Shown: piece after piece, positions 1 to 64,000 of the stretch
Position numbering within the stretch: position 1 is the first letter of the stretch
How the letters are laid out: the number at the start of each line of letters is the position of its first letter
Source: Anadara kagoshimensis
Lineage: Eukaryota; Mollusca; Bivalvia; Arcoida; Arcidae
Length of the DNA stretch: 64,000 nt
Reading direction: 5' to 3'
NCBI GenBank assembly: GCA_021292105.1
Contig: CM037869.1
Span: forward strand, 50,709,851-50,773,850
Notes under the pieces: generated by a model
Told to the model about the DNA's origin: nothing
Seen by the model: the letters and a program-made list of their open reading frames with translations, nothing else
Database searches by the model: none
Made by a program: the position numbers and the translations under genes

Positions 1-103
1 TGGGTAGCTCCGGGTAGAGCACTCGCCTAAAGTGCAGGAGATCCCGGGTTCGACCCCCCCCCCCCCCCGGTCCGACCCTGCATTTTTTCTCTTTCATGTT
101 ACA
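1..103 (+). repeat. Solo terminal repeat with tRNA-like head (cut by window start)
   Basis: This tRNA-like segment has a damaged D arm (an insertion of 'cc' in the A box) and an intact T arm with a B box, interrupted by a run of Cs at about 54-68. It is followed by a short T/C-rich tail ending in TGTTACA at 97-103. The same head plus tail forms both terminal repeats of the element at 25038-25354. Here the sequence after 103 has no primer-binding-site match, so the copy looks like a solo terminal repeat or a SINE-like copy. Its start may lie outside the window. Confidence 0.6.
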
Positions 104-714
104 CGTAATTTAAATGTTATGTGAAAATTCACGAAAGGTTTAAGATCTCAATTTCGAGTAAATATTTGAACAGCTAAAAACAAAAATTTCGGACGGAATG
201 AAGGACAGACGGAAACTTGAATTTAATATTCCTTTCTTACTTCGAAAGGCGGGGAATAAAATATGTCGCTTCTCTTGACGAAAGTAGATGGTTTTCTCCC
301 GATTCCTCCAGTGAAATCTTCATTTAGATTCGTCACGTGCTGATTTTGAATTTTATAAAAATAATGCATTCAAAACCAGGTCATTTAAATAAACATTAAA
401 AATCAGCACATGACGGATCTATACTCCATTCAATCTTAATGAAAATAAATGTCTAACGGATAACCAAGACTAATTAATCCATCTGGTTTAAATACATACT
501 TGTCTCTATTTTGGGTGGAGTCGGCATTAATATTATTAATGTTGGAATGGTTTTTAAGTTACGTTGATCAATTCTGCACAACCACACCTTAAACCTTGCA
601 TTTTATGGAAGCTCTGAAATGTCTCACACAAGATTAGTTTGCTCCTATGTAAACTATTAAATAGGTGGTCAATGGAGGCTTAATGTATGACAAATTTGTT
701 ATATTTTTAATATA
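104..714. other. AT-rich DNA, nothing recognised
   Basis: No coding potential, RNA gene or repeat family was recognised on either strand. Confidence 0.5.
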
Positions 715-901
715 CAGTCCAACCTGCCTTTAAGGCCACTTCTATATAAGGGCCACCTGCTTTTAAAGGACAGTAGAATTGTATCCAAATTGTTTTTCAT
801 TCATATTATTTGAACCTTAAGTTTATATAACGGCCACCTGCCCATAAAGGCCACTTTTACTGGTTCCCTTGGGTGGCCTTTATAGACAGGTTTGACTGTG
901 C
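715..901 (+). mobile_element. MITE with ~25-bp inverted ends
   Basis: The left end (from 716) reads CAGTCCAACCTGCCTTTAAG. The right end, read on the other strand, is nearly the same (CAGTCAAACCTGTCTATAAA). Internal copies of 'ggccacctgc' and 'ggccacttt' repeat the terminal motif. There is no coding capacity. About 187 bp fits a non-autonomous DNA transposon. No clean target duplication was found, so the superfamily is not assigned. Confidence 0.65.
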
Positions 902-1235
902 ATTAATATATTTGTACATGTAAGATCATCTCTGCTCTAATTAAAAGTCTTCCTTCACAGAGAACTCTTGCATGTCTTGGTTATGATATTAATTTTCGTA
1001 TAACACTTGATACAAAATAAGATGAAATGATTCACCTGATTTTTATCATTTATCGTTATAATTCTTTAAAGATTCCAATCGACCATTTTCAAGTTTTGGT
1101 ATGTGTTGTGTGTAACTTATTAGTACTTAACTTCTTAATTTTATAGAAGAACTGAGTAATGATGATATGACTAAAGAGGAAATGGGAAATAGGACAAAAT
1201 TCCAACAATTGTGTCAAACCAGCTGTACTGAAAAA
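902..1235. other. AT-rich DNA, nothing recognised
   Basis: No gene or repeat was recognised here. Confidence 0.5.
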
Positions 1236-1441
1236 AATTACATATTATACCAGTTTTATATTTACAGCACTAGACGGCCGTTTCGGAATACAATTCCTCA
1301 TCAGTAGCGTTTGGACCAAAATTATTTTGAAGATGTTGAAAAGCTACCCAAAGGACGAAAATATATTTTACAAAATTAAGCTTAGGAAATACTTTGGATG
1401 AGGGAGTATACCTTAGTGTTTGAGAAATTTCAAATTTTAAC
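1236..1441 (-). repeat. Retrozyme-like repeat copy (minus strand)
   Basis: This is a minus-strand copy of the ribozyme repeat family also seen near 18.0, 55.1 and 59.0 kb. Read on the minus strand it runs from 'aaggtatactccctcat', through the block ending in 'ttttggtccaa', into the hammerhead core, and ends in 'aaaactggtataatatgt'. It has no protein-coding capacity. As in the other copies, the ribozyme lies near the 3' end of the unit. Confidence 0.75.
1266..1311 (-). ncRNA. Hammerhead ribozyme, type I, canonical core
   Basis: On the minus strand the core is CUGAUGA, then stem II (GGAAU/AUUCC, loop UGU), then GAAA, a tiny stem III (AC/GU, loop GGCC), then the cleavage-site C. The predicted cut is between 1273 and 1272. 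Stem I pairs 6 of 7 positions, including one G-U wobble. All invariant core bases are present. The segment ACGGCCGU is self-complementary, so stem III could also form between two molecules. Self-cleavage is an inference from the fold. Confidence 0.75.
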
Positions 1442-2330
1442 AACTCATAATATGCGCCTAAAGCTACCTACTCATCGTTAGTTCTTTGAAAGTGTTAGAA
1501 CGGGAAGTGGAGGCAAAGACACACAGTTATAGATGCAGTATGCTCAAGTTAAACTTTATCATGTCTCTAGGAGATGTTAAATTCGTCTTTCAGAGACTAT
1601 TGCCCCTGAACAAAGATTTACGGGCGAAAGACATTGATTTCCTATTGTTCCAAGGAACTTAGATAGTCGCTTTTTTGTCAATAAAGCTTTTATGTTTAAT
1701 AATTTATATTTAATGTTATATATTTGAATCTGAAATATAAAAGCCCAATTAAATGTAATGAAATAAGTGTTCTACAACTCTCTGGTTTTAATTTCCCTAT
1801 ACATACCGAAAATTAGTTGTTTTTGTCTGCGTAGCAATTTTAAAGAAAAATATGCTTAAGAAATTAGAATTATTTAGGAGCATTTATTATGTGTTTGGCA
1901 CCTGTATCCATCAAAGTACACAACATGATACGATCATTGCGAGCGAATGTTTCAAAGTACAAATATATGCATATATAACTATCCTGATTAAACGTTTTCA
2001 AGATAACAATACAAGTTTTAAACGGGAAAAAATTGTTATTTAATGTGAAACCGTGATGCTTTTTGACCATGAAAAAAACGAGTTTCTACTAAAAAAGACA
2101 TATTAACCATTTCAGTGTATGGGCCTGATAAGATATCTTATGAGATAGTTCGTAAGTGAAATAGTAATTACTGACTGGCACAGATTCCGTCAAAGATCCA
2201 GCAAAATCTGTCCGAGCCGTGACTGTAACAGGCAAGACAAATATCTCAATAGTTGAAAATTGAAAGTCATGACAGATACACGTTTCGTGATATATATTGC
2301 CAACGCTATTTGCATACGACTATACAACTA
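1442..2330. other. AT-rich DNA, nothing recognised
   Basis: Only very short frames occur, with low-complexity AT-rich composition. No gene or repeat family was recognised. Confidence 0.5.
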
Positions 2331-2549
2331 CTAGTTCTTGTTATGCCCGGAGGCACATAGGGCAAGGACTAGGGATCTCCACTCGTCTCTGTTCTGTGCC
2401 TTCTTTTCTAACTCTCTCCAGGTGGTACCCATCTGCTTGATTTCGGCTTCTATGGTAGGCCTCCAAGTTGTCTTTGGTCTTCCCTGCTTTCTCTTCCCTT
2501 CTGGAGTACATCTTAAAGCAGTCTTTACGACTATGCGGATGCATTTCAT
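2331..2549 (-). pseudogene. LINE reverse transcriptase C-terminal fragment
   Basis: The minus-strand frame includes the stretch GKRKQGRPKTTWRPTIEAEI, followed by tryptophan-containing segments and a terminal LVLALCASGHNKN before a TAG stop. This basic GRPKTTW segment and the LCASGHNK ending are typical of the extreme C-terminus of non-LTR (LINE-type) endonuclease/reverse transcriptase polyproteins in invertebrates. Only about 70 residues remain. The catalytic reverse transcriptase and endonuclease domains are absent, so this is a 5'-truncated dead copy. The apparent initiator methionine is internal to the ancestral protein and is not a real start. Confidence 0.8.
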
Positions 2550-3802
2550 TTTGAATGTACGAAAGATTTTTGTCAGGTTGATACCGTATATATTGACAGA
2601 TTACCTAAAACAAGTACAAACACTAACCGCTATGAGTAATTACTCTCTTACAATCTCTAAAACCCGACCCCATTCCGGATTAACAATTCCGGTTACGCCA
2701 CATATATAGCTGTACAAATTCTAATGTCGACAAGCAAAAGTGTTGCCGATATGTTACACTACAGAAAACTTCAAGAAATATTGTCTTAAACGACACCCTG
2801 TGTCAGAATTTAGGCATGTTTGTAGGAGAAGGTTACCATCTTGCCACTGCCACCATAATCATCCGACTATTTAATATTTCCAAAATTTTTTATCTGGTCA
2901 CCATTACAAGTCCCGATGACCCTTTGGCCCAGTCATCAGTTAGTGCCTTAGAGGTCTATCTAAATCCGCGTACCGTCACGTATTTCATAAATGGATTCAG
3001 AGATTGAAATTATGTATTCAAAACGGCGGAGATGAAATGTAAATTTTAATATTCGAGTCGAGTGCTTTCGAGATATCGCGCGTTACACAGATATTGAACA
3101 ATCCTATACTATTGTTACTGGGCCAACCAGAGCTTCCCATGATAAGGAAACACCTGTCTTTCTTGTCGAAAACAGGTGATTAATCTAAAGCGGTAAATGA
3201 CCTTGCGTTTAAATGATTACGTATTAGCTACAAGTGGGATCACAGTCACAGGTTGATGTTCTCTCACTTATCGCGTACAATTAACATCTGTCGACACAAA
3301 AAAATTGCAATCTGTCCAATAGCCGTTATCATTACTAATCATTAATTATTTTTTTAAAAACATGAATGATGATATCAATGTCGTTATTTTTCATTAAAGT
3401 TGTTTGAAAAAATAAACATTTCCAGAACGTTGACCTATTGAATTTCTTACACACAATTGCGTTTTTATATTTAAATTTCGCGGAAATATAATTTCGACAT
3501 ATATGTGAATAAAAAAAATCAACCGTTTCGAAATGCATGCATTTTTTTCTGAACAAAATGATGTTACGACCAAGGTTTAGCGCTTGTTTTTGAATAACCC
3601 TTTCCCCGGAGAGAGAAAGAGATGATGTAATAACTATGCAGAGGAACCTACTTGAGTTTGGTTGGTGGATTGAAAAAATGGATTTAAGGTAGAAATGAAA
3701 AAATACATACCTATTTCTATTTTCGATTCACCCGATAGTGTTAGTGACAACAAGGTCAACATATTTACATACTTTTAATTTGGAATTACTGGACCTGTTG
3801 GA
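2550..3802. other. No gene recognised
   Basis: A 63-codon plus-strand frame at 2816-3007 and a 73-codon minus-strand frame at 3335-3556 show no recognisable domain. The rest is AT-rich intergenic sequence. Confidence 0.45.
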
Positions 3803-4120
3803 ATGACTCGGGGATATTGCAAGCCTAGGCTTATCAAGGCTCTAAAAAAGTTTTATGGCCGTCATCACAGTATTATTGATAAGTTTGATGTCTCTGTGTC
3901 CAGGATTGCCTTGGATATATTTGACGTCTCATAGTTCCTTGTTACTCACACAATTTTGATTTCACACGTGACGGGTGTAGCTAGCTCAACAGGAGGTGCT
4001 TACCCTTCCGAAGCACCCGGCCTCACTTCCCTGTCTAACCTAACTTGTCAGTTCCACAGTGTTTGCTTTGCTTCTGAATTATGATTCGGACATGGATTTG
4101 TATGTTTGTTTTTGATTTGT
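3803..4120 (+). mobile_element. Family R retroelement 3' fragment
   Basis: This holds the last 43 codons of a reverse-transcriptase-type polyprotein (GYCKPRLIKALKKFYGRHHS and onward, stop TAG at 3932-3934). It is followed by the family R 3' untranslated region: an ACACGTGACGGGTGTAGCTA block, a GAGGTGCTTACCCTTCCGAA block, and the shared end 'tatgtttgtttttgattt'. The rest of the polyprotein is missing. A fixed 3' end with a variable 5' break is what target-primed retrotransposition produces. Confidence 0.7.
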
Positions 4121-4977
4121 ACAATAGTAACTTTTCCTACATGTTCTGCAATTTGTAAGGGAGCCAGATACCACATGATTTTATCGTTATTTGAATACAC
4201 TCATACAATATCACTTGGTTAAAACAAGCAGCAATTTGAAAATGTTTGCTCTTATGCACTATCTTTGCGACCATTGGAGAAATAAAAACATAGCACAATC
4301 CGCTAATAAGGAGTAAGCATGTTCCTGACGAAATTCCGTACTGGCACCGGTTTCACAATCATTCCTTAGCTAAGATTTTCCTTAACTTAAATATTGCAAA
4401 TTGATATAATTGTGTTAACTTTCAAGATATTTAGAAATTTAAAATGTCATTTTAAGATCACTTCTAGATTAAAATATCTGCAATTAGATTTGGCACCAGT
4501 AGTTTTAACAAGAGATTACAAAAATTGCTAAATAAGTTAGGAAAATCTTAGCTTAGGACTGATTGTGAAACTGCGGCCTGGTCTTTCAGACAGGTAATTA
4601 CATTAACTCTAATTCAATTCAGTGGCCACATATATCTTAGAACAAAATGATGATTGCTTATCAAAATTAAACATAAGTATCAACTTAAATTTTCACATGC
4701 TTCTGCAAAAATGTTCAATCGGTCATAAGCTATATGTGAGCATAACAGAAAAGTCCAAACATTAGAATTTTGTTTTCAAACAAGTAAGGATTCTCAATCA
4801 ACTATTCCATAAAGTATTTCGAGAACTGTTACTAGCGGTAAAACGTAGTAACTAAGACCACTGATTACACGTTGCATCAAGTAATTAAAAGCGAGCGATA
4901 GATCGGAAAACGATTTAAGACAAGATTTGAAGCTGGTTTTGCTTAATCGAACATCAACATTACCAAGGCGATATCAA
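4121..4977. other. AT-rich DNA, nothing recognised
   Basis: No coding or repeat signal was recognised. Confidence 0.5.
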
Positions 4978-5085
4978 TCAAAAACAAACATATCCAAATC
5001 ACAACCCAGAAGAAAAAAAAACTTTTAAACTGACAAGTCAGTTTAGATACATGAACTTCACCATGGAAGTGAGGCCGGGTCATCA
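4978..5085 (-). mobile_element. Family R retroelement 3' UTR fragment
   Basis: On the minus strand this carries the shared family R 3' end ('tatgtttgtttttgatt') and the 'cccggcctcacttcc' block. It is truncated upstream of that block and has no coding sequence. Confidence 0.6.
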
Positions 5086-6047
5086 TCAAAATCATCGACA
5101 AGAACGATATCCACAAAAATCAAACGATATTTACGATTTTCGTGACATTTGAAACATTATTTATTTAAACAACTCGTAACAGGTCCCTTAATGTATACTA
5201 TTTTCAGGGTATTAGGATAGAAACCAGATGTAAAATAGCACACATAAACAAACTCTGCATTAGTTAAGAAAATGTGTTCCTTTAAATCTTGTCATTGGCC
5301 ATAAAAGTAGGGAACATATTCGTGAAGAGATGATACAACCGATCTTGCAGTTAGTGTTCTCAATAAAAAGCAGTTCTGAACCGAAAAGGCAACCCAATCG
5401 CGTCTAATTACCAAACGGGAGTTTAAATTCTGCAAAACCCACGTTCCTCTTTAAAGCACGGACTATTTCATGAATAATATCATTAGTTAAACCTATTTAA
5501 TATTTAGATTTACATTCATTAAAATAACTAGAAAACTCACATTCAAATTTCGACAATATTATTTTAGAATTCCACGAGATTGCACCATTTTGTCATCTGT
5601 ATATCAGATTTACGGTGGGGATGTCCAATGACTCCCAAGTGTGCCTTTAGCGCGAAAAGTCATTCTTATTTTACATCATTTTAACTCCTGGCTAATATCT
5701 ACCTTTCGGTTGCTCTTCGATCACTAGTTATCCATGATAAGATCTCGGTAAATGGTCTTTGACCAGTATTTGTTAAACTTTCGACATGTCTGCACTTAAT
5801 ATCTAGCTTATATTGGGATAAAACGTGTATTTTAGTAGAAAATATCTTTTTTAAATTTATATCAGGTATAAATCCTGTTGCGATTCCTGTCGCTTACGAA
5901 TATATTTTCATTATCATCCTACTGTTCTAATGCAATTTTTACCTTTTAGCATTCTTGAACTGCGGAAACTAAAAATTATTAGTTCTTATTTTCTCTGTAA
6001 GCTTGTTGTGACAGAATATTGACAGTTGTACTCCCATTTAAACTGTC
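5086..6047. other. AT-rich DNA, nothing recognised
   Basis: No gene, RNA or repeat family was recognised. Confidence 0.5.
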
Positions 6048-6292
6048 AGCGTTTCTAAAACAAGAGAAACTAAAAGCAGTTATTAATTAAAATAATTATT
6101 AAAATTCTCTCTAAAATTGTGTCAGCATGTTTATATTGTCCGCCTTTGTATAAATTAGCTTTCAGCATTTCTAAAACATAAGAGACTAAAATAATTATTC
6201 ATTAAAATAATCATAAACATTTTCTCTAAAATTGCCCCGGCACGTTGATAGGATATTGTCCGCCTTCGTATAAATAAGCTACCACAGTGTAA
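6048..6292 (+). repeat. Two-copy tandem duplication (~120 bp)
   Basis: Two adjacent diverged copies share 'agcgtttctaaaacaagaga' / 'agcatttctaaaacataaga', then 'aaaataat' runs, then 'attgtccgcctttgtataaa' / 'attgtccgccttcgtataaa'. There is no coding potential. Confidence 0.65.
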
Positions 6293-6535
6293 TTTGTCTC
6301 AATATTCAAATGTGAAAATGTAAGCTTTTTCTTATTAATTACTTATTAAGATCTAATCTCTGAGTGTTGGCCTGAAAACGGAAACGCCTCCCCACTTGCA
6401 AAATTAGTTCATTAAAAGAACTTTCAAGGTATATATTGTAGTACGAGTATTTTCTACACGCATAACATATCAAAGGTTATCCGAGAATTTTTTTGACGTT
6501 GTACAGTCACATATTCCTTTCATTCCAAACTTAAA

Positions 6536-6690
6536 TTTTACAGTTGCCGGGTGTAGTGAGCTTAAAGCTAAAAAAAGAAAGTGCTTACCAATCCGGAACA
6601 TCCGGCCTCACTTCCTTGATTGGTTTAGTTTGTTGAAATGCTTACCAGTTGTTAGTTTTTTTTTACTTTGCTTTTTGGATTGTGACTTGA
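6536..6690 (+). mobile_element. Family R 3' UTR fragment (diverged)
   Basis: The 'gggtgtag' block, 'gtgcttaccaatccggaaca', 'ccggcctcacttcc' and 'ggattgtgactt' match the family R 3' UTR in order, with many changes. No coding part remains. The flank 6293-6535 shows nothing recognisable. Confidence 0.5.
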
Positions 6691-7377
6691 TTTTGACTTC
6701 AATATGTTACAGAATATTTCGCGAAAATCATATTATAAGTACTAAAATCTTCTTGATGACACTGTGTTAGGGCAGCCGATCAATTTTCACGGTTCCGTGT
6801 TCAATTTTGCAAATCCTTTCATTCCGTCAAAACAAGAAAATCAAAGTGAGGAACACCTCAAATAATGCTAAAGATGAGATTGTTTTGCCGACTACTTTAA
6901 ATTCAGAATATTTAATGTCATTTTAAAGTGTCATATATTAAAACAATTACTGTTTTTTTATATCAGTGGATATTGGACTATACGGACCTGACTAAAAATA
7001 TTCAACGAGGCCGCCGTATAATCGCGTATCAAACGCATCGGAAGACAACAATTGCATAATATTCATATCAGGCGAAGTAATAGCTTGTCGGAACAAACAG
7101 GTTAAGCCATTAAGTGATATTCTAGCCATATATAGATCATAACTGAAACTGTAAACATGACCAAATACAAACAAACATGTCCTTGTCAAATCCCAACACC
7201 CGGAAAAACACCAAAATGAAGCAAAAGTCAAAACCTTGGAAACTGGCAAATTAGTAATTTTTCAAACACTAAATTAATTTAGTCCATTAAGTTGATTAGG
7301 GATTTACGTCCAAGTTAGCGATACTATTTCGATTATACCATGTATATGGAGACGTGACCAGAAATATATACATTTAA
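6691..7377. other. No gene recognised; possible decayed family R piece
   Basis: Around 7150-7255 there is weak minus-strand similarity to the family R 3' UTR (a 'catgtttgtttgta' end and an 'aaaacttggaactg'-like block). It is too diverged to call firmly. Confidence 0.3.
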
Positions 7378-7504
7378 AGTGGACTTGACAGTTGTGATGC
7401 ATCTCTTGACAATCGTAAGCTATCCATTTCTCGGTCAATCAGCAGCCTGGCTTCGATGCCTTTTCGTTAGCTCAGTTTTAAACTTTCGACAAGCCTGTAT
7501 TGTA
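7378..7504 (+). mobile_element. MITE-1 fragment (right end)
   Basis: It ends in 'ttagctcagttttaaacttt' followed by 'cgacaagcctgtattgta'. This matches the right inverted end of the MITE-1 family (copies at 62093-62309 and 62425-62618). The left end is degenerate. Confidence 0.5.
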
Positions 7505-7519
7505 TCTGGCAAAATATAT

Positions 7520-7770
7520 TTATACCCCCGCTTAAAAAGTGGGGGGGGGGGTCCGTTCGTGTGTCCGTCCTTCCGTTACACCTTAGGGTACCTATCTCTT
7601 ATCCGCAACTCCTCCTAAAACCTTCAATGAATTTTCATGAAACTTTTACGCAATCTTTGTGATAAAATGTAGATGTGCACTTCCTATTTAAAAATTTGAT
7701 CCGATGGATTTTTGGGAGCGGGGGGGGGGGGTATTTTTGGGAGCTTTTGGCTCACAGGTTTTTTAGTTAA
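7520..7770 (+). repeat. Dispersed repeat with 'tatacccccgcttaaaaagt'
   Basis: Shared with 45525-45725: 'cccgcttaaaaagtgggggg', 'ttccgttacaccttagggta', 'tatccgcaactcctcctaaa' and 'ttttcatgaaact'. It contains G-runs and ends near 'ggctcacaggttttttagtt'. Non-coding; the class is not identified. Confidence 0.65.
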
Positions 7771-8117
7771 CAAAGGAATAAGATGAGCTGACGATTCAAT
7801 GCGTGTTCGTTAATTTTGACTTGTGTGTACTGTTATCTTATGTTTATTTCTTGTCATATACAGCTGTGTAAAGAACCAGCATAATGATAGATTATCATAT
7901 TCGTATGTGTAACATATTAACAGGTGGGTGTATAAACTATAGGTTGTTGATCACAAAAAGTAGAATTTTCTCTCTCTCTCTATCTTTAAACAAAAAGTAG
8001 AATTTTTATTCTCTCTCTCTCTATCTTTTGAATATGAAAATGTTTTTAACATTACTCGTTGGTTTGTAATAGTTTGAACAGAATAATACATAAAATAACT
8101 GTCCAATAGTTCAATGT
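7771..8117. repeat. Non-coding, with duplicated (CT)n microsatellite block
   Basis: At 7968-8033 the segment 'aaaaagtagaatttt' plus a CTCTCTCTCTATCTTT run occurs twice in tandem. Nothing else was recognised. Confidence 0.5.
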
Positions 8118-8297
8118 TCCTTTCACTGAATTTTGATTACACACGCGAAGGGTGTAGCTAGCTCGGAGTTGCCTACCCTTCCGGAACATCCGACCTCACT
8201 GCCTTTTCGTTGAGAAAGTTTACGTGTCTTACCTAACTTGTCTGTTTTTACTTTGCTTCTGGATTGTGATTCGGACATGGATTAGTATGTTTGATTA
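8118..8297 (+). mobile_element. Family R retroelement 3' UTR fragment
   Basis: The order 'acacacgcgaagggtgtagc', 'cccttccggaacatccgacc', 'ggattgtgattcggacatgg', 'attagtatgtttga' matches the family R 3' UTR closely. There is no coding part. The next stretch, 8298-8789, shows nothing recognisable. Confidence 0.7.
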
Positions 8298-8789
8298 ATA
8301 ACATTTTGTGTAAAGCTAGAATCGGCCCAATATTCCAGACTAGGTGTGGAGGGACAATGTAATCTGTAAATGCGAGCTTTAGACCATTCAAACATCAAAT
8401 TTCCAGCTTTTTATGGAACTAACATTTTTTTCATTTTTAGATTCAGTGATCGCACCTGGAAAAATTTAGTATGTTTTTATTTTGGTTTTATATAAAACCA
8501 TAAGGCTTTTTTCTCCTTTTCAACAATTCATTATAATATAAATGATGGAGGAAACGTAATAGCCCGGGGAAAACTGTTAAATACCGATCAAAATAGCCTC
8601 ATGTCCATCCGGTTTTTGTAAAAAATAAATTATGGTAACGATTATTTAAAATTTCTCTCTCTAATGCTCACATTGTAAGTGCAAACAAGAGGATTTGTTT
8701 TAGTCTACTCAATTGTATTAAGGGTGGGAGTATAAAGGTTAACATCAACTACTTAGCGGTATATACAGAATGCTAATCCTTGTTCTCAT

Positions 8790-9195
8790 CCATCATCAGT
8801 GGCAGAGGCCGCGGTGGCCTAATGGATAAAACGTCAGTCTTCAAATCCCAGGTCTCTCGCCGCTGTGAGTTCGAGTCTCGCTCGGACCACATGTGGGAAA
8901 GTGAATTTTCCTTGCCGTTGGCCTTTACTGATTCACTTGGTATCAGTATAAGGGACTGGGGGAGTGGTACGCTTGTCTGCGGCCACTGTCTCTGTGAGCT
9001 AGCGCGTTAAAGTCACCCTGAGTGCGTGCTAGTACAAGGCAGACCATACAACATACTCGCACTTTTTATGCATACACAAATTTGTTTATAGATCAATCCA
9101 TAGAGATTAATAACATAGTTCTCGTCGCGAATAGCTGGAAATTGCTAATGCAACGTTAAGCAACATTCAACCAACCAACAAACCATCATCAGTGG
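8790..9195 (+). mobile_element. SINE-C, tRNA-derived, with 13-bp target duplication
   Basis: The element runs 8803-9182 and is flanked by perfect CCATCATCAGTGG repeats (8790-8802 and 9183-9195). Its head is tRNA-like (A box 'gtggcctaatgg', B box 'gagttcgagtctc') and resembles an arginine tRNA. A ~250-bp body follows, with a tail of the form 'ccaaccaaca'. An intact target duplication and a simple tail point to LINE-mobilised insertion by target-primed reverse transcription. There is no coding capacity. Confidence 0.85.
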
Positions 9196-9392
9196 GCGTA
9201 GCTGACTAATAATTGATGTGCATCCAAGCCAGGTGCCTTTGGCGCGTCCTTTCTAGGGGGGCCGAAGGCCTGCCCCCGTAAAATTGTGAATATTTGGAAC
9301 AAAACGGTGATATTTCCTGCATTGGTAAAACGAATATGTAGAGTCTTTTAATTATTAGAAAAGGTTTGTGGTAATGTAGATAAGTCACAATT

Positions 9393-9790
9393 TTACAATA
9401 ATTTCCATATTCTGTTTGTTGTAGATGCAAAGGTATCTATTGCCTCGTCTTTACTGATGTTAATCTCTCGGTATACATGCAGAAGTCAATATACGTTCTG
9501 TTGACATTGGGGAGCGCAAGTAAGCTTTCACGCGCTTCATAACTAAAAAGCTTCTTTCCGCTGGAGCTGTAGTTGTCGGCATAGTAAGCAAAATAACGAA
9601 AACTTTAGTTATGCTCAGATATAAGCATGCACAGTTGAGGGATAAATGAGTTTTCGGGGCCTGAGATCAGCATCCATCATGCTCCATCTGGTTTTCCAAC
9701 GACCAACTTCAGACGCAAAGGCGTTAAAATTCACATTTAAGTCTGCGCTATATTCAGCGTTATTTCCTGTGTGGCACCATGGACCGGATT
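9393..9790 (-). pseudogene. hAT transposase C-terminal (dimerisation) domain fossil
   Basis: Translating the minus strand piecewise gives AFASEVGRWKTRW, then TTTAPAERSFLVMKRVKAYL with RSPMSTERIL, then EINISKDEAIDTF and a stop at 9393-9395. The ERSF...K..YLRS.M..ER order is the hallmark of the hAT-family dimerisation region, as in ZMYM/TTF-type hAT-derived proteins. At least two frameshifts and in-frame stops separate the blocks, so the copy is dead. The catalytic DDE core is not visible. The AT-rich DNA at 9196-9392 carries only a fragment reading 'ggggggccgaaggcctgccc', of a kind common in invertebrate repeats. Confidence 0.8.
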
Positions 9791-9795
9791 TGTAA

Positions 9796-9833
9796 CCTAG
9801 GACCCAGTATAAAATTCTATACTGGGTCCTAGA
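9796..9833 (+). repeat. Perfect 15-bp hairpin
   Basis: CTAGGACCCAGTATA is followed by a 6-nt loop and its exact reverse complement. It may be the collapsed ends of a small inverted-repeat transposon. It lies directly next to the hAT fossil, but a link is unproven. Confidence 0.7.
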
Positions 9834-10004
9834 TGTAAGTTACACATTTTTAAACTAATTTTTTTAGTTTTCTAAAAAAATAGTTTAATTAGGTTGAATC
9901 AGTTAAAATACATGAATGGACACTTTCTTGGTAAATTTATGTGCAAGCCCGGGCTTGGAAATCTGGAAAAATCTGGAAATGTTTTAATCAATGGCTCTAA
10001 GAAT

Positions 10005-10170
10005 CAAAAAACACATACTAACCCATGTCCGAATCACAATCCAGAATCAAAGTAAAAACTTTGGAACTGACTAGTTAGGTTATACACGTGAACTTCCACC
10101 AGGGAAGTGAGACCGGGTGTTCTGGAAGGGTAAGCACCTCCTGTTTAGCCAGCCACACCCGCCACGTGTG
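10005..10170 (-). mobile_element. Family R retroelement 3' UTR fragment
   Basis: A near-complete minus-strand 3' UTR: 'ccatgtccgaatcacaatcc', 'gtgaacttccaccagggaag', 'ggaagggtaagcacctcctg', and 'cacacccgccacgtgtg'. No coding remnant. 9834-10004 and 10171-10639 are AT-rich with nothing recognised. Confidence 0.75.
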
Positions 10171-10639
10171 AAGTTTGTTCTTTTTAATCTTGTCGGACTA
10201 TTTCTATAATTCTCTCGTATTTTGTCTTTTTATTAGCTGTTATTTCTAGAACATGTGGTTCAGGTGTGTAAATAATTCCCTTCTTTTCATTTAAACATTT
10301 AATTCATAAGCGTTTTATTGTTACAAAACGCCAGACATAACTTGACCAGACAATCGACATCTGTTTAGAGATCAATAATAGTAATGAGTTGACAGACAAA
10401 ATCATACGAAACGCTAGTTTTATACTTGTGAGTCAAAAATCGGTGATGTTATAATCAATGGGCCTGAAAAGGTTTGTTCTGTCTTGTTTGTTTATGTAAT
10501 GAAATCAGATTTAGATGTGTTTTATTTAATTTACTTGTTGTCAAGCAGAAGTTGACACTAACACTAGCACCAGGCTAGAAACAATTGGTGATGGCTAGTA
10601 AATCTTGTATAACCAGTAAACTGATGCACTAGTAGTTAA

Positions 10640-10940
10640 ACTCAAAAAGTTTTATGGCCGTCATCACAGTATTGATGATAAGTTTGATGTCTCTGTGTCC
10701 AGGATTGCCCTGGATATATTTGACGCCTCATAGGTCCATGTTCCTTTCACACAATTTTAATTACACACATGGTGGGTGTAGCTAGCTAAACAGGGGGTGT
10801 TTACCCTTCCGGAGCATCCAGCCTCACTTCCTTGGTGGAAGTTCACGTGTCTAACCTAACTTGTCAGTTCCAAAGTGAGTGTTTTCTTTGTTTCTGGATT
10901 GTGATACGGACATGGATTAGTATGTTTGTTTTTGATTGTA
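10640..10940 (+). mobile_element. Family R 3' fragment with coding tail
   Basis: The last 30 codons of the polyprotein (LKKFYGRHHSIDDKFDVSVS, then RIALDIFDAS and a stop) precede the typical 3' UTR, which ends in 'tagtatgtttgtttttgatt'. It is 5'-truncated at a different point from the copies at 3803 and 48750. Confidence 0.75.
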
Positions 10941-11394
10941 TACTTGATACAAGCCTTAAGCTTTCTAGACCTCATCAATTTAATATTCAAAATTTCTCCA
11001 GATTGCAGGATTTTGCTCCATTTGAAAAAGTTTTTTAGGGGCCACCTGGACCACTCAACTTTAAGCAGGACTAGTTATTTCAAACTACTAAAGTTAAGTG
11101 GACCCTGCCAAGTACATGTAGTTCAGCTGTATAATTGTCTTCCTTCTATTTTAAGCATTAATTTTATTTTAAGACTTGTTATATTGTAACACAACATCAG
11201 AAATAACTTTAACTTTACCGATGAGCCACCATCTGTTTGTGAATCAATTATATTATTAAATATACAATAGGATGCATTGACAAATGAAAGCATATCAAAT
11301 ACAATGTTTATACTTTCCCGTCAAACATCGATCAGGTATGCTTTAAACCATAGGCACCAGTTGTATCCTTACTTAATTATTTCTATTTTAAAAA

Positions 11395-11521
11395 ACAAAC
11401 AAACCGTCTCAAGTTTCAACCAAAATTGAAAAATAAAAACTTTGAAATCGATGAATGGCCACTAGAAAATGAGGTCAGATGTTGCAGAAGGGTAAGCACC
11501 TCCTTTTTAGCTAGCTGCAAT
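11395..11521 (-). mobile_element. Family R 3' UTR fragment, abutted by a SINE
   Basis: A diverged minus-strand 3' UTR ('gcagaagggtaagcacctcc', 'ttagctagctgca') that stops exactly where the SINE-A copy at 11522 begins. This suggests the SINE inserted into it. 10941-11394 holds nothing recognised. Confidence 0.6.
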
Positions 11522-11871
11522 ACCACTGCGGTAGCTCAGTTGGTAGAGTCCTCGCTCCGTAAGTGGGAGGTCGTTGGTACGAACCCCGACCGGGTCTGAC
11601 CCAAGACTTGAACGTGGGTAATTACTGTTCTTTCACCAAGCACTCGGCATTACAAAATGAAAGTCGCGGTTCTTTCGGATTGGAACTTAAATAAACGAGC
11701 CTACCGTGTCACGGTATGCTTGGCACGCTAAAGAACCATGCTGTAAAATGCCATCAGCGCAACATACAGGCAAAATTGCTGCACCTTCGCTTATAGCTGA
11801 CGACGTCTCGATATAAGTGAAAAATTCTTGAATGGGACGTTTAAACACCATTACTCTCTCACTTTGGTTAC
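11522..11871 (+). mobile_element. SINE-A, full length, tRNA-derived
   Basis: The head is tRNA-like (A box 'tagctcagttgg'; anticodon-loop region 'ctccgtaa', threonine-like). The conserved body has 'caagcactcggcattac', 'cacgctaaagaacc' and 'gacgtctcgatataagtg'. The tail is 'gggacgtttaaacaccatta'. Members of this ~340-bp family also occur at 15219, 16068, 22942, 28870, 47946, 54241, 57938, 59807, 60839 and 62818. Confidence 0.85.
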
Positions 11872-12426
11872 CTACATCTGCGACTCATATTTTGACGTGA
11901 TGTAATATAAGTAAGCTGTTTCCAAAATTCATGTAGTTAGATTGCATAATCTTCTTCCTATGTACATTTCCTTGTATCATTACACAGTACCAGTCATAAA
12001 TTGACAGGACAGTCAACATCTGTTAAAAGATCAATGAATAATAAATAAACAAAAGGGTGAATTGACAAACAAAACAATATGAAACGCAAATTTTATGTTA
12101 TAATCATAGAAATCAGGGATGTTGTCATCAATGGGCCCCCAATGTTTGTTCTATCTTGTCATGTTTGACTTTCTGTAAACAACTCGAGTTTTAACTTGCT
12201 TTATTGAAATAAGCTGTTGCCAATCGCATACCAATCAACTGTAAATGTCTTCCGTTGTATTAAACATTTATTTCATGCACACTTTATTGTATCGTTACGG
12301 AACAACAGAAATACGATATGATGACAAGACAGCAAACATCTGTTTGTAAATCAATAAAATAATTATTATATACCGAACAATGAATTGTTAAACAAAAACA
12401 TATCAAATGTTTAAATGATACTTTTA
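11872..12426. other. AT-rich DNA, nothing recognised
   Basis: No gene or repeat family was recognised. Confidence 0.5.
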
Positions 12427-12894
12427 TACGGTACAGACTCGTCGAAAGTTTAACACTAAAGCTATTGAGTTAGTGTCAAATCGACAGCTTACCCCTCCCC
12501 CCCCCCCCCCCCCCCCTAAGCTATATGTATCTGTATGCTTTCAGTCTGTAGCTACCCATATCTTTCTTTGTTTAGTCTGTTTCAATCGCTTGTGGTTGTA
12601 AGTGTCCTCTGTAGGGGCTACAGTTGGCCTACTCTTTTGAACTCTACATAGGTGTTTTAGTGTGCACCGAGACACGGGACCTCAGTTTGGAGTCTCATTC
12701 GAACGACTTTTCTAGAATCGACCTTTTAATCGCTTTAGTAATGGACAGGAGATGAAAATCAATCCGAGGTCCCGAGTGAGGTTCGAACCTTGAGACTTCG
12801 AAACCTAGTGACAGCACCATTTGGCCATGTACATAACTATCTAGTCTACATGGGTTGCTTATTTGTAGACTGACCCAATCTTACATTAGGCTGA
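12427..12894 (+). mobile_element. MITE-1 left end, C-run and non-coding DNA
   Basis: 12428-12463 carries the MITE-1 left end ('cggtacagactcgtcgaaag', 'tttaacacta'). A poly-C run follows at about 12487-12516. No matching right end precedes the minisatellite at 12895, whose units contain the MITE-1 right-end motif in tandem. Confidence 0.45.
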
Positions 12895-13122
12895 GTTTAA
12901 TTTCGTAGCGGAGTGCTTAACTTAACTTTCGATAGGTCGGTACTGTAATTTTCGTAGCGGAGTGCGTAACTTTCGACAGGTCGGTACTGTAATTTTCGTA
13001 GCGGAGTGCTTAACTTTCGACAGGTCGGTACTGTAAGTGTTTTGTCAATTGTATCGTAGTGGAGTGCTTAATTTTCAACAGGTCGGTACTGTACTTTTTT
13101 CCATTTGTATCGTAGCGGAGTG
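12895..13122 (+). repeat. Minisatellite M57, left block
   Basis: About five tandem units share 'cgtagcggagtgcttaactt' followed by 'tcgacaggtcggtactgta'. The earliest units are about 44 bp, and later ones gain 'ttttgtcaattgtat' (about 57 bp). The array resumes at 16911 beyond a 3.8-kb inserted element. The motif 'aactttcgacaggtctgtac' is the right inverted end of MITE-1. Confidence 0.85.
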
Positions 13123-13343
13123 GGTCTGTGTGGGACCCCTATATGTAGTAACTACCACAAATGTAGTAACGGTCACAAATGTAATAAAATTGTGTCACAT
13201 ATGTAGTAACGAACCACAAATGTAGGAACGACCGTTACCACAAATGTAGTAACAATTTTTGTTACCACAAATGTAGTAAATGAAAACCGCTATATGTAGT
13301 AACAAAAATTTTGAAATCTGAACGTTAGAAACTAACATTTAAG

Positions 13344-13474
13344 GTACGTTCTAACACGATAGAAGCGACTGTTGTTCCGATAGAAGTGACTTTTAACGCG
13401 TTAGAAGTGACTTTTAACCCGATAGAAGGGAATTCTATCCCGATAAAAGTGGCTCTGATTCCGATATAAGTGAC
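13344..13474 (+). repeat. 24-bp minisatellite
   Basis: Five to six imperfect units of 'cgatagaagtgacttttaac' type lie inside the left part of the 3.8-kb element. Non-coding. The next 700 bases include a stretch around 13870-14180 of the mollusc-type 'gtccctccgtccgtccatca' dispersed repeat and nothing coding. Confidence 0.65.
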
Positions 13475-14205
13475 TTTATTAAATACCAAAGAAAAATATA
13501 AGTATAAATTGTAAATTTTGCTGGTTTTTTTTCTATTTACTTGAAAACTATTAGTGTCACATAAATCGGTACATTACAAAATGATTAGCATAACATGATA
13601 GTATTTCAGAAATAAATGTAATAAATAACTACTAGTATCTGATAATCCTTGTAGGGGTGTTACCCCTGTACCTATGTTATGTATTATGCGATGAGCGATA
13701 ATTAATGCCAATTAGCCTCTTATTTTCATTATACTTCGGTTTGTAAAGTACATGTAAAATTCAGTTTTAAATTTAAGTTTCTGGGTTTTCTGTATTTTGG
13801 CAGATTTTAGTAGGGTACATGTATTTATTATTATACTACATGGCACTTAAGATGTAGGAAGTATAATGCTGTTGGCCGGTCCCTCCGTCCGTCCATCAGT
13901 CAATTATAAGTTTTCCGCATTGTTTCCTAAACACTTTCAGATACTAGAGTTTTTGAATGCGAGTCAACCACAATGAGTTGTAGATCAAGTTAACGTTTTG
14001 TTTTACTACGAATCCGATCCTTTGCAATTGTCTTTGATAATTTGATTGAAATACTAGTAACAGTTTTCTGCATTTTTTTTCGTAATAGCTTGCACATATT
14101 GAACTGATTTGGCATGTAGGTCTACCATAATGTCAGATCAAGTTCACGTTTCATTTTGATTCGCTGAAATTTATGTTTTTACGATGACTACACTTGATTT
14201 GGTCC

Positions 14206-15026
14206 CGGCGTTTTGCATTTGCGCCGATTTGCATTTCATTTGCGCCGATATTTTTTTTCATTTGCGCCGATTTTTTTTTCATTTGCGCCGATTTTTTTAC
14301 AGGTAAATCTCAGATAAATAGGTATTTTTTTTATTATTTCTCAGGTGAATCTCTTCCGTTGGCCAGTTATTTTCATAACTGTTGCCCCCTGCTTACCACG
14401 GGGAGTTTAAAAAATTAAGTTCATCTCTTAATAAAAGTATAGCACTATAAAACGCATAAAATCCGCTAAAACTATTTACACACTAAAAGCACAACTACGA
14501 AAACGAATACAGATTATAGATCTGTTCTGGCCGAGTACTTGTATGCAACACATCTTTTATAGTCCGATCTTGTAATTTCACCATTTGGGTACTTGTAGCG
14601 ATCGAGAACAAAGTCCATCTTCTCCTTTTCTGGTTTGCGTACGGCGGCAGGCATACCAAGTGTTCTCATCTTAACGTAAGTGGTAGCTTGGATTTTCTTG
14701 ATTACATCGATGAATATAAACATGTTCGGATCATGCGAATAAAATTGTTCATTGTAGTGAGAATGAAATGACTCTGGACCATTATTTGTCCTCTTGCAGT
14801 TTTCAACAGGCGCGACTGGACGGTGATATTATAAATTATTGTCTTTTGATTGAAATTTCTGGTTTTATCAACATACACGGTACTTAAAATATTATACCTA
14901 AAACATTTTACAGGTAATTACAGGTAAATCAGCAAATAAAAAAAATAATCGGCGCAAATGAAACAATGAAATCGGCGCAAATGAAAAAATGGAATTTTCA
15001 AAAATCGGCGCAAATGTCATACGACA
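14206..15026 (-). mobile_element. Mutator-like element, 821 bp, 9-bp target duplication
   Basis: It is flanked by exact ATTTGGTCC direct repeats (14197-14205, 15027-15035). The inverted ends contain tandem copies of 'catttgcgccgat': four on the left and three on the right, inverted. A 9-bp duplication, and ends with tandem subrepeats, fit the Mutator (MULE) superfamily. The interior carries a transposase C-terminal remnant on the minus strand. It inserted into the 3.8-kb element. At 821 bp it is internally deleted. Confidence 0.8.
14514..14850 (-). pseudogene. MULE transposase C-terminal remnant
   Basis: The minus strand reads CKRTNNGPESFHSHYNEQFY, then SHDPNMFIFIDVIKKIQ, then a basic KPEKEK segment and a stop at 14514. 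The R-T-N-N...E..H......HP-like...F.....K..Q spacing is that of the region after the DDE catalytic core in MULE/FLYWCH-type transposases of invertebrates. The catalytic acids are absent. A TAA lies just upstream, near 14840; a splice acceptor-like 'tccag' occurs there. The first ATG-like codon (14723) is internal to the ancestral protein. Confidence 0.7.
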
Positions 15027-15218
15027 ATTTGGTCCAATATGTGGGAACAACGTCACAAAGGTTTTTGTAATATTTGCTGATTTTTATTATCTCTCTCTTT
15101 CTCTCTCTCTGTTGCATTTACAATACTTCGTAAATATCGTTATTGAAGTATATGAACTGCATTTTATAAGATGTGTTAGTCTGTAAAATAGAACGTCTGT
15201 AATCATATATGGTGTATC

Positions 15219-15445
15219 TTGTTCTTTCGCCAAGCACTCGGCATTACGAATGAAAGTCACGGTTCTTTCGGATGGGAACTTAAAAACGAGGTCCCTTGCA
15301 CGGTTGGCTTGGCACGCTAAAGAACCCTGCTGTGTAATGCCATCAGTGAAACGCACAGGCAAAATGTCTGCACCTTCACCTATAGCTGGCGACGTCTCGA
15401 TATAAGTGAAAAATTTTCGACTGGGACGTTAAACACCATTACTCA
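15219..15445 (+). mobile_element. SINE-A, 5'-truncated
   Basis: It lacks the tRNA head, starting at 'gttctttcgccaagcactcg', but has the complete body and tail ('gggacgttaaacaccattac'). The simple C/A run at 15713-15743 and a (CT)n block at 15090-15110 lie nearby. Confidence 0.8.
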
Positions 15446-16067
15446 ATTTTCAACTCTTGTACCCTGCTTAGTGTTTAAGTGCATTTCTCACAGGCTAGAT
15501 GCGTACCCAATCCGCTAGAAACAGATCATAGTGATGTACTTCTTTAAGGTTTTCTCTTTTGTCTGCGGTTTAAATTAAACGGAAGTGTTCAAAAATCAGA
15601 TTGTTTTATTTTGTTACTAAATTCTTAGCTTATTATTTTTAATTTGCATTGCTATGGGTGGGTGTCCAGTTGCCTGCTGAATATTGCAATTTGACCAACT
15701 AGATGGACAATGCACCCCCCCCCCCTAAAAAAAAAAAAAAAAAAACCTGACATAATAAGTAATTTGGCGTTTCTAAGTTTTAAGTGATGGTTCTCATACT
15801 TTAGCCATTATCAGAATTTTTTATTTTTTATTTTGTTATTGTCTAGTTATATACGCATCCAACCCCCCCCCTCTCTCTCACTTCACCCCACCAACACACG
15901 CACACTAAGTCATGTGATCACTCTGTATTAATTAAAGCACTACAAACTGTCTATTTTGATTTGTACAAAGGTTACACGTTTTTAAGACTTTTGATAAATA
16001 TACAAATCTCAATGTCGATCCAACGTCATGTAATTTGCAGGAGTATCGATCCGTTAATTGAATGAAT

Positions 16068-16275
16068 GTTCCACTTATATCAAGGCTTCACCAGCTATAT
16101 GCGAAGTGGCAGAAACTTTTACCCATGGAGTGCAATGAAATGCGCTAGGGTTCGCTAACGCGTCACACCTGGTTTTAGGGTCTTTTCCAAATTACCCTAA
16201 TGGCTTTCATTTTAAAATACCATTTTTAAGTCTTGGTCAGACCCTGCCCGGGTTGCGAACCTTCCTGGAAGTGGA
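16068..16275 (-). mobile_element. SINE-A, decayed
   Basis: On the minus strand the body motifs occur in order but heavily mutated: a decayed T-arm region, 'cagaccctgcccgggt'-type linker sequence and 'cttcaccagctatatgcgaa'. It lies inside the right half of the 3.8-kb element. 16276-16690 shows nothing else recognised. Confidence 0.55.
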
Positions 16276-16910
16276 ATAATAAACAAACCATAACAAATAA
16301 ATAGAACTCAACCCGTCAAAGACGGGGGTGTGACCAAAAAACAATCTCTTCGAAGCGGCGGCTAATAAATGTACTGGGGACGTGAAATTCATCTCGGGAC
16401 GTCCTTGTAGTAGCCTTGTCAGAGCTGATTATGACTGTTAACATGAACATGAACCGTGACATTCCACATCGATCGTTATGAATAGCTTAGAACTGAAAAA
16501 TCTACTTGCATTTGACTCTGGCTAAACATGGTTGAAACCGAGGCATAATATGGCTTTGGGGTTTCATTCCTTAAGTTACCCGACAGATATACCTTAAATT
16601 ACCTGGCAGAGAAACCACAGTGCTTGTCATTAATTAACACTGGCCTAGATATTACCCATTTTGAAAAAAAATATATTTTATCATTTTTTTAAATTTTACT
16701 ACATTTGTGGTAAAATTAATTTGTTACATTTGTGGTAAAATTTTGTTGCTACATTTGTGGTAAAATTTTGCTACATTTGTGACCAACTTTTACTACATAT
16801 GTGACAAACCTTACTACATTTGTAGTTCGTTACTACATATGTGACGCAATTTTATTACATTTGTGACCGTTACTACATTTGTGGTAGTTACTACATATAG
16901 GGGTCCCACA

Positions 16911-17740
16911 GGTCTGTAATGTACATTTTTGTCAATTTTATCGTAGTGGAGTGCTCAATTTTCGACAGGTCGGTACTGTATTTTTTTTTATCTGTATCGT
17001 AGCAGAGTGCTTAACTTTCGACAAGTCGGTACTGTTAGTGTTTTGTCAATTGTATCGTAGTGGAGTGCTTAATTTTTCGACAGGTCGGTACTGTATTTTT
17101 TTCATTTGTATCGTAGCGGAGTGCTTAACTTTCGACAGGTCGGTACTGTTAGTGTTTTGTCAATTGTACCGTAGTGGAGTGCTTAATTTTTCGACAGGTC
17201 GGTACTGTATTTTTTTCAATTGTATCGTAGCGGAGTGCTTAACTTTCGACAGGTCTGTACTGTACATTTTTGTCAATTGTATCGTAGCAGAGTGCTTAAT
17301 TTTCGACATATTTGTACTTTAATTTTTGCCAATTGTATCGTAGCAGAGTGCTTAATTTTCGACATATCTGTACTTTAATTTTTGCCAATTGTATCGTAGA
17401 GGAGTGCTTAACTTTTGACATGTCTGTACTGTAAAAAATTGTCAATTGTATCGTAGAGGAGTGCTTAACTTTTGACATGTCTGTACTGTAAAAAATTGTC
17501 AATTGTATCGTAGAGGAGTGCTTAACTTTCGACAGGTCTGTACTGTAAATGTTTGTCATTGTATCGTAGCGGAGTGCTTAACTTTCGACAGGTCGGTACT
17601 GTCATTTATTGTCAATTTTATCGTAGCGGAGTGCTAACTGTACTGACATTTTTTGTCAATTGTATTGTAGCTGAGTGCTTAACTTTTGACAGGTCGGTAC
17701 TGTATTTTTTTGTCAATTGTATCGTATATTTTATCTCATT
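16911..17740 (+). repeat. Minisatellite M57, right block
   Basis: About 14 tandem units of 56-58 bp: 'tgtatcgtagcggagtgctt', 'aactttcgacaggtcggtac', 'tgtaatttttgtcaat'. Neighbouring units form subfamilies ('gacatatctgtacttt', 'gacatgtctgtactgt'), indicating local duplications. Short frames on both strands simply read through the repeat and are not genes. Confidence 0.9.
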
Positions 17741-17991
17741 TGATATCCACACATGTGACAGATCAACCAGGAGTGGTTTGTTTTGTAATTTATGTCAGTT
17801 AAATATTGATTTTATACAGCTATAAGAGCCAATACATTGTTATTTCATTCAATTTTCTAAACGTGACACAAATGGATAGAATGAATGGTGTTGTATTATG
17901 AATTTACTATGATTTACTATACATAACAGTACGGGGTAAGTATAGCTTTTCAACAACTTCAAAATAATTTTGGTTTCATAATTTTGGTCAA

Positions 17992-18037
17992 AGCACTACT
18001 GATGAGGAATTGTATTCCGAAACGGCCGTCTAGTGCT
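17992..18037 (+). ncRNA. Hammerhead ribozyme, type I, intact
   Basis: Stem I pairs AGCACUA (17992-17998) with UAGUGCU (18031-18037), 7 of 7. The core is CUGAUGA (17999-18005), stem II GGAAU/AUUCC with loop UGU, and GAAA (18019-18022). Stem III is two base pairs with loop GGCC, followed by the cleavage-site C at 18030. Every invariant position is present. The very short, palindromic stem III (ACGGCCGU) suggests activity as a dimer, as known for other short-stem-III hammerheads. Confidence 0.9.
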
Positions 18038-18316
18038 GTAAAATTAAAACTGGTATAATATGTAATTTAAACCCCTGAGCCGATATCTCTGCTGGTGGCT
18101 GGTGCCCCGAGGATATCACAAACTCAGTAGGCAATAATTCGTATTATTGTCAGAAATATACTATAATTGTCTAAATTTCCTGCAAGTTAAAAATTGAAAA
18201 TTATCAAAAACTAAGGTATACTCCCTCATGCAAAATATTTCCTTAGCTTAATTTGGTAAAATATATTTTGGACCTTTTGGGTAGCTTTTCAACATCTTCA
18301 AAATAATTTTGGTCAA

Positions 18317-18362
18317 AGCAATACTGATGAGGAATTGTATTCCGAAACGGCTGTCTAGTGAT
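18317..18362 (+). ncRNA. Hammerhead ribozyme, canonical core, weakened stem I
   Basis: CUGAUGA (18324-18330), stem II and GAAA are intact. The stem III segment is ACGGCUGU. Stem I pairs only 5 of 7 positions. The predicted cleavage is after 18355. Confidence 0.75.
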
Positions 18363-18400
18363 GTAAATTTAAAACTGGTATAATATGTAATTACATGTTT

Positions 18401-18595
18401 TACCAGTTTTAATTTTACAGCACTAGACGGCCGTTTCAGAACACAATTCCTCAACAGTTGCGCTTGGGTCAAAATTATGAAATGAAAAAATACCAAAAAG
18501 GACGAAACATATTTGGCCATAGTTAGCTAAGAAAATACTTTCATGAGAGAGTATACCTTAGTTTTTGAGGAATTTGAAATTTTAAAATGTTTCTG
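18401..18595 (-). repeat. Inverted retrozyme-like copy with decayed ribozyme
   Basis: A minus-strand copy abuts the tail of the plus-strand pair, tail to tail. Its core reads CUGUUGA instead of CUGAUGA, and stem II ends UUCU, so it should be inactive. The 'gagtataccttag' block marks the family's other end. Confidence 0.75.
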
Positions 18596-19205
18596 AACTA
18601 GGTGATTAAATATAACTATTTAAATTTCACATAATGATACAGTTGCACCCATGTAATTTATTATTCACGCGTGAATTTTATTTTCAATATATATTTTTCA
18701 TTTTATTGATTCTGTATTTGCAAATATATACATAATACCTTTTTAAGTACCGTAAACTTTGTAATTCAGTGTAAAAATTTGTACTTAATCGGCGAATGGT
18801 CTTATGTTATTTATGTAAAAGCTGGCCGAAACACCCACCTGTCTGCAAAAATTAATATTTAAAAAGGTAAATGCAGCTATCGATAAACAATGGTATCATT
18901 ATTTTTACATATTAATGCCAGTAAACGCGTACAACATTTTGGAACATGGGCATATTGGAAACAAAGAATTCCCATGTCCCTTATTTTTTTATGTAATAAC
19001 AAGCAGTGAAAAGTTACAATTATTATTACACAGCAGTTTTAAACACAAGTTTTTTATCTGATGGCTGTAAATATAATCGAACGCGTTGAGTTGCTTTTAT
19101 TTAATATATAATATTAACCCTAATGCATTTAAATAAACATCAACAAGAGCGGGGGGGGGGGGCAGTATACGCAAGCCACTATCTATGAAGTAAGCAGGAA
19201 GTTTA
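18596..19205. other. AT-rich DNA, nothing recognised
   Basis: A G-run lies at about 19150-19161. No gene or repeat family was recognised. Confidence 0.5.
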
Positions 19206-19580
19206 ACCAAAAACAAACATACTAATACATGTCCGAATAACAATCTAGAATCAAAGTAAAAATTTTGGAAGTGACAAGTTAGGTTAGACACGTGAACTTC
19301 CAACAGGGAAAAGAGGTTGGGTGCTCCTGTTTAGCTAGCTACACCCGCCACGTGTGTATTAAAAATTATGTGAAAGAAACATGGAACTATGGGGCGTCAA
19401 ATATACCCAGGGCAATCCTGCATACAGAGACAACAGACTTATTACCAATACTGTGATGACGGCCATAAATCTTTTTGAGGGCCTTAATAAGCCTAGGCTT
19501 GCAATATCCCTAAGTCAAACATTTATTTGCAAGCAGCCTGTTGTACAAAGTCCATGTAGCTATATAGTGGGACAGGCTTT
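19206..19580 (-). mobile_element. Family R 3' fragment with decayed coding tail
   Basis: This is a minus-strand copy with 3' UTR (19206-19380) and a mutated coding tail that aligns with the copy at 48925-49155. Shared points include 'gggccttaataagcctaggc' and 'ttatttgcaagcagcct'. Confidence 0.7.
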
Positions 19581-19942
19581 CTGAATAAAAATAAAACATT
19601 GTTCTATTCAATGGGCAAACAATCTACCATCGTTGAATTAATCTTTTTGTGTATGAATTAAAATATAGGTTATCATTATTTTATTTGTAGCAAAACAAAT
19701 TAAATATCGCGGTTATGATCATAGGTTTCTAGACCAACCTGCCTTCAAATAAATCAATTAATGTAATAGAATGAGAAATCATGCAATATATATTCAGGTG
19801 TCTGCGAACATTACATTGCAACAACAGTATTTATACGATATATATATGTGCATATTATTGATTCATTTTTTATTATCTACAGATGATGGCTTAGTGATAA
19901 ACCAGTATGAATTTGTTCGACATATGTATTTAACTTTTTAAT
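19581..19942. other. Upstream region of the receptor gene
   Basis: AT-rich, with no recognisable repeat. It would contain the receptor's 5' untranslated region and perhaps its promoter, but no specific element can be supported. A 5' non-coding exon further upstream is possible. Confidence 0.35.
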
Positions 19943-21169
19943 ATGGGATATAACATCAGTTATACAAACATGGGATATTACTTCAACTCAACTCAAAATA
20001 AAATGGTGCAGGGACCAGAAGAAGTGACAAATTTGTCTTTGTTAGATAGCAATATCAGTGATTATGAAACATTGTTACGAAAAGGAACCAATTATGATTT
20101 TATATTTTGTGTTCGAAAAATCACATTGCCTCTAATTTGCGTGTTTGGAATTTTTGGAAATTCCTTGGCGTTTTATGTGTTTTCCAGAAAATCGATGAGA
20201 AATTCGTCATGTAACATGTACCTGGCAGCTCGTTCAGTGACGGACACTGGATTTTTAATATCATTATTTTTCGTATGGTTGGATTTTGTGCAAGTAAGTG
20301 TGTTCAACAAAGACGGCGTTTGTCAAATTTTGTTATTTTTATCAAGTTTATGTAGTTTTCAATCTGTTTGGTTTGTATTAGTTATAACTTGTGAAAATTA
20401 CATACGTATCTGTCATGCAATGAAAGTTCAAATGTTGTGTAATACAAAAGTCGCGAAAATCGTTATAACAACAGGTTGTGTTCTGTCTCTTGTGTTTTAC
20501 AATTTTCCATTATGGGGTATACGAGTTCAAAATATATTTGGACAAGAAATGTGTTTAACACTATCACAATTTGTTGATCTGGAAATGATATTTATTATAA
20601 CGGATACGTTTTTGACTCTTATTATACCAACATTAATTATATTTGTCTTATTTACTTTAATAATTTTTGACTCGCTTGAAGCATCAAAAAGATCTGAAAG
20701 ACTTAAAAGTCAAAATGAAAACCATAGGAGGTCATACATGTACAAAAAACGTAAGAGATTATCTCCCCATGAGACAGTTACTAGACTATTGACATCCGTA
20801 TCTGTTACATTTATTTTACTTCACACACCAAATCATGTGATTCGCCTTAAAGTTATTCTTGAGAAATTGTTCGGTACAAAAACTCTTTCAACCCCGACAG
20901 AACGAACTTTACAGCAGATATTTGTGACGTTATCATATCTTAACTACTCAATAAACAGTTTAGTTTATCTGTGTTGTGGACAACGATTCCGGAATGGCTT
21001 TGTGAAAATATTTTGTAAAGTTAATCCGTTTTATAATCGCCTTGAAGGTCCTAGAGCTAGTTTAGGTGAACGTGTGTGTTCTGAACATTGCTCATTACAG
21101 GAATATACAAAGATACGTGATGACTTTGACACCAACTTTACCTCAGCAGCGAGTAAAATTGACGAATGA
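19943..21169 (+). CDS. Atypical class A (rhodopsin-type) G-protein coupled receptor
   Basis: An uninterrupted 408-codon frame with seven hydrophobic segments. The N-terminus has four N-glycosylation sequons (N4, N15, N30, N37). TM1 is about 57-81 with G72-N73; TM2 about 91-115 with D101; C127 at the top of TM3 likely pairs with C204 in extracellular loop 2. The DRY position reads E151-N152-Y153. TM5 is about 213-242 (P229), followed by a basic loop 3. TM6 (about 279-303) has HTP296 instead of CWxP, and TM7 has N338-S-L-V-Y342 in place of NPxxY. Helix 8 and a 60-residue tail follow. The ATG at 19943 gives a normal-length N-terminus. The single exon and degenerate motifs fit the large lineage-specific orphan receptor sets of molluscs and annelids, often peptide-receptor-like. 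The ligand is unknown. It is expected at the plasma membrane, coupling to heterotrimeric G proteins. Confidence 0.9.
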   Translation: MGYNISYTNMGYYFNSTQNKMVQGPEEVTNLSLLDSNISDYETLLRKGTNYDFIFCVRKITLPLICVFGIFGNSLAFYVFSRKSMRNSSCNMYLAARSVTDTGFLISLFFVWLDFVQVSVFNKDGVCQILLFLSSLCSFQSVWFVLVITCENYIRICHAMKVQMLCNTKVAKIVITTGCVLSLVFYNFPLWGIRVQNIFGQEMCLTLSQFVDLEMIFIITDTFLTLIIPTLIIFVLFTLIIFDSLEASKRSERLKSQNENHRRSYMYKKRKRLSPHETVTRLLTSVSVTFILLHTPNHVIRLKVILEKLFGTKTLSTPTERTLQQIFVTLSYLNYSINSLVYLCCGQRFRNGFVKIFCKVNPFYNRLEGPRASLGERVCSEHCSLQEYTKIRDDFDTNFTSAASKIDE

Positions 21170-21307
21170 ATTACAAAAATGACGAATAATCAAAAAGGTT
21201 TCAAAGCGTTTTTGTGATTTTATTGGTTTGCGAAAAAAAATATTTATTTTTATATATTACAATAATTATTGTTGTGTTAAAACTTGTACCTATGTTTGTT
21301 AACAAAC

Positions 21308-21313
21308 AATAAA
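21308..21313 (+). terminator. Polyadenylation signal for the receptor
   Basis: AATAAA lies about 140 bases after the receptor stop codon, in AT-rich sequence. It is a plausible 3' processing signal. Confidence 0.5.
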
Positions 21314-21539
21314 ATTTAATTGTCGAAGAGTATCTGGTATAGAAACGTTTGAATGTTGTATTTTTAATTTACCTTTTTGCATACATACGTGGCAGAATAT
21401 TTTTCTTATTTTTTGGCAATCCTCTGGTGTAGTCCAATAGTAACAAAGATAATTAATAAATTGTTCCTGCTGATGCGCCAAAGGAACTAACTAAAAATAT
21501 AATATGACTATGTCTCTTGCATTGAACTAAGGTTTCCAA

Positions 21540-22010
21540 TCTTAGCTTCTAAATCATGGTAGCCATGTGGTCTGGCGTACAGACTTGCGTATTAAGCTTC
21601 TCAATCATGGTAGTCATGTGGTCTGGCGTGTGCACTTACGTATTAAGCTTCTAAATCATGGTAGTCATGTGGTCTGGCGTAAGGACTTGCGTATTAAGCT
21701 TCTAAATCATGGTAGTCATGTGGTCTGGCGTAAGGACTGGCGTATTAAGCTTCTAAATCATGGTGGTCTGGCGTACGGACTTTCCAAACTTAGCTTCTAA
21801 ATTATGGTAGCCTTGTGGTTTGGCGTACGGACGTACGTATCAAGCTTCTAAATCATGGTAGCCATGTCGTCTGGCGTACGGACTTGCGTATTAAGCTTCT
21901 CAATCATGGTAGTCATGTGGTCTGGCGTACGGACTTGCGTATTAAGCTTCTTAACCATGGTAGGCAAGTGGTCTGGCGTACGGACTTACGGATCATAGAG
22001 CCACTTATCC
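21540..22010 (+). repeat. 51-bp tandem repeat, ~9 copies
   Basis: The unit is 'cttctaaatcatggtagcca' + 'tgtggtctggcgtacggact' + 'tgcgtattaag'. Because 51 is a multiple of three, two frames read through (repeated IKLLNHGSHVVWR). Disrupted units and the lack of any flanking gene signal make a protein unlikely. Confidence 0.85.
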
Positions 22011-22345
22011 CTTTAATTTAAAATCATACTAAACAGATTTTAATGCGACGACCGAGCTTCCCGACGGTTTAGTCTGCCATCTATGAACCGTTATCGGGTT
22101 TTGTTTGTGTTATTAAGTCCATTATTCCGCTCCAATTTCAAATTACACAAATTCAAATTGACGCAAATTTTATAATTTGATTCAATAAGCAAAGACAACT
22201 TCATAACTTGCTGTCTGATCTAATTTAGAATGCAGAAATTAGACTTTTTATTTATCATTTTTATTGTTTTAATGGAAATCAAATTCAATTTATAATACCG
22301 TTATCGCCCATGCAATTTTCAGAATTTAATCAATAATAATAAACG
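22011..22345. other. AT-rich DNA, nothing recognised
   Basis: No gene or repeat family was recognised. Confidence 0.5.
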
Positions 22346-22349
22346 ATGT

Positions 22350-22915
22350 AAAACCATCAATAATCGATATTTATCATTGATCTTACATAAGGAAGTTATT
22401 ATCAAAATTGAAACATTAATGTTAAACTGTTATAATCTGTTGTCTTGATAATTTACTGTAAGTTTAGGGGTAGTGGGTTGACTGTGTAGGGTTGGATGCT
22501 CGCGCCTACTGATCACAGCGTCTCTCGTCTCAAGTTTGATCATCCCGAACCAGATCTGCCATCCTGCCTTTCCCCAAGTAACTTCACCGAGACGTAGCAT
22601 GGCTAGCCAGCCGAGGCTTCTCTGTTAAGCCTGTCTTGCCTTCCATCGGAGAATTTAAGCGATACGTTTCTGCCAGACGAGGCTCCTCCGTTAAGCCAGC
22701 CGGACTTTCCTTGAGTAACTTCGCCGAGACTTAGCATGGCAGAAGTTCGGTTATTTTCTCCGAACACTTCGGTGGTTTCCTCCACAATTCATGGCATGTT
22801 ATCGGTTCCCACTCCTCTCTCCTCAAAATGACGTAAGTAACATCGATAATACTTATCATTGAACTTCCATAAGGAAGTTATTATCAAAATTGAAATATTA
22901 ATCTGTTATAAATTA
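22350..22915 (+). repeat. GC-richer insert between ~70-bp direct repeats
   Basis: 'cataaggaagttattatcaa' + 'aattgaaa.attaat' occurs at about 22386-22425 and again at about 22867-22903, with extended flanking similarity. Between the copies lies a block richer in G+C, with the internal near-repeat 'taacttc.ccgagac.tagc' (twice) and 'cgaggct.ctc.gttaagcc' (twice). A related 'cttgataattta.tgtaagt' segment recurs at 23917. It may be an insertion accompanied by a duplication, or an unrecognised SINE-like element. Confidence 0.45.
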
Positions 22916-22941
22916 CGCAGAATGTTCTATTTAAGCTACTG

Positions 22942-23280
22942 ACCACTGCGGTAGCTCAGTTGGTGGAGTGCTCGCTCCGTAAGTAGGAGTTGGTGGGTTC
23001 GCACCCCGACCGGTTCAGACCAAAGACTTCAAAGTGGTTAGTGACTGTACTTTTGCCAAGCACTCGGCATTATGAAATGAAATGAAAGTCACGGTTCTTT
23101 GGGATGGGAACTTAAAATAAACAAGGTTCCGTGTTACGGCTTGGCATGGTTAGAACTCTGCTGTATAATGCCATCAGCGCAACGAACAGGCAAATTTTCT
23201 GCACATTCGCCTACAGCTGGCGATGCCTCGATATAACTGCAACATTCTTGACTGGGACATTACACACCATTACTCAACTC
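22942..23280 (+). mobile_element. SINE-A, full length
   Basis: The head is tRNA-like ('tagctcagttgg'; B box 'gggttcgcaccccg'). The full body and the tail 'cacaccattactcaact' are present. Moderate divergence. Confidence 0.85.
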
Positions 23281-23565
23281 AAACCTGCTGACCATCGATA
23301 GTTCACTGTATTTCTATTATCGATTGCATTTTAAAAATGTTTAATTTCATTTTCGACAATGATGCTTGCATTGCTTGTAACAGTTCAGTAAGGTGAGTCT
23401 GATTATTAAGCGTGATACTTTCATTTGATGACACAGTGGTTTGTATTGATTAAATGTCACTGTTAAATGAAATGAAAATTCAATAATATATGAACAATCT
23501 CGATCGAGTCATTAAGTTTGCCTTTTGGGATCTGTTAAATAATTCAAATATCAATTTAGCAGCAC

Positions 23566-24352
23566 GGAATTGTCAAACATGATTATCGACATAAAATACA
23601 CCAATACATTCAAATGATACACATCGTCAATGACCTAAATTATGGTATTGTGTCATCTAATTTGACTTGGATTACCTAAATTAATTACCCCATTTCCATC
23701 ACTAATTACTAAATACCGATTTTAGTCAAATCGGTTATAAATTTGTAAAATATAATTTGGTTTAATAACCCTTGTTGTGCCGACTTAATAACATCAAACA
23801 ATTCGTTTATATCCAATAATATTTGCTTCTATTCTTAAAAGACTTCTAATGTAAAACAAGTGAATAAATTCTAAAATACAGCAAAATTACCATGTCATTT
23901 TGAACGGCAAATCTATTATCTTGATAATTTAATGTAAGTTAAGGACAGTCTCGATAGCCGGTGGCTGGACCCTCGCGACTATCGTCGATTTAAATAATAA
24001 ACAGGGACTTAGATAGGTTCGCTTACAGAAGGTCGCTGGTTTTCTCAGAGTATCCCTGAAATTGTCAAACATGACAAGAGATAATCGAGATGTATTGTAA
24101 AATACATAAGATACACATTGTTGCACCTAACCTAAATCTATAGAAATGTGTCATCTAACATGGCCTGGATTAGCCAAAGTTATTACTCGATTCCATCACT
24201 AATTACCGATTCTAGTCAAATCGATTATAAATTTGTAAAATATAATTTGGTTTAATAACCCTTGTTGTGCCGAATCAATATCATCAAACAATTCGTTTAT
24301 GTTGAATAATATTTGCTTTTATTCTTAAAATACGTCTAATGTTTCTTGTATT
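23566..24352 (+). repeat. Tandem duplication, two ~300-bp copies ~490 bp apart
   Basis: Copies at about 23566-23860 and 24057-24352 share 'tataaatttgtaaaatataa', 'tttggtttaataacccttgt' and 'aacaattcgtttat'. The intervening piece has no match. Non-coding. The region 23281-23565 is unremarkable. Confidence 0.75.
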
Positions 24353-24435
24353 TTATCAACACAGCAATATGGATAATATTTGCATTTATGCTTAGAATAT
24401 TTTTTTACACAATGGAGTAACCTGATAAGAAATAT

Positions 24436-24625
24436 ATTGTTGACTCAGGGTTATTGATAGCCTAGGCTTATTAAGAGGATCCTAAATTTTTTATGAACGA
24501 TATAATATTTGATCAGTATTGCATCGCTATATCCAAAATTATACGGAATATATTTGTTGTCGAATAATTTCATGCTCTTTTTCAATTTTTATTCCACACG
24601 TGAGGGGTGTGTCTAGCAATGTACG
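24436..24625 (+). mobile_element. Family R 3' fragment, heavily decayed
   Basis: It has 'gactcagggttattgatagc' + 'ctaggcttatt' (coding tail), then, after decayed sequence, 'ccacacgtgaggggtgtgtc' + 'tagc' (start of the 3' UTR). The remainder of the UTR is missing. 24626-25037 shows nothing else. Confidence 0.5.
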
Positions 24626-25048
24626 GTTGAGGTTGTCGATTTGTCGATTTTTTTAAGAAAAAAACCACGTATTTCTTTAACAAACTCTGGCCCGTTTGAA
24701 CTGCTCTATTGCGTTGACTATGTTAATATCTTTTCTTTTTTTTAAAGTAATTTGTTATACAAGGTCAAAACTGTTTTTCCCTCACACGTGTATTTTTGCA
24801 ATTTCTATAAAGAAATGCATTTAATATTTTAAAAATTCTCGTCCTGCTTTATTTTCATTTATAAATTTTCACACTTGTGTAGGTAATTTCATAATTGTAC
24901 CTCTCTTTCGCGTTTTTCAACCAAATGGTTTTCACTTGAATTTTCATACTTAAATGACCCTTAAGTAAGATATATATCTAAGTTTGAATCATACCACCCA
25001 TTCAAAACATGCTTTATGTGATCGGACTACATCATATTGTAGCGGTCT

Positions 25049-25118
25049 GGGTAGCTCAGTGGTAGAGCACTCGCCTATAGTGCTGGAGGTCCCAGGTTCT
25101 ATCCCCGGTCCGACCCTT
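25049..25118 (+). other. tRNA-like domain of left terminal repeat
   Basis: A box 'tagctcagtgg', anticodon loop 'ctatagt' (AUA at the anticodon position, unusual for a working tRNA), and T arm 'ccaggttctatcccc'. The acceptor stem has one or two mismatches. It is more likely a Pol III promoter-bearing element part than a functional tRNA gene. Confidence 0.6.
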
Positions 25119-25263
25119 CATTTTGTCTCTTTCCTGTTACATTTGGGGGCTCGTCCGACCCTGGGAAGTGGCCGACCAACAGGTTGGCCCAAGGGTGGAA
25201 CCTGTTGATTTCGATTTAAGGGAGTTGAAATGAAAAAAAGGAAGGAAGGAATATAGCGGTCTG

Positions 25264-25331
25264 GGTAGCTCAATTGTAGAGCACTCGCCTATAGTGCGGG
25301 AGGTCCCGGGTTCGATCCCCGGCCCGACCCT
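25264..25331 (+). other. tRNA-like domain of right terminal repeat
   Basis: The same fold, with a perfect T arm ('ccgggttcgatccccgg') and the same AUA loop. The D arm reads 'agctcaattgtagagc', one base changed from the A-box consensus. Confidence 0.6.
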
Positions 25332-25599
25332 GCATTTTTCTCTTTCATGTTACAAAAAGGAAAAAATCTCTTAGCCGAAATACATACACTACTGAAGTCA
25401 AAGGTAGAAATGGATAATGTTCACTTCGATAGGATTCATCGTATTAGTCTGCTGCAAAGTAATAACGTTCGAATAATAGTGGCTAAGTTCGCTGAAGTCT
25501 TAAAAATATATAAGACAAAAATATTCTCTAGTTAAACGGCATGTTATCTTCGCCCTGTGCTCCGATACACCGATTATAATGACAAATGTCAAATACAGT

Positions 25600-25665
25600 A
25601 CAGAACACAGAGACATCAAACTTGTCAACGATACTGTGATGACAGCCATAAAACTTTATGATGAC
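25600..25665 (-). mobile_element. Family R coding-tail fragment
   Basis: 'agagacatcaaacttgtcaa' and 'ctgtgatgacagccataaaa' are the reverse complement of the FYGRHHS…DVSVS coding tail. The 3' UTR is absent, so this piece has been cut on both sides. Confidence 0.6.
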
Positions 25666-25782
25666 TGTTTAATCTTTATTTTAGCGCGACAAATGACAAA
25701 TCCCGGAAAACAGGAAACATCAAGTACATAGAATCTAGCACAAAAGATTTAGATTTCATCACTTACCGATGCGTTTGTATAG

Positions 25783-26010
25783 TCAAACAACATTGACCTG
25801 TCCGCTTGGCCTTTTATTAGAAATATTTATACAGAATGATTTATCCAATATATGAGTAGTGTTAGGATTCGCAGTTAATTCATACACATTACACGTATCC
25901 ATTCTTTGAAAAAAAGTTGCCCATTATATGCTGTGACCTCTGTACATAATGTACTCGTCCATAATAAATTAAAGGTCAAGCGGACAGGTCAATGTTGTTT
26001 GCCTATATAT
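25783..26010. repeat. Inverted repeat pair (~35-bp arms)
   Basis: 'caaacaacattgacctgtcc' + 'gcttggccttt' near 25785-25815 is the reverse complement of a segment near 25970-26003. The arm also matches the 'caggtcaatgttgtttgcct' part of the 116-bp array at 29.9-30.8 kb. Confidence 0.65.
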
Positions 26011-27540
26011 GACTTGATAAAACAAAACTCCCGCAGAGGCCTTAGTGACCGAGTAGTCGACTGCGCCTGCATACAGATCGCATCGCTTCTCATCGCCTCT
26101 CATCTCTCGATCACAAGTCGTCGGAAGCCGAACCTAATATGAGAGAGTTTTTCACGTTTGTTCCGAACGTAAGTAGTTTGCTCAGGTCACCCCTTGTTTC
26201 TTCTCCCATTCCAAAACTTACCGCCACGGTATAAATCAGAGAATCTAGACTGGGGATGGGTTACAACTCCACTGCTCAAAACTCTAAATTTACTTAAGCT
26301 GAGACACGAACAAGAAAAATGACGGTCAGACACCGGTTTATCAACTACAGTCATTCCTTTACTCCGAATTTCTCTAATTCAAATCTGGCAAATTTAAAAT
26401 CTTATTAATTTTGAGTGTTTAAGATGTTCATGCGATTAATGAAAATCATTTTAAGCTGATTCCATTTTTATTTTTATTTTGTTGAAATTTTTAAGGCAAT
26501 CTTAGTTAAAAAACGGTGTTGAAACTTGGCAGAAAAAAAAATCCTGACTGAAAATGTTTTCATTTTGCATCAGTTAATATATATTGTTTATAGTTTATTG
26601 TTATTCATAAAAGACTACTGTATTTCAATTCAGTGCACATGGAAAAAATACAAGAATAAAGTCGTATTTTCTAACAAAATCACAAAAAAATTGTCAAAAC
26701 TTAATACAAAATATACTGACCAAATAGGAAAAAATATTTTTCATTCATGAAAAAAAACTTAATTATGTACATAGAGCAAATTTTTAAACTTTTTAACAAA
26801 ACAACAAGTACTACTATGTCAAAATTATCCCTTCTGTACCTTGTTACTTAAAACAATTATAAACATTATGCCATAATTTGAATATTCATGATGATCACAT
26901 ATGGAAAAAAACCTGAACAACAATGACCTACTTGACCCTAAATGCCCTGATGTAACTTTGAATGAGGCCCAATTGCTGTATAAACTTGATCAAATTTCCG
27001 CAATTTTTGCCAAATTTCTCTATATACAGAAGAACTGAACAATAATGTTTTTAATAAAAAATATAATTTGGTTAGGTCAGTGCATTTTAAATGCATTTTA
27101 TTGATAGTTTAATGGAAACATTTTCAATTAAACGAAATAAAGAATAAAAACCATGTGCCATCTATTTATAGAAATACAGTAGTCACCGGTTGACACATTT
27201 GTATATGATTAAACGCATCAGTATATCTGAAGGGCGAAATATACCATTATGGATATAAATTGGTTTCCCATTAAAAAGTAATTTCGTTCGTAGCATGACA
27301 TCTTTCAAGATCAATTTGTTTTAGCTTAATTCAATTGATGGAACAGAAATCAAAGACAATCAGTACATACTGAGCTTCCTCTCATTATATTAATTGATAA
27401 CTGATCTAGTTCCTGGACGTATGAATTATATTTGGAAAAAAACTGCTGTAACAGATATAATTGACACAATTTAGATTTTATGTTATTTTGTGACTCGGCG
27501 ATTACGAAAGAGTTGCAAGTTTAATGAACAAAAATACATC
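26011..27540. other. AT-rich DNA; possible decayed tRNA-like piece at the start
   Basis: 26035-26170 ('aggccttagtgaccgagtag' …) faintly resembles a tRNA-derived SINE head but lacks a good B box. Beyond it there is only AT-rich sequence with short frames and no recognisable gene. Confidence 0.35.
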
Positions 27541-28447
27541 GGTCCATGTCCCAACCTTACTACATCCACACATTTATATAAATAAATGGCAACTGGTAAA
27601 TTAAGTTCCACCAGAGAAGCGAGTCCGGGTGCTTCGGAAGGGTAAGGCTCTTCTGTTTAAATACCTGCTAAGCTGTTTTTTATCTTAACTGGTAAATTAA
27701 GTTCCACCAGAGAAGCGAGTCCGGTTGCTCCGGAGGGTAAACGTCTTCTGTTTCAATACATGCTAAGCTGTTTTTTATTTTAACTGGTAAATTAAGTTCC
27801 ACCAGAGAAGCGAGTCCGGTTGCTCCGGAGGGTAAACGTCTTCTGTTTCAATACATGCTAAGCTGTTTTTTTATTTTAACTGGTAAATTAAGTTCCACCA
27901 GAGAAGCGAGTCTGGATGCATCGGAGGGTAAATGGCTTCTGTTTCAATACATGCTGAGCTGTCCTTTATTTTAACTGGTAAATTAAGTTCCACCAGAGAA
28001 GCGAGTCTGAATGCATCGGAGGGTAAATGGCTTCTGTTTCAATACATGCTGAGCTGTCCTTTATTTTAACTGGTAAATTAAGTTCCATCAGAGATACGAG
28101 TCCGGGTGCTTCGGAGGGTAAACGTCTTCTGTTTCACTGCATGCTGAGCTATCCTTTATTTTAACTGGTAAATTAAGTTCCATCAGAGATACGAGTCCGG
28201 GTGCTTCGGAGGGTAAACGTCTTCTGTTTCACTGCATGCTGAGCTATCCTTTATTTTAACTGGTAAATTAAGTTCCACCAGAAAAGCGAGTCCGGGTGTT
28301 CCGGAGTGTAAACGTCTTCTGTTTCAATGCATGCTAAGCTGTCCTTTATTTTAACTGGTAAATTAAGTTCCACCAGAGAAGCGAGTCCGTATGCTCCGGA
28401 GGGTAAACGTTTTCTGTTTTAATATATACTGAGCTGCCCTTTAGTTT
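27541..28447 (-). repeat. 95-bp satellite derived from family R 3' UTR, 9 copies
   Basis: Units begin 'aactggtaaattaagttcca' at 27591, 27687, 27782, 27878, 27973, 28068, 28163, 28258 and 28353, so the period is a steady 95-96 bp. The core 'ccaccagagaagcgagtccg' + 'ggtgctccggagggtaaacg' is the minus-strand family R 3' UTR. Pairs of units share private changes, showing duplication in blocks. Just upstream, 'tcggtccatgtccca' is the rest of the parental UTR. Confidence 0.9.
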
Positions 28448-28631
28448 ATTAAATAAATTGATAACAGAAATCGTTTTTTGGGCCTATACCTTATTGTGAG
28501 GAAACAACTCAACTGGTAACAGATGTAATTTAAATAGATAAAATAGATAAATGTTACTCTTGTGATACGCTGATTGATAAAACATTGTAACTTTTGTTAA
28601 TGCAATATAACGTTACAATGGATGGATATTG

Positions 28632-28768
28632 AAACCTTATCCTTCCGGAGCACCCGGCCTCAGTTCCTTGGTGGAAGTTCACGTGTCTAACATACCTTCT
28701 CAGTCCCAAAGTTTTACGTTGCTTTTGGATTGTGATTCGGACAAGGATTAATATGTTTGTTTTTACTT
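28632..28768 (+). mobile_element. Family R retroelement 3' UTR fragment
   Basis: 'cttccggagcacccggcctc', 'ttggtggaagttcacgtgtc' and the end 'ttaatatgtttgtttttact'. It is 5'-truncated within the UTR. Confidence 0.75.
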
Positions 28769-28784
28769 ATCAATGTCCTGCATC

Positions 28785-29370
28785 ATATTATTGTTGATAA
28801 ATAAGATGCCTCTGTATCAAAAATAATCCTAGATGTATTTAACGTCAAATAGGTCCATATCATTTTATTCTCTGTGGTAGCTCAGTTGGTAGAGTTTTGG
28901 CTCCGTAAGTGCGAGGTCGTGGGTTCGATCCCTGGCCGGGTCTGACCCAAGACTTGAGAGTGGGTAGTGACTGTTCTTTCGCCAAGCACTCGGCATTACG
29001 AAATGATAGTTACGGTTTTTTCGGATGGGAACTTAAAATAAACGAGGCCCCGTGTCACAGTGGGCTTGGCACGCTAAAGAACCCTGCTGTATAATGCCAT
29101 CAGCGCAACGCACAGGCAAAATTTCTGCACCTTCGCCAATAGCTGGCGACGTCTCGATGTAAATGAAATATTCTTGACTGGGACGTTAAACACCATTACT
29201 CTTCTCACTCAACCTTTTTTCTTAATTTTATTTGCAAACGCGACGGGTTGAGCTAGCTAAAAAAGGAGATGCTTACTTTTCCGGTGCACTCAGCCTCATT
29301 TCCCTGTTTGTCAGTTCCAAAGATTTTGCTTTGATTTTGGATTGGACATGGGTTGGTATGTTTGTTTTTT
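28785..29370 (+). mobile_element. Family R 3' fragment split by a SINE
   Basis: 28785-28869 is a decayed coding tail ('gttgataaataagatgcctc'…'gtatttaacgtcaaataggt'). 29225-29370 continues with the 3' UTR ('gcaaacgcgacgggttgagc', 'tgggttggtatgtttgtttt'). The interruption is the SINE-A copy at 28870-29224. Confidence 0.75.
28870..29224 (+). mobile_element. SINE-A, full length, 8-bp target duplication
   Basis: tRNA-like head ('tagctcagttggtagag', 'gggttcgatccctggcc'), full body and tail. ATTTTATT flanks it on both sides (28862-28869 and 29225-29232). The 61-codon frame inside it is an artefact of the SINE sequence. Confidence 0.85.
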
Positions 29371-29923
29371 TATAAACCACTATAACAAACAATCTTTGTG
29401 TATTTAATTTGTTTTCCGTTGTCAATATAATTGGTTGGTTGAAGTATGTTGACTTTAATAAAAAAATAACCAAGAGGATACAGAATCATTTGCTTTGGGA
29501 CACGTGTTTATAAGCTGAAATATAAACAGTTTAACTTATAAACAAAACAAAAAGAGACGGGACAGAATTAACAGTTTATAAATTCACCATGTTGGACGGA
29601 TTGTAAGACAACTATTGCGTCAGTCATCAATAAATGTTACAATTATACCACATACATAAATATTACACGCATCTAATAACAATCGTTATGTTATGGTTTA
29701 AAGTTGGTTAATGTATTGGCGAACAACAACGACATGTTTGTTTTACATTTAATTTGAATATCTAGTCTGGACCAGCAAATTTTGTGTATTTGGTCTGCAG
29801 TTGTTTATTTTGTATAAATAACGGATAACATTCATTGTTTATGTATCAACTGCCAATCCTGTTACCATCTATTGAGTTGATTATCACATATTGACATATA
29901 AAGGCCAAGTTGACAGATAATTG
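29371..29923. other. AT-rich DNA, nothing recognised
   Basis: No coding or repeat signal beyond isolated short frames. Confidence 0.5.
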
Positions 29924-30780
29924 TTGTTTGCCTATATAACAACAAACAGCAGCTGTGTATCCTGATACAGACATTAAAACTCCATTGTTTTCATAACATA
30001 CAAATATTCCTTATTAAACCTGGAGCAGTCAAGTCAATGATGTTTGCCTATATATAAACGAATAACAGCTGTGTATCCTGATACAGACATTAAAACTCGA
30101 TTTTTTTCATCATATATGGATATTCCTTATTAAACCTCGAGAAATCAGGTCAATGTTGTTTGCCTATATATAAACGAATAACAGCTGTGTATCCTGATAC
30201 AGACATTAAAACTCGATTTTTTTCATCATATATGGATATTCCTTATTAAACCTCGAGAAATCAGGTCAATGTTGTTTGCCTATATATAAACGAATAACAG
30301 CTGTGTATCCTTATGCAGAAATTAAAACTCCATTGTTTTCATCACATATGGATATTCCTTGTGAAACCTCGAGAAGCCAGGTCAATGTTGTTTGCCTATA
30401 TATAAACGAATAACAGCTGTGTATCCTGTTGCAGAAATTTAAACTCCATTGTTTTCATCACAAATGGATATTTCTTGTGAAACCTCGAGAAGCCAGGTCA
30501 ATGTTGTTTGCCTATATATAAACAAATAACTGTGTATCCTCATGCAGAAATTAAAACTCCACTGTTTTCATCACAAATGGATATTACTTATGAAACCTCG
30601 AGCAGTCTTGCTAATGTTGTTTGCCTATATATAAACAAATAGCAGCTGTGTACCCTGATGCAGAAATTAAAACTCCATTGTTTTTATCACATATAGATAT
30701 TCCTTATTAAACCCCGAGCAGCCAGGTCAATGTTGTTTGCCTATATATAAGCAAATAACAGCTGTGGTTCCAGTTGCAAA
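29924..30780 (+). repeat. ~116-bp tandem repeat, 8 copies
   Basis: 'tgtttgcctatatataaacg' recurs at about 29924, 30041, 30156, 30272, 30387, 30504, 30617 and 30733. The unit continues 'aataacagctgtgtatcctg', 'attaaaactccattgttttc', 'tggatattccttattaaacc', 'tcgagaagccaggtcaatgt'. Two central units are almost identical. Non-coding. Confidence 0.85.
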
Positions 30781-31055
30781 AAAAATCCACTGTTTGCACA
30801 CTGGACACGATTTCAATATCTGTTTTGTATCCTTTACAAACGTGTTGTCATACATGACGGGTGCAATTAGTTCAACACAAGTTAGTCTCAGGGTAGCCTC
30901 ACTTCTTCCCTGTTCGAAATGCGTTTTTAACTTGATTTGGTAGTTGACAAAGTCCGTTTTTGTAGTTTAAGGTACCGGTCGTGATTTGTTCTTGTATGTT
31001 TATACCAGATAAGCTCTGGCCTTCTGTCAGAAACAAAAAAAGTTCTCAGCAACTA
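30781..31055. other. Non-coding flank of the coding-type satellite
   Basis: 30845-30910 has weak resemblance to the family R 3' UTR ('catgacgggtgcaattagtt'). This would be the 3' flank of any minus-strand gene in the array; no AATAAA close to the stop codon was seen. Confidence 0.35.
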
Positions 31056-32693
31056 CTATACACATCCACTTTCATCTTGCTGTTCTAAAGTCTGACCACT
31101 TTCATCTTGCTGGTCTATAGCGTGAACATTACCATCTTGCTGTTCTGTTGACTGATAACAACATTTTTGTTGTTCTAAAGTCCGTCCACTATCACCTTGC
31201 TGTTCTATAGTGTGAACATTACCATCTTGCTGTTCTATAGTGTGAACAATACCATCTTGCTGTTCTATAGTGTGAACAATACCATCTTGCTGTTCTATAG
31301 TGTGAACAATACCATCTTGCTGTTCTATAGTGTGAACAATACCATCTTGCTGTTCTATAGTGTGATTATTATCATTTTGTTGTTCTGTATTCTGAATACT
31401 ATCACCTCTCTGTTCTAAAGTCTGGCCATGACCATCTTGCTGTTCTATAGCGTGACCATGATCATTTTGCTGTTCTATATTCTGAATACTATCACCTGTC
31501 TGTTTTAAAGTCTGGTCATTACCGTCTTGCTGTTCTATAGCGTGACCATGATCATTTTGCTGTTCTGTATTCTGAATACTATCACCTGTCTGTTCTATAG
31601 TCTGGTCATTACCATCTTGCTGTTCTATAGTGTGACCATGATCATTTTGTTGTTCTGTATTCTGAATACTATCACCTGTCTGTTCTAAAGTCTGGCCACT
31701 ACCATCTTGCTGTTCTATAGCGTGACCATGATCATTTTGTTGTTCTGTATTCTGAATACTATCACTTCTCTGTTCTAAAGTCTGGCCACTACCATCTTGC
31801 TGTTCTATAGTGTGACCATGATCATTTTCTTCTTCTGTATTCTGAATACTATCACCTGTCTGTTCTAAAGTCTGGTCACTACCATCTTGCTGTTCTATGG
31901 TGTGACCATGATCATTTTGCTGTTCTGTATTCTGAATACTATCACCTGTCTGTTCTAAAGTTTGGCCACTACCATCTTGCTGTTCTATAGCGTAACCATG
32001 ATCATTTTGTTGTTCTGTATTCTGAATACTTTCACCTGTCTGTTCTAAAGTCTGGCCACTACCATCTTGCTGTTCTATAGTGTGACCATGATCATTTTGT
32101 TGTTCTGTATTCTGAACACTATCACTTCTCTGTTCTAAAGTCTGGCCACTACCATCTTGCTGTTCTATAGCGTGATCATGATAATTTTGCTGTTCTATAT
32201 TCTGAATACTATTACCTGTCTGTTTTAAAGTCTGATCATTACCGTCTTGCTGTTCTAAAGCGTGACCATGATCATTTTGCTGTTCTGTATTCTGAATACT
32301 ATCACCTGTCTGTTCTATAGTCTGGTCATTACCATCTTGCTGTTCTATAGTGTGACCATGATCATTTTGTTTTTCTGTATTCTGAATACTATCACCTGTC
32401 TGTTTTAAAGTCTGGCCACTACCATCTTGCTGTTCTATAGCGTGATCATGATCATTTTGCTGTTCTATATTCTGAATACTATCACATGTCTGTTTTAAAG
32501 TCTGGTCATTACCGTCTTGCTGTTCTATAGCGTGACCATGATCATTTTGCTGTTCTGTATTCTGAATACTATCACCTGTCTGTTCTATAGTCTGGTCATT
32601 ACCATCTTGCTGTTCTATAGTGTGACCATGATCATTTTGTTGTTCTGTATTCTGAATACTTTCACCTGTCTGTTCTAAAGTCTGGACTACCAT
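31056..32693 (-). CDS. Decapeptide-repeat protein, C-terminal 545 codons open
   Basis: The minus-strand frame ends at a TAG (31056-31058) and stays open for 545 codons. It is composed of 10-residue units: EQQNDHGHTI, EQQDGNDQTI and EQTGDSIQNT type, repeated as a 30-residue block. The C-terminal end departs from the pattern (QQKCCYQS, DESGQTL, ESGCV) with five consecutive EQQDGIVHTI units before it. The composition is extremely rich in Q, D, N, E, H and poor in aromatics, with one I/L per unit. No signal peptide, membrane segment or known domain is seen. The ATG at 32693 appears only because of a 2-base deletion, so the true start lies upstream. Family not recognised. It could be a real extracellular or structural repeat protein, or a satellite that happens to be open. 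Confidence 0.45.
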   Translation of the reverse strand: MVVQTLEQTGESIQNTEQQNDHGHTIEQQDGNDQTIEQTGDSIQNTEQQNDHGHAIEQQDGNDQTLKQTCDSIQNIEQQNDHDHAIEQQDGSGQTLKQTGDSIQNTEKQNDHGHTIEQQDGNDQTIEQTGDSIQNTEQQNDHGHALEQQDGNDQTLKQTGNSIQNIEQQNYHDHAIEQQDGSGQTLEQRSDSVQNTEQQNDHGHTIEQQDGSGQTLEQTGESIQNTEQQNDHGYAIEQQDGSGQTLEQTGDSIQNTEQQNDHGHTIEQQDGSDQTLEQTGDSIQNTEEENDHGHTIEQQDGSGQTLEQRSDSIQNTEQQNDHGHAIEQQDGSGQTLEQTGDSIQNTEQQNDHGHTIEQQDGNDQTIEQTGDSIQNTEQQNDHGHAIEQQDGNDQTLKQTGDSIQNIEQQNDHGHAIEQQDGHGQTLEQRGDSIQNTEQQNDNNHTIEQQDGIVHTIEQQDGIVHTIEQQDGIVHTIEQQDGIVHTIEQQDGNVHTIEQQGDSGRTLEQQKCCYQSTEQQDGNVHAIDQQDESGQTLEQQDESGCV

Positions 32694-35600
32694 CTTGCTG
32701 TTCTATAGTGTGACCATGATCATTTTGTTGTTCTGTATTCTGAATACTATCACTTCTCTGTTCTAAAGTCTGGCCACTACCATCTTGCTGTTCTATAGCG
32801 TGATCATGATCATTTTGCTGTTCTATATTCTGAATACTATCATCTGTCTGTTCTAAAGTCTTATCATTACCATCTTGCTGTTCTATAGTGTGACCATGAT
32901 CATTTTGCTGTTCTGTATTCATCTTCTATCACCTGTCTGTTCTATAGTCTGGTTACTACCATCTTGCTGTTCTATAATGTGACCATGATCATTTTGCTGT
33001 TCTATATTCTGAATACTATCATCTGTCTGTTCTAAAGTCTTGTCATTACCATCTTGCTGTTCTATAGTGTGACCATGATCATTTTGTTGTTCTGTATTCT
33101 GAATACTATCACCTGTCTGTTCTATAGTCTGGTTACTACCATCTTGCTGTTCTATAGTGTGACCATGATCATGTTGCTGTTCTGTATTTTGAATACTATC
33201 ACCTGTCTGTTCTATAGTCTGGTCATTACCATCTTGCTGTTCTATAGTGTGACCATGATCATGTTGCTGTTCTGTATTCTGAATACTATCACCTGTCTGT
33301 TCTATAGTCTGGTTACTACCATCTTGCTGTTCTATAGTGTGACCATGATCATGTTGCTGTTCTGTATTCTGAAAACTATCACCTGTCTGTTCTATAGTCT
33401 GGTTACTACCATCTTGCTGTTCTATAGTGTGACGACCATGATCATGTTGCTGTTCTGTATTCTGAATACTATCACCTGTCTGTTCTATAGTCTGGTCATT
33501 ACCATCTTGCTGTTCTATAGTGTGACCATGATCATTTTGCTGTTCTGTATTCTGAATACTATCACCTGTCTGTTCTAAAGTCTGGCCACTACCATCTTGC
33601 TGTTCTATAGTGTGACAATGATAATATTGCTGTTCTGTATTCTGAATACTATCACTTGGCTGTTCTAAAGTCTGGTCATTACCATCTTGCTGTTCTATAG
33701 TGTGACCATGATCATTTTGTTGTTCTGTATTCTGAATACTATCACTTGGCTTTCCAAAGTCTGGTCATTACCATCTTGCTGTTCTATAGTGTGACCATGA
33801 TCATTTTGTTGTTCTGTATTCTGAATACTATCACTTGGCTGTTCTAAAGTCTGGTCATTACCCTCATGCTGTTCTATAGTGTGACCATGATCATTTTGCT
33901 GTTCTGTATTCTGAATACTATCACTTGGCTGTTCTAAAGTCTGGTCATTACCATCTTGCTGTTCTATAGCGTGAACATTATCATTTTGCTGTTCTGTATT
34001 CTGAATACTATCACTTGGCTGTTCTAAAGTCTGGTCATTACCATCTTGCTGTTCTATAGCGTGACCATTATCATTTTGCTGTTCTATATTCTGAATACTA
34101 TTACCTGTCTGTTCTAAAGTCTGGCCACTACCATCTTGCTATTCTATAGTGTGACCATGATCATTTTGCTGTTCTATTTTCTGAATACTATCATCTGTCT
34201 GTTCTAAAGTCTTGTCATTACCGTCTTGCTGTTCTATAGTGTGACCATGATCATTTTGCTGTTCTACATTCTGAAAAACTATCACCTGTCTGTTCTAAAG
34301 TCTTGTCATTACCATCTTGCTGTTCTATAGTGTGACCATGATCATTTTGCTGTTCTATATTCTGAATACTATCATCTGTCTGTTCTAAAGTCTTGTCATT
34401 ACCATCTTGCTATTCTATAGTGTGACCATGATCATTTTGCTGTTCTGTATTTTGAATACTATCATCTGTCTGTTCTAAAGTCTTGTCATTACCATCTTGC
34501 TGTTCTATAGTGTGACCATGATCATTTTGTTGTTCTGTATTCTGAATACTATCACCTGTCTGTTCTATAGTCTGGTTACTACCATCTTGCTGTTCTATAG
34601 TGTGACCATGATCATGTTGCTGTTCTGTATTTTGAATACTATCACCTGTCTGTTCTATAGTCTGGTCATTACCATCTTGCTGTTCTATAGTGTGACCATG
34701 ATCATGTTGCTGTTATGTATTTTGAATACTATCACCTGTCTGTTCTATAGTCTGGTCATTACCATCTTGCTGTTCTATAGTGTGACCATGATCATGTTGC
34801 TGTTCTGTATTCTGAATACTATCACCTGTCTGTTCTATAGTCTGGTCATTACCATCTTGCTGTTCTATAGTGTGACCGTGATCATTTTGTTAATCTGTAT
34901 TCTGAATACTATCACCTGTCTGTTCTATAGTCTGGTTACTACCATCTTGCTGTTCTATAGTGTGACCATGATCATGTTGCTGTTCTGTATTCTGAAACTA
35001 TCACCTGTCTGTTCTATAGTCTGGTTACTACCATCTTGCTGTTCTATAGTGTGACGACCATGATCATGTTGCTGTTCTGTATTCTGAATACTATCACCTG
35101 TCTGTTCTATAGTCTGGTCATTACCATCTTGCTGTTCTATAGTGTGACCATGATCATTTGCTGTTCTGTATTCTGAATACTATCACCTGTCTGTTCTAAA
35201 GTCTGGCCACTACCATCTTGCTGTTCTATAGTGTGACAATGATAATTTTGCTGTTCTGTATTCTGAATACTATCACTTGGCTGTTCTAAAGTCTGGTCAT
35301 TACCATCTTGCTGTTCTATAGTGTGACCATGATCATTTTGTTGTTCTGTATTCTGAATACTATCACTTGGCTGTTCCAAAGTCTGGTCATTACCATCTTG
35401 CTGTTCTATAGTGTGACCATGATCATTTTGTTGTTCTGTATTCTGAATACTATCACTTGGCTGTTCTAAAGTCTGGTCATTACCATCATGCTGTTCTATA
35501 GTGTGACCATGATCATTTTGCTGTTCTGTATTCTGAATACTATCACCTGTCTGTTCTAAAGTCTGGCCACTACCATCTTGCTGTTCTATAGCGTGATCAT

Positions 35601-38600
35601 GATCATTTTGCTGTTCTATATTCTGAATACTATTACCTGTCTGTTCTAAAGTCTGGCCACTACCATCTTGCTATTCTATAGTGTGACCATGATCATGTTG
35701 CTGTTCTGTATTCTGAATACTATCACCTGTCTGTTCTATAGACTGGTCATTACCATCTTGCTGTTCTATAGTGTGACCATGATCATTTTGTTAATCTGTA
35801 TTCTGAATACTATCACCTGTCTGTTCTATAGTCTGGTTACTACCATCTTGCTGTTCTATAGTGTGACCATGATCATGTTGCTGTTCTGTATTCTGAATAC
35901 TATCACCTGACTGTTCTATAGTCTGGTTACTACCATCTTGCTGTTCTATAGTGTGACCATTATCATTTTGTTCTTCTGTATTCTGAAAACTATCACATGT
36001 CTGTTCTATAGTCTGGCCATTACCATCTTGCTGTTCTATAGTGTGACCATGATCATTTTGCTGTTCTGTATTCTGAATACTATCACTTGGCTGTTCTAAA
36101 GTCTGGTCATTACCATCTTGCTGTTCTAAAGTCTGACCATGATCATTTTGCTGTTCTGTATTCTGAATACTATCACTTGGCTGTTCTATAGTCTGGCCAT
36201 TACCATCTTGCTGTTCTAAAGTGTGACCATGATCATTTTGCTGTTCTGTATTCTGAATACTATCACATGTCTGTTCTATAGTCTGGCCATTACCATCTTG
36301 CTGTTCTAAAGTGTGACCATGATCATTTTGCTGTTCTGTATTCTGAATACTATCACATGTCTGTTCTATAGTCTGGCCATTACCATCTTGCTGTTCTAAA
36401 GTGTGACCATGATCATTTTGCTGTTCTGTATTCTGAATACTATCACTTGGCTGTTCTATAGTCTGGCCATTACCATCTTGCTGTTCTAAAGTGTGACCAT
36501 GATCATTTTGCTGTTCTGTATTCTGAATACTATCACATGTCTGTTCTATAGTCTGGCCATTACCATCTTGCTGTTCTAAAGTGTGACCATGATCATTTTG
36601 CTGTTCTGTATTCTGAATACTATCACTTGGCTGTTCTAAAGTCTGGTCATTACCATCTTGCTGTTCTATAGTGTGACCATTATCATTTTGCTGTTCTGTA
36701 TTCTGAATACTATCACCTGTCTGTTCTATAGTCTGTCCACCATCATCTTGCTGTTCTATAGTGTGACCATTATCATTTTGCTGTTCTGTATTCTGAATAC
36801 TATCACCTGTCTGTTCTTTAGTTTGGTCATTACCGTCTTGGTGTTCTATAGCGTGACCATGATCATTTTGTTCTTCTGTATTCTGAATACTATCACCTGT
36901 CTGTTCTATAGTCTGTCCACCACCATCTTGCTGTTGTATAGTGTGACCATTATCATTTTGCTGTTCTGTATTCTGAATACTATCACCTGTCTGTTCTATA
37001 GTCTGGTCACTACCGTCTTGCTGTTCTATAGCGTGACCATGATCATTTTGCTGTTCTGTATTCTGAATACTATCACCTGTCTGTTCTATAGTCTGGTCAT
37101 TACCGTCTTGCTGTTCTATAGTGTGACCATGATCATGTTACTGTTCTGTATTCTGAATACTATTACCTGTCTGTTCTAAAGTCTGGTCATTACCGTCTTG
37201 CTGTTCTAAAGCGTGACCATGATCATTTTGCTGTTCTGTATTCTGAATACTATCACCTGTCTGTTCTTTAGTCTGGTCACTACCATCTTGCTGTTCTATA
37301 GTGTGACCATTATCATTTTGCTGTTCTGTATTCTGAATACTATCACCTGTCTGTTCTATAGTCTGGTCACTACCATCTTGCTGTTCTATAGCGTGACCAT
37401 GATCATTTTGCTGTTCTGTATTCTGAATACTATCACCTGTCTGTTCTATAGTCTGGTCATTACCGTCTTGGTGTTCTATAGCGTGACCATGATCATTTTG
37501 CTGTTCTGTATTCTGAATACTATCACCTGTCTGTTCTATAGTCTGGTCACTACCATCTTGCTGTTCTATGGTGTGACCATGATCGTTTTGCTGTTCTGTA
37601 TTCTGAATGCTATCACCTGTCTGTTCTATAATCTGGTCACTACCATCTTGCTGTTCTATGGTGTGACCATGATCGTTTTGCTGTTCTGTATTCTGAATGC
37701 TATCACCTGTCTGTTCTATAATCTGGTCACTACCATCTTGCTGTTCTATGGTGTGACCATGATCGTTTTGCTGTTCTGTATTCTGAATGCTATTACCTGT
37801 CTGTTCTAAAGTCTGGTCATTACCGTCTTGCTGTTCTATAGCGTGACCATGATCATTTTGCTGTTCTGTATTCTGAATACTATCACCTGTCTGTTCTATA
37901 GTCTGGTCACTACCATCTTGCTGTTCTATAGTGTGACCATTATCATTTTGCTGTTCTGTATTCTGAATACTATCACCTGTCTGTTCTATAGTCTGGTCAC
38001 TACCATCTTGCTGTTCTATAGCGTGACCATGATCATTTTGCTGTTCTGTATTCTGAATACTATCACCTGTCTGTTCTAAAGTCTGGTCATTACCGTCTTG
38101 CTGTTCTATAGCGTGACCATGATCATTTTGCTGTTCTGTATTCTGAATGCTATCACCTGTCTGTTCTATAGTCTGGTCACTACCATCTTGCTGTTCTTCA
38201 GCGTGACCATGATCATTTTGTTCTTCTGTATTCTGAATACTATCACCTGTCTGTTCTATAGTCTGGTCATTACCGTCTTGGTGTTCTATAGCGTGGCCAT
38301 GATCATTTTGCTGTTCTGTATTCTGAATACTATCACCTGTCTGTTCTATAGTCTGGTCACTACCATCTTGCTGTTCTATGGTGTGACCATGATCGTTTTG
38401 CTGTTCTGTATTCTGAATGCTATCACCTGTCTGTTCTATAATCTGGTCACTACCATCTTGCTGTTCTATGGTGTGACCATGATCGTTTTGCTGTTCTGTA
38501 TTCTGAATGCTATCACCTGTCTGTTCTATAATCTGGTCACTACCATCTTGCTGTTCTATGGTGTGACCATGATCGTTTTGCTGTTCTGTATTCTGAATGC

Positions 38601-38830
38601 TATCACCTGTCTGTTCTATAATCTGGTCATTACCATCTTGCTGTTCTATGGTGTGACCATTATCATTTTGCTGTTCTGTATTCTGAATACTATCACTTGT
38701 CTGTTCTAAAGTCTGGTCACTAGCATCTTGCTATTCTATGGTGTGACCATTATCATTATGATGTTCTATAGCCTGAATACTATCACCTCTCGGTTCTAAA
38801 GTCCCCCCACTATCATTTTGCTGTTATAGA
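31056..38830 (-). repeat. 7.7-kb satellite: 30-bp units in 90-bp higher-order repeat
   Basis: About 255 units of 30 bp, arranged as three distinguishable types in a ~90-bp block repeated about 85 times. On the plus strand each starts 'tgttct' and the types end in 'atcattttgc', 'atcacctgtc' and 'accatcttgc'. The minus-strand frame is kept for long stretches (for example about 35790-37138 and 37140-38730). It is broken by indels near 32690, 32920, 33752, 34273, 34995 and 35157 and by stops near 34140, 34410, 34714, 34891, 35671, 35791, 37139 and 38731. Two 3-base insertions (33433, 35055) keep frame. The common a/t variant in 'ttctatag'/'ttctaaag' is I-to-L on the minus strand but makes a stop in the plus-strand frame, so minus is the better coding strand. 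Confidence 0.9.
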
Positions 38831-39049
38831 CGGGAAATAAACTATCATATTGTTGTTTTATATTCTGACAACTATAATCTTGTTGTTCTAAAGTCTGACC
38901 ACTTTATTTCATTTTGATATAATGACCTAGCTTTGCATTTTTGGCATTATATTTTAAAAATGCGTTCATATTGTAGCGATTTAAGTTTGCATTTTACATG
39001 TGTAAAGTTTACATTTAGCGCGAAATACACTTTCCTAACCCAAGTTTGG
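38831..39049. other. Decayed edge of the satellite and flank
   Basis: 'ttgctgttatagacgggaaa' and 'ttgttgttctaaagtctgac' are worn 30-bp units up to about 38905. No ATG-led leader or signal peptide was found on the minus strand upstream of the array. Confidence 0.5.
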
Positions 39050-39211
39050 GGTTCTCTGTGAGTAAAGCTAACTAAACAGGGGGAGCTTACAGTTCCAGGT
39101 GCACTTGACCTCATTTTACTGATGGCAGTTCGCGTGTTTGCATGATTTGTCAGTTCCAAATTATTTTGCTTTGCTTTGGGATTATGGATTAACTAGTATG
39201 TTTGTTTTCGA
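39050..39211 (+). mobile_element. Family R 3' UTR fragment (diverged)
   Basis: 'gctaactaaacagggggagc', 'ccaggtgcacttgacctcat' and 'actagtatgtttgttttcga' match the UTR in order. Confidence 0.65.
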
Positions 39212-39239
39212 TTTATTTTCTTAATTAATACATGTCACT

Positions 39240-39299
39240 ATTACGAACAAATACTTTGAAGAAGTAAAAGAAAATTCATGGGATAAGGACCCCCGCCAG

Positions 39300-39336
<37 letters not shown>

Positions 39337-39785
39337 TTGAACTGATGTTCAAACGGCGACAACTCTCCAAGGAAAATAAGCAAATATTAATGATATGCAC
39401 ATCTCCTGGAATTAGGATCCCCCGTCAGCAGGTTTTTTTGTGTGTGTGTGTGATTTGAACTGATGTTCAAACAGCAATAACTCCCAGGAAAATAGCAAAT
39501 CAACTCAGATCAATGATATGCACATCTCCTGAAATTAGGACCCCCCTTCAGCAGGTTTTTGTGTGTGTTTGATTTGAACTGATGTTCAAACAGCAATAAC
39601 TCCCAGGAAAATAAGCAAATCAACTCAGATCAATGATATGCACATCTCCTGATATTAGGATCCCCCGACAGCAGGTTTTTTTGTGATTTGCACAAGGGTG
39701 TAAAACGGCAAAAACTCCAGAAAATAAGCAACTTAGACTATTGATATGCACATATCCTGAAATAAGAATCCCCAGTCCGCAGTTT

Positions 39786-39825
<40 letters not shown>

Positions 39826-39860
39826 ATATGGACTTGTGGTCAACGGCAAGAATTTACCTG
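39240..39860 (+). repeat. ~120-bp tandem repeat with long T runs
   Basis: Five units with 'tttgaactgatgttcaaaca', 'gcaataactcccaggaaaat', 'aatgatatgcacatctcctg' and 'ggatcccc.tcagcaggttt', each followed by a T-run or a (TG)n tract. T-runs at about 39306-39334 and 39786-39824 are long enough that their length in the assembly is uncertain. Confidence 0.8.
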
Positions 39861-39985
39861 GACAAAAAGTATTTGAAAAAAACAATTTGAAGACATTTTT
39901 CAATGTTTTTTAAAAAATATAAGGCAAAAAATGCGTAACCCATTTTCCAACTAAATTTAACGAACTGAATAAATTATAAATTTAA

Positions 39986-40520
39986 TGCCGAATATGGCTT
40001 CACATTTTGGCTCCAGTCATGTGTTTTAGAGAATTTTATAATAATGATTTTAGATTTTTTAGTAAAAGGGCCACAAATCCAAGAAAGATGCGCAAACGCA
40101 TTCCGAAGAATAATATGCACATTGCCTATCAATTTTGATGCTTTGCATCAATTTTTGTGAAATTTTGAGAATTAGCCCAAACAAGAATTTTGTCTTGACA
40201 TTAACTGATGAAGCCAGTTTTGAATTTTGTCAAAATTTCACGGAAACAAAAACGTTACCAATTTTTTTAGCAAATTTCACAAAATCGATAAATTGATGGT
40301 TTAAGACAACTGAGAAGCTAAATATCACATCAGGTTTCGGCTCAAGTCATGCGTTTTAGATAGCTTAACTGTGTTATTTTTTCAGTCAACGGGCCATAAC
40401 TTTCAGGAAAATGGACTAATCAACGACATTTGATGACGATGCTTATGCCGATGCTTTGCCCCAAGTGTAGTTTTGAAGAATTAACGCAAACAAGAAATTC
40501 GGTCGACAAAAAAAAAAAAA
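39986..40520 (+). repeat. Two diverged ~330-bp direct copies
   Basis: 'ggctccagtcatgtgtttta' / 'ggctcaagtcatgcgtttta', then 'gggcca.aa.t..aggaaa.atg', then a 'gatgctttgc' block and 'ttagc.caaacaagaa.tt'. They resemble the 120-bp array just upstream. Non-coding. Confidence 0.6.
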
Positions 40521-41889
40521 AACCAAAACAAAAAAAACTCGAATTTAAAAAAATGTCCCCCATTTTCTTCGATAGGCAGGGAATGAATATTAGCTTTTGT
40601 TATGCAGCTTCTGTACATAAGCTTCTATATGTTATGTTATGTTTAAACCCGACAAAATTTAGCTTCTTCTAGTGTTGTTTATTTTACCACTATTTGCACG
40701 AAAATGTTGTGTTTATTGTAATTGATACCTTTGACACAAAAATATTACATGTATGAGGGATACATTGTCTCATATATTTTCATTACAAAGCCTAACCATC
40801 TTTACCGCTTATTTTTTTCACAAGAACAAATAGGCATTCTAGTCATATATACCGATTAGAGATTGCAATATAGATTGGTATACGCTATTTATCCTATTAG
40901 TTCGGATTTAACTTCAGCAGACAATTCTTTTATCTCCATCTAATAATGTTAGCTCTTTATGTCGGGAGTGTAGCTCATATTTCCTATATTTTTCATTAAG
41001 GTGGCAAGCTTTTAGGTCGGCCATAAAGCTAAGGTTTTTATATTTTATTAGAGTAATCTGATGAATATTAGCTTTTTATGATGGGGATAAAGCTTTGTTT
41101 TGTGTAACCTAAGGAATGTTTCATACTTATAACAAGATATTAAATAAACCCTTCTGAAATATGAGCTTTACTCTAACGTGCCAGGAATAATAACGGTCTA
41201 TTCCCTTATGAGAACTATTGTTTTAGGGGCAAATTTGCTTAAGGTGAAGTTCACCATAATAAATTAATTTTTTTATAGAAATATGTCGGTGAATGCTGTT
41301 ACATTTAAGTGCATAGAAAGAAGAAAAATTCTCGGTTAAAATAATCATTGGTTGAAGCACAAAAAGGGTGTCATAGGCTTAGTAAATTACGGTTGTTTAC
41401 TTTTTTGTCATTAAACAATTTTTTTGGAAATGATGGCAACTATCGCAGGGAAAACAATATGTAAACTAGGTGGTATCGTTTGGGGGGCACGGGGCACACT
41501 GACAATTTTTTGTTTGAGGAGAAAGGCTATATAGAGCAGTCCTTATCCCATGTTATAGTGTGGTAAAGAGGCTGCGATATCAATCAGTGGGAAATTGGGG
41601 GACTTCAAATTTTTATTGTCAGTTTCACTCAAAGGATTTAAAAAAGTATTCTTCTAGGGTACTTTTTGACATATACATCTACTATTTTATCCAGGTCAAG
41701 GGGTATATTTTTGTGAACAAATAAGAGTACTTAGGCATTGAACTTGTCCTCTCCCATGGATACCCGAAGAAACTTTTAGGGGGGCTCAGGCCGGGTGTGC
41801 CCCCGTCTGGATCCGCGCCTGTACACACAGTTTCTTCAAACATGCATATGAAAATTGAGTACATGAGTATATAAAAAATTACAACGTTT
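40521..41889. other. No gene recognised
   Basis: AT-rich. A short GC-rich piece at 41775-41825 ('gggctcaggccgggtgtgcc' … 'ctggatccgcgcctgt') is of a type often seen at ends of invertebrate repeats. Nothing else was recognised. Confidence 0.45.
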
Positions 41890-42063
41890 CTTTTCAATGC
41901 GTATGGAGATACTAGGCAGCTGTATCTAGTAAAAAGGAAGAGGCTTACTCTTTTGAAGCCCCTGGTTGAAATTCAGGTGTTTAATTTAATTGTCAGTTGC
42001 ACAGTTTTCACTTTGTTTGTGAGATAGTAATCTATACAGAGGTCGTTATGCTTGTTTTTGAGT
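41890..42063 (+). mobile_element. Family R 3' UTR fragment, strongly decayed
   Basis: 'tgtatctagtaaaaaggaag' + 'aggcttactcttttgaagcc', 'gtttaatttaattgtcagtt' and 'gcttgtttttgagtgt' follow UTR order with many substitutions. Confidence 0.4.
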
Positions 42064-42592
42064 GTCTGTGTCTTGAACAATTGTAACAATATACATGCCG
42101 TTATGGAAATTTCAATAGTAAGAAAGTTATAGATGGTCACTTTTCAAATATTATGAAGTGGTGTTATCTACTGATGCATTGATTACTATACATTAAAGGC
42201 AGTTATGTTCTAATTCGTTCCACTCAAACGAACATAAATTATTTATAAATAAAACTATAACTCGATATAGGATGTGAAGCGCTCTGTGAGTGCAGTTAAA
42301 TCTTTAATATACTAGTATATATTATACAATTAAAACGAATCATTCGCCCTTATCCCAAGATATCTACAAAATACAAAAATAATATATTAGTATCATTTAA
42401 ACGTAAATATAAGCTGAACCGAATAAACCTTACAGGGAGGGTGGGTGGGTATACAACTGAAAAACACGTCTACTGCGTTAGAGACAGAGCCTTCGAATGA
42501 CTATATGTATTACATTCACGGGATCACCCGTGCGGAACTTTTTAAGTTACTATAAATAACAGAAGAAGTTTATAAATAAATAAACGACGAGT

Positions 42593-43020
42593 TTAAGTAA
42601 CAATAATAAATTTATTGTGTCTATTTATAACATGCTGTTGATTGATAGGATCTCCTGCTGCTAAGATAAAGCAAGATGCCCTGTAGTTAATTACCCCATG
42701 CTGCTGCAGCATAAATAAGGCCTGGCCATACTGTCCATTAAGGAATGGAATGTCTATGGTAACATTAGTCAATACATCACTAATTGCTTGACCAATACAC
42801 AATTCTCAGAATCGCTTGTGTACTGCCCATAAAATGCATTCAGGTCCACATCCCTGGTTGCCTGCACACATTCACTGGTACATAGATACTAAAGACAAAC
42901 ACGTAAGCGGAGAGATGGAACGAGGAGAGCAGTCCGACAAGATGTAGTCGCCTCCCTCGGAGGCTGCGGGGACGTAGCCTACATCTCCAGCACCAGCACC
43001 ACACATCAACATGTACACCA
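42593..43020 (-). other. Possible decayed exons of an unknown gene
   Basis: The minus strand holds a 46-codon frame starting MLMCGAGAGDVGYVPAASEG (about 43015-42875). A donor-like GTGAAT and an acceptor-like 'gtgtgcag' follow it. A second frame (CIGQAISDVLTNVTIDIPFL, then NGQYGQALFMLQQHG…, ending in a TAA at 42593) is open for about 69 codons. Composition looks more protein-like than the surroundings. No domain is recognised, and an in-frame stop lies between 42803 and the candidate acceptor. It may be a broken gene or transposon piece. Confidence 0.25.
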
Positions 43021-43479
43021 CAAACAGATACCAGCATTTAGTTTAGAATAAAGCATTTGGATCACAATTATGGAGTTATAGAACTTTTCATTTACATCAT
43101 TAACAATCATACTGTTACACAATACTCTAATAAAAATCCATCACATTTATTCATTGGTCATATTACGTTAAATTTGGTTTTATAATTGATATTTAACCTT
43201 ATGTTACTTATCTGAACTAAAAATTTTAAAACTATGCCATGCTGACATTGAATCCTTATCAAACTGATTTTAAAAGAACGACATCATTTATGAAGCTGGT
43301 TTGTATGTAAGTATTAAACGAACATGACATGATGTTCCTTGTATTTTTTAATCTTTAGAAGGCTTTTCTTCTTATTACCATTTAAATTTCAAATTCAATA
43401 ATCATAAAACAAAACTATGAGATTTTACATGGACTGGTATTATGTGTTAAATTTTATGATGTTTTTAAAATCAATCTCG
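43021..43479. other. AT-rich DNA, nothing recognised
   Basis: No gene or repeat was recognised. Confidence 0.5.
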
Positions 43480-43640
43480 ACCTTAGCTCTAGACAACTTG
43501 AGTCTTTTAGAAAATTTCTGCCCACGTTCTGACCTTATATCTAGAGAAGTTTAGTCTTTTAGAAAATTCCTGCCTACGCTCTGACCTTATATCTAGAAAA
43601 CTTCAGTCTTTTAGAAAATTCTTGCCCACGTTCTAACAAA
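43480..43640 (+). repeat. 52-bp tandem repeat, 3 copies
   Basis: The unit is 'accttatatctagaaaactt' + 'cagtcttttagaaaattcct' + 'gcccacgttctg', in three adjacent diverged copies. Confidence 0.8.
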
Positions 43641-43832
43641 CAAGACGTAATATGATGATGCCTTGATTTTATCTCAGTAATAAAAGAGAAATTTGAGCAT
43701 AAAGACCTACAAAATTTTACCTTTTACAGAAGCATAACATTAACCAAAGTGTGTCGTGTTATTTTTTTTTTTCAAAAACGCAAGATAATTTTCAAAACTA
43801 AGGAAAGACTCGCAAAACATTAAAAAGAAACA

Positions 43833-43885
43833 AACACAACAATCAATGTCCATATCACAATCTCCAAGCAAAGTAAATTCTGTAA
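43833..43885 (-). mobile_element. Family R 3'-end scrap
   Basis: 'aatgtccatatcacaatctc' + 'caagcaaagtaaa' matches the last ~50 bases of the family R 3' UTR on the minus strand. Confidence 0.4.
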
Positions 43886-44845
43886 AGGAGATTTTTTGGT
43901 GGGATGAAAATTTCGTGTTTTCTAAAATCTTCCATATACAGTGAGTGTTTTGTTCGCGTGATCAATATACATTTAAGTGGGTGTATTTTCTATATGTACA
44001 TGTATAATGGTACATTAAACTGTATAGTAGATATTTTCGCGTGGGTTAAATTTTGCGGTAATTTCTTTGAAACAGCGAAATAAAGTAAAACAAGAATGAA
44101 TAGATTTGAAGGACGTGTAGTCTATGACCAGTAATATGTAAGCGCGCTGAAACTAGGTCCGTAGGTGGGTGACGTCGCTGGGTAAGTTGGTAGAGCTAGA
44201 CGGACCTGCGGCTAACTGAAAAATGAAAACAATACTAAATCACTTGAAGTTTCTTTGGAAGTATATTCTATATATTTCACATATAATAATTTTGTTTACA
44301 TACAGATGAATAATATTGCGAGTGTCCGCTAGAACGATATGTTCGTAAAAGAGTTCACAGTAAATATTAGATTTTGCGTGTATCCGCTTTAGACATTAAA
44401 TGTTAAACAACGATTTTTGAGTTGAACGGTAAAATTCCGTGTCAACCTTCTCTCATTCCTGTAGATCCGAAAAGGCCAGATTTCGGGATTTCGCCATGAT
44501 AGAGAGAATATCTATTTACCGAAAAAGATTAATTAAAACCATTTGATTGGTTGATTACAGAAAACTTAGGTACATGTTGTAAATACTCGTACAAACAAAC
44601 AAATATACAAATAAAAGACAGAAATGACATGATTGAGATAATTAACGTTATATAATATAAGTGTAAACCAAGGGTCTCAGGAAACGTATTATCTCAAGTC
44701 ACTGGATTAAGATAAACTCGTCAACAAATATCATAGAAATTAAAGTAATAACACCTGAAAAGTTCTTAGTAAAAACATCAATAAAGATAAAAATGTTACG
44801 TAATTGGAATGTATAAAATTGTCGAAGAGTCCGCTGTTACTAATA
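43886..44845. other. No gene recognised
   Basis: AT-rich. A short imperfect inverted repeat ('aggtccgtagg' / 'agacggacctg') lies at about 44154-44210. Nothing else. Confidence 0.45.
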
Positions 44846-45489
44846 CACTAGAAGGGGGTTTTACCGGAATAATTGCGAAATTCCGGAATAGTAAGACACT
44901 TTCCGTAATCTTTGCGAAAATCCGGAATATTTAGATCAATTCCAGAATTTTTAGACCAAATCCGAAATAATCGGACAAAATCCGGAATAATTGGTCAAAA
45001 TCCGGAATAATAAGAATATTTTTACGGTAAATTTTACGGATTCTAAAAATTCCGGCAAGTGTCTTATTATTACGGTAACTTGTTTGATTATTCCGGTAAA
45101 AGACTGATTATTACGGTAAAAATCTAATTATTCCGGCAAATGTCCAATTATTACGGTAAAAAAAATTTAAAAAATTATTATTTTTTAGAAAATTTCCCGT
45201 AATAATTGGACATTTGCCGGAATAATTAGACTTTTTCCGTAATAATCGGTCATTTTCCGGAATAATCAGACACTTACCGTAATTTTTAGATTACGGAAAA
45301 CTTACCGTAACAAAATAGTCCAATTATTCCGGATTTTGCTTGATTATTCCGGATTTTGCCTGATTAATCCGGATTTTACCGGTTTATTCCAGACTTTACC
45401 TGATTATTCCAGATCAATTTGGTTTATTCCGGATTTGGTCTGATTATTCCAGATTTTCGCAATTATTCCGGTAAAACCCCCTTCTAGTG
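44846..45489. mobile_element. 644-bp foldback element built of ~20-bp subrepeats
   Basis: It starts CACTAGAAGGGGGTTTTACC and ends in the exact reverse complement. The whole element is two inverted arms of about 320 bp meeting near 45168. Each arm is a string of 'ccggaataattggacaaaat' and 'ttacggtaa' variants, about 15 per arm. There is no coding capacity. It resembles foldback or MULE-type MITEs whose ends are made of tandem subrepeats. No certain target duplication was seen. Confidence 0.85.
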
Positions 45490-45524
45490 ATATATGGTAG
45501 CATACTAAAGATGGTTATATTATT

Positions 45525-45725
45525 ATAACCCCGCTTAAAAAGTGGGGGGGTATATAGTGATAGGGGTGTCCGTCTGTCTTTCCGTTACACCTTAGGGTAC
45601 ATATCTTTTATCCGCAACTCCTCCTAAACCTTTAATGGATTTTCATGAAACTTTCACACAATCTTTGTGATATAATGTAGATGTGCACCTCCTATCTTTA
45701 TTTACATCGTTTTCTAAATGGTGAT
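45525..45725 (+). repeat. Dispersed repeat, second copy of the 7.5-kb type
   Basis: 'accccgcttaaaaagtgggg', 'tccgttacaccttagggtac', 'ttatccgcaactcctcctaa' and 'gatgtgcacctcctat' match 7520-7770 closely. Confidence 0.7.
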
Positions 45726-47945
45726 AGTTTTTTTATTATGACATGGACCCGACATACATGTATGTGTGTGTTTAAACAACAAAATAGAATATAGATTTTC
45801 CCGTCTTAGGGAGGCTTTGTCTGGATTAACAATTCAACGTTACGGGCGATATTATCCTTGTCTTCAAAATGTAGGGTATCTACATACAAATCACTTTAAC
45901 ATAAATGGTTATTCGAGCACATGATTCATCATGTTCACTTGAATTACGCATTACGCTGTGTATATATATATCTTGTATTAGGCTTTTGTTCCAAAGCAGA
46001 ATGACAGGAGTTAGATTTTCATTTATAAGTTATTTGAATTGGATCAACTTGGGATTTTGGTGTTAAGTACAAAATTTAAACGGAACTATACAATGACTTC
46101 TCCCACTCCCATTTGAACTAACGTGAATTTTATTATGTTTGCTTGAATAAAAACGAAAAACGCTTGTTATTTGACGATTACTTACGTTTGTGATGTTTTA
46201 ATGTATTAAACTCTCTTTGTGACCAAATTCCAATCATTGGAGTATCAATTGCAATATTAATGTGACATCACTCTTGCTTATGTCTATTCACTTGACGCCA
46301 TTGATTGGCTGTTCCAGCGATTGACAATGCATGTCGTACATACAGTATTTTGAAGTTATTTCAGGACTTAAAACCAAAATTGGATTTTCAAACAATGTGA
46401 AAGATACATATAACCATTGAATTGTCTAGCTTGCGTTATTCAGTTAACATTGTATGCCAATGACAGTTATCGCTACGAGTACATACGTTTTTTGTAGATA
46501 GTTCAATGGCTAAATGTGGTTTATTAGTGCAGGGCGAATATGAAGACTTAAAGTAGTTTCTTTTAATTCGTTTTTCGTTGAGTAAATTTTAGTAATAGTT
46601 TCTCGTCTTAGTCAAAAAAATATGTCATATCAAGGTGGTCAGTTTAGGGATGGTGGAGGGAACGGAGTGCGCGCATAAAACCTTCGTCATACAGCAACTC
46701 AATGACAAACTGAGCCACATTACGTTCTGGTCTTAATGAGATGTAAACCTACACGTTGAGGCTCTCTGGCCAAAAACAAACGCTTGTTAGACAATTCGAC
46801 CACCGAATGTATTTAATATCCATCAAAACCTACAAAAAATTGTGTTTTATTACGCTAATTTTGGTTTTATAAGTGATAATTTAACCTTATGTAACTTAAC
46901 TGAACTAGAAATAGTAAAACACGCCATGCTGTCAAAGAAACCTTTCAACGCTGACATTTATTATACAACTATAATGTAACTACGTTCTTAGTAGTCTTCC
47001 TGATTGCTGTCTTACTTAATGCAGTTTAAGAGTCATTTTCTGTAAGGACCAAACTCCTCCTCTGGAAATCGCATGTCACATATTTTGAAAATATTTTACA
47101 TAAACAATGGCTACATATAAGATACCAAGACAAAATTACCAAACTTAGAATTTTTTATATCGTTCCAATGGTAACCGACCACTGAGAGGTCAATTTCTGG
47201 ATTTTCGTTCAAATTTGGGTGCATTTGGGCGCCAAAATATGCCATTTATGACAATGATCTTCAATATTTTGTTTTTACTTGGAACTTCGACTTTCATCCT
47301 TATCTTTTTTTAAGTCAAAACTGTATGATTTTACACATTTTCGTTCATTTTGAATCAATTTTACTCAAAAAATGCTCTAAAAATGACCTAAACTGGCTGA
47401 ACTTTGAGATTGATAATTTTGAAAACGCGGGCACTGGAATTGTATCACAAACATTAAAGTTATTGGGGAAAGTGAGTTTAACAAAATATAAAAAACATTA
47501 GAGTGATACTTTTTTTTTGATTAAAGGAAATAAATCAGTTTCAAAGTTACAGAAGCAGCCCTAGCAGGGTCACTTTTTAAGAAAGAATTATCTACCCTTA
47601 GTAAACAATATGGTATTTATTTTCTCTTTTTGATATATTTCATCTCGTAAGTGCCAAACATTTAATGAATTAGTTATTTTTAAAATATGTATATTTACTT
47701 ATATATATTTTGATTAAAATCCTGGCAATAAAGCACACTGTAAATATACACTGTCTTGTCATTAAAATTATGTTTATTACAGTTTCTCATTTTTAACTAA
47801 GCACTCTATATTCCTACAGTTGTTGCAGCTTTAAAAACATGATTTAATTAATATAATATTGCTCATGACATGTAAACATGCCTCTACTGTAATCTGTTAG
47901 AGCCTTCAATTAATAAACCTTACAGGTTTTTCTCTCATGATATAT
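45726..47945. other. No gene or repeat recognised (2.2 kb)
   Basis: Both strands hold only short frames. This is the longest stretch in the second half without an identifiable mobile element and could be older intergenic or intronic DNA. Confidence 0.45.
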
Positions 47946-48106
47946 ACCACTGTTGTAGCTCAGTTGGTAGAATGCTCTCTCAGTAAGATGGAGGTCGTGG
48001 GTTTAAACCCCGACCGAGTCTTTCCCAATACATGAAGTTTGGTACTACCTGTTCTTCCGCCAATTGCAACAACTGGGATGTTAAACACAATTACTGAACT
48101 CAACTC
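47946..48106 (+). mobile_element. SINE-A with internal deletion
   Basis: Complete tRNA-like head ('tagctcagttggtagaatg'), then a jump from 'tgttcttccgcca' to the tail 'ctgggatgttaaacacaatt'. About 190 bases of body are missing. Confidence 0.75.
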
Positions 48107-48281
48107 TATGATATTATAAAGATAAAACATATTCAAACATGACTGCATCTAAAGATTAAATCTATTATTAACCAAAATTGAATGACAAGACAATAGTTTA
48201 AACAAATTCACCAACAAAATATTAGAAAATTCCTATAAAGTTTAAGAATATTACAATGGTTCAGTGTTTTGTAATATATTC

Positions 48282-48486
48282 ACGGATCGCAGGCCACGCC
48301 CACAATGTTCCGATAAAGTGTCGACATGATTGAATTACACGCAAAATGAATGAAAACACGACCTGAATTTTTGCAATTTAATAACGTGACTGACATCAGT
48401 ACGTCATTAGTAGCCGTGACGCTGCTTTGGTACCGTAATAGCGGCCAGTGTCCGAACATTGTGGGCGTGGCCGGCGATACGTCAAT
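48282..48486 (+). mobile_element. MITE-2, ~205 bp, ~30-bp inverted ends
   Basis: Left end ACGGATCGCAGGCCACGCCC, then 'acaatgttccg'. The right end is the inverse ('cgaacattgtgggcgtggcc' …). Related copies are at 58710 and 61567. No coding capacity. Confidence 0.8.
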
Positions 48487-48749
48487 AACATAATAAATCT
48501 ACCAAAAATCAAACCTACAATAAATAAACCATGGTATTTATGAGTAAAAAAAATGAGATTCTTCATGGAATTTTAAAAAGGCGCAACAAAGAAAAAGAAA
48601 TAGCATTTCTTGTTAAATAAATAGAGCTAATTCTATTGATAAAGGGGACCTATTACTAAACATGTACATATACTTATTAATCCAAACTTTAATTTAATAT
48701 ATTGTTTGTTGTTTTATATAACTCACTGTAACAGTTGTTTTAGTGATCA

Positions 48750-49155
48750 ACCAAAAACAAACCTACTAATCCATGTACAAATCACAATCCAGAAGCAAAG
48801 TAAAAACTTTGGAACTGATTCCACCACGGAAGTAAGGCCGGGTGCTCCGGAAGGGTAAGCACCTCCTGTTTAGCTAGCTACACCCGCCACGTGTGTAATC
48901 AAATTGTGTGAAAGGAACATGGAACTATGAGACGTTAAATATTTCCAGGGCAATCCTGGACACAGAGACATCAAAATTATCAACAATACTGTGATGACGG
49001 CCATAAAACTTTTTGAGGGCCTTGATAAGCCTAGGCTTGCAATATCCCTGAGTCAACAATTTATTTGCAAGCAGCCTACGTCGTTGTACAAGGTCCCCGT
49101 AGTGGGAACAAGCTCTACCATAGCGTATTAATTGGGAAACAAATACAGTGACCAA
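48750..49155 (-). mobile_element. Family R retroelement 3' fragment, longest coding tail
   Basis: The minus strand has 76 coding codons (VFVSQLIRYGRACSHYGDLV … LLTQGYCKPRLIKALKKFYG … SRIALEIFNVS, stop at 48925) and then the complete 3' UTR down to 48750. The VSQLIRY.R.C…R…L…LL.QGY…L…FYGR order is the C-terminal tail following the reverse transcriptase domain in many animal retroelement polyproteins. The catalytic YxDD region is not included, so the copy is 5'-truncated. The first residue of the frame is not a true start. Confidence 0.75.
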
Positions 49156-49309
49156 TGCATCGGAAAAAAGTGATATGCTTTATTTTTTTATACGAGATAG
49201 ATAATGGTGTCGTCATACTAACACGTTTTATTGGGTTTAAATCCACATTATAATACGTACCTGTCCGTTAACAAATTGGTGTCTGATCGACAGATCATCT
49301 TGGTCTTTC

Positions 49310-49310
49310 G

Positions 49311-49382
<72 letters not shown>
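49310..49382. repeat. (AT)n microsatellite
   Basis: About 70 bases of TA dinucleotide, abutting the left end of the TA-flanked element at 49381. The minus-strand frame reading Y-I repeats is an artefact. Confidence 0.9.
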
Positions 49383-49386
<4 letters not shown>

Positions 49387-50008
49387 GTCCATCTAGAAAT
49401 TATGGGCACCCCATAAAAGTGATTCATAGCTAGCAACAAATTTGTCTGTTATAACAATTTTTGACATGCTTTATCAATGATTTGTTTAATAGTTGGTTAC
49501 ATGTGACATACCACTAGGTCTAATCGATGTAACTTGGACACAATAAAATTGCAACAGACACTGTTATCTCCCTTTATATATTCCAGACACAAAAACGGGT
49601 GTCCTTTGGCAATAATGATTTTAAACAATGAGAATAAAGCATCTGTTCCACAACATAAGTAAAAATGTTTTTTCTAAGTCAAATAATACTATAAAACATC
49701 TTTTTGCAGTAGGAAATGGACGTTATACGAAAAACGAATGATCGTTAAATACACTAACCAAAAATCCAATTTTACCTTATTTCCAAATATTTTAGTATTT
49801 TCAATACAAAAGGAATTTAAACAGATAAAATGGCAAATTTTACTTAGAAAGTGCTTAATAATCACTCGGAACTAATCGTTTAAAGTCGTTTCCAGTGTTT
49901 TTTATTTATCAAGTCCATATTTGAAGAAATGGGATTTTTCCTAAATGTTTTCATTTTTTACCACTCACTGTTCACTAGGAAATAAAATTGAAACATTTAT
50001 CAATTATA

Positions 50009-52648
50009 CAGTGCTTACGGCAGTAGCGGATCATTAGTGCAATATTCACTGCTCTCCGAGAAAAACATCGCTGCCGATTGTAATTTTTTGGTACTATCAA
50101 TTGACATTTCTCCACTCTTTCAATTTATCATTAGATGATAAAATTCGTCCGACTGTAAGTATGGGCAATCCACGCGTTTTGTACCCCATGTATTTACGTC
50201 AGTAACGAATCAATTTGTGAGTAGCGGATCGCGCCACCTAGTGTCAAGAAAACGATAGCGGATCAACTCAAAACATGATTAGTTTGAATTTCCATCATTC
50301 AATTGCAAAAATACTAATCATGAAACAATATTAAAGAGTTTTAATCGTAATATCAACAAAGGATGATTCTCAAAACGCCGAGCTATCCGCCTATAGGATT
50401 CAAAATTTAAAAGTATGTTATAAACGTGTTTATAGTAAAAAAACCTAAAGCTACTATCATTTTGTAAAAGTTTATTTGGTAAAAATCTCAGTAAAATATT
50501 GCATTATATGTTTAACACATGATATCTTTTAGTTTTGTCTCCGTATAACTCTATACAAACATGGAGTAAGTCAGTGAAAATCAACACGTTTTAATAAATA
50601 CATATAGAGCGCATGCCTCTCCATTAAAGATATTTTGAATACAAAAACTACCTTATTTTATTGTTAGGTATGCAAAGTATGGTTAATGGAGAGATATGCG
50701 CTGACAGTGAATTTTGCAAAAATCGGTGTTTAGAGAGTTACCCCAATATAACCTCTTACTATACTGTACTATACTCGTACTTGATATTAATAAACACTCA
50801 TTGTCAACAATTGCCTGCGTGGTGTAGTGGATATATGAAGGGACTATTATGTCTTATGTTGTGGGTTCGTATACCTAAAATGACATTTTATTTTTATCTT
50901 AATTCATTTTTAATAAAATGTATATTTTACGGCTTTATTTCTTTCTTTTATCTTACTTTGTGTTAGAATTGAAATATTTTTTTCTGCAACAAATAACAAA
51001 AAAGAAATAAAGACATGCACATACATTTGCTTAATACAAATATAAAATATAACATACAACGATATTACAGTCCAGTTTCAGGCCACGTGTCATTTCCCGT
51101 GTGTTTCCTGAACGATGAACACGTACTAGTAAATAAAATGCCAAAACATTAAACTGTTCAAAGTGCAATCTTCACACGACAAAATGCTATAAATGAAAAG
51201 TCGGGGTGGGTATCATATGCGATAAATGTCACTAGCTGACCAAGACTGAAGATCATGAGCCTGTGGTTCCTCCAATAGACTTGAAATCTGAATGTATAGA
51301 CCTACTCATTTTGAGTTGTGGCAAATCAAATGCCATTTGCTTTATTTTCAAAGAAAAAGTTCCCTTACGAAACTTGCACTAATTAAGGCAAAAATAGACA
51401 TTTTGTCAAATAAGGCACGTCATTATAAAAAGGGAAGGAAAAATGTTATTCATATGCAACGTATATATTTACACATAGATTTATTTATATTTGGCCTCAA
51501 GTAATGACGCCTATAGAGGCTCGAAAAAGGTGTAACCTAGTTTCTTGCGTATTTATTCCTATAGGCGGATAGCTCGGCGTTTTGGGAATCATTCTTTCAT
51601 GATTAAAATAAATAACAAAAAACAAATCATCGCAATGTCCCTGATAAATTAAGTCAATCAACATTGTCTTGAATACTGAATTATAAAAGCAGTAAATGGC
51701 GAAGGAAATAAAATAAAATAATTGTACCTTATAAGTTATAAATATTATGACATACTCTTGTTTATGAAGATTTTATTTTGACAAAAACAGCATATGCATA
51801 CAATGATACTTATTGGTATTGTACACTGTACATCATAGGTCCAAAATTGTTACCAGACAAAAATATAGAAAGGAATATAACTTTAATTGTCTTAAACACA
51901 TAATATAGGGTTGGATATTAATATATTTATTCAATATATTTTAATCTCTACAGATTATCCTTCAAGCATGACAATTATGGCTTCTTTAAAATGCTTATTG
52001 GTCTGGTCTTATCATATGATAAATAAGATAGTGGTGGCATGGCATGACAATGCCCCCATCTTTCTCATGTGGTACTGGCCATGGAGGCAAGCTAGGCACT
52101 GGTTCTCCAATAGCCTCTGCATAACTGAACCCACCAGAATTTATTATTTTACTGAAAGCACCAGACAGCCACATGGGTACATGCCATATTTTTCTTAGCC
52201 TTTCGAGAGGTCCCCTGTAGACAGCAGCTGATCCGTTATTGCCGTAATTGCACCCTGCATAAACTGGTTTATTTTTTATTGTCATGAACTGTAAAACTCA
52301 ATACAGATTTATGTCGTGAAAGAAGACATGTTAACGAGTGTAAAGAGCTGTTGTAATCATTTCAAATTACCTTTGAAAGTATTAAACACGTTGTTCAAAT
52401 CGAAAGTTAGGTGTTGGAAATCACATCCATGTCGCTGAGACGCTTGTGACATTCGCATTAAAAAGCCGAGAATTTAAAGAATAGGACGTTTATCAACACA
52501 AATGAAACGTAGAATTAAGTAAAAATACCAGCTTTACAGAAATATATCCGAGTTTTATTGTTCTCTCGTAATGATATGGAAAAAATTAACTTTATTCTAA
52601 AAAATGATCCGCTACTGACTGAGATCCGCTACTGCCGTAAGCACTGTA
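50009..52648. mobile_element. Inner TA-flanked element, 2.64 kb
   Basis: Ends CAGTGCTTACGGCAGTAGCG / exact inverse, with TA on each side. The motif GTAGCGGATC occurs three times near the left end (50027, 50222, 50264 region) and twice inverted near the right, plausibly binding sites for the mobilising transposase. A second inverted pair ('aaaacgccgagctatccgcc' + 'tatagga') lies inside at about 50373-50399 and 51562-51588. A degenerate tRNA-like patch ('gcgtggtgtagtggata' … 'gggttcgtatac') is at 50815-50880. No recognised transposase. Confidence 0.7.
51995..52300 (-). other. Candidate 3'-terminal exon inside the inner element
   Basis: On the minus strand an acceptor-like 'gagttttacag' (about 52290-52300) leads into a 96-codon open frame (MTIKNKPVYAGCNYGNNGSA … GPLERLRKIWHVPMWLSGAF … ending in IRPDQ and TAA). 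An AATAAA-type signal lies about 60-70 bases further. Codon-like composition and balanced residues contrast with the AT-rich flanks. No family recognised. It could be the last exon of an unrecognised transposase or of a captured host gene. Confidence 0.35.
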
Positions 52649-52795
52649 CCAATTAAATAACATTCTAGGTGGTATATAAAAATAGTCTTTGAACAAATAT
52701 AAGTTAACAAAACACCAAATACTAAGACCATCAAAATTGCTCTTTTACAAAGGTTATAGAAGGGGATGTCCAAACTTTCTGATGGACCTGTATAC

Positions 52796-53344
52796 AAGAT
52801 TCTGTATCACGCGTGTTCGATAAAACTTGTATTTTATCAAATCAGACAAAAAACTAGTCTAATGTTAGATAAATATCGGAACCACTTAGCAGTGTTACTC
52901 ATATCTTTATATGCGTTTAGGCCACCAAATAACTATATCCGAGCCACTGCAAAGCCGCCCTTTACCAAACATTTGGCAGGCTTCCATTAAAATTTATCAA
53001 GAAACGAGACAATTGATATACACAAGCAAATTAAAGGATAAAAGCATGTGAAGCAAACACGTGTTTCACCAATGTTTTACTTTTAAGTACCAAACAGTAA
53101 CATTACATTGACAAGTCATATAACCTATAAGCAAACAAAAATGTAAAAATAATCCATATAGTGTATTTAAATTGATACCTAAAAACAAACTGAATCATAT
53201 AAACAATATTTTAATCTCACTGAGATTACACATGTCATAGAGTTATAATCACAGACGAACATTCTGGTTCATGTTTAAATTGAAATCGGAAAAGCAAAGT
53301 AAAAACCTTTAAAATCGGCAATAACATGTGATCTTCCACGATGA
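52796..53344. other. No gene; possible worn family R piece
   Basis: At 53245-53340 there is a faint minus-strand family R 3' UTR ('gaaaagcaaagtaaaaacct'). Otherwise nothing recognised. Confidence 0.35.
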
Positions 53345-53570
53345 TAACTAGAACTGTCACTCAAGAGACAAATATCCCCGCCCTAATCATTTTATGTTTT
53401 CACACGACCTTGATCATTCTAATATGACCTTGGTACAAGATCATGACACACCTTTGGATCATGAAGCTTATTCATGTGAAGTTTTATGACAGTCGTCTTA
53501 ATCAATTTTGAGAAAGAGCCCAGACATGGTTTTACACGGACAGACATTTCGAGTTCTATATTTCCATCTC
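53345..53570 (+). repeat. Dispersed repeat ('gaccttgatcatt' type)
   Basis: Shared with 56880-57100: 'ttcatgtgaagttttatgac', 'acacacctttggatcatgaa', 'ttttacacggacagaca'. Common dispersed repeat style in molluscs; non-coding. Confidence 0.6.
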
Positions 53571-53618
53571 AATCTAGTTTGCGAGTTGAATAATTATAAC
53601 GGCCATATATAGTGATAA

Positions 53619-53762
53619 AAAAACAAACATACTAATCCATGTCCGAATCACAATCCAGAAGCAAAGTAAAAGCTTTGATCTGACAAGTAAGGTTAGAACC
53701 GTGAACTTCCACCAGGAAAGTGATTCCGGGTGCTCCGGAAGGGTAAACACCTCCTGTAACCT
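53619..53762 (-). mobile_element. Family R retroelement 3' UTR fragment
   Basis: 'aaaaaacaaacatactaatc', 'cgaatcacaatccagaagca', 'gaacttccaccaggaaagtg' and 'ccggaagggtaaacacctcc' on the minus strand. Low divergence. Confidence 0.75.
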
Positions 53763-54240
53763 GTTTCCACTGAAATGATATTGATGATGATTATTAATTA
53801 TTGAACTATGGGACTTAAATTACATAACAATCAAAAATAAACAGCAGATGGTCATGAAATCGTTATCATATTAAATCATATTTGTATTTAAAATCAAATT
53901 ATTTTTAAGCCGACTGTAATGAAACAGACAATACGAGAAGTGTATGCGGAATGTTAGTAATGTAAAGTTTTATTATTCAAAATGTTCGCCTACAATGCAA
54001 CTTGTATTGTTAAAATTTCACAAAATAATCTTTTTTATTATAAAAGTTATTATTTACCACATAAGTTGAAAGTTTAAACTGATTTCAAGTTAAATCCATC
54101 GGATAGTGTACTTAGGGCTGTATTACTACATTATCTCTAATAGAATAATACAGGACATAGATAACCAATTGGCCAAATGTGTGCACTTAACGAATGACAT
54201 CGTATCCTTAGCCTTGGTTTGAATTCACCCATTAGACCGT
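53763..54240. other. AT-rich DNA, nothing recognised
   Basis: No gene or repeat family was recognised. Confidence 0.5.
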
Positions 54241-54623
54241 AGTGAGTGAGTGAGTGATGGTGTTTAACGTCCCAATCAAGAATATTTCACTTATATCGAG
54301 ATATAAGTCCCAGTCAAGAATATTTCACTTATATCGAGACGTCGCCAGCTATAGGCGAAAGTGCGGAAATTTTGCCTGTAAGTTGCGCTGATGGCATTAT
54401 ACAGCAGGGTTCTTTAGCGTGCCAACCCCACCGTGACACGGGGCCTCATTTATTTTAACTTCCCATCTGAAAAAACCGTGACTATCGTTCCGTAATGCCG
54501 AGTGCTTGGCGAAAGAACAGTCACTAGCCACTCTCAAGTCTTGGGTCAGACCCGGCCGGGGATTGAACCCACGACCTCCCACTTACGGAGCAAGCACTCT
54601 ACCAACTGAGCTACCGCAGTGGT
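54241..54623 (-). mobile_element. SINE-A, full length, low divergence, small internal duplication
   Basis: On the minus strand: head with 'tagctcagttggtagagtgc', full body, and a tail with GTGAGTGAGTG repeats (54241-54255). The segment 'tcaagaatatttcacttata' is present twice (about 54278 and 54314). Reading frames inside are not genes. Confidence 0.85.
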
Positions 54624-55020
54624 ACTAGACCGTAGTGAGAGAATGTTTAAAAAATTTTGTTCTTCGTGTCAAGTATGTTATGCAAAGTGCAAAGCATTTT
54701 TTTCAAAATGTGAGAAACCTGTTAAAAAGTTATCTCTTAATAAAACTATGTTTTTTTTTCCTTTGGAAGTACCGGTATTGGAGATTTTTCACAATAGTTT
54801 TGCCGTATGCAAACTTTTATACACTTACATGACAAAAAAAAAAATCATAAAATTTGATAAAATAAAGTAATGAAGTTATTTTAAATCCATTTATATTCAA
54901 TCGACAAATAAATGACAAAGCAAATATCAATAAAATTATAGTGACAATTGCATTTTCTTTCCAGAACACCGGACTTGCTTCCATGGTTAAAATTATCAGT
55001 CTTATCTTAATCTCTTTTAA
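54624..55020. other. AT-rich DNA, nothing recognised
   Basis: Short overlapping frames occur on both strands in low-complexity sequence. None has recognisable features. Confidence 0.45.
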
Positions 55021-55230
55021 AACTAAAACTGGTATAATATGTGATTTACTGCTAGATAAAATCTTAAAATTCCTCAAAAACTAAGGTATACTCCCTCTTG
55101 CAAAATATTTTCTACGCTACATTTGGTTAATTAATTTTGGTCCTTTTAGGCATCTTTTCAACATCTTGATCCAAGCACTACTGATGAGGAATTGTATTCC
55201 GAATAGGGCGTCTAGTAATGTAAAATTAAC
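55021..55230 (+). repeat. Retrozyme-like repeat, partial dimer
   Basis: It starts with the tail of one unit ('aaaactggtataatatgtga') and continues directly into the next ('attcctcaaaaactaaggta' …), so it preserves a head-to-tail junction. It ends with 'gtaaaattaacactgtttaa'. Confidence 0.7.
55174..55219 (+). ncRNA. Hammerhead ribozyme, inactivated
   Basis: CUGAUGA and stem II are perfect, but GAAAC reads GAAUA and stem III is altered (AGGGCGU). Stem I is partly paired (AGCACUA with UAGUAAU). Loss of the invariant GAAA should abolish cleavage. Confidence 0.7.
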
Positions 55231-55970
55231 ACTGTTTAATCCCATTTGCCAGTTTTCTAAGTTTTGAAGTGGTTGGAGCGAACTCTAGCTGATGGATATG
55301 TTTGTGTTTTATCGATATAGCAAATACAATTTTAATTGTTATTCTTTTGCACAGGATACTACTGCATTCATTTTTTTATTTTGACGACGACTTTTAATAA
55401 TAAATCGAATTATATAATTAATTACGACGGTGTTCAATATGTACTCAAAACAAAATGAATTAGATGAGGCAACCTAAGGTCATATAAACAAGTTTAAGTT
55501 GGAAAAATAGCTATTTTTGCTATATGAGGGGCAAATATAAAACCCCTGAACTGTAAAACAAAAGGTCAAAATTCCTGTTGGATACAGAAATTTCAAATAC
55601 TATTTCCATAATTTGAAAGAAAAACTTATGTTTTAATTAGGTAAAAAATAAAATATCGACTATATAGTATTCCTGGAAGTACAGTGGTTTTAAATTTCAA
55701 ATCTACATAAATCAGTCTGCAGCGTTACGGGATAAATACTTTCATTTCCTATACATGTCTTATTTTGTAGGTTTAGAAAAAGTGAATGTAGTAATTCAGT
55801 ATGATAAATAATTAAATATCCGGACTCTTTCAATAAATCAGCAAGTCAAAACCGGTGCATTTCATTTTGAATAGGTTTGTCGCTTTACTATACGACTAGT
55901 CTTTTGAGAAATTGAAGTCAAATGTTTTATCTCACTTTACGTTTGACATTCCGTGTTCCTTTCTTTCTCA
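55231..55970. other. AT-rich DNA, nothing recognised
   Basis: No gene or repeat family was recognised. Confidence 0.5.
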
Positions 55971-55975
55971 ATTCT

Positions 55976-56140
55976 TATTACAAACATGGCGGATTTAGCT
56001 AGCTAAAGAGATTGTTGCCTTTCCGGAGCAGCCGGCCTCACTTCTCTCAAATTCTCTGGTTTGACGTAATTTGTCAGTTTAAAAATTTCTACTTTGCTTT
56101 GGCATTATGATTTTGAGATAGACTAGTATGTTTGCTTTTT
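55976..56140 (+). mobile_element. Family R retroelement 3' UTR fragment
   Basis: 'catggcggatttagctagct', 'tttccggagcagccggcctc' and 'gactagtatgtttgcttttt'. Moderately diverged. Confidence 0.65.
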
Positions 56141-56249
56141 ATACTTACGCTGAACAAAGAATAATTAATACGTTTCTATGACAAACTAATGCCTGACTGT
56201 TCTACTAAACGCCATTAAGAATATAAGATTAAGTGAGGGCAGGGTTACA

Positions 56250-56403
56250 TTATATAAATATTACATTTCTGACAGGGTGCCAGTACATATTGTCACCTCG
56301 AGGAAGCATTGTTTGCCGAGGCGATAGCCGAGGTTGACAATGCTTTTAGAGAGGTGACAATATGTACTGGCACCCTATCAGAAATGTAATATTTATTTTA
56401 TAA
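56250..56403. repeat. Long imperfect hairpin (~50-bp arms)
   Basis: 'aatattacatttctgacagg' + 'gtgccagtacatattgtcac' on the left is inverted on the right (56351-56403). The loop contains 'gccgaggcgatagccgaggt'. A further inverted pair around 'tgtcacatag' / 'ctatgtgaca' lies at about 56635-56665. Probably a foldback MITE. Confidence 0.75.
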
Positions 56404-56759
56404 CACCGAATGTTTGTTTTTTTTACCAATACATGATGTGCATCCTTTGTCTTTAGTAATGTCTGTACCAATTTTCATCCAATTTATACAAATGCACAGT
56501 CATTTGAGCCAAGAAATTTAAGAAACGCGTCCACGGCCCGCTTAATGATCCATTTAGTTAATGCAGGGTCTTTAGACTCTAACAAATTGCCATGACGTGA
56601 TCAAGTTAAGGGAGGCAACTCGAACAAAAGTTCTGTCACATAGTCACGCGCAGCGCTATGTGACATTATAAATTGTATGTGACAGTACAATTTGTTACAT
56701 AGCTCTTATCCAATGAAATTGCTAGATTTTTACATAAAGTGTAATAATAACAAATGCAG

Positions 56760-56875
56760 CATACATACATGTATACGGTCCATGTTGAAAATACAGTTCC
56801 AAAATTAAAGTAAAAACTAAAAACCGTCGAACCCTTCAACATTTACCTCTGAAGTGAGGCCGGGTGCAAGATCAA
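56760..56875 (-). mobile_element. Family R 3' UTR fragment (diverged)
   Basis: 'ggtccatgttgaaaatacag' and 'cctctgaagtgaggccgggt' keep the minus-strand UTR order. Confidence 0.5.
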
Positions 56876-56879
56876 ATAT

Positions 56880-57122
56880 GCAAGGACAAAAAAACTAGAA
56901 TTCTTGAGAGCAAAATAACTCCGCCTCCAACATTTAATGTTTTCTTGCGACCTTGACCCATCGAATATGACCTACCTTGATTTGTGACACACCTTTTGAC
57001 TATGAAGATTATTCATGTGAAGTTTTATGACAGTCTTCAAAAGAAGCTATAAGATATGGCCCTTACACGATTTTACACGGAAGGACAATTAGACTAGTTT
57101 GCCGGGGGGGGGGGGGGGGGGG
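56880..57122 (+). repeat. Dispersed repeat, second copy of the 53.3-kb type, plus G-run
   Basis: 'ttcatgtgaagttttatgac' + 'agtcttc', 'gtgacacaccttttgac' and 'ttttacacggaaggaca' match 53345-53570. A G-run of about 20 follows at 57102-57122. Confidence 0.6.
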
Positions 57123-57821
57123 TTGTAGGGGTTTGGTTGGGGGTTATAAAAATGATCTTTCACGGTAACAGTAACTTTTATCCTTTAACTTTTTTATGAA
57201 GGTGAATGGGATATATTTTAGGAAAACCTCGTTAACATCACGTGGATAATGTTTTTAGCCTATTTTTTTTTAAACTGCTCAGAATCATCTTCTTAGTATA
57301 AACTAGATCTAGGCCATTGATTAAAACTCGGAAAAGTATTGATCGACCTTAGAATGTTTTCATTATTTATAAAGTGAACTTAATGCAAATTTATTATTCT
57401 TAAATAAGCGCCTTGATCCTTAACCGTCCTCTTGTATAAAAAACATACCAGATTCGACACTAATTTTCACACAATTTTATTCTTATTTCCAAATTTAAGC
57501 TTTAATTAGAAAACATTAAAGTATAATTTTTGTAACAATCCTTAAATTTTATATTACTCTTTATTTAGATATTTTCTTCGATTGCGTATGCATTAATCAA
57601 TTTAATTTTTCTTTTCAATTATCTTATTTTAAATAAGCAATAACGAATTTGAATGAGTATTCTCAGGATGTTCTTTTATTGCAACTTGACAGATACTAGC
57701 GATTCTAAGTACTGTTTAATACAATTATGTAATCGTATGTTGAAATGTGAATTTAAACTGATATTAATGTTTTCTAAAATCAATTAACATCGCCCCTTAG
57801 CATGCAGAGAATAAGTAATCG
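57123..57821. other. AT-rich DNA, nothing recognised
   Basis: No gene or repeat family was recognised. Confidence 0.5.
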
Positions 57822-58332
57822 CAGTACAGATTTGTCGAAAGTTTATCACTGACTTAAAGAAAAAGAGTCGCAGTTTGGTACCTATAGACCTAGATATGAC
57901 TTGCTAGGAGCTGAAAAATCTAAACAATAAGTTGAATAATGGTGTTTACCGTCCCAGCCAAGAAGATTTCACTTATATCGATACGTCACCAGGTATAGGC
58001 GAAGGTGCAGAAGTTTTGCCTGTGCGTTGCGATGATGGCATTACGCAGCAGGGTTTTTTATCGTGCAAAGCCTACCGTGACACGGAATCTCTTGTATTTC
58101 AAGTTCCAAACGAAAAGAAAGGCGACTTCCATTTCGTAATGCCAAGTGCTTGGCGAGTAATCAGTCACTACCCACTTTCAACTTTTAGATCTGACCCGGC
58201 CGGGGTTCAAACCCAAGACCTCCCACATACGCTGAAAATTTTCAGAGATAGATAACCTGTCGGGAAAAGTGTAAGAAGGGTTGATTCGACATTGATTCTT
58301 TTATACTGAGTGCTAAACTTTCGACAGGTCTA
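57822..58332 (+). mobile_element. MITE-1 copy split by a SINE
   Basis: The left end is 'cagtacagatttgtcgaaag' + 'tttatcact'; the right end is 'gagtgctaaactttcgacag' + 'gtct'. Removing the SINE at 57938-58232 leaves about 215 bp, the normal MITE-1 length. Confidence 0.65.
57938..58232 (-). mobile_element. SINE-A, minus strand, truncated head
   Basis: Tail 'atggtgtttaccgtcccagc', body 'gcgaaggtgcagaagttttg', and part of the T arm ('cggccggggttcaaaccc'). The rest of the tRNA head is missing or decayed. A 107-codon plus-strand frame across it is spurious. Confidence 0.75.
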
Positions 58333-58590
58333 TTTGATGACAATTGCATTAAACATTTGCCTAATGTCATCAACATCTTTATCGACATTAAGTTTTAAAT
58401 GAATCCGATTTAACATATGCTGTGTATATAGTTCGACTGTCAGATCAAACTAATAAGATTATGCATACTATTCCCTAAATTTGCTGCTTGTTAAAAATTC
58501 CTCAAAAATTAAAGTATACTCCATCATGCAATGCATGTTCTTTGCTCCTTTGCTGATTTTGGTGCAATTACATATTATACCAGATCTTTA

Positions 58591-58628
58591 TTTTTACAGC
58601 ACTAGACGGCCGTCTAGTGCTGTAAAAA
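58591..58628. repeat. Perfect 38-bp palindrome from two ribozyme halves
   Basis: The two 19-base arms are exact reverse complements centred between 58609 and 58610. Each arm is the cleavage-site side of the hammerhead (stem III GUC, then UAGUGCUGUAAAAA), one per strand. Confidence 0.9.
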
Positions 58629-58709
58629 TATATTAAAACTATATTTTATTACTTTGGGTTTCTTTTCAACATCTTTCATAATTTTGGTCCAACAACTACT
58701 AATGAGGAA

Positions 58710-58866
58710 TTGACGGATCGCCGGCCACGCACACTATGTTCCGAGAAAGGGGCGACGTGCTTGAATGACACGCAAAAAGAATGAAAACTCGGCCTGAATT
58801 GTGCGGATTAATGGCATCACTGACACTAGAAAGTCATTAGTTGCCGTGATGCTGTTTTGGTATCGA
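58710..58866 (+). mobile_element. MITE-2, right end missing
   Basis: Left end TTGACGGATCGCCGGCCACG and internal 'gtgatgctgttttggta' match the copies at 48282 and 61567. The right inverted end is absent, and the sequence passes straight back into the ribozyme repeat. Confidence 0.7.
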
Positions 58867-58899
58867 CTGGTATAATATGTAATTCAATAATAAACTAAC

Positions 58900-58975
58900 G
58901 TGTATCCTTCCGGAGCACCTGATATCACTTCCCAAGTGAAAGTTCATGATTTTATTGGAATTTGTCAGTTCCTAA
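58900..58975 (+). mobile_element. Family R 3' UTR scrap
   Basis: 'gtatccttccggagcacctg', 'gtgaaagttcatgatttta' and 'tttgtcagttccta' lie in UTR order. Confidence 0.5.
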
Positions 58976-59185
58976 TTTAACATTTCTCAAAAACTGAGGT
59001 ATACTCCCTCATGCAGGGTATTTCCTTAGCTTAATTTGGTAAAATATATTTGGTCCTTTCGGTAGCTTCTCAACACATTCAAAATAATTTTAGTTTCAAA
59101 TTTTGGTCCAAGCACTACTGATGAGGAATTGTATTCCGAAACGGCCGTCTAGTGCTGTAAAATTAAAACTGGTTTAATATGCAAT
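58976..59185 (+). repeat. Retrozyme-like repeat copy, well preserved
   Basis: Runs from 'tctcaaaaactgaggtatac' through 'tttcggtagcttctcaacac' to the ribozyme and the tail 'aaaactggtttaatatgcaa'. Confidence 0.75.
59111..59156 (+). ncRNA. Hammerhead ribozyme, type I, intact
   Basis: Identical to the copy at 17992-18037: AGCACUA/UAGUGCU stem I (7 of 7), CUGAUGA (59118-59124), stem II GGAAU/AUUCC, GAAA (59138-59141), ACGGCCGU, cleavage expected between 59149 and 59150. Two copies 41 kb apart with the same 46 bases argue for recent spread or for selection on the fold. Confidence 0.9.
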
Positions 59186-59806
59186 CGGATTTTGTGCATA
59201 TAATAGCTATATGACCTGGTTGTACATAATAATTTTCAATGAATGTGGCATCCATCTTAACTTGTTATAACATATAAAAATAATACTTACTAACGTTTTG
59301 AAACATTTTAATTGAATCAATATATATTATATCTTGTTGAAACATTTAGAATATTGCATTTTTAAAAAATCCAAATTCCAAAACACGCTATTTCATAAGG
59401 ATTGAATTTCCCGGTCGTCCCAAAATACCCTTTAACCGCTCGCCAAAGCTATATTTTAAGGAAATTTAATTATCATACGTAAATAACCCATGGGTAGAAA
59501 GAGGTAGACAGAAGAAAACTTGGTATAGATATTCAGATAAATTATATACGAGTAAAACATTGAATAGCGAACAGCTTGAAGAAAACATGCCCCGATTCCA
59601 CATCTATTCCTAAGCTTCACGGTTTTTTTTTATTTAAATCTGATAACTTTTGACAATCTCTTATGCAGCTTTAAATAATTGTTTCAATCATGTAAAAAGA
59701 GTGATCTTCAAAAATACATGGTAAATTAATGAATACCTTGAAAACTAACAATATTATTAGATTTCATATTTGCCCGCTTTAAGTAAAGGAAAACCTTAGA
59801 CAAGAA
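59186..59806. other. AT-rich DNA, nothing recognised
   Basis: No gene or repeat family was recognised. Confidence 0.5.
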
Positions 59807-60069
59807 ATGTGCAGAAATTTTGCCTGTGCGTTGCGCTGATGGCATTATACAGCAGGGTTCTTTAGCGTGCCAAGCCCACCGTGACACAGGACCTCGCTTA
59901 TTTTAAGTTCCCATCCGAAAGAACCGTGACTTTCATTTCGTAATGCCGAGTGCTTGGCGAAAGAACAGTCACTACCTACTTTCAAGTCTTGGGTCAGACT
60001 CGGCCGGGGATCGAACCCACGACCTCCCACTTACGGAGCGAGCACTCTATCAACTGAGCTACCGCAGTC
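59807..60069 (-). mobile_element. SINE-A, minus strand, 3'-truncated
   Basis: Complete head ('tagctcagttgatagagtgc', B box 'gggttcgatccccgg') and most of the body, but the terminal 'gacgtctcgatataagtg' and tail are absent. Confidence 0.85.
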
Positions 60070-60429
60070 GAGAAATGATTTTGAAACTAGACTAAGCCTG
60101 TTTAAGAAATTACAACTTTAGAATAGAATCTTAGAATGTATCGGTTGATAATTTTAAAATTGAAACTTCTGTTCAAAAAGTGCTTGAGTCACCTTTAAAT
60201 GTTCGTTTAAAATTAGAATAAGGATTATAGTTTAGTTTATTTTATTTATTTATTTATTGATTGATTTATTTATTTTTTTATTTGTTGATGAAAAACGGTG
60301 TCATTACGTTCAATTGTCTTCGTCTTATCGCCTAATAAATAATACACTCCTTTTATTCGGTAATAAATGAAATTAATTTAAGAAGTGCTCTTTAATTACA
60401 TTGCAAGCCTGTCTTAAGTGTAACTTTAA
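60070..60429. other. AT-rich DNA with (TTTA)n tract
   Basis: 60235-60285 is a TTTA/TTGA-type microsatellite. Nothing else. Confidence 0.6.
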
Positions 60430-60611
60430 GCAATGAATTGGTGTCAAATAGACACCTCATGGCAGCTTTTCGTTAGCTTTATACTAGTATTGACAGCTTT
60501 TAGACAGCTGTTATTTATATCTAGGAAGCTTTTCAGCCCTTAGCTATCCTTATCTCGACCACTCGACTGAGTTTCGTAAGCTCAGTTTTAAGTTTTTGAC
60601 AGGTCTGTACA
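60430..60611 (+). mobile_element. MITE-1 copy, left end worn
   Basis: The interior 'ggcagcttttcgttagcttt' and 'cttatctcgaccactcgact' match the copy at 62425. The right end is 'ctcagttttaagtttttgac' + 'aggtctgtac'. Confidence 0.65.
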
Positions 60612-60838
60612 TATTCTCATTGAATTTGATAGTTTTTTTCAATTGATAACCATTTTTCGTGACTAAACATAGAATTATGTAATTCAATCGACATAAAACA
60701 GAATTTATTGCATCGATGCTAAAAAAAGCCATTGTTATTTGTCATGCAAAGTAATTTTTCTTAAGGTTTCTTTTTATAGAAAGCTCAGATAAGACCATCA
60801 ATATAAACTTTATACAGTGCAGCCTTGTAGAAAATTTA

Positions 60839-61165
60839 CCACTTCGGTGGCTCAGTTGGTAAAGTGTTCACTCTGTAAGTGCAAGGTCGTGGGTACGAAC
60901 CCCGACCGGGTCTGACCCAAGACTTAAAAGAGGACAGTGACTGTTCTTTCCCCATGAACTCGGCATTGCGAAATGAAAGCAACGGTTCTTTCGATGGGAA
61001 CTTAAAATAAACGAGGTCCCGTGTCTTGGTAACGATTAGGAACACTGTTGTATAATGCCATCAGCGCAATGCACAGACAAAATTTCTGCACCTTCGCCTA
61101 TAGCTGACGACGTCTCGATATAGGTAAAATATTCTTGACTGGACGTTAAACGTCATTCCTCAACT
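60839..61165 (+). mobile_element. SINE-A, full length
   Basis: Head 'tggctcagttggtaaagtg', B box 'gggtacgaaccccgacc' (one change), full body, and tail 'ggacgttaaacgtcattcct'. Confidence 0.85.
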
Positions 61166-61566
61166 CAACCCAACCTGTATTTTATCTGAGTATATTACAA
61201 AAACATTTTTTAAAATCAAATTTTAGAAGTTTTTGTTGTTTCAAAGTCTCCGGAAAACGGTCTCGTTTGAGCTGTGTATATCGCAACTTGGTTGTCGAAA
61301 TCACACTCGACAAAAATTCTAAGGAAATGGTTTAGTCTAAGCTGTGTAAATCGTAACTGGGTAGTCAAATGACATCTAAATCGCAACTTTACTTAATATT
61401 CTTCTTTAGGTCATGCATAAGATTTTAAGATACAGAAGGACAACATTATAATATAATACGCTAACAGACCATCTTGTTACAAAAGCTCATGATACGGTCA
61501 CACGCATTAGTTTAGCGATAAAATATTCTGTATATATGACGATATTGTATTCCTGTTATCTTATAA
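61166..61566. other. AT-rich DNA with a short direct repeat
   Basis: 'gagctgtgtatatcgcaact' and 'aagctgtgtaaatcgtaact' (61269 and 61339) are two copies of a ~70-bp unit. Nothing coding. Confidence 0.45.
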
Positions 61567-61773
61567 TTGACGGATTGCCGGCCACGCCCACTGTGTTCCG
61601 ATTCTGGCCGTCATCACGGTACCAAAGCAACGTCACGGCAACTGATGACATACTAGTGCCAGTTACCTCATAAAATGAAACAATTCTGGTCGAGTTTTTA
61701 TTCTTCTTGTGTCTAATTCAAGCATGCCGGGTTTTTGTCAGAGCATTGTGGGCGTAGCCGAAGATCCGTCAAT
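61567..61773 (-). mobile_element. MITE-2, complete, ~207 bp
   Basis: TTGACGGAT…ATCCGTCAA ends with about 30 bp of inverted similarity ('gccggccacgcccac' / 'gtgggcgtagccgaag'). The interior matches the other copies in reverse orientation ('ggtaccaaagcaacgtcacg'). Confidence 0.8.
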
Positions 61774-62092
61774 TCTAGATGATACTTTGTAATTTACGAG
61801 GACAGTGTTTAGTATAAGTGTGTCACATCTAATGTATTCTATTTGATCAAGAAATGGTATATTTATTTATCATATACTTTATTTCCCGTGGCTTGTAATT
61901 ATATCATCCACTTTTAGGGTATAGCTGTTTTTAGAGTGTTAAAAGGATTTATTAAAACCATTAAAAACTCACGCGTTAATTGTCAGCATTCATAAGGGAA
62001 TAATAAATATCTAAAACCGATTATTACGCGTTTTAAAAGCCAGTAAATTAACTCTTACATTTCAAATGTAAAACACTTGACAATGTATTATA
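61774..62092. other. AT-rich DNA, nothing recognised
   Basis: No gene or repeat family was recognised. Confidence 0.5.
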
Positions 62093-62309
62093 CAGTGCAC
62101 ACCTGTCGAAAATGTAACACAGTACAGAATCGGCACATTGCATGCCAAGGCTCCTAGCTAGCTCTGGTCCGCTATTCGCCAGGTGCTAGCTACATGTATC
62201 TCTCGGCAGTTGTTCGTCTATAACCTTAAGATCTCTTTGTCACTCATAAGTGTAGTAGGTTTTGGTTTTTCTATAAGCTCCATGCTAAACTTTCGACAAG
62301 TCTGTAATG
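62093..62309 (+). mobile_element. MITE-1, ~217 bp
   Basis: Left end CAGTGCACACCTGTCGAAAA preceded by TA. The right end is 'gctaaactttcgacaagtct' + 'gtaatg'. The interior has 'tatctctcggcagttgttcg'. No coding capacity. Confidence 0.7.
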
Positions 62310-62424
62310 TTCGTTAAGCAGCTTTATTAATTGTATTAGTTTTTGTGTACTCGCATTCCTGTCTCCAACATAACCCCGACATCGGTATCATAATACTTGA
62401 TTAAATAAGATTGTTTCTCATCTA

Positions 62425-62618
62425 CAGTACAGACCTGTCGAAAGTTTAACACTAAGCTAACGAATAAGTAGCCATTGGTCAGTTCATCTCGGTCCCTCAA
62501 TTAATAGCTGCTGTATATCTGTCGGCAGCTTTTCAGTCACTAACCACCATATATATCTTGACCGCTCGGCAGACAACCTTCTTTAGGTCAGTTTTAAATT
62601 TTCGACAGGACTTTACTG
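62425..62618 (+). mobile_element. MITE-1, ~194 bp, best-preserved ends
   Basis: Left end CAGTACAGACCTGTCGAAAG; right end 'ttttaaattttcgacaggac' + 'tttactg'. TA flanks both sides (62423-62424 and 62619-62620), as expected of Tc1/mariner-type MITEs. Confidence 0.8.
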
Positions 62619-62817
62619 TAAGTTAAAAAGACTGTCAAAATCATTAATTATATATACTTGCGCCATATATAACAGGAATTATATAATTTGCAGATACCAA
62701 CACAGACAATAAAAGACAAGTTATTGTCCAATATCATGTTATTGCTAGTTGAGAGTTTGGGGCATATATATAGCCAATTAGTAAATATTTGGTATCTGTA
62801 AATGTAAATCAGTCAGG

Positions 62818-63168
62818 CCACTGCGGTAGCTCGGTTGGTAGAGTGCTCGCTCCGTAAGTGTAAGGTCGTGGGCTCGAACCCCGGCCGGGTCTGACCCAAG
62901 ACTTGAAAGTGGGTAGTGACTGTTCTTTCGCCATGCACTAGGCATTACGAAATGAAAGTCACGCTTCTTTCAGATGGAAAATTTAAAATAATTGAGGTCC
63001 CGTGTCACGGTTGGCTCAGTGACACGCTAAAAAACCCTGCTGTATAATGCTATCAGCGCAACGCACAGCAAAATTTCTTCACTTTCGCCGAAAGCTGGCG
63101 ACGTCTCGATATAAGTGAAATATTCTTGACTGGGACGTTAAACACCATTACTCACTCACTCACTCACT
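62818..63168 (+). mobile_element. SINE-A, full length, (CACT)n tail
   Basis: Head 'tagctcggttggtagagtgc', B box 'gggctcgaaccccgg', body with a small insertion ('ggctcagtgacacgc'), and tail 'gggacgttaaacaccattac' + (TCAC)n. Confidence 0.9.
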
Positions 63169-64000
63169 TTCTTCAGAAAGTTGTCACTATGGATAACATA
63201 TGCCACCATCATCTTTTGATCCCCTTACTCCTATTTCACAGAATTTCCATAATTAAGGTATTCCTTAAATTTAATCAGGCAAAATGAAATCTTGACAAAT
63301 TTTGTAAATATTTAGGATATTCGGGAATTGAATGTGTCATTTTTAAGCTGATTCTAAGCTAAATGACTTGTATCAATTTTGTAAAAAAAATAATTACAAT
63401 TCGTAGTGGTCAAAATTCGTAGTTGCCAAAATTCACAAAACATTAAGGAAAATTTTGGTCAAAGAAAACTGTAACCAAATGCCAAAGAGATGCGGAATGT
63501 TTTAGGATGGTAGACTGCGGATTGATCTTGGATGGTAGAGTGGAGTAATAGTGTTTTCCTAAGTCAATATCATTTTATTTATATCGAGACAGTCCGTTCT
63601 TTGTTGTTGGAGTGGAGCAATCCGGAGAAAATCATTGCCTTCAACAAGTGAACTGACAAAATTTCTTATATTATGATCTGTCTAGTTTGATTTGAAACTA
63701 GACTGTGATAAGTGTTTTGATCTAAGAGCTCGCACTTTGGACAATCCGACCAAAATGACACCAAAATAAAATGTGACTTGATCAAATATATATAACCAAA
63801 TAAACTGATGATATTTCTGACAATAAAAATGATGAGCCATTAAAACATAATACACCATTTTTGTAAATTTGAAGATAATGTTTAAAATGTGGATATACAA
63901 AAAAGGGGTATAATAGTACATCTAACTACAACATACAGATAAATAAAAAGATAAAACAGAAGCCATCTCTCTAAATAACACGGAATAAACAAGATAATTT
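63169..64000. other. AT-rich DNA, nothing recognised
   Basis: Short frames only, with no recognised gene or repeat. The window ends here. Confidence 0.5.

Follow-up and report, generated by a model that had tools for sequence, protein, structure and literature searches.

A segment of 46 nucleotides at positions 17992-18037 of the stretch of Anadara kagoshimensis contig CM037869.1 analysed here (64,000 nt in full length, referred to as the window) has the appearance of a hammerhead ribozyme and recurs within the same stretch, which raises the question of what kind of element carries it and how copies of such an element come to be inserted in the genome. The initial annotation had proposed, from the letters of the DNA, intact hammerheads in a dispersed, retrozyme-like family whose RNA cleaves itself.

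The hammerhead and its family

The order of CTGATGA, stem II and GAAA, together with a stem I that pairs at 7 of 7 positions, was verified in the letters at 17992-18037 as that of a type I hammerhead (Table 1), and so were the second, identical 46-base ribozyme at 59111-59156 and the near-perfect minus-strand copy at 1266-1311, which has 2 differences in 46 and pairs at 5 of 7 positions in stem I. The description as intact hammerheads held for two of the six window copies compared, whereas the other four are damaged, with stem I pairing at 5 of 7 positions in each; besides the minus-strand copy just mentioned, the changes per 46 letters are 3 at 18317-18362 (+), 5 at 55174-55219 (+) and 5 at the inverted 18419-18464 (-). 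The 23-nt stem-II core, with up to three mismatches allowed, was found six times in the window, compared with a mean of 0.00 in 100 shuffles. The suggested comparison with the Rfam type I models counts against the hammerhead, in that the score of Hammerhead_1, 28.1 bits with E 1.7e-4 when 1.1 kb was searched, does not reach the cut-off of 34, and a scan of the window at the gathering threshold did not report the hammerhead at 17992-18037. Rfam microRNA matches near the hammerhead were below their cut-offs, sitting on a tail-to-tail palindrome, and were set aside. The RNA of the family, as of its class, is expected to cut itself.

Table 1. Positions of the hammerhead elements and retrozyme copies in the window
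Feature	Positions	Strand	Description
Stem I, 5' half	17992-17998	+	AGCACTA; intact hammerhead
Core	17999-18005	+	CTGATGA; intact hammerhead
Stem II	18006-18018	+	GGAAT/ATTCC, loop TGT; intact hammerhead
GAAA	18019-18022	+	Intact hammerhead
Stem III	18023-18028	+	Short, loop GGCC; intact hammerhead
TC	18029-18030	+	Predicted cut 18030/18031; intact hammerhead
Stem I, 3' half	18031-18037	+	TAGTGCT, pairs 7/7 with AGCACTA
Retrozyme insertion	17943..18392	+	1.37 units, unit positions 284 to 69; reference-unit alignment
Older inverted copy	18389..18585	-	78% identity, positions 190-69; reference-unit alignment
Retrozyme copy	1235..1441	-	0.65 unit, positions 189-70; hammerhead 1266-1311 with 2 stem I changes
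Tail-only retrozyme copy	55018..55048	+	Positions 41-71
Old retrozyme copy	55044..55234	+	76% identity, positions 178-54; damaged hammerhead
Four old or partial retrozyme pieces	58475..58712		Both strands
Retrozyme copy	58974..59185	+	0.63 unit, positions 194-68; intact hammerhead 59111-59156

The second unit of the 17943..18392 insertion has a damaged hammerhead (18317-18362) and a 14-nt deletion, and this insertion adjoins the older inverted copy tail to tail, with AATT common to both. Six of the ten aligned retrozyme pieces in the window end at unit positions 68-71, and at 58606-58613 two pieces overlap head to head at the palindromic loop of stem III. The GC content around the window copies is approximately 0.32-0.36, and no frame of at least 120 aa overlaps any of them, indicating a non-coding unit. 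A GC-rich stretch of 155 nt (58712-58866) inside a retrozyme remnant is a separate dispersed repeat, the family of which has 2408 first-look candidates in the genome, 40 of them scored, and a tandem array with a 56-nt unit lies at 16908-17726, directly upstream of the 17943..18392 copy. A second palindrome that carries the variants of the window palindrome (18374-18407), but in the opposite orientation, lies about 358 kb away (G000:C13:50370239-50370272) and is perhaps a segmental duplication or an assembly duplicate.

The genome (1.115 Gb in 36 contigs) was searched with a pattern of 40 bases that comprises the core together with the 3' strand of stem I, allowing up to two mismatches. As a result, 8302 places matched (4182 forward and 4120 reverse), compared with 0 for the reversed pattern as a control. 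An alternative stem II pattern matched at 25 places, apparently decayed copies, so that a single ribozyme family dominates within that pattern, and three pattern scans of viral contigs for the retrozyme gave 0 matches. As to the host, an exon of 59 aa from a muscle-type myosin had its highest scores with the scallop chains 2ec6 and 2os8, by a margin of only 0.4 bit over the next chains, a slight hint of a bivalve. The copies range from fragments to tandem arrays, the longest of about 11 units. The unit had been put at about 325 nt, which has to be corrected to 339 nt as the usual spacing in arrays, the occasional spacing of 325 nt being that of the form with the 14-nt deletion. The non-coding units, about 339 nt long and bearing a type I hammerhead, occur as fragments and tandem arrays, which supports the dispersed retrozyme-like family and agrees with what has been published on animal non-LTR retrozymes (PMC7229834).

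The family is an animal non-LTR retrozyme, that is, a new family of a known class: it has a complete type I hammerhead core, a non-coding unit of 339 nt (150-450 bp in the class) with GC below 50%, and tandem copies from dimers to multimers. Its closest described counterpart is the retrozyme of the mussel Mytilus galloprovincialis, which it resembles in the type I hammerhead, the short AT-rich non-coding unit, the occurrence as fragments and tandems, and the presence of thousands of copies, with about 5000 hammerheads in the mussel; the unit is 339 nt here and 350-390 nt in the mussel, and the Anadara family, for which a fixed 3' end is described here, is known from genomic copies alone, whereas that of the mussel is known from RNA too (PMC7229834). 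Plant LTR retrozymes share with it a hammerhead and a life cycle with circular RNA (PMC4918200, as described in PMC7229834), but differ in having type III hammerheads, LTRs, a primer-binding site and a proposed Gypsy partner (PMC7229834).

Ends of the insertions and the RNA template

To locate the ends of copies, we used the repeated 339-nt unit as the reference, numbered from CTGATGA, with the cut at 32/33. Of 78 loci fetched, 70 were aligned (8 overlapping ones were skipped), giving 93 alignments, 77 of them at 88% identity or higher. The sample was non-random, consisting of 8 loci from the genome search, 30 + 20 core-pattern loci, which comprise the exact matches listed for the first 24.06 Mb of contig 1, and a further 20 chosen by hand from both, including arrays; the 16 of 93 alignments below 88% identity were excluded, as were those no more than 40 nt from the edge of a locus. 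In this sample, 71 of the 77 alignments ended at positions 66-73, which is 34-41 bases past the predicted cut, most commonly at position 69 (32 of 71), 37 nt past it, and none of the 77 ended at 30-35, so that the DNA copies end approximately 37 nt beyond the cleavage site. The six remaining 3' ends were at 18, 38, 80, 199, 254 and 339, and nine of the 16 excluded alignments of lower identity also ended at 66-73. Since four of the 71 are repeats of one insertion, 67 distinct insertions were obtained. This insertion signature of retrozyme copies, a fixed 3' end past the ribozyme, is the new element here.

The 5' ends of the sampled copies were scattered round the whole 339-base unit and were somewhat more frequent at 178-216 (16 of 67 distinct insertions; p = 0.003 against a uniform distribution, for an interval picked post hoc). 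The predicted fold of the unit has a stem-loop domain at about 77-155 (to about 173 in the circular fold), and our guess is that it might slow an enzyme arriving from the 3' side. Copy lengths were 0.10-11.2 units; 22 of the 67 distinct insertions exceeded one unit and 45 were of 1.02 units or less, many sampled copies being shorter than one unit. In a length series of 45 copies, from the loci that contain the exact matches listed for the first 24.06 Mb of contig 1, the numbers longer than 0.6, 0.8, 1.0, 1.2 and 1.5 units were 32, 20, 12, 8 and 3, respectively, with no visible step at the length of one unit.

The flanks of the 67 distinct insertions are AT-rich, and no general target-site duplication was found among them. 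Exact flank matches of at least 7 nt were present in 8 of the 67, compared with 0-5 in 20 shuffles, a number that is partly due to likeness to the element's own ends; a wider search for duplications gave 4 of 67, compared with 1-6 in shuffles, with those of at least 14 nt in 2, compared with 0-1. One insertion (L015) is flanked by a 32-nt repeat. Where a copy is joined tail to tail with an older copy, up to four letters, AATT, are common to both. A satellite or an inverted-repeat DNA transposon that spreads as DNA, with the hammerhead as a relic, would be in line with the existence of tandem arrays and inverted pairs, but is very improbable in that the 3' end is fixed while the 5' ends are scattered, the whole genome has tail-to-tail palindromes at only 8 places, which include duplicates of one another, and the younger copy adjoins the older one in the three sampled inverted pairs (L004, L072 and L075/L076). 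These palindromes were also considered as a special product, which was rejected on a rough estimate that chance insertions at AATT sites would be of an order similar to the 8 places.

With a fixed 3' end, scattered 5' ends and neither a step at one unit nor an excess at the cut, reverse transcription would have started at a fixed internal site, on RNA in which the cleavage junction was intact. Regarding the cut, 5' ends were found at 22 places, compared with 18 at a comparison site, without indicating an excess in this rough comparison of unequally strict filters (3 foreign letters before position 33 at the cut and 5 before position 41 at the comparison site), and at least 4 of the 18 resemble point variants of longer copies. 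Only one of the 67 distinct insertions has its 5' end at 28-38, in a sample biased against such ends because the insertions were found via their hammerhead. A linear monomer produced by self-cleavage begins right after the cut, and an enzyme that started on it at position 69 would reach its end after 37 nt. Since no excess of copies stopping at that point was seen, the RNA that was copied seems to have had an intact cleavage junction, as would a circle or a multimer left uncleaved.

Rare variants were common to adjacent units within an insertion in 114 of 312, compared with 157 of 31,494 between different copies, and this sharing in adjacent units dropped to 16 of 117 when arrays of at least four units were left out. 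The two units of the window insertion 17943..18392 share only one variant across their overlap. The sharing of variants would fit one circle copied repeatedly and, equally, a homogeneous multimer; because of the many unshared variants and the unlike window units, the circle remains a candidate template and one circle per insertion a proposal. Taken together, the copies, as read in the genome, show 3' ends at a fixed place, 5' ends that are scattered without any sign of a block at the unit length or at the cut, and units that are more alike within an insertion than between insertions.

As the template, a linear multimer that is transcribed from tandem arrays and stays uncleaved, with a hammerhead that is unnecessary for insertion, appears quite unlikely. 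Tandem arrays are present in the genome, the units within one insertion are often unlike, and the enzyme of a Penelope-like element (PLE) of a lizard is reported to use unprocessed RNA and to insert hammerhead mutants as well in vitro (PMC11167929); however, 45 of the 67 insertions are of 1.02 units or less, so that the sources would be a minority of loci, and circular RNA is described as the abundant form in the mussel (PMC7229834). The circle is the template that we prefer.

A candidate source of the reverse transcriptase

The retrozyme copies in the window encode neither a reverse transcriptase nor a GIY-YIG endonuclease, whereas PLEs elsewhere in the genome have both. Our survey of partners covered PLEs, by a genome search for GIY-YIG (at least 50 matches, best candidates only). 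The proteins of two loci (L079 and L080) have above-cut-off matches to Pfam RVT_1 and GIY-YIG, which identifies them as PLEs. The 3' UTRs of these elements contain a motif with, in order, ATTCAC and CTGAAGA, a stem II of four pairs that has a T-T mismatch at the base, GAAA, a tetraloop that is palindromic (GTAC in two and GCGC in one), TA and GTGAAT. The motif is hammerhead-like and may be read as a putative minimal hammerhead; in neither PLE locus does Rfam report one. The L079 locus has two copies, inverted to each other, that agree in every letter until 37 nt past the predicted cut and then both become T-rich, beyond which one continues into a TA repeat and the other into a stretch of about 37 nt common with L080. 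In the three tails read, PLE tails change form 37 bases past the predicted cut. A search with the L079 end gave 44 longer matches including the query, ending at query positions 241 (2), 201-203 (15), 188-194 (18) and 169-184 (9), and 12 of 14 neighbouring opposite-strand pairs join an end at 201 or beyond with one at 188-194, these end classes, in T/TA-rich sequence, being only indicative. The PLEs of L079 and of the matched pairs are inverted head to head and have two tail forms, one per side.

Internal initiation has been described as a feature of PLEs (PMC11167929). According to that report, the enzyme of the Anolis element Poseidon initiates internally in vitro, with two adjacent starts that define an optional tail of 30-40 bp, favours AT-rich targets that contain ATT, and cuts both DNA strands and extends them. 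The principal start of this enzyme lies 111-118 bp inside the ORF; with the hammerhead cut at 26, subtraction places the start 85-92 nt past the cut, compared with 37 nt in the retrozyme. The apparent fixed internal start past the hammerhead, reflected in the ends at 66-73, is a PLE-like trait of the retrozyme, and the hammerhead PLEs, both Poseidon and the local ones, resemble the retrozyme in a hammerhead followed by an internal start of reverse transcription, in AT-rich targets, and in inverted and tandem copies (PMC11167929). They differ from it in encoding a reverse transcriptase and a GIY-YIG endonuclease and in their tail sequences, which show no likeness to that of the retrozyme (13 of 37 positions identical, a value equalled by 27% of shuffles). 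On this geometrical and mechanistic link between the two, for which three PLE tails were read, we infer that a PLE-type enzyme is the best candidate partner.

A partner sharing the exact retrozyme tail was also sought and rejected: the 8 places with this tail after five foreign upstream letters have no common upstream sequence, so that no such partner appeared, and three of them (L081, L083 and L088) share the tail only, the rest being mutated or composite retrozyme copies. A LINE-type reverse transcriptase, with the agreement at 37 nt being coincidental, is rather doubtful, although the retrozyme tail is unlike the three PLE tails in a survey confined to PLEs and scattered 5' truncation is equally compatible with LINEs; the exact-tail places revealed no same-tail partner, and internal initiation is reported for PLEs (PMC11167929).

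We favor, with a probability of roughly 0.7, a non-LTR retrozyme whose cut and circularised RNA is copied from a fixed internal site by the enzyme of another element, for which a PLE is proposed. Retrozyme copies would be transcribed, their hammerheads would cut multimers to units, and a host ligase would close the units to circles; self-cleavage and circular RNA of retrozymes have been demonstrated in mussel, coral and axolotl (PMC7229834). With the end left by cutting AT-rich DNA as its primer, the reverse transcriptase of another element would start at one fixed position inside the RNA, about 37 nt past the hammerhead cut, would pass through the intact junction of the cleavage site, and may circle more than once before falling off. 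The circle, rather than an uncleaved multimer, would be the template, and the enzyme would be supplied by PLEs, some of which here have the hammerhead-like motif and a tail boundary at 37 nt. A more tentative idea, which we hold at somewhat less than even odds, is that animal retrozymes are parasites of PLEs, with the module of hammerhead and tail as a docking and start signal, at which the PLE reverse transcriptase would begin about 37 nt past the hammerhead, and the ribozyme-made circles as an endless template.

PLEs have earlier been proposed as retrozyme partners from co-occurrence (PMC7229834), and a 2020 review describes the repeats as having no conserved motif that points to an autonomous partner (PMC7761336). 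A description of a fixed start of reverse transcription in retrozymes was not found in titles and the openings of abstracts, mostly outside subscription journals, and PMC11167929 was not among the literature since 2020 that combines retrozyme, Penelope and reverse transcriptase. The signature described here narrows the template and points to a candidate enzyme for animal retrozymes, and the fixed site of entry, at about 37 nt beyond the ribozyme, together with the equal boundary in three PLE tails, provides a precise prediction on the mobilising enzyme.

Other features of the window

The window also contains a 7.6-kb array (31197-38803) of about 84 copies of a 90-nt unit, with long minus-strand frames in which 30 residues of the type EQTGDSIQNTEQQNDHGHTIEQQDGNDQ are repeated; two frames of the array were without a Pfam match. 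Two tRNA matches, at 25045-25115 and 25259-25329, are 0.2 kb apart, one of them barely above the Rfam cut-off, and a frame of 411 aa at 19934-21169 matches the rhodopsin-type 7TM receptor family in Pfam.
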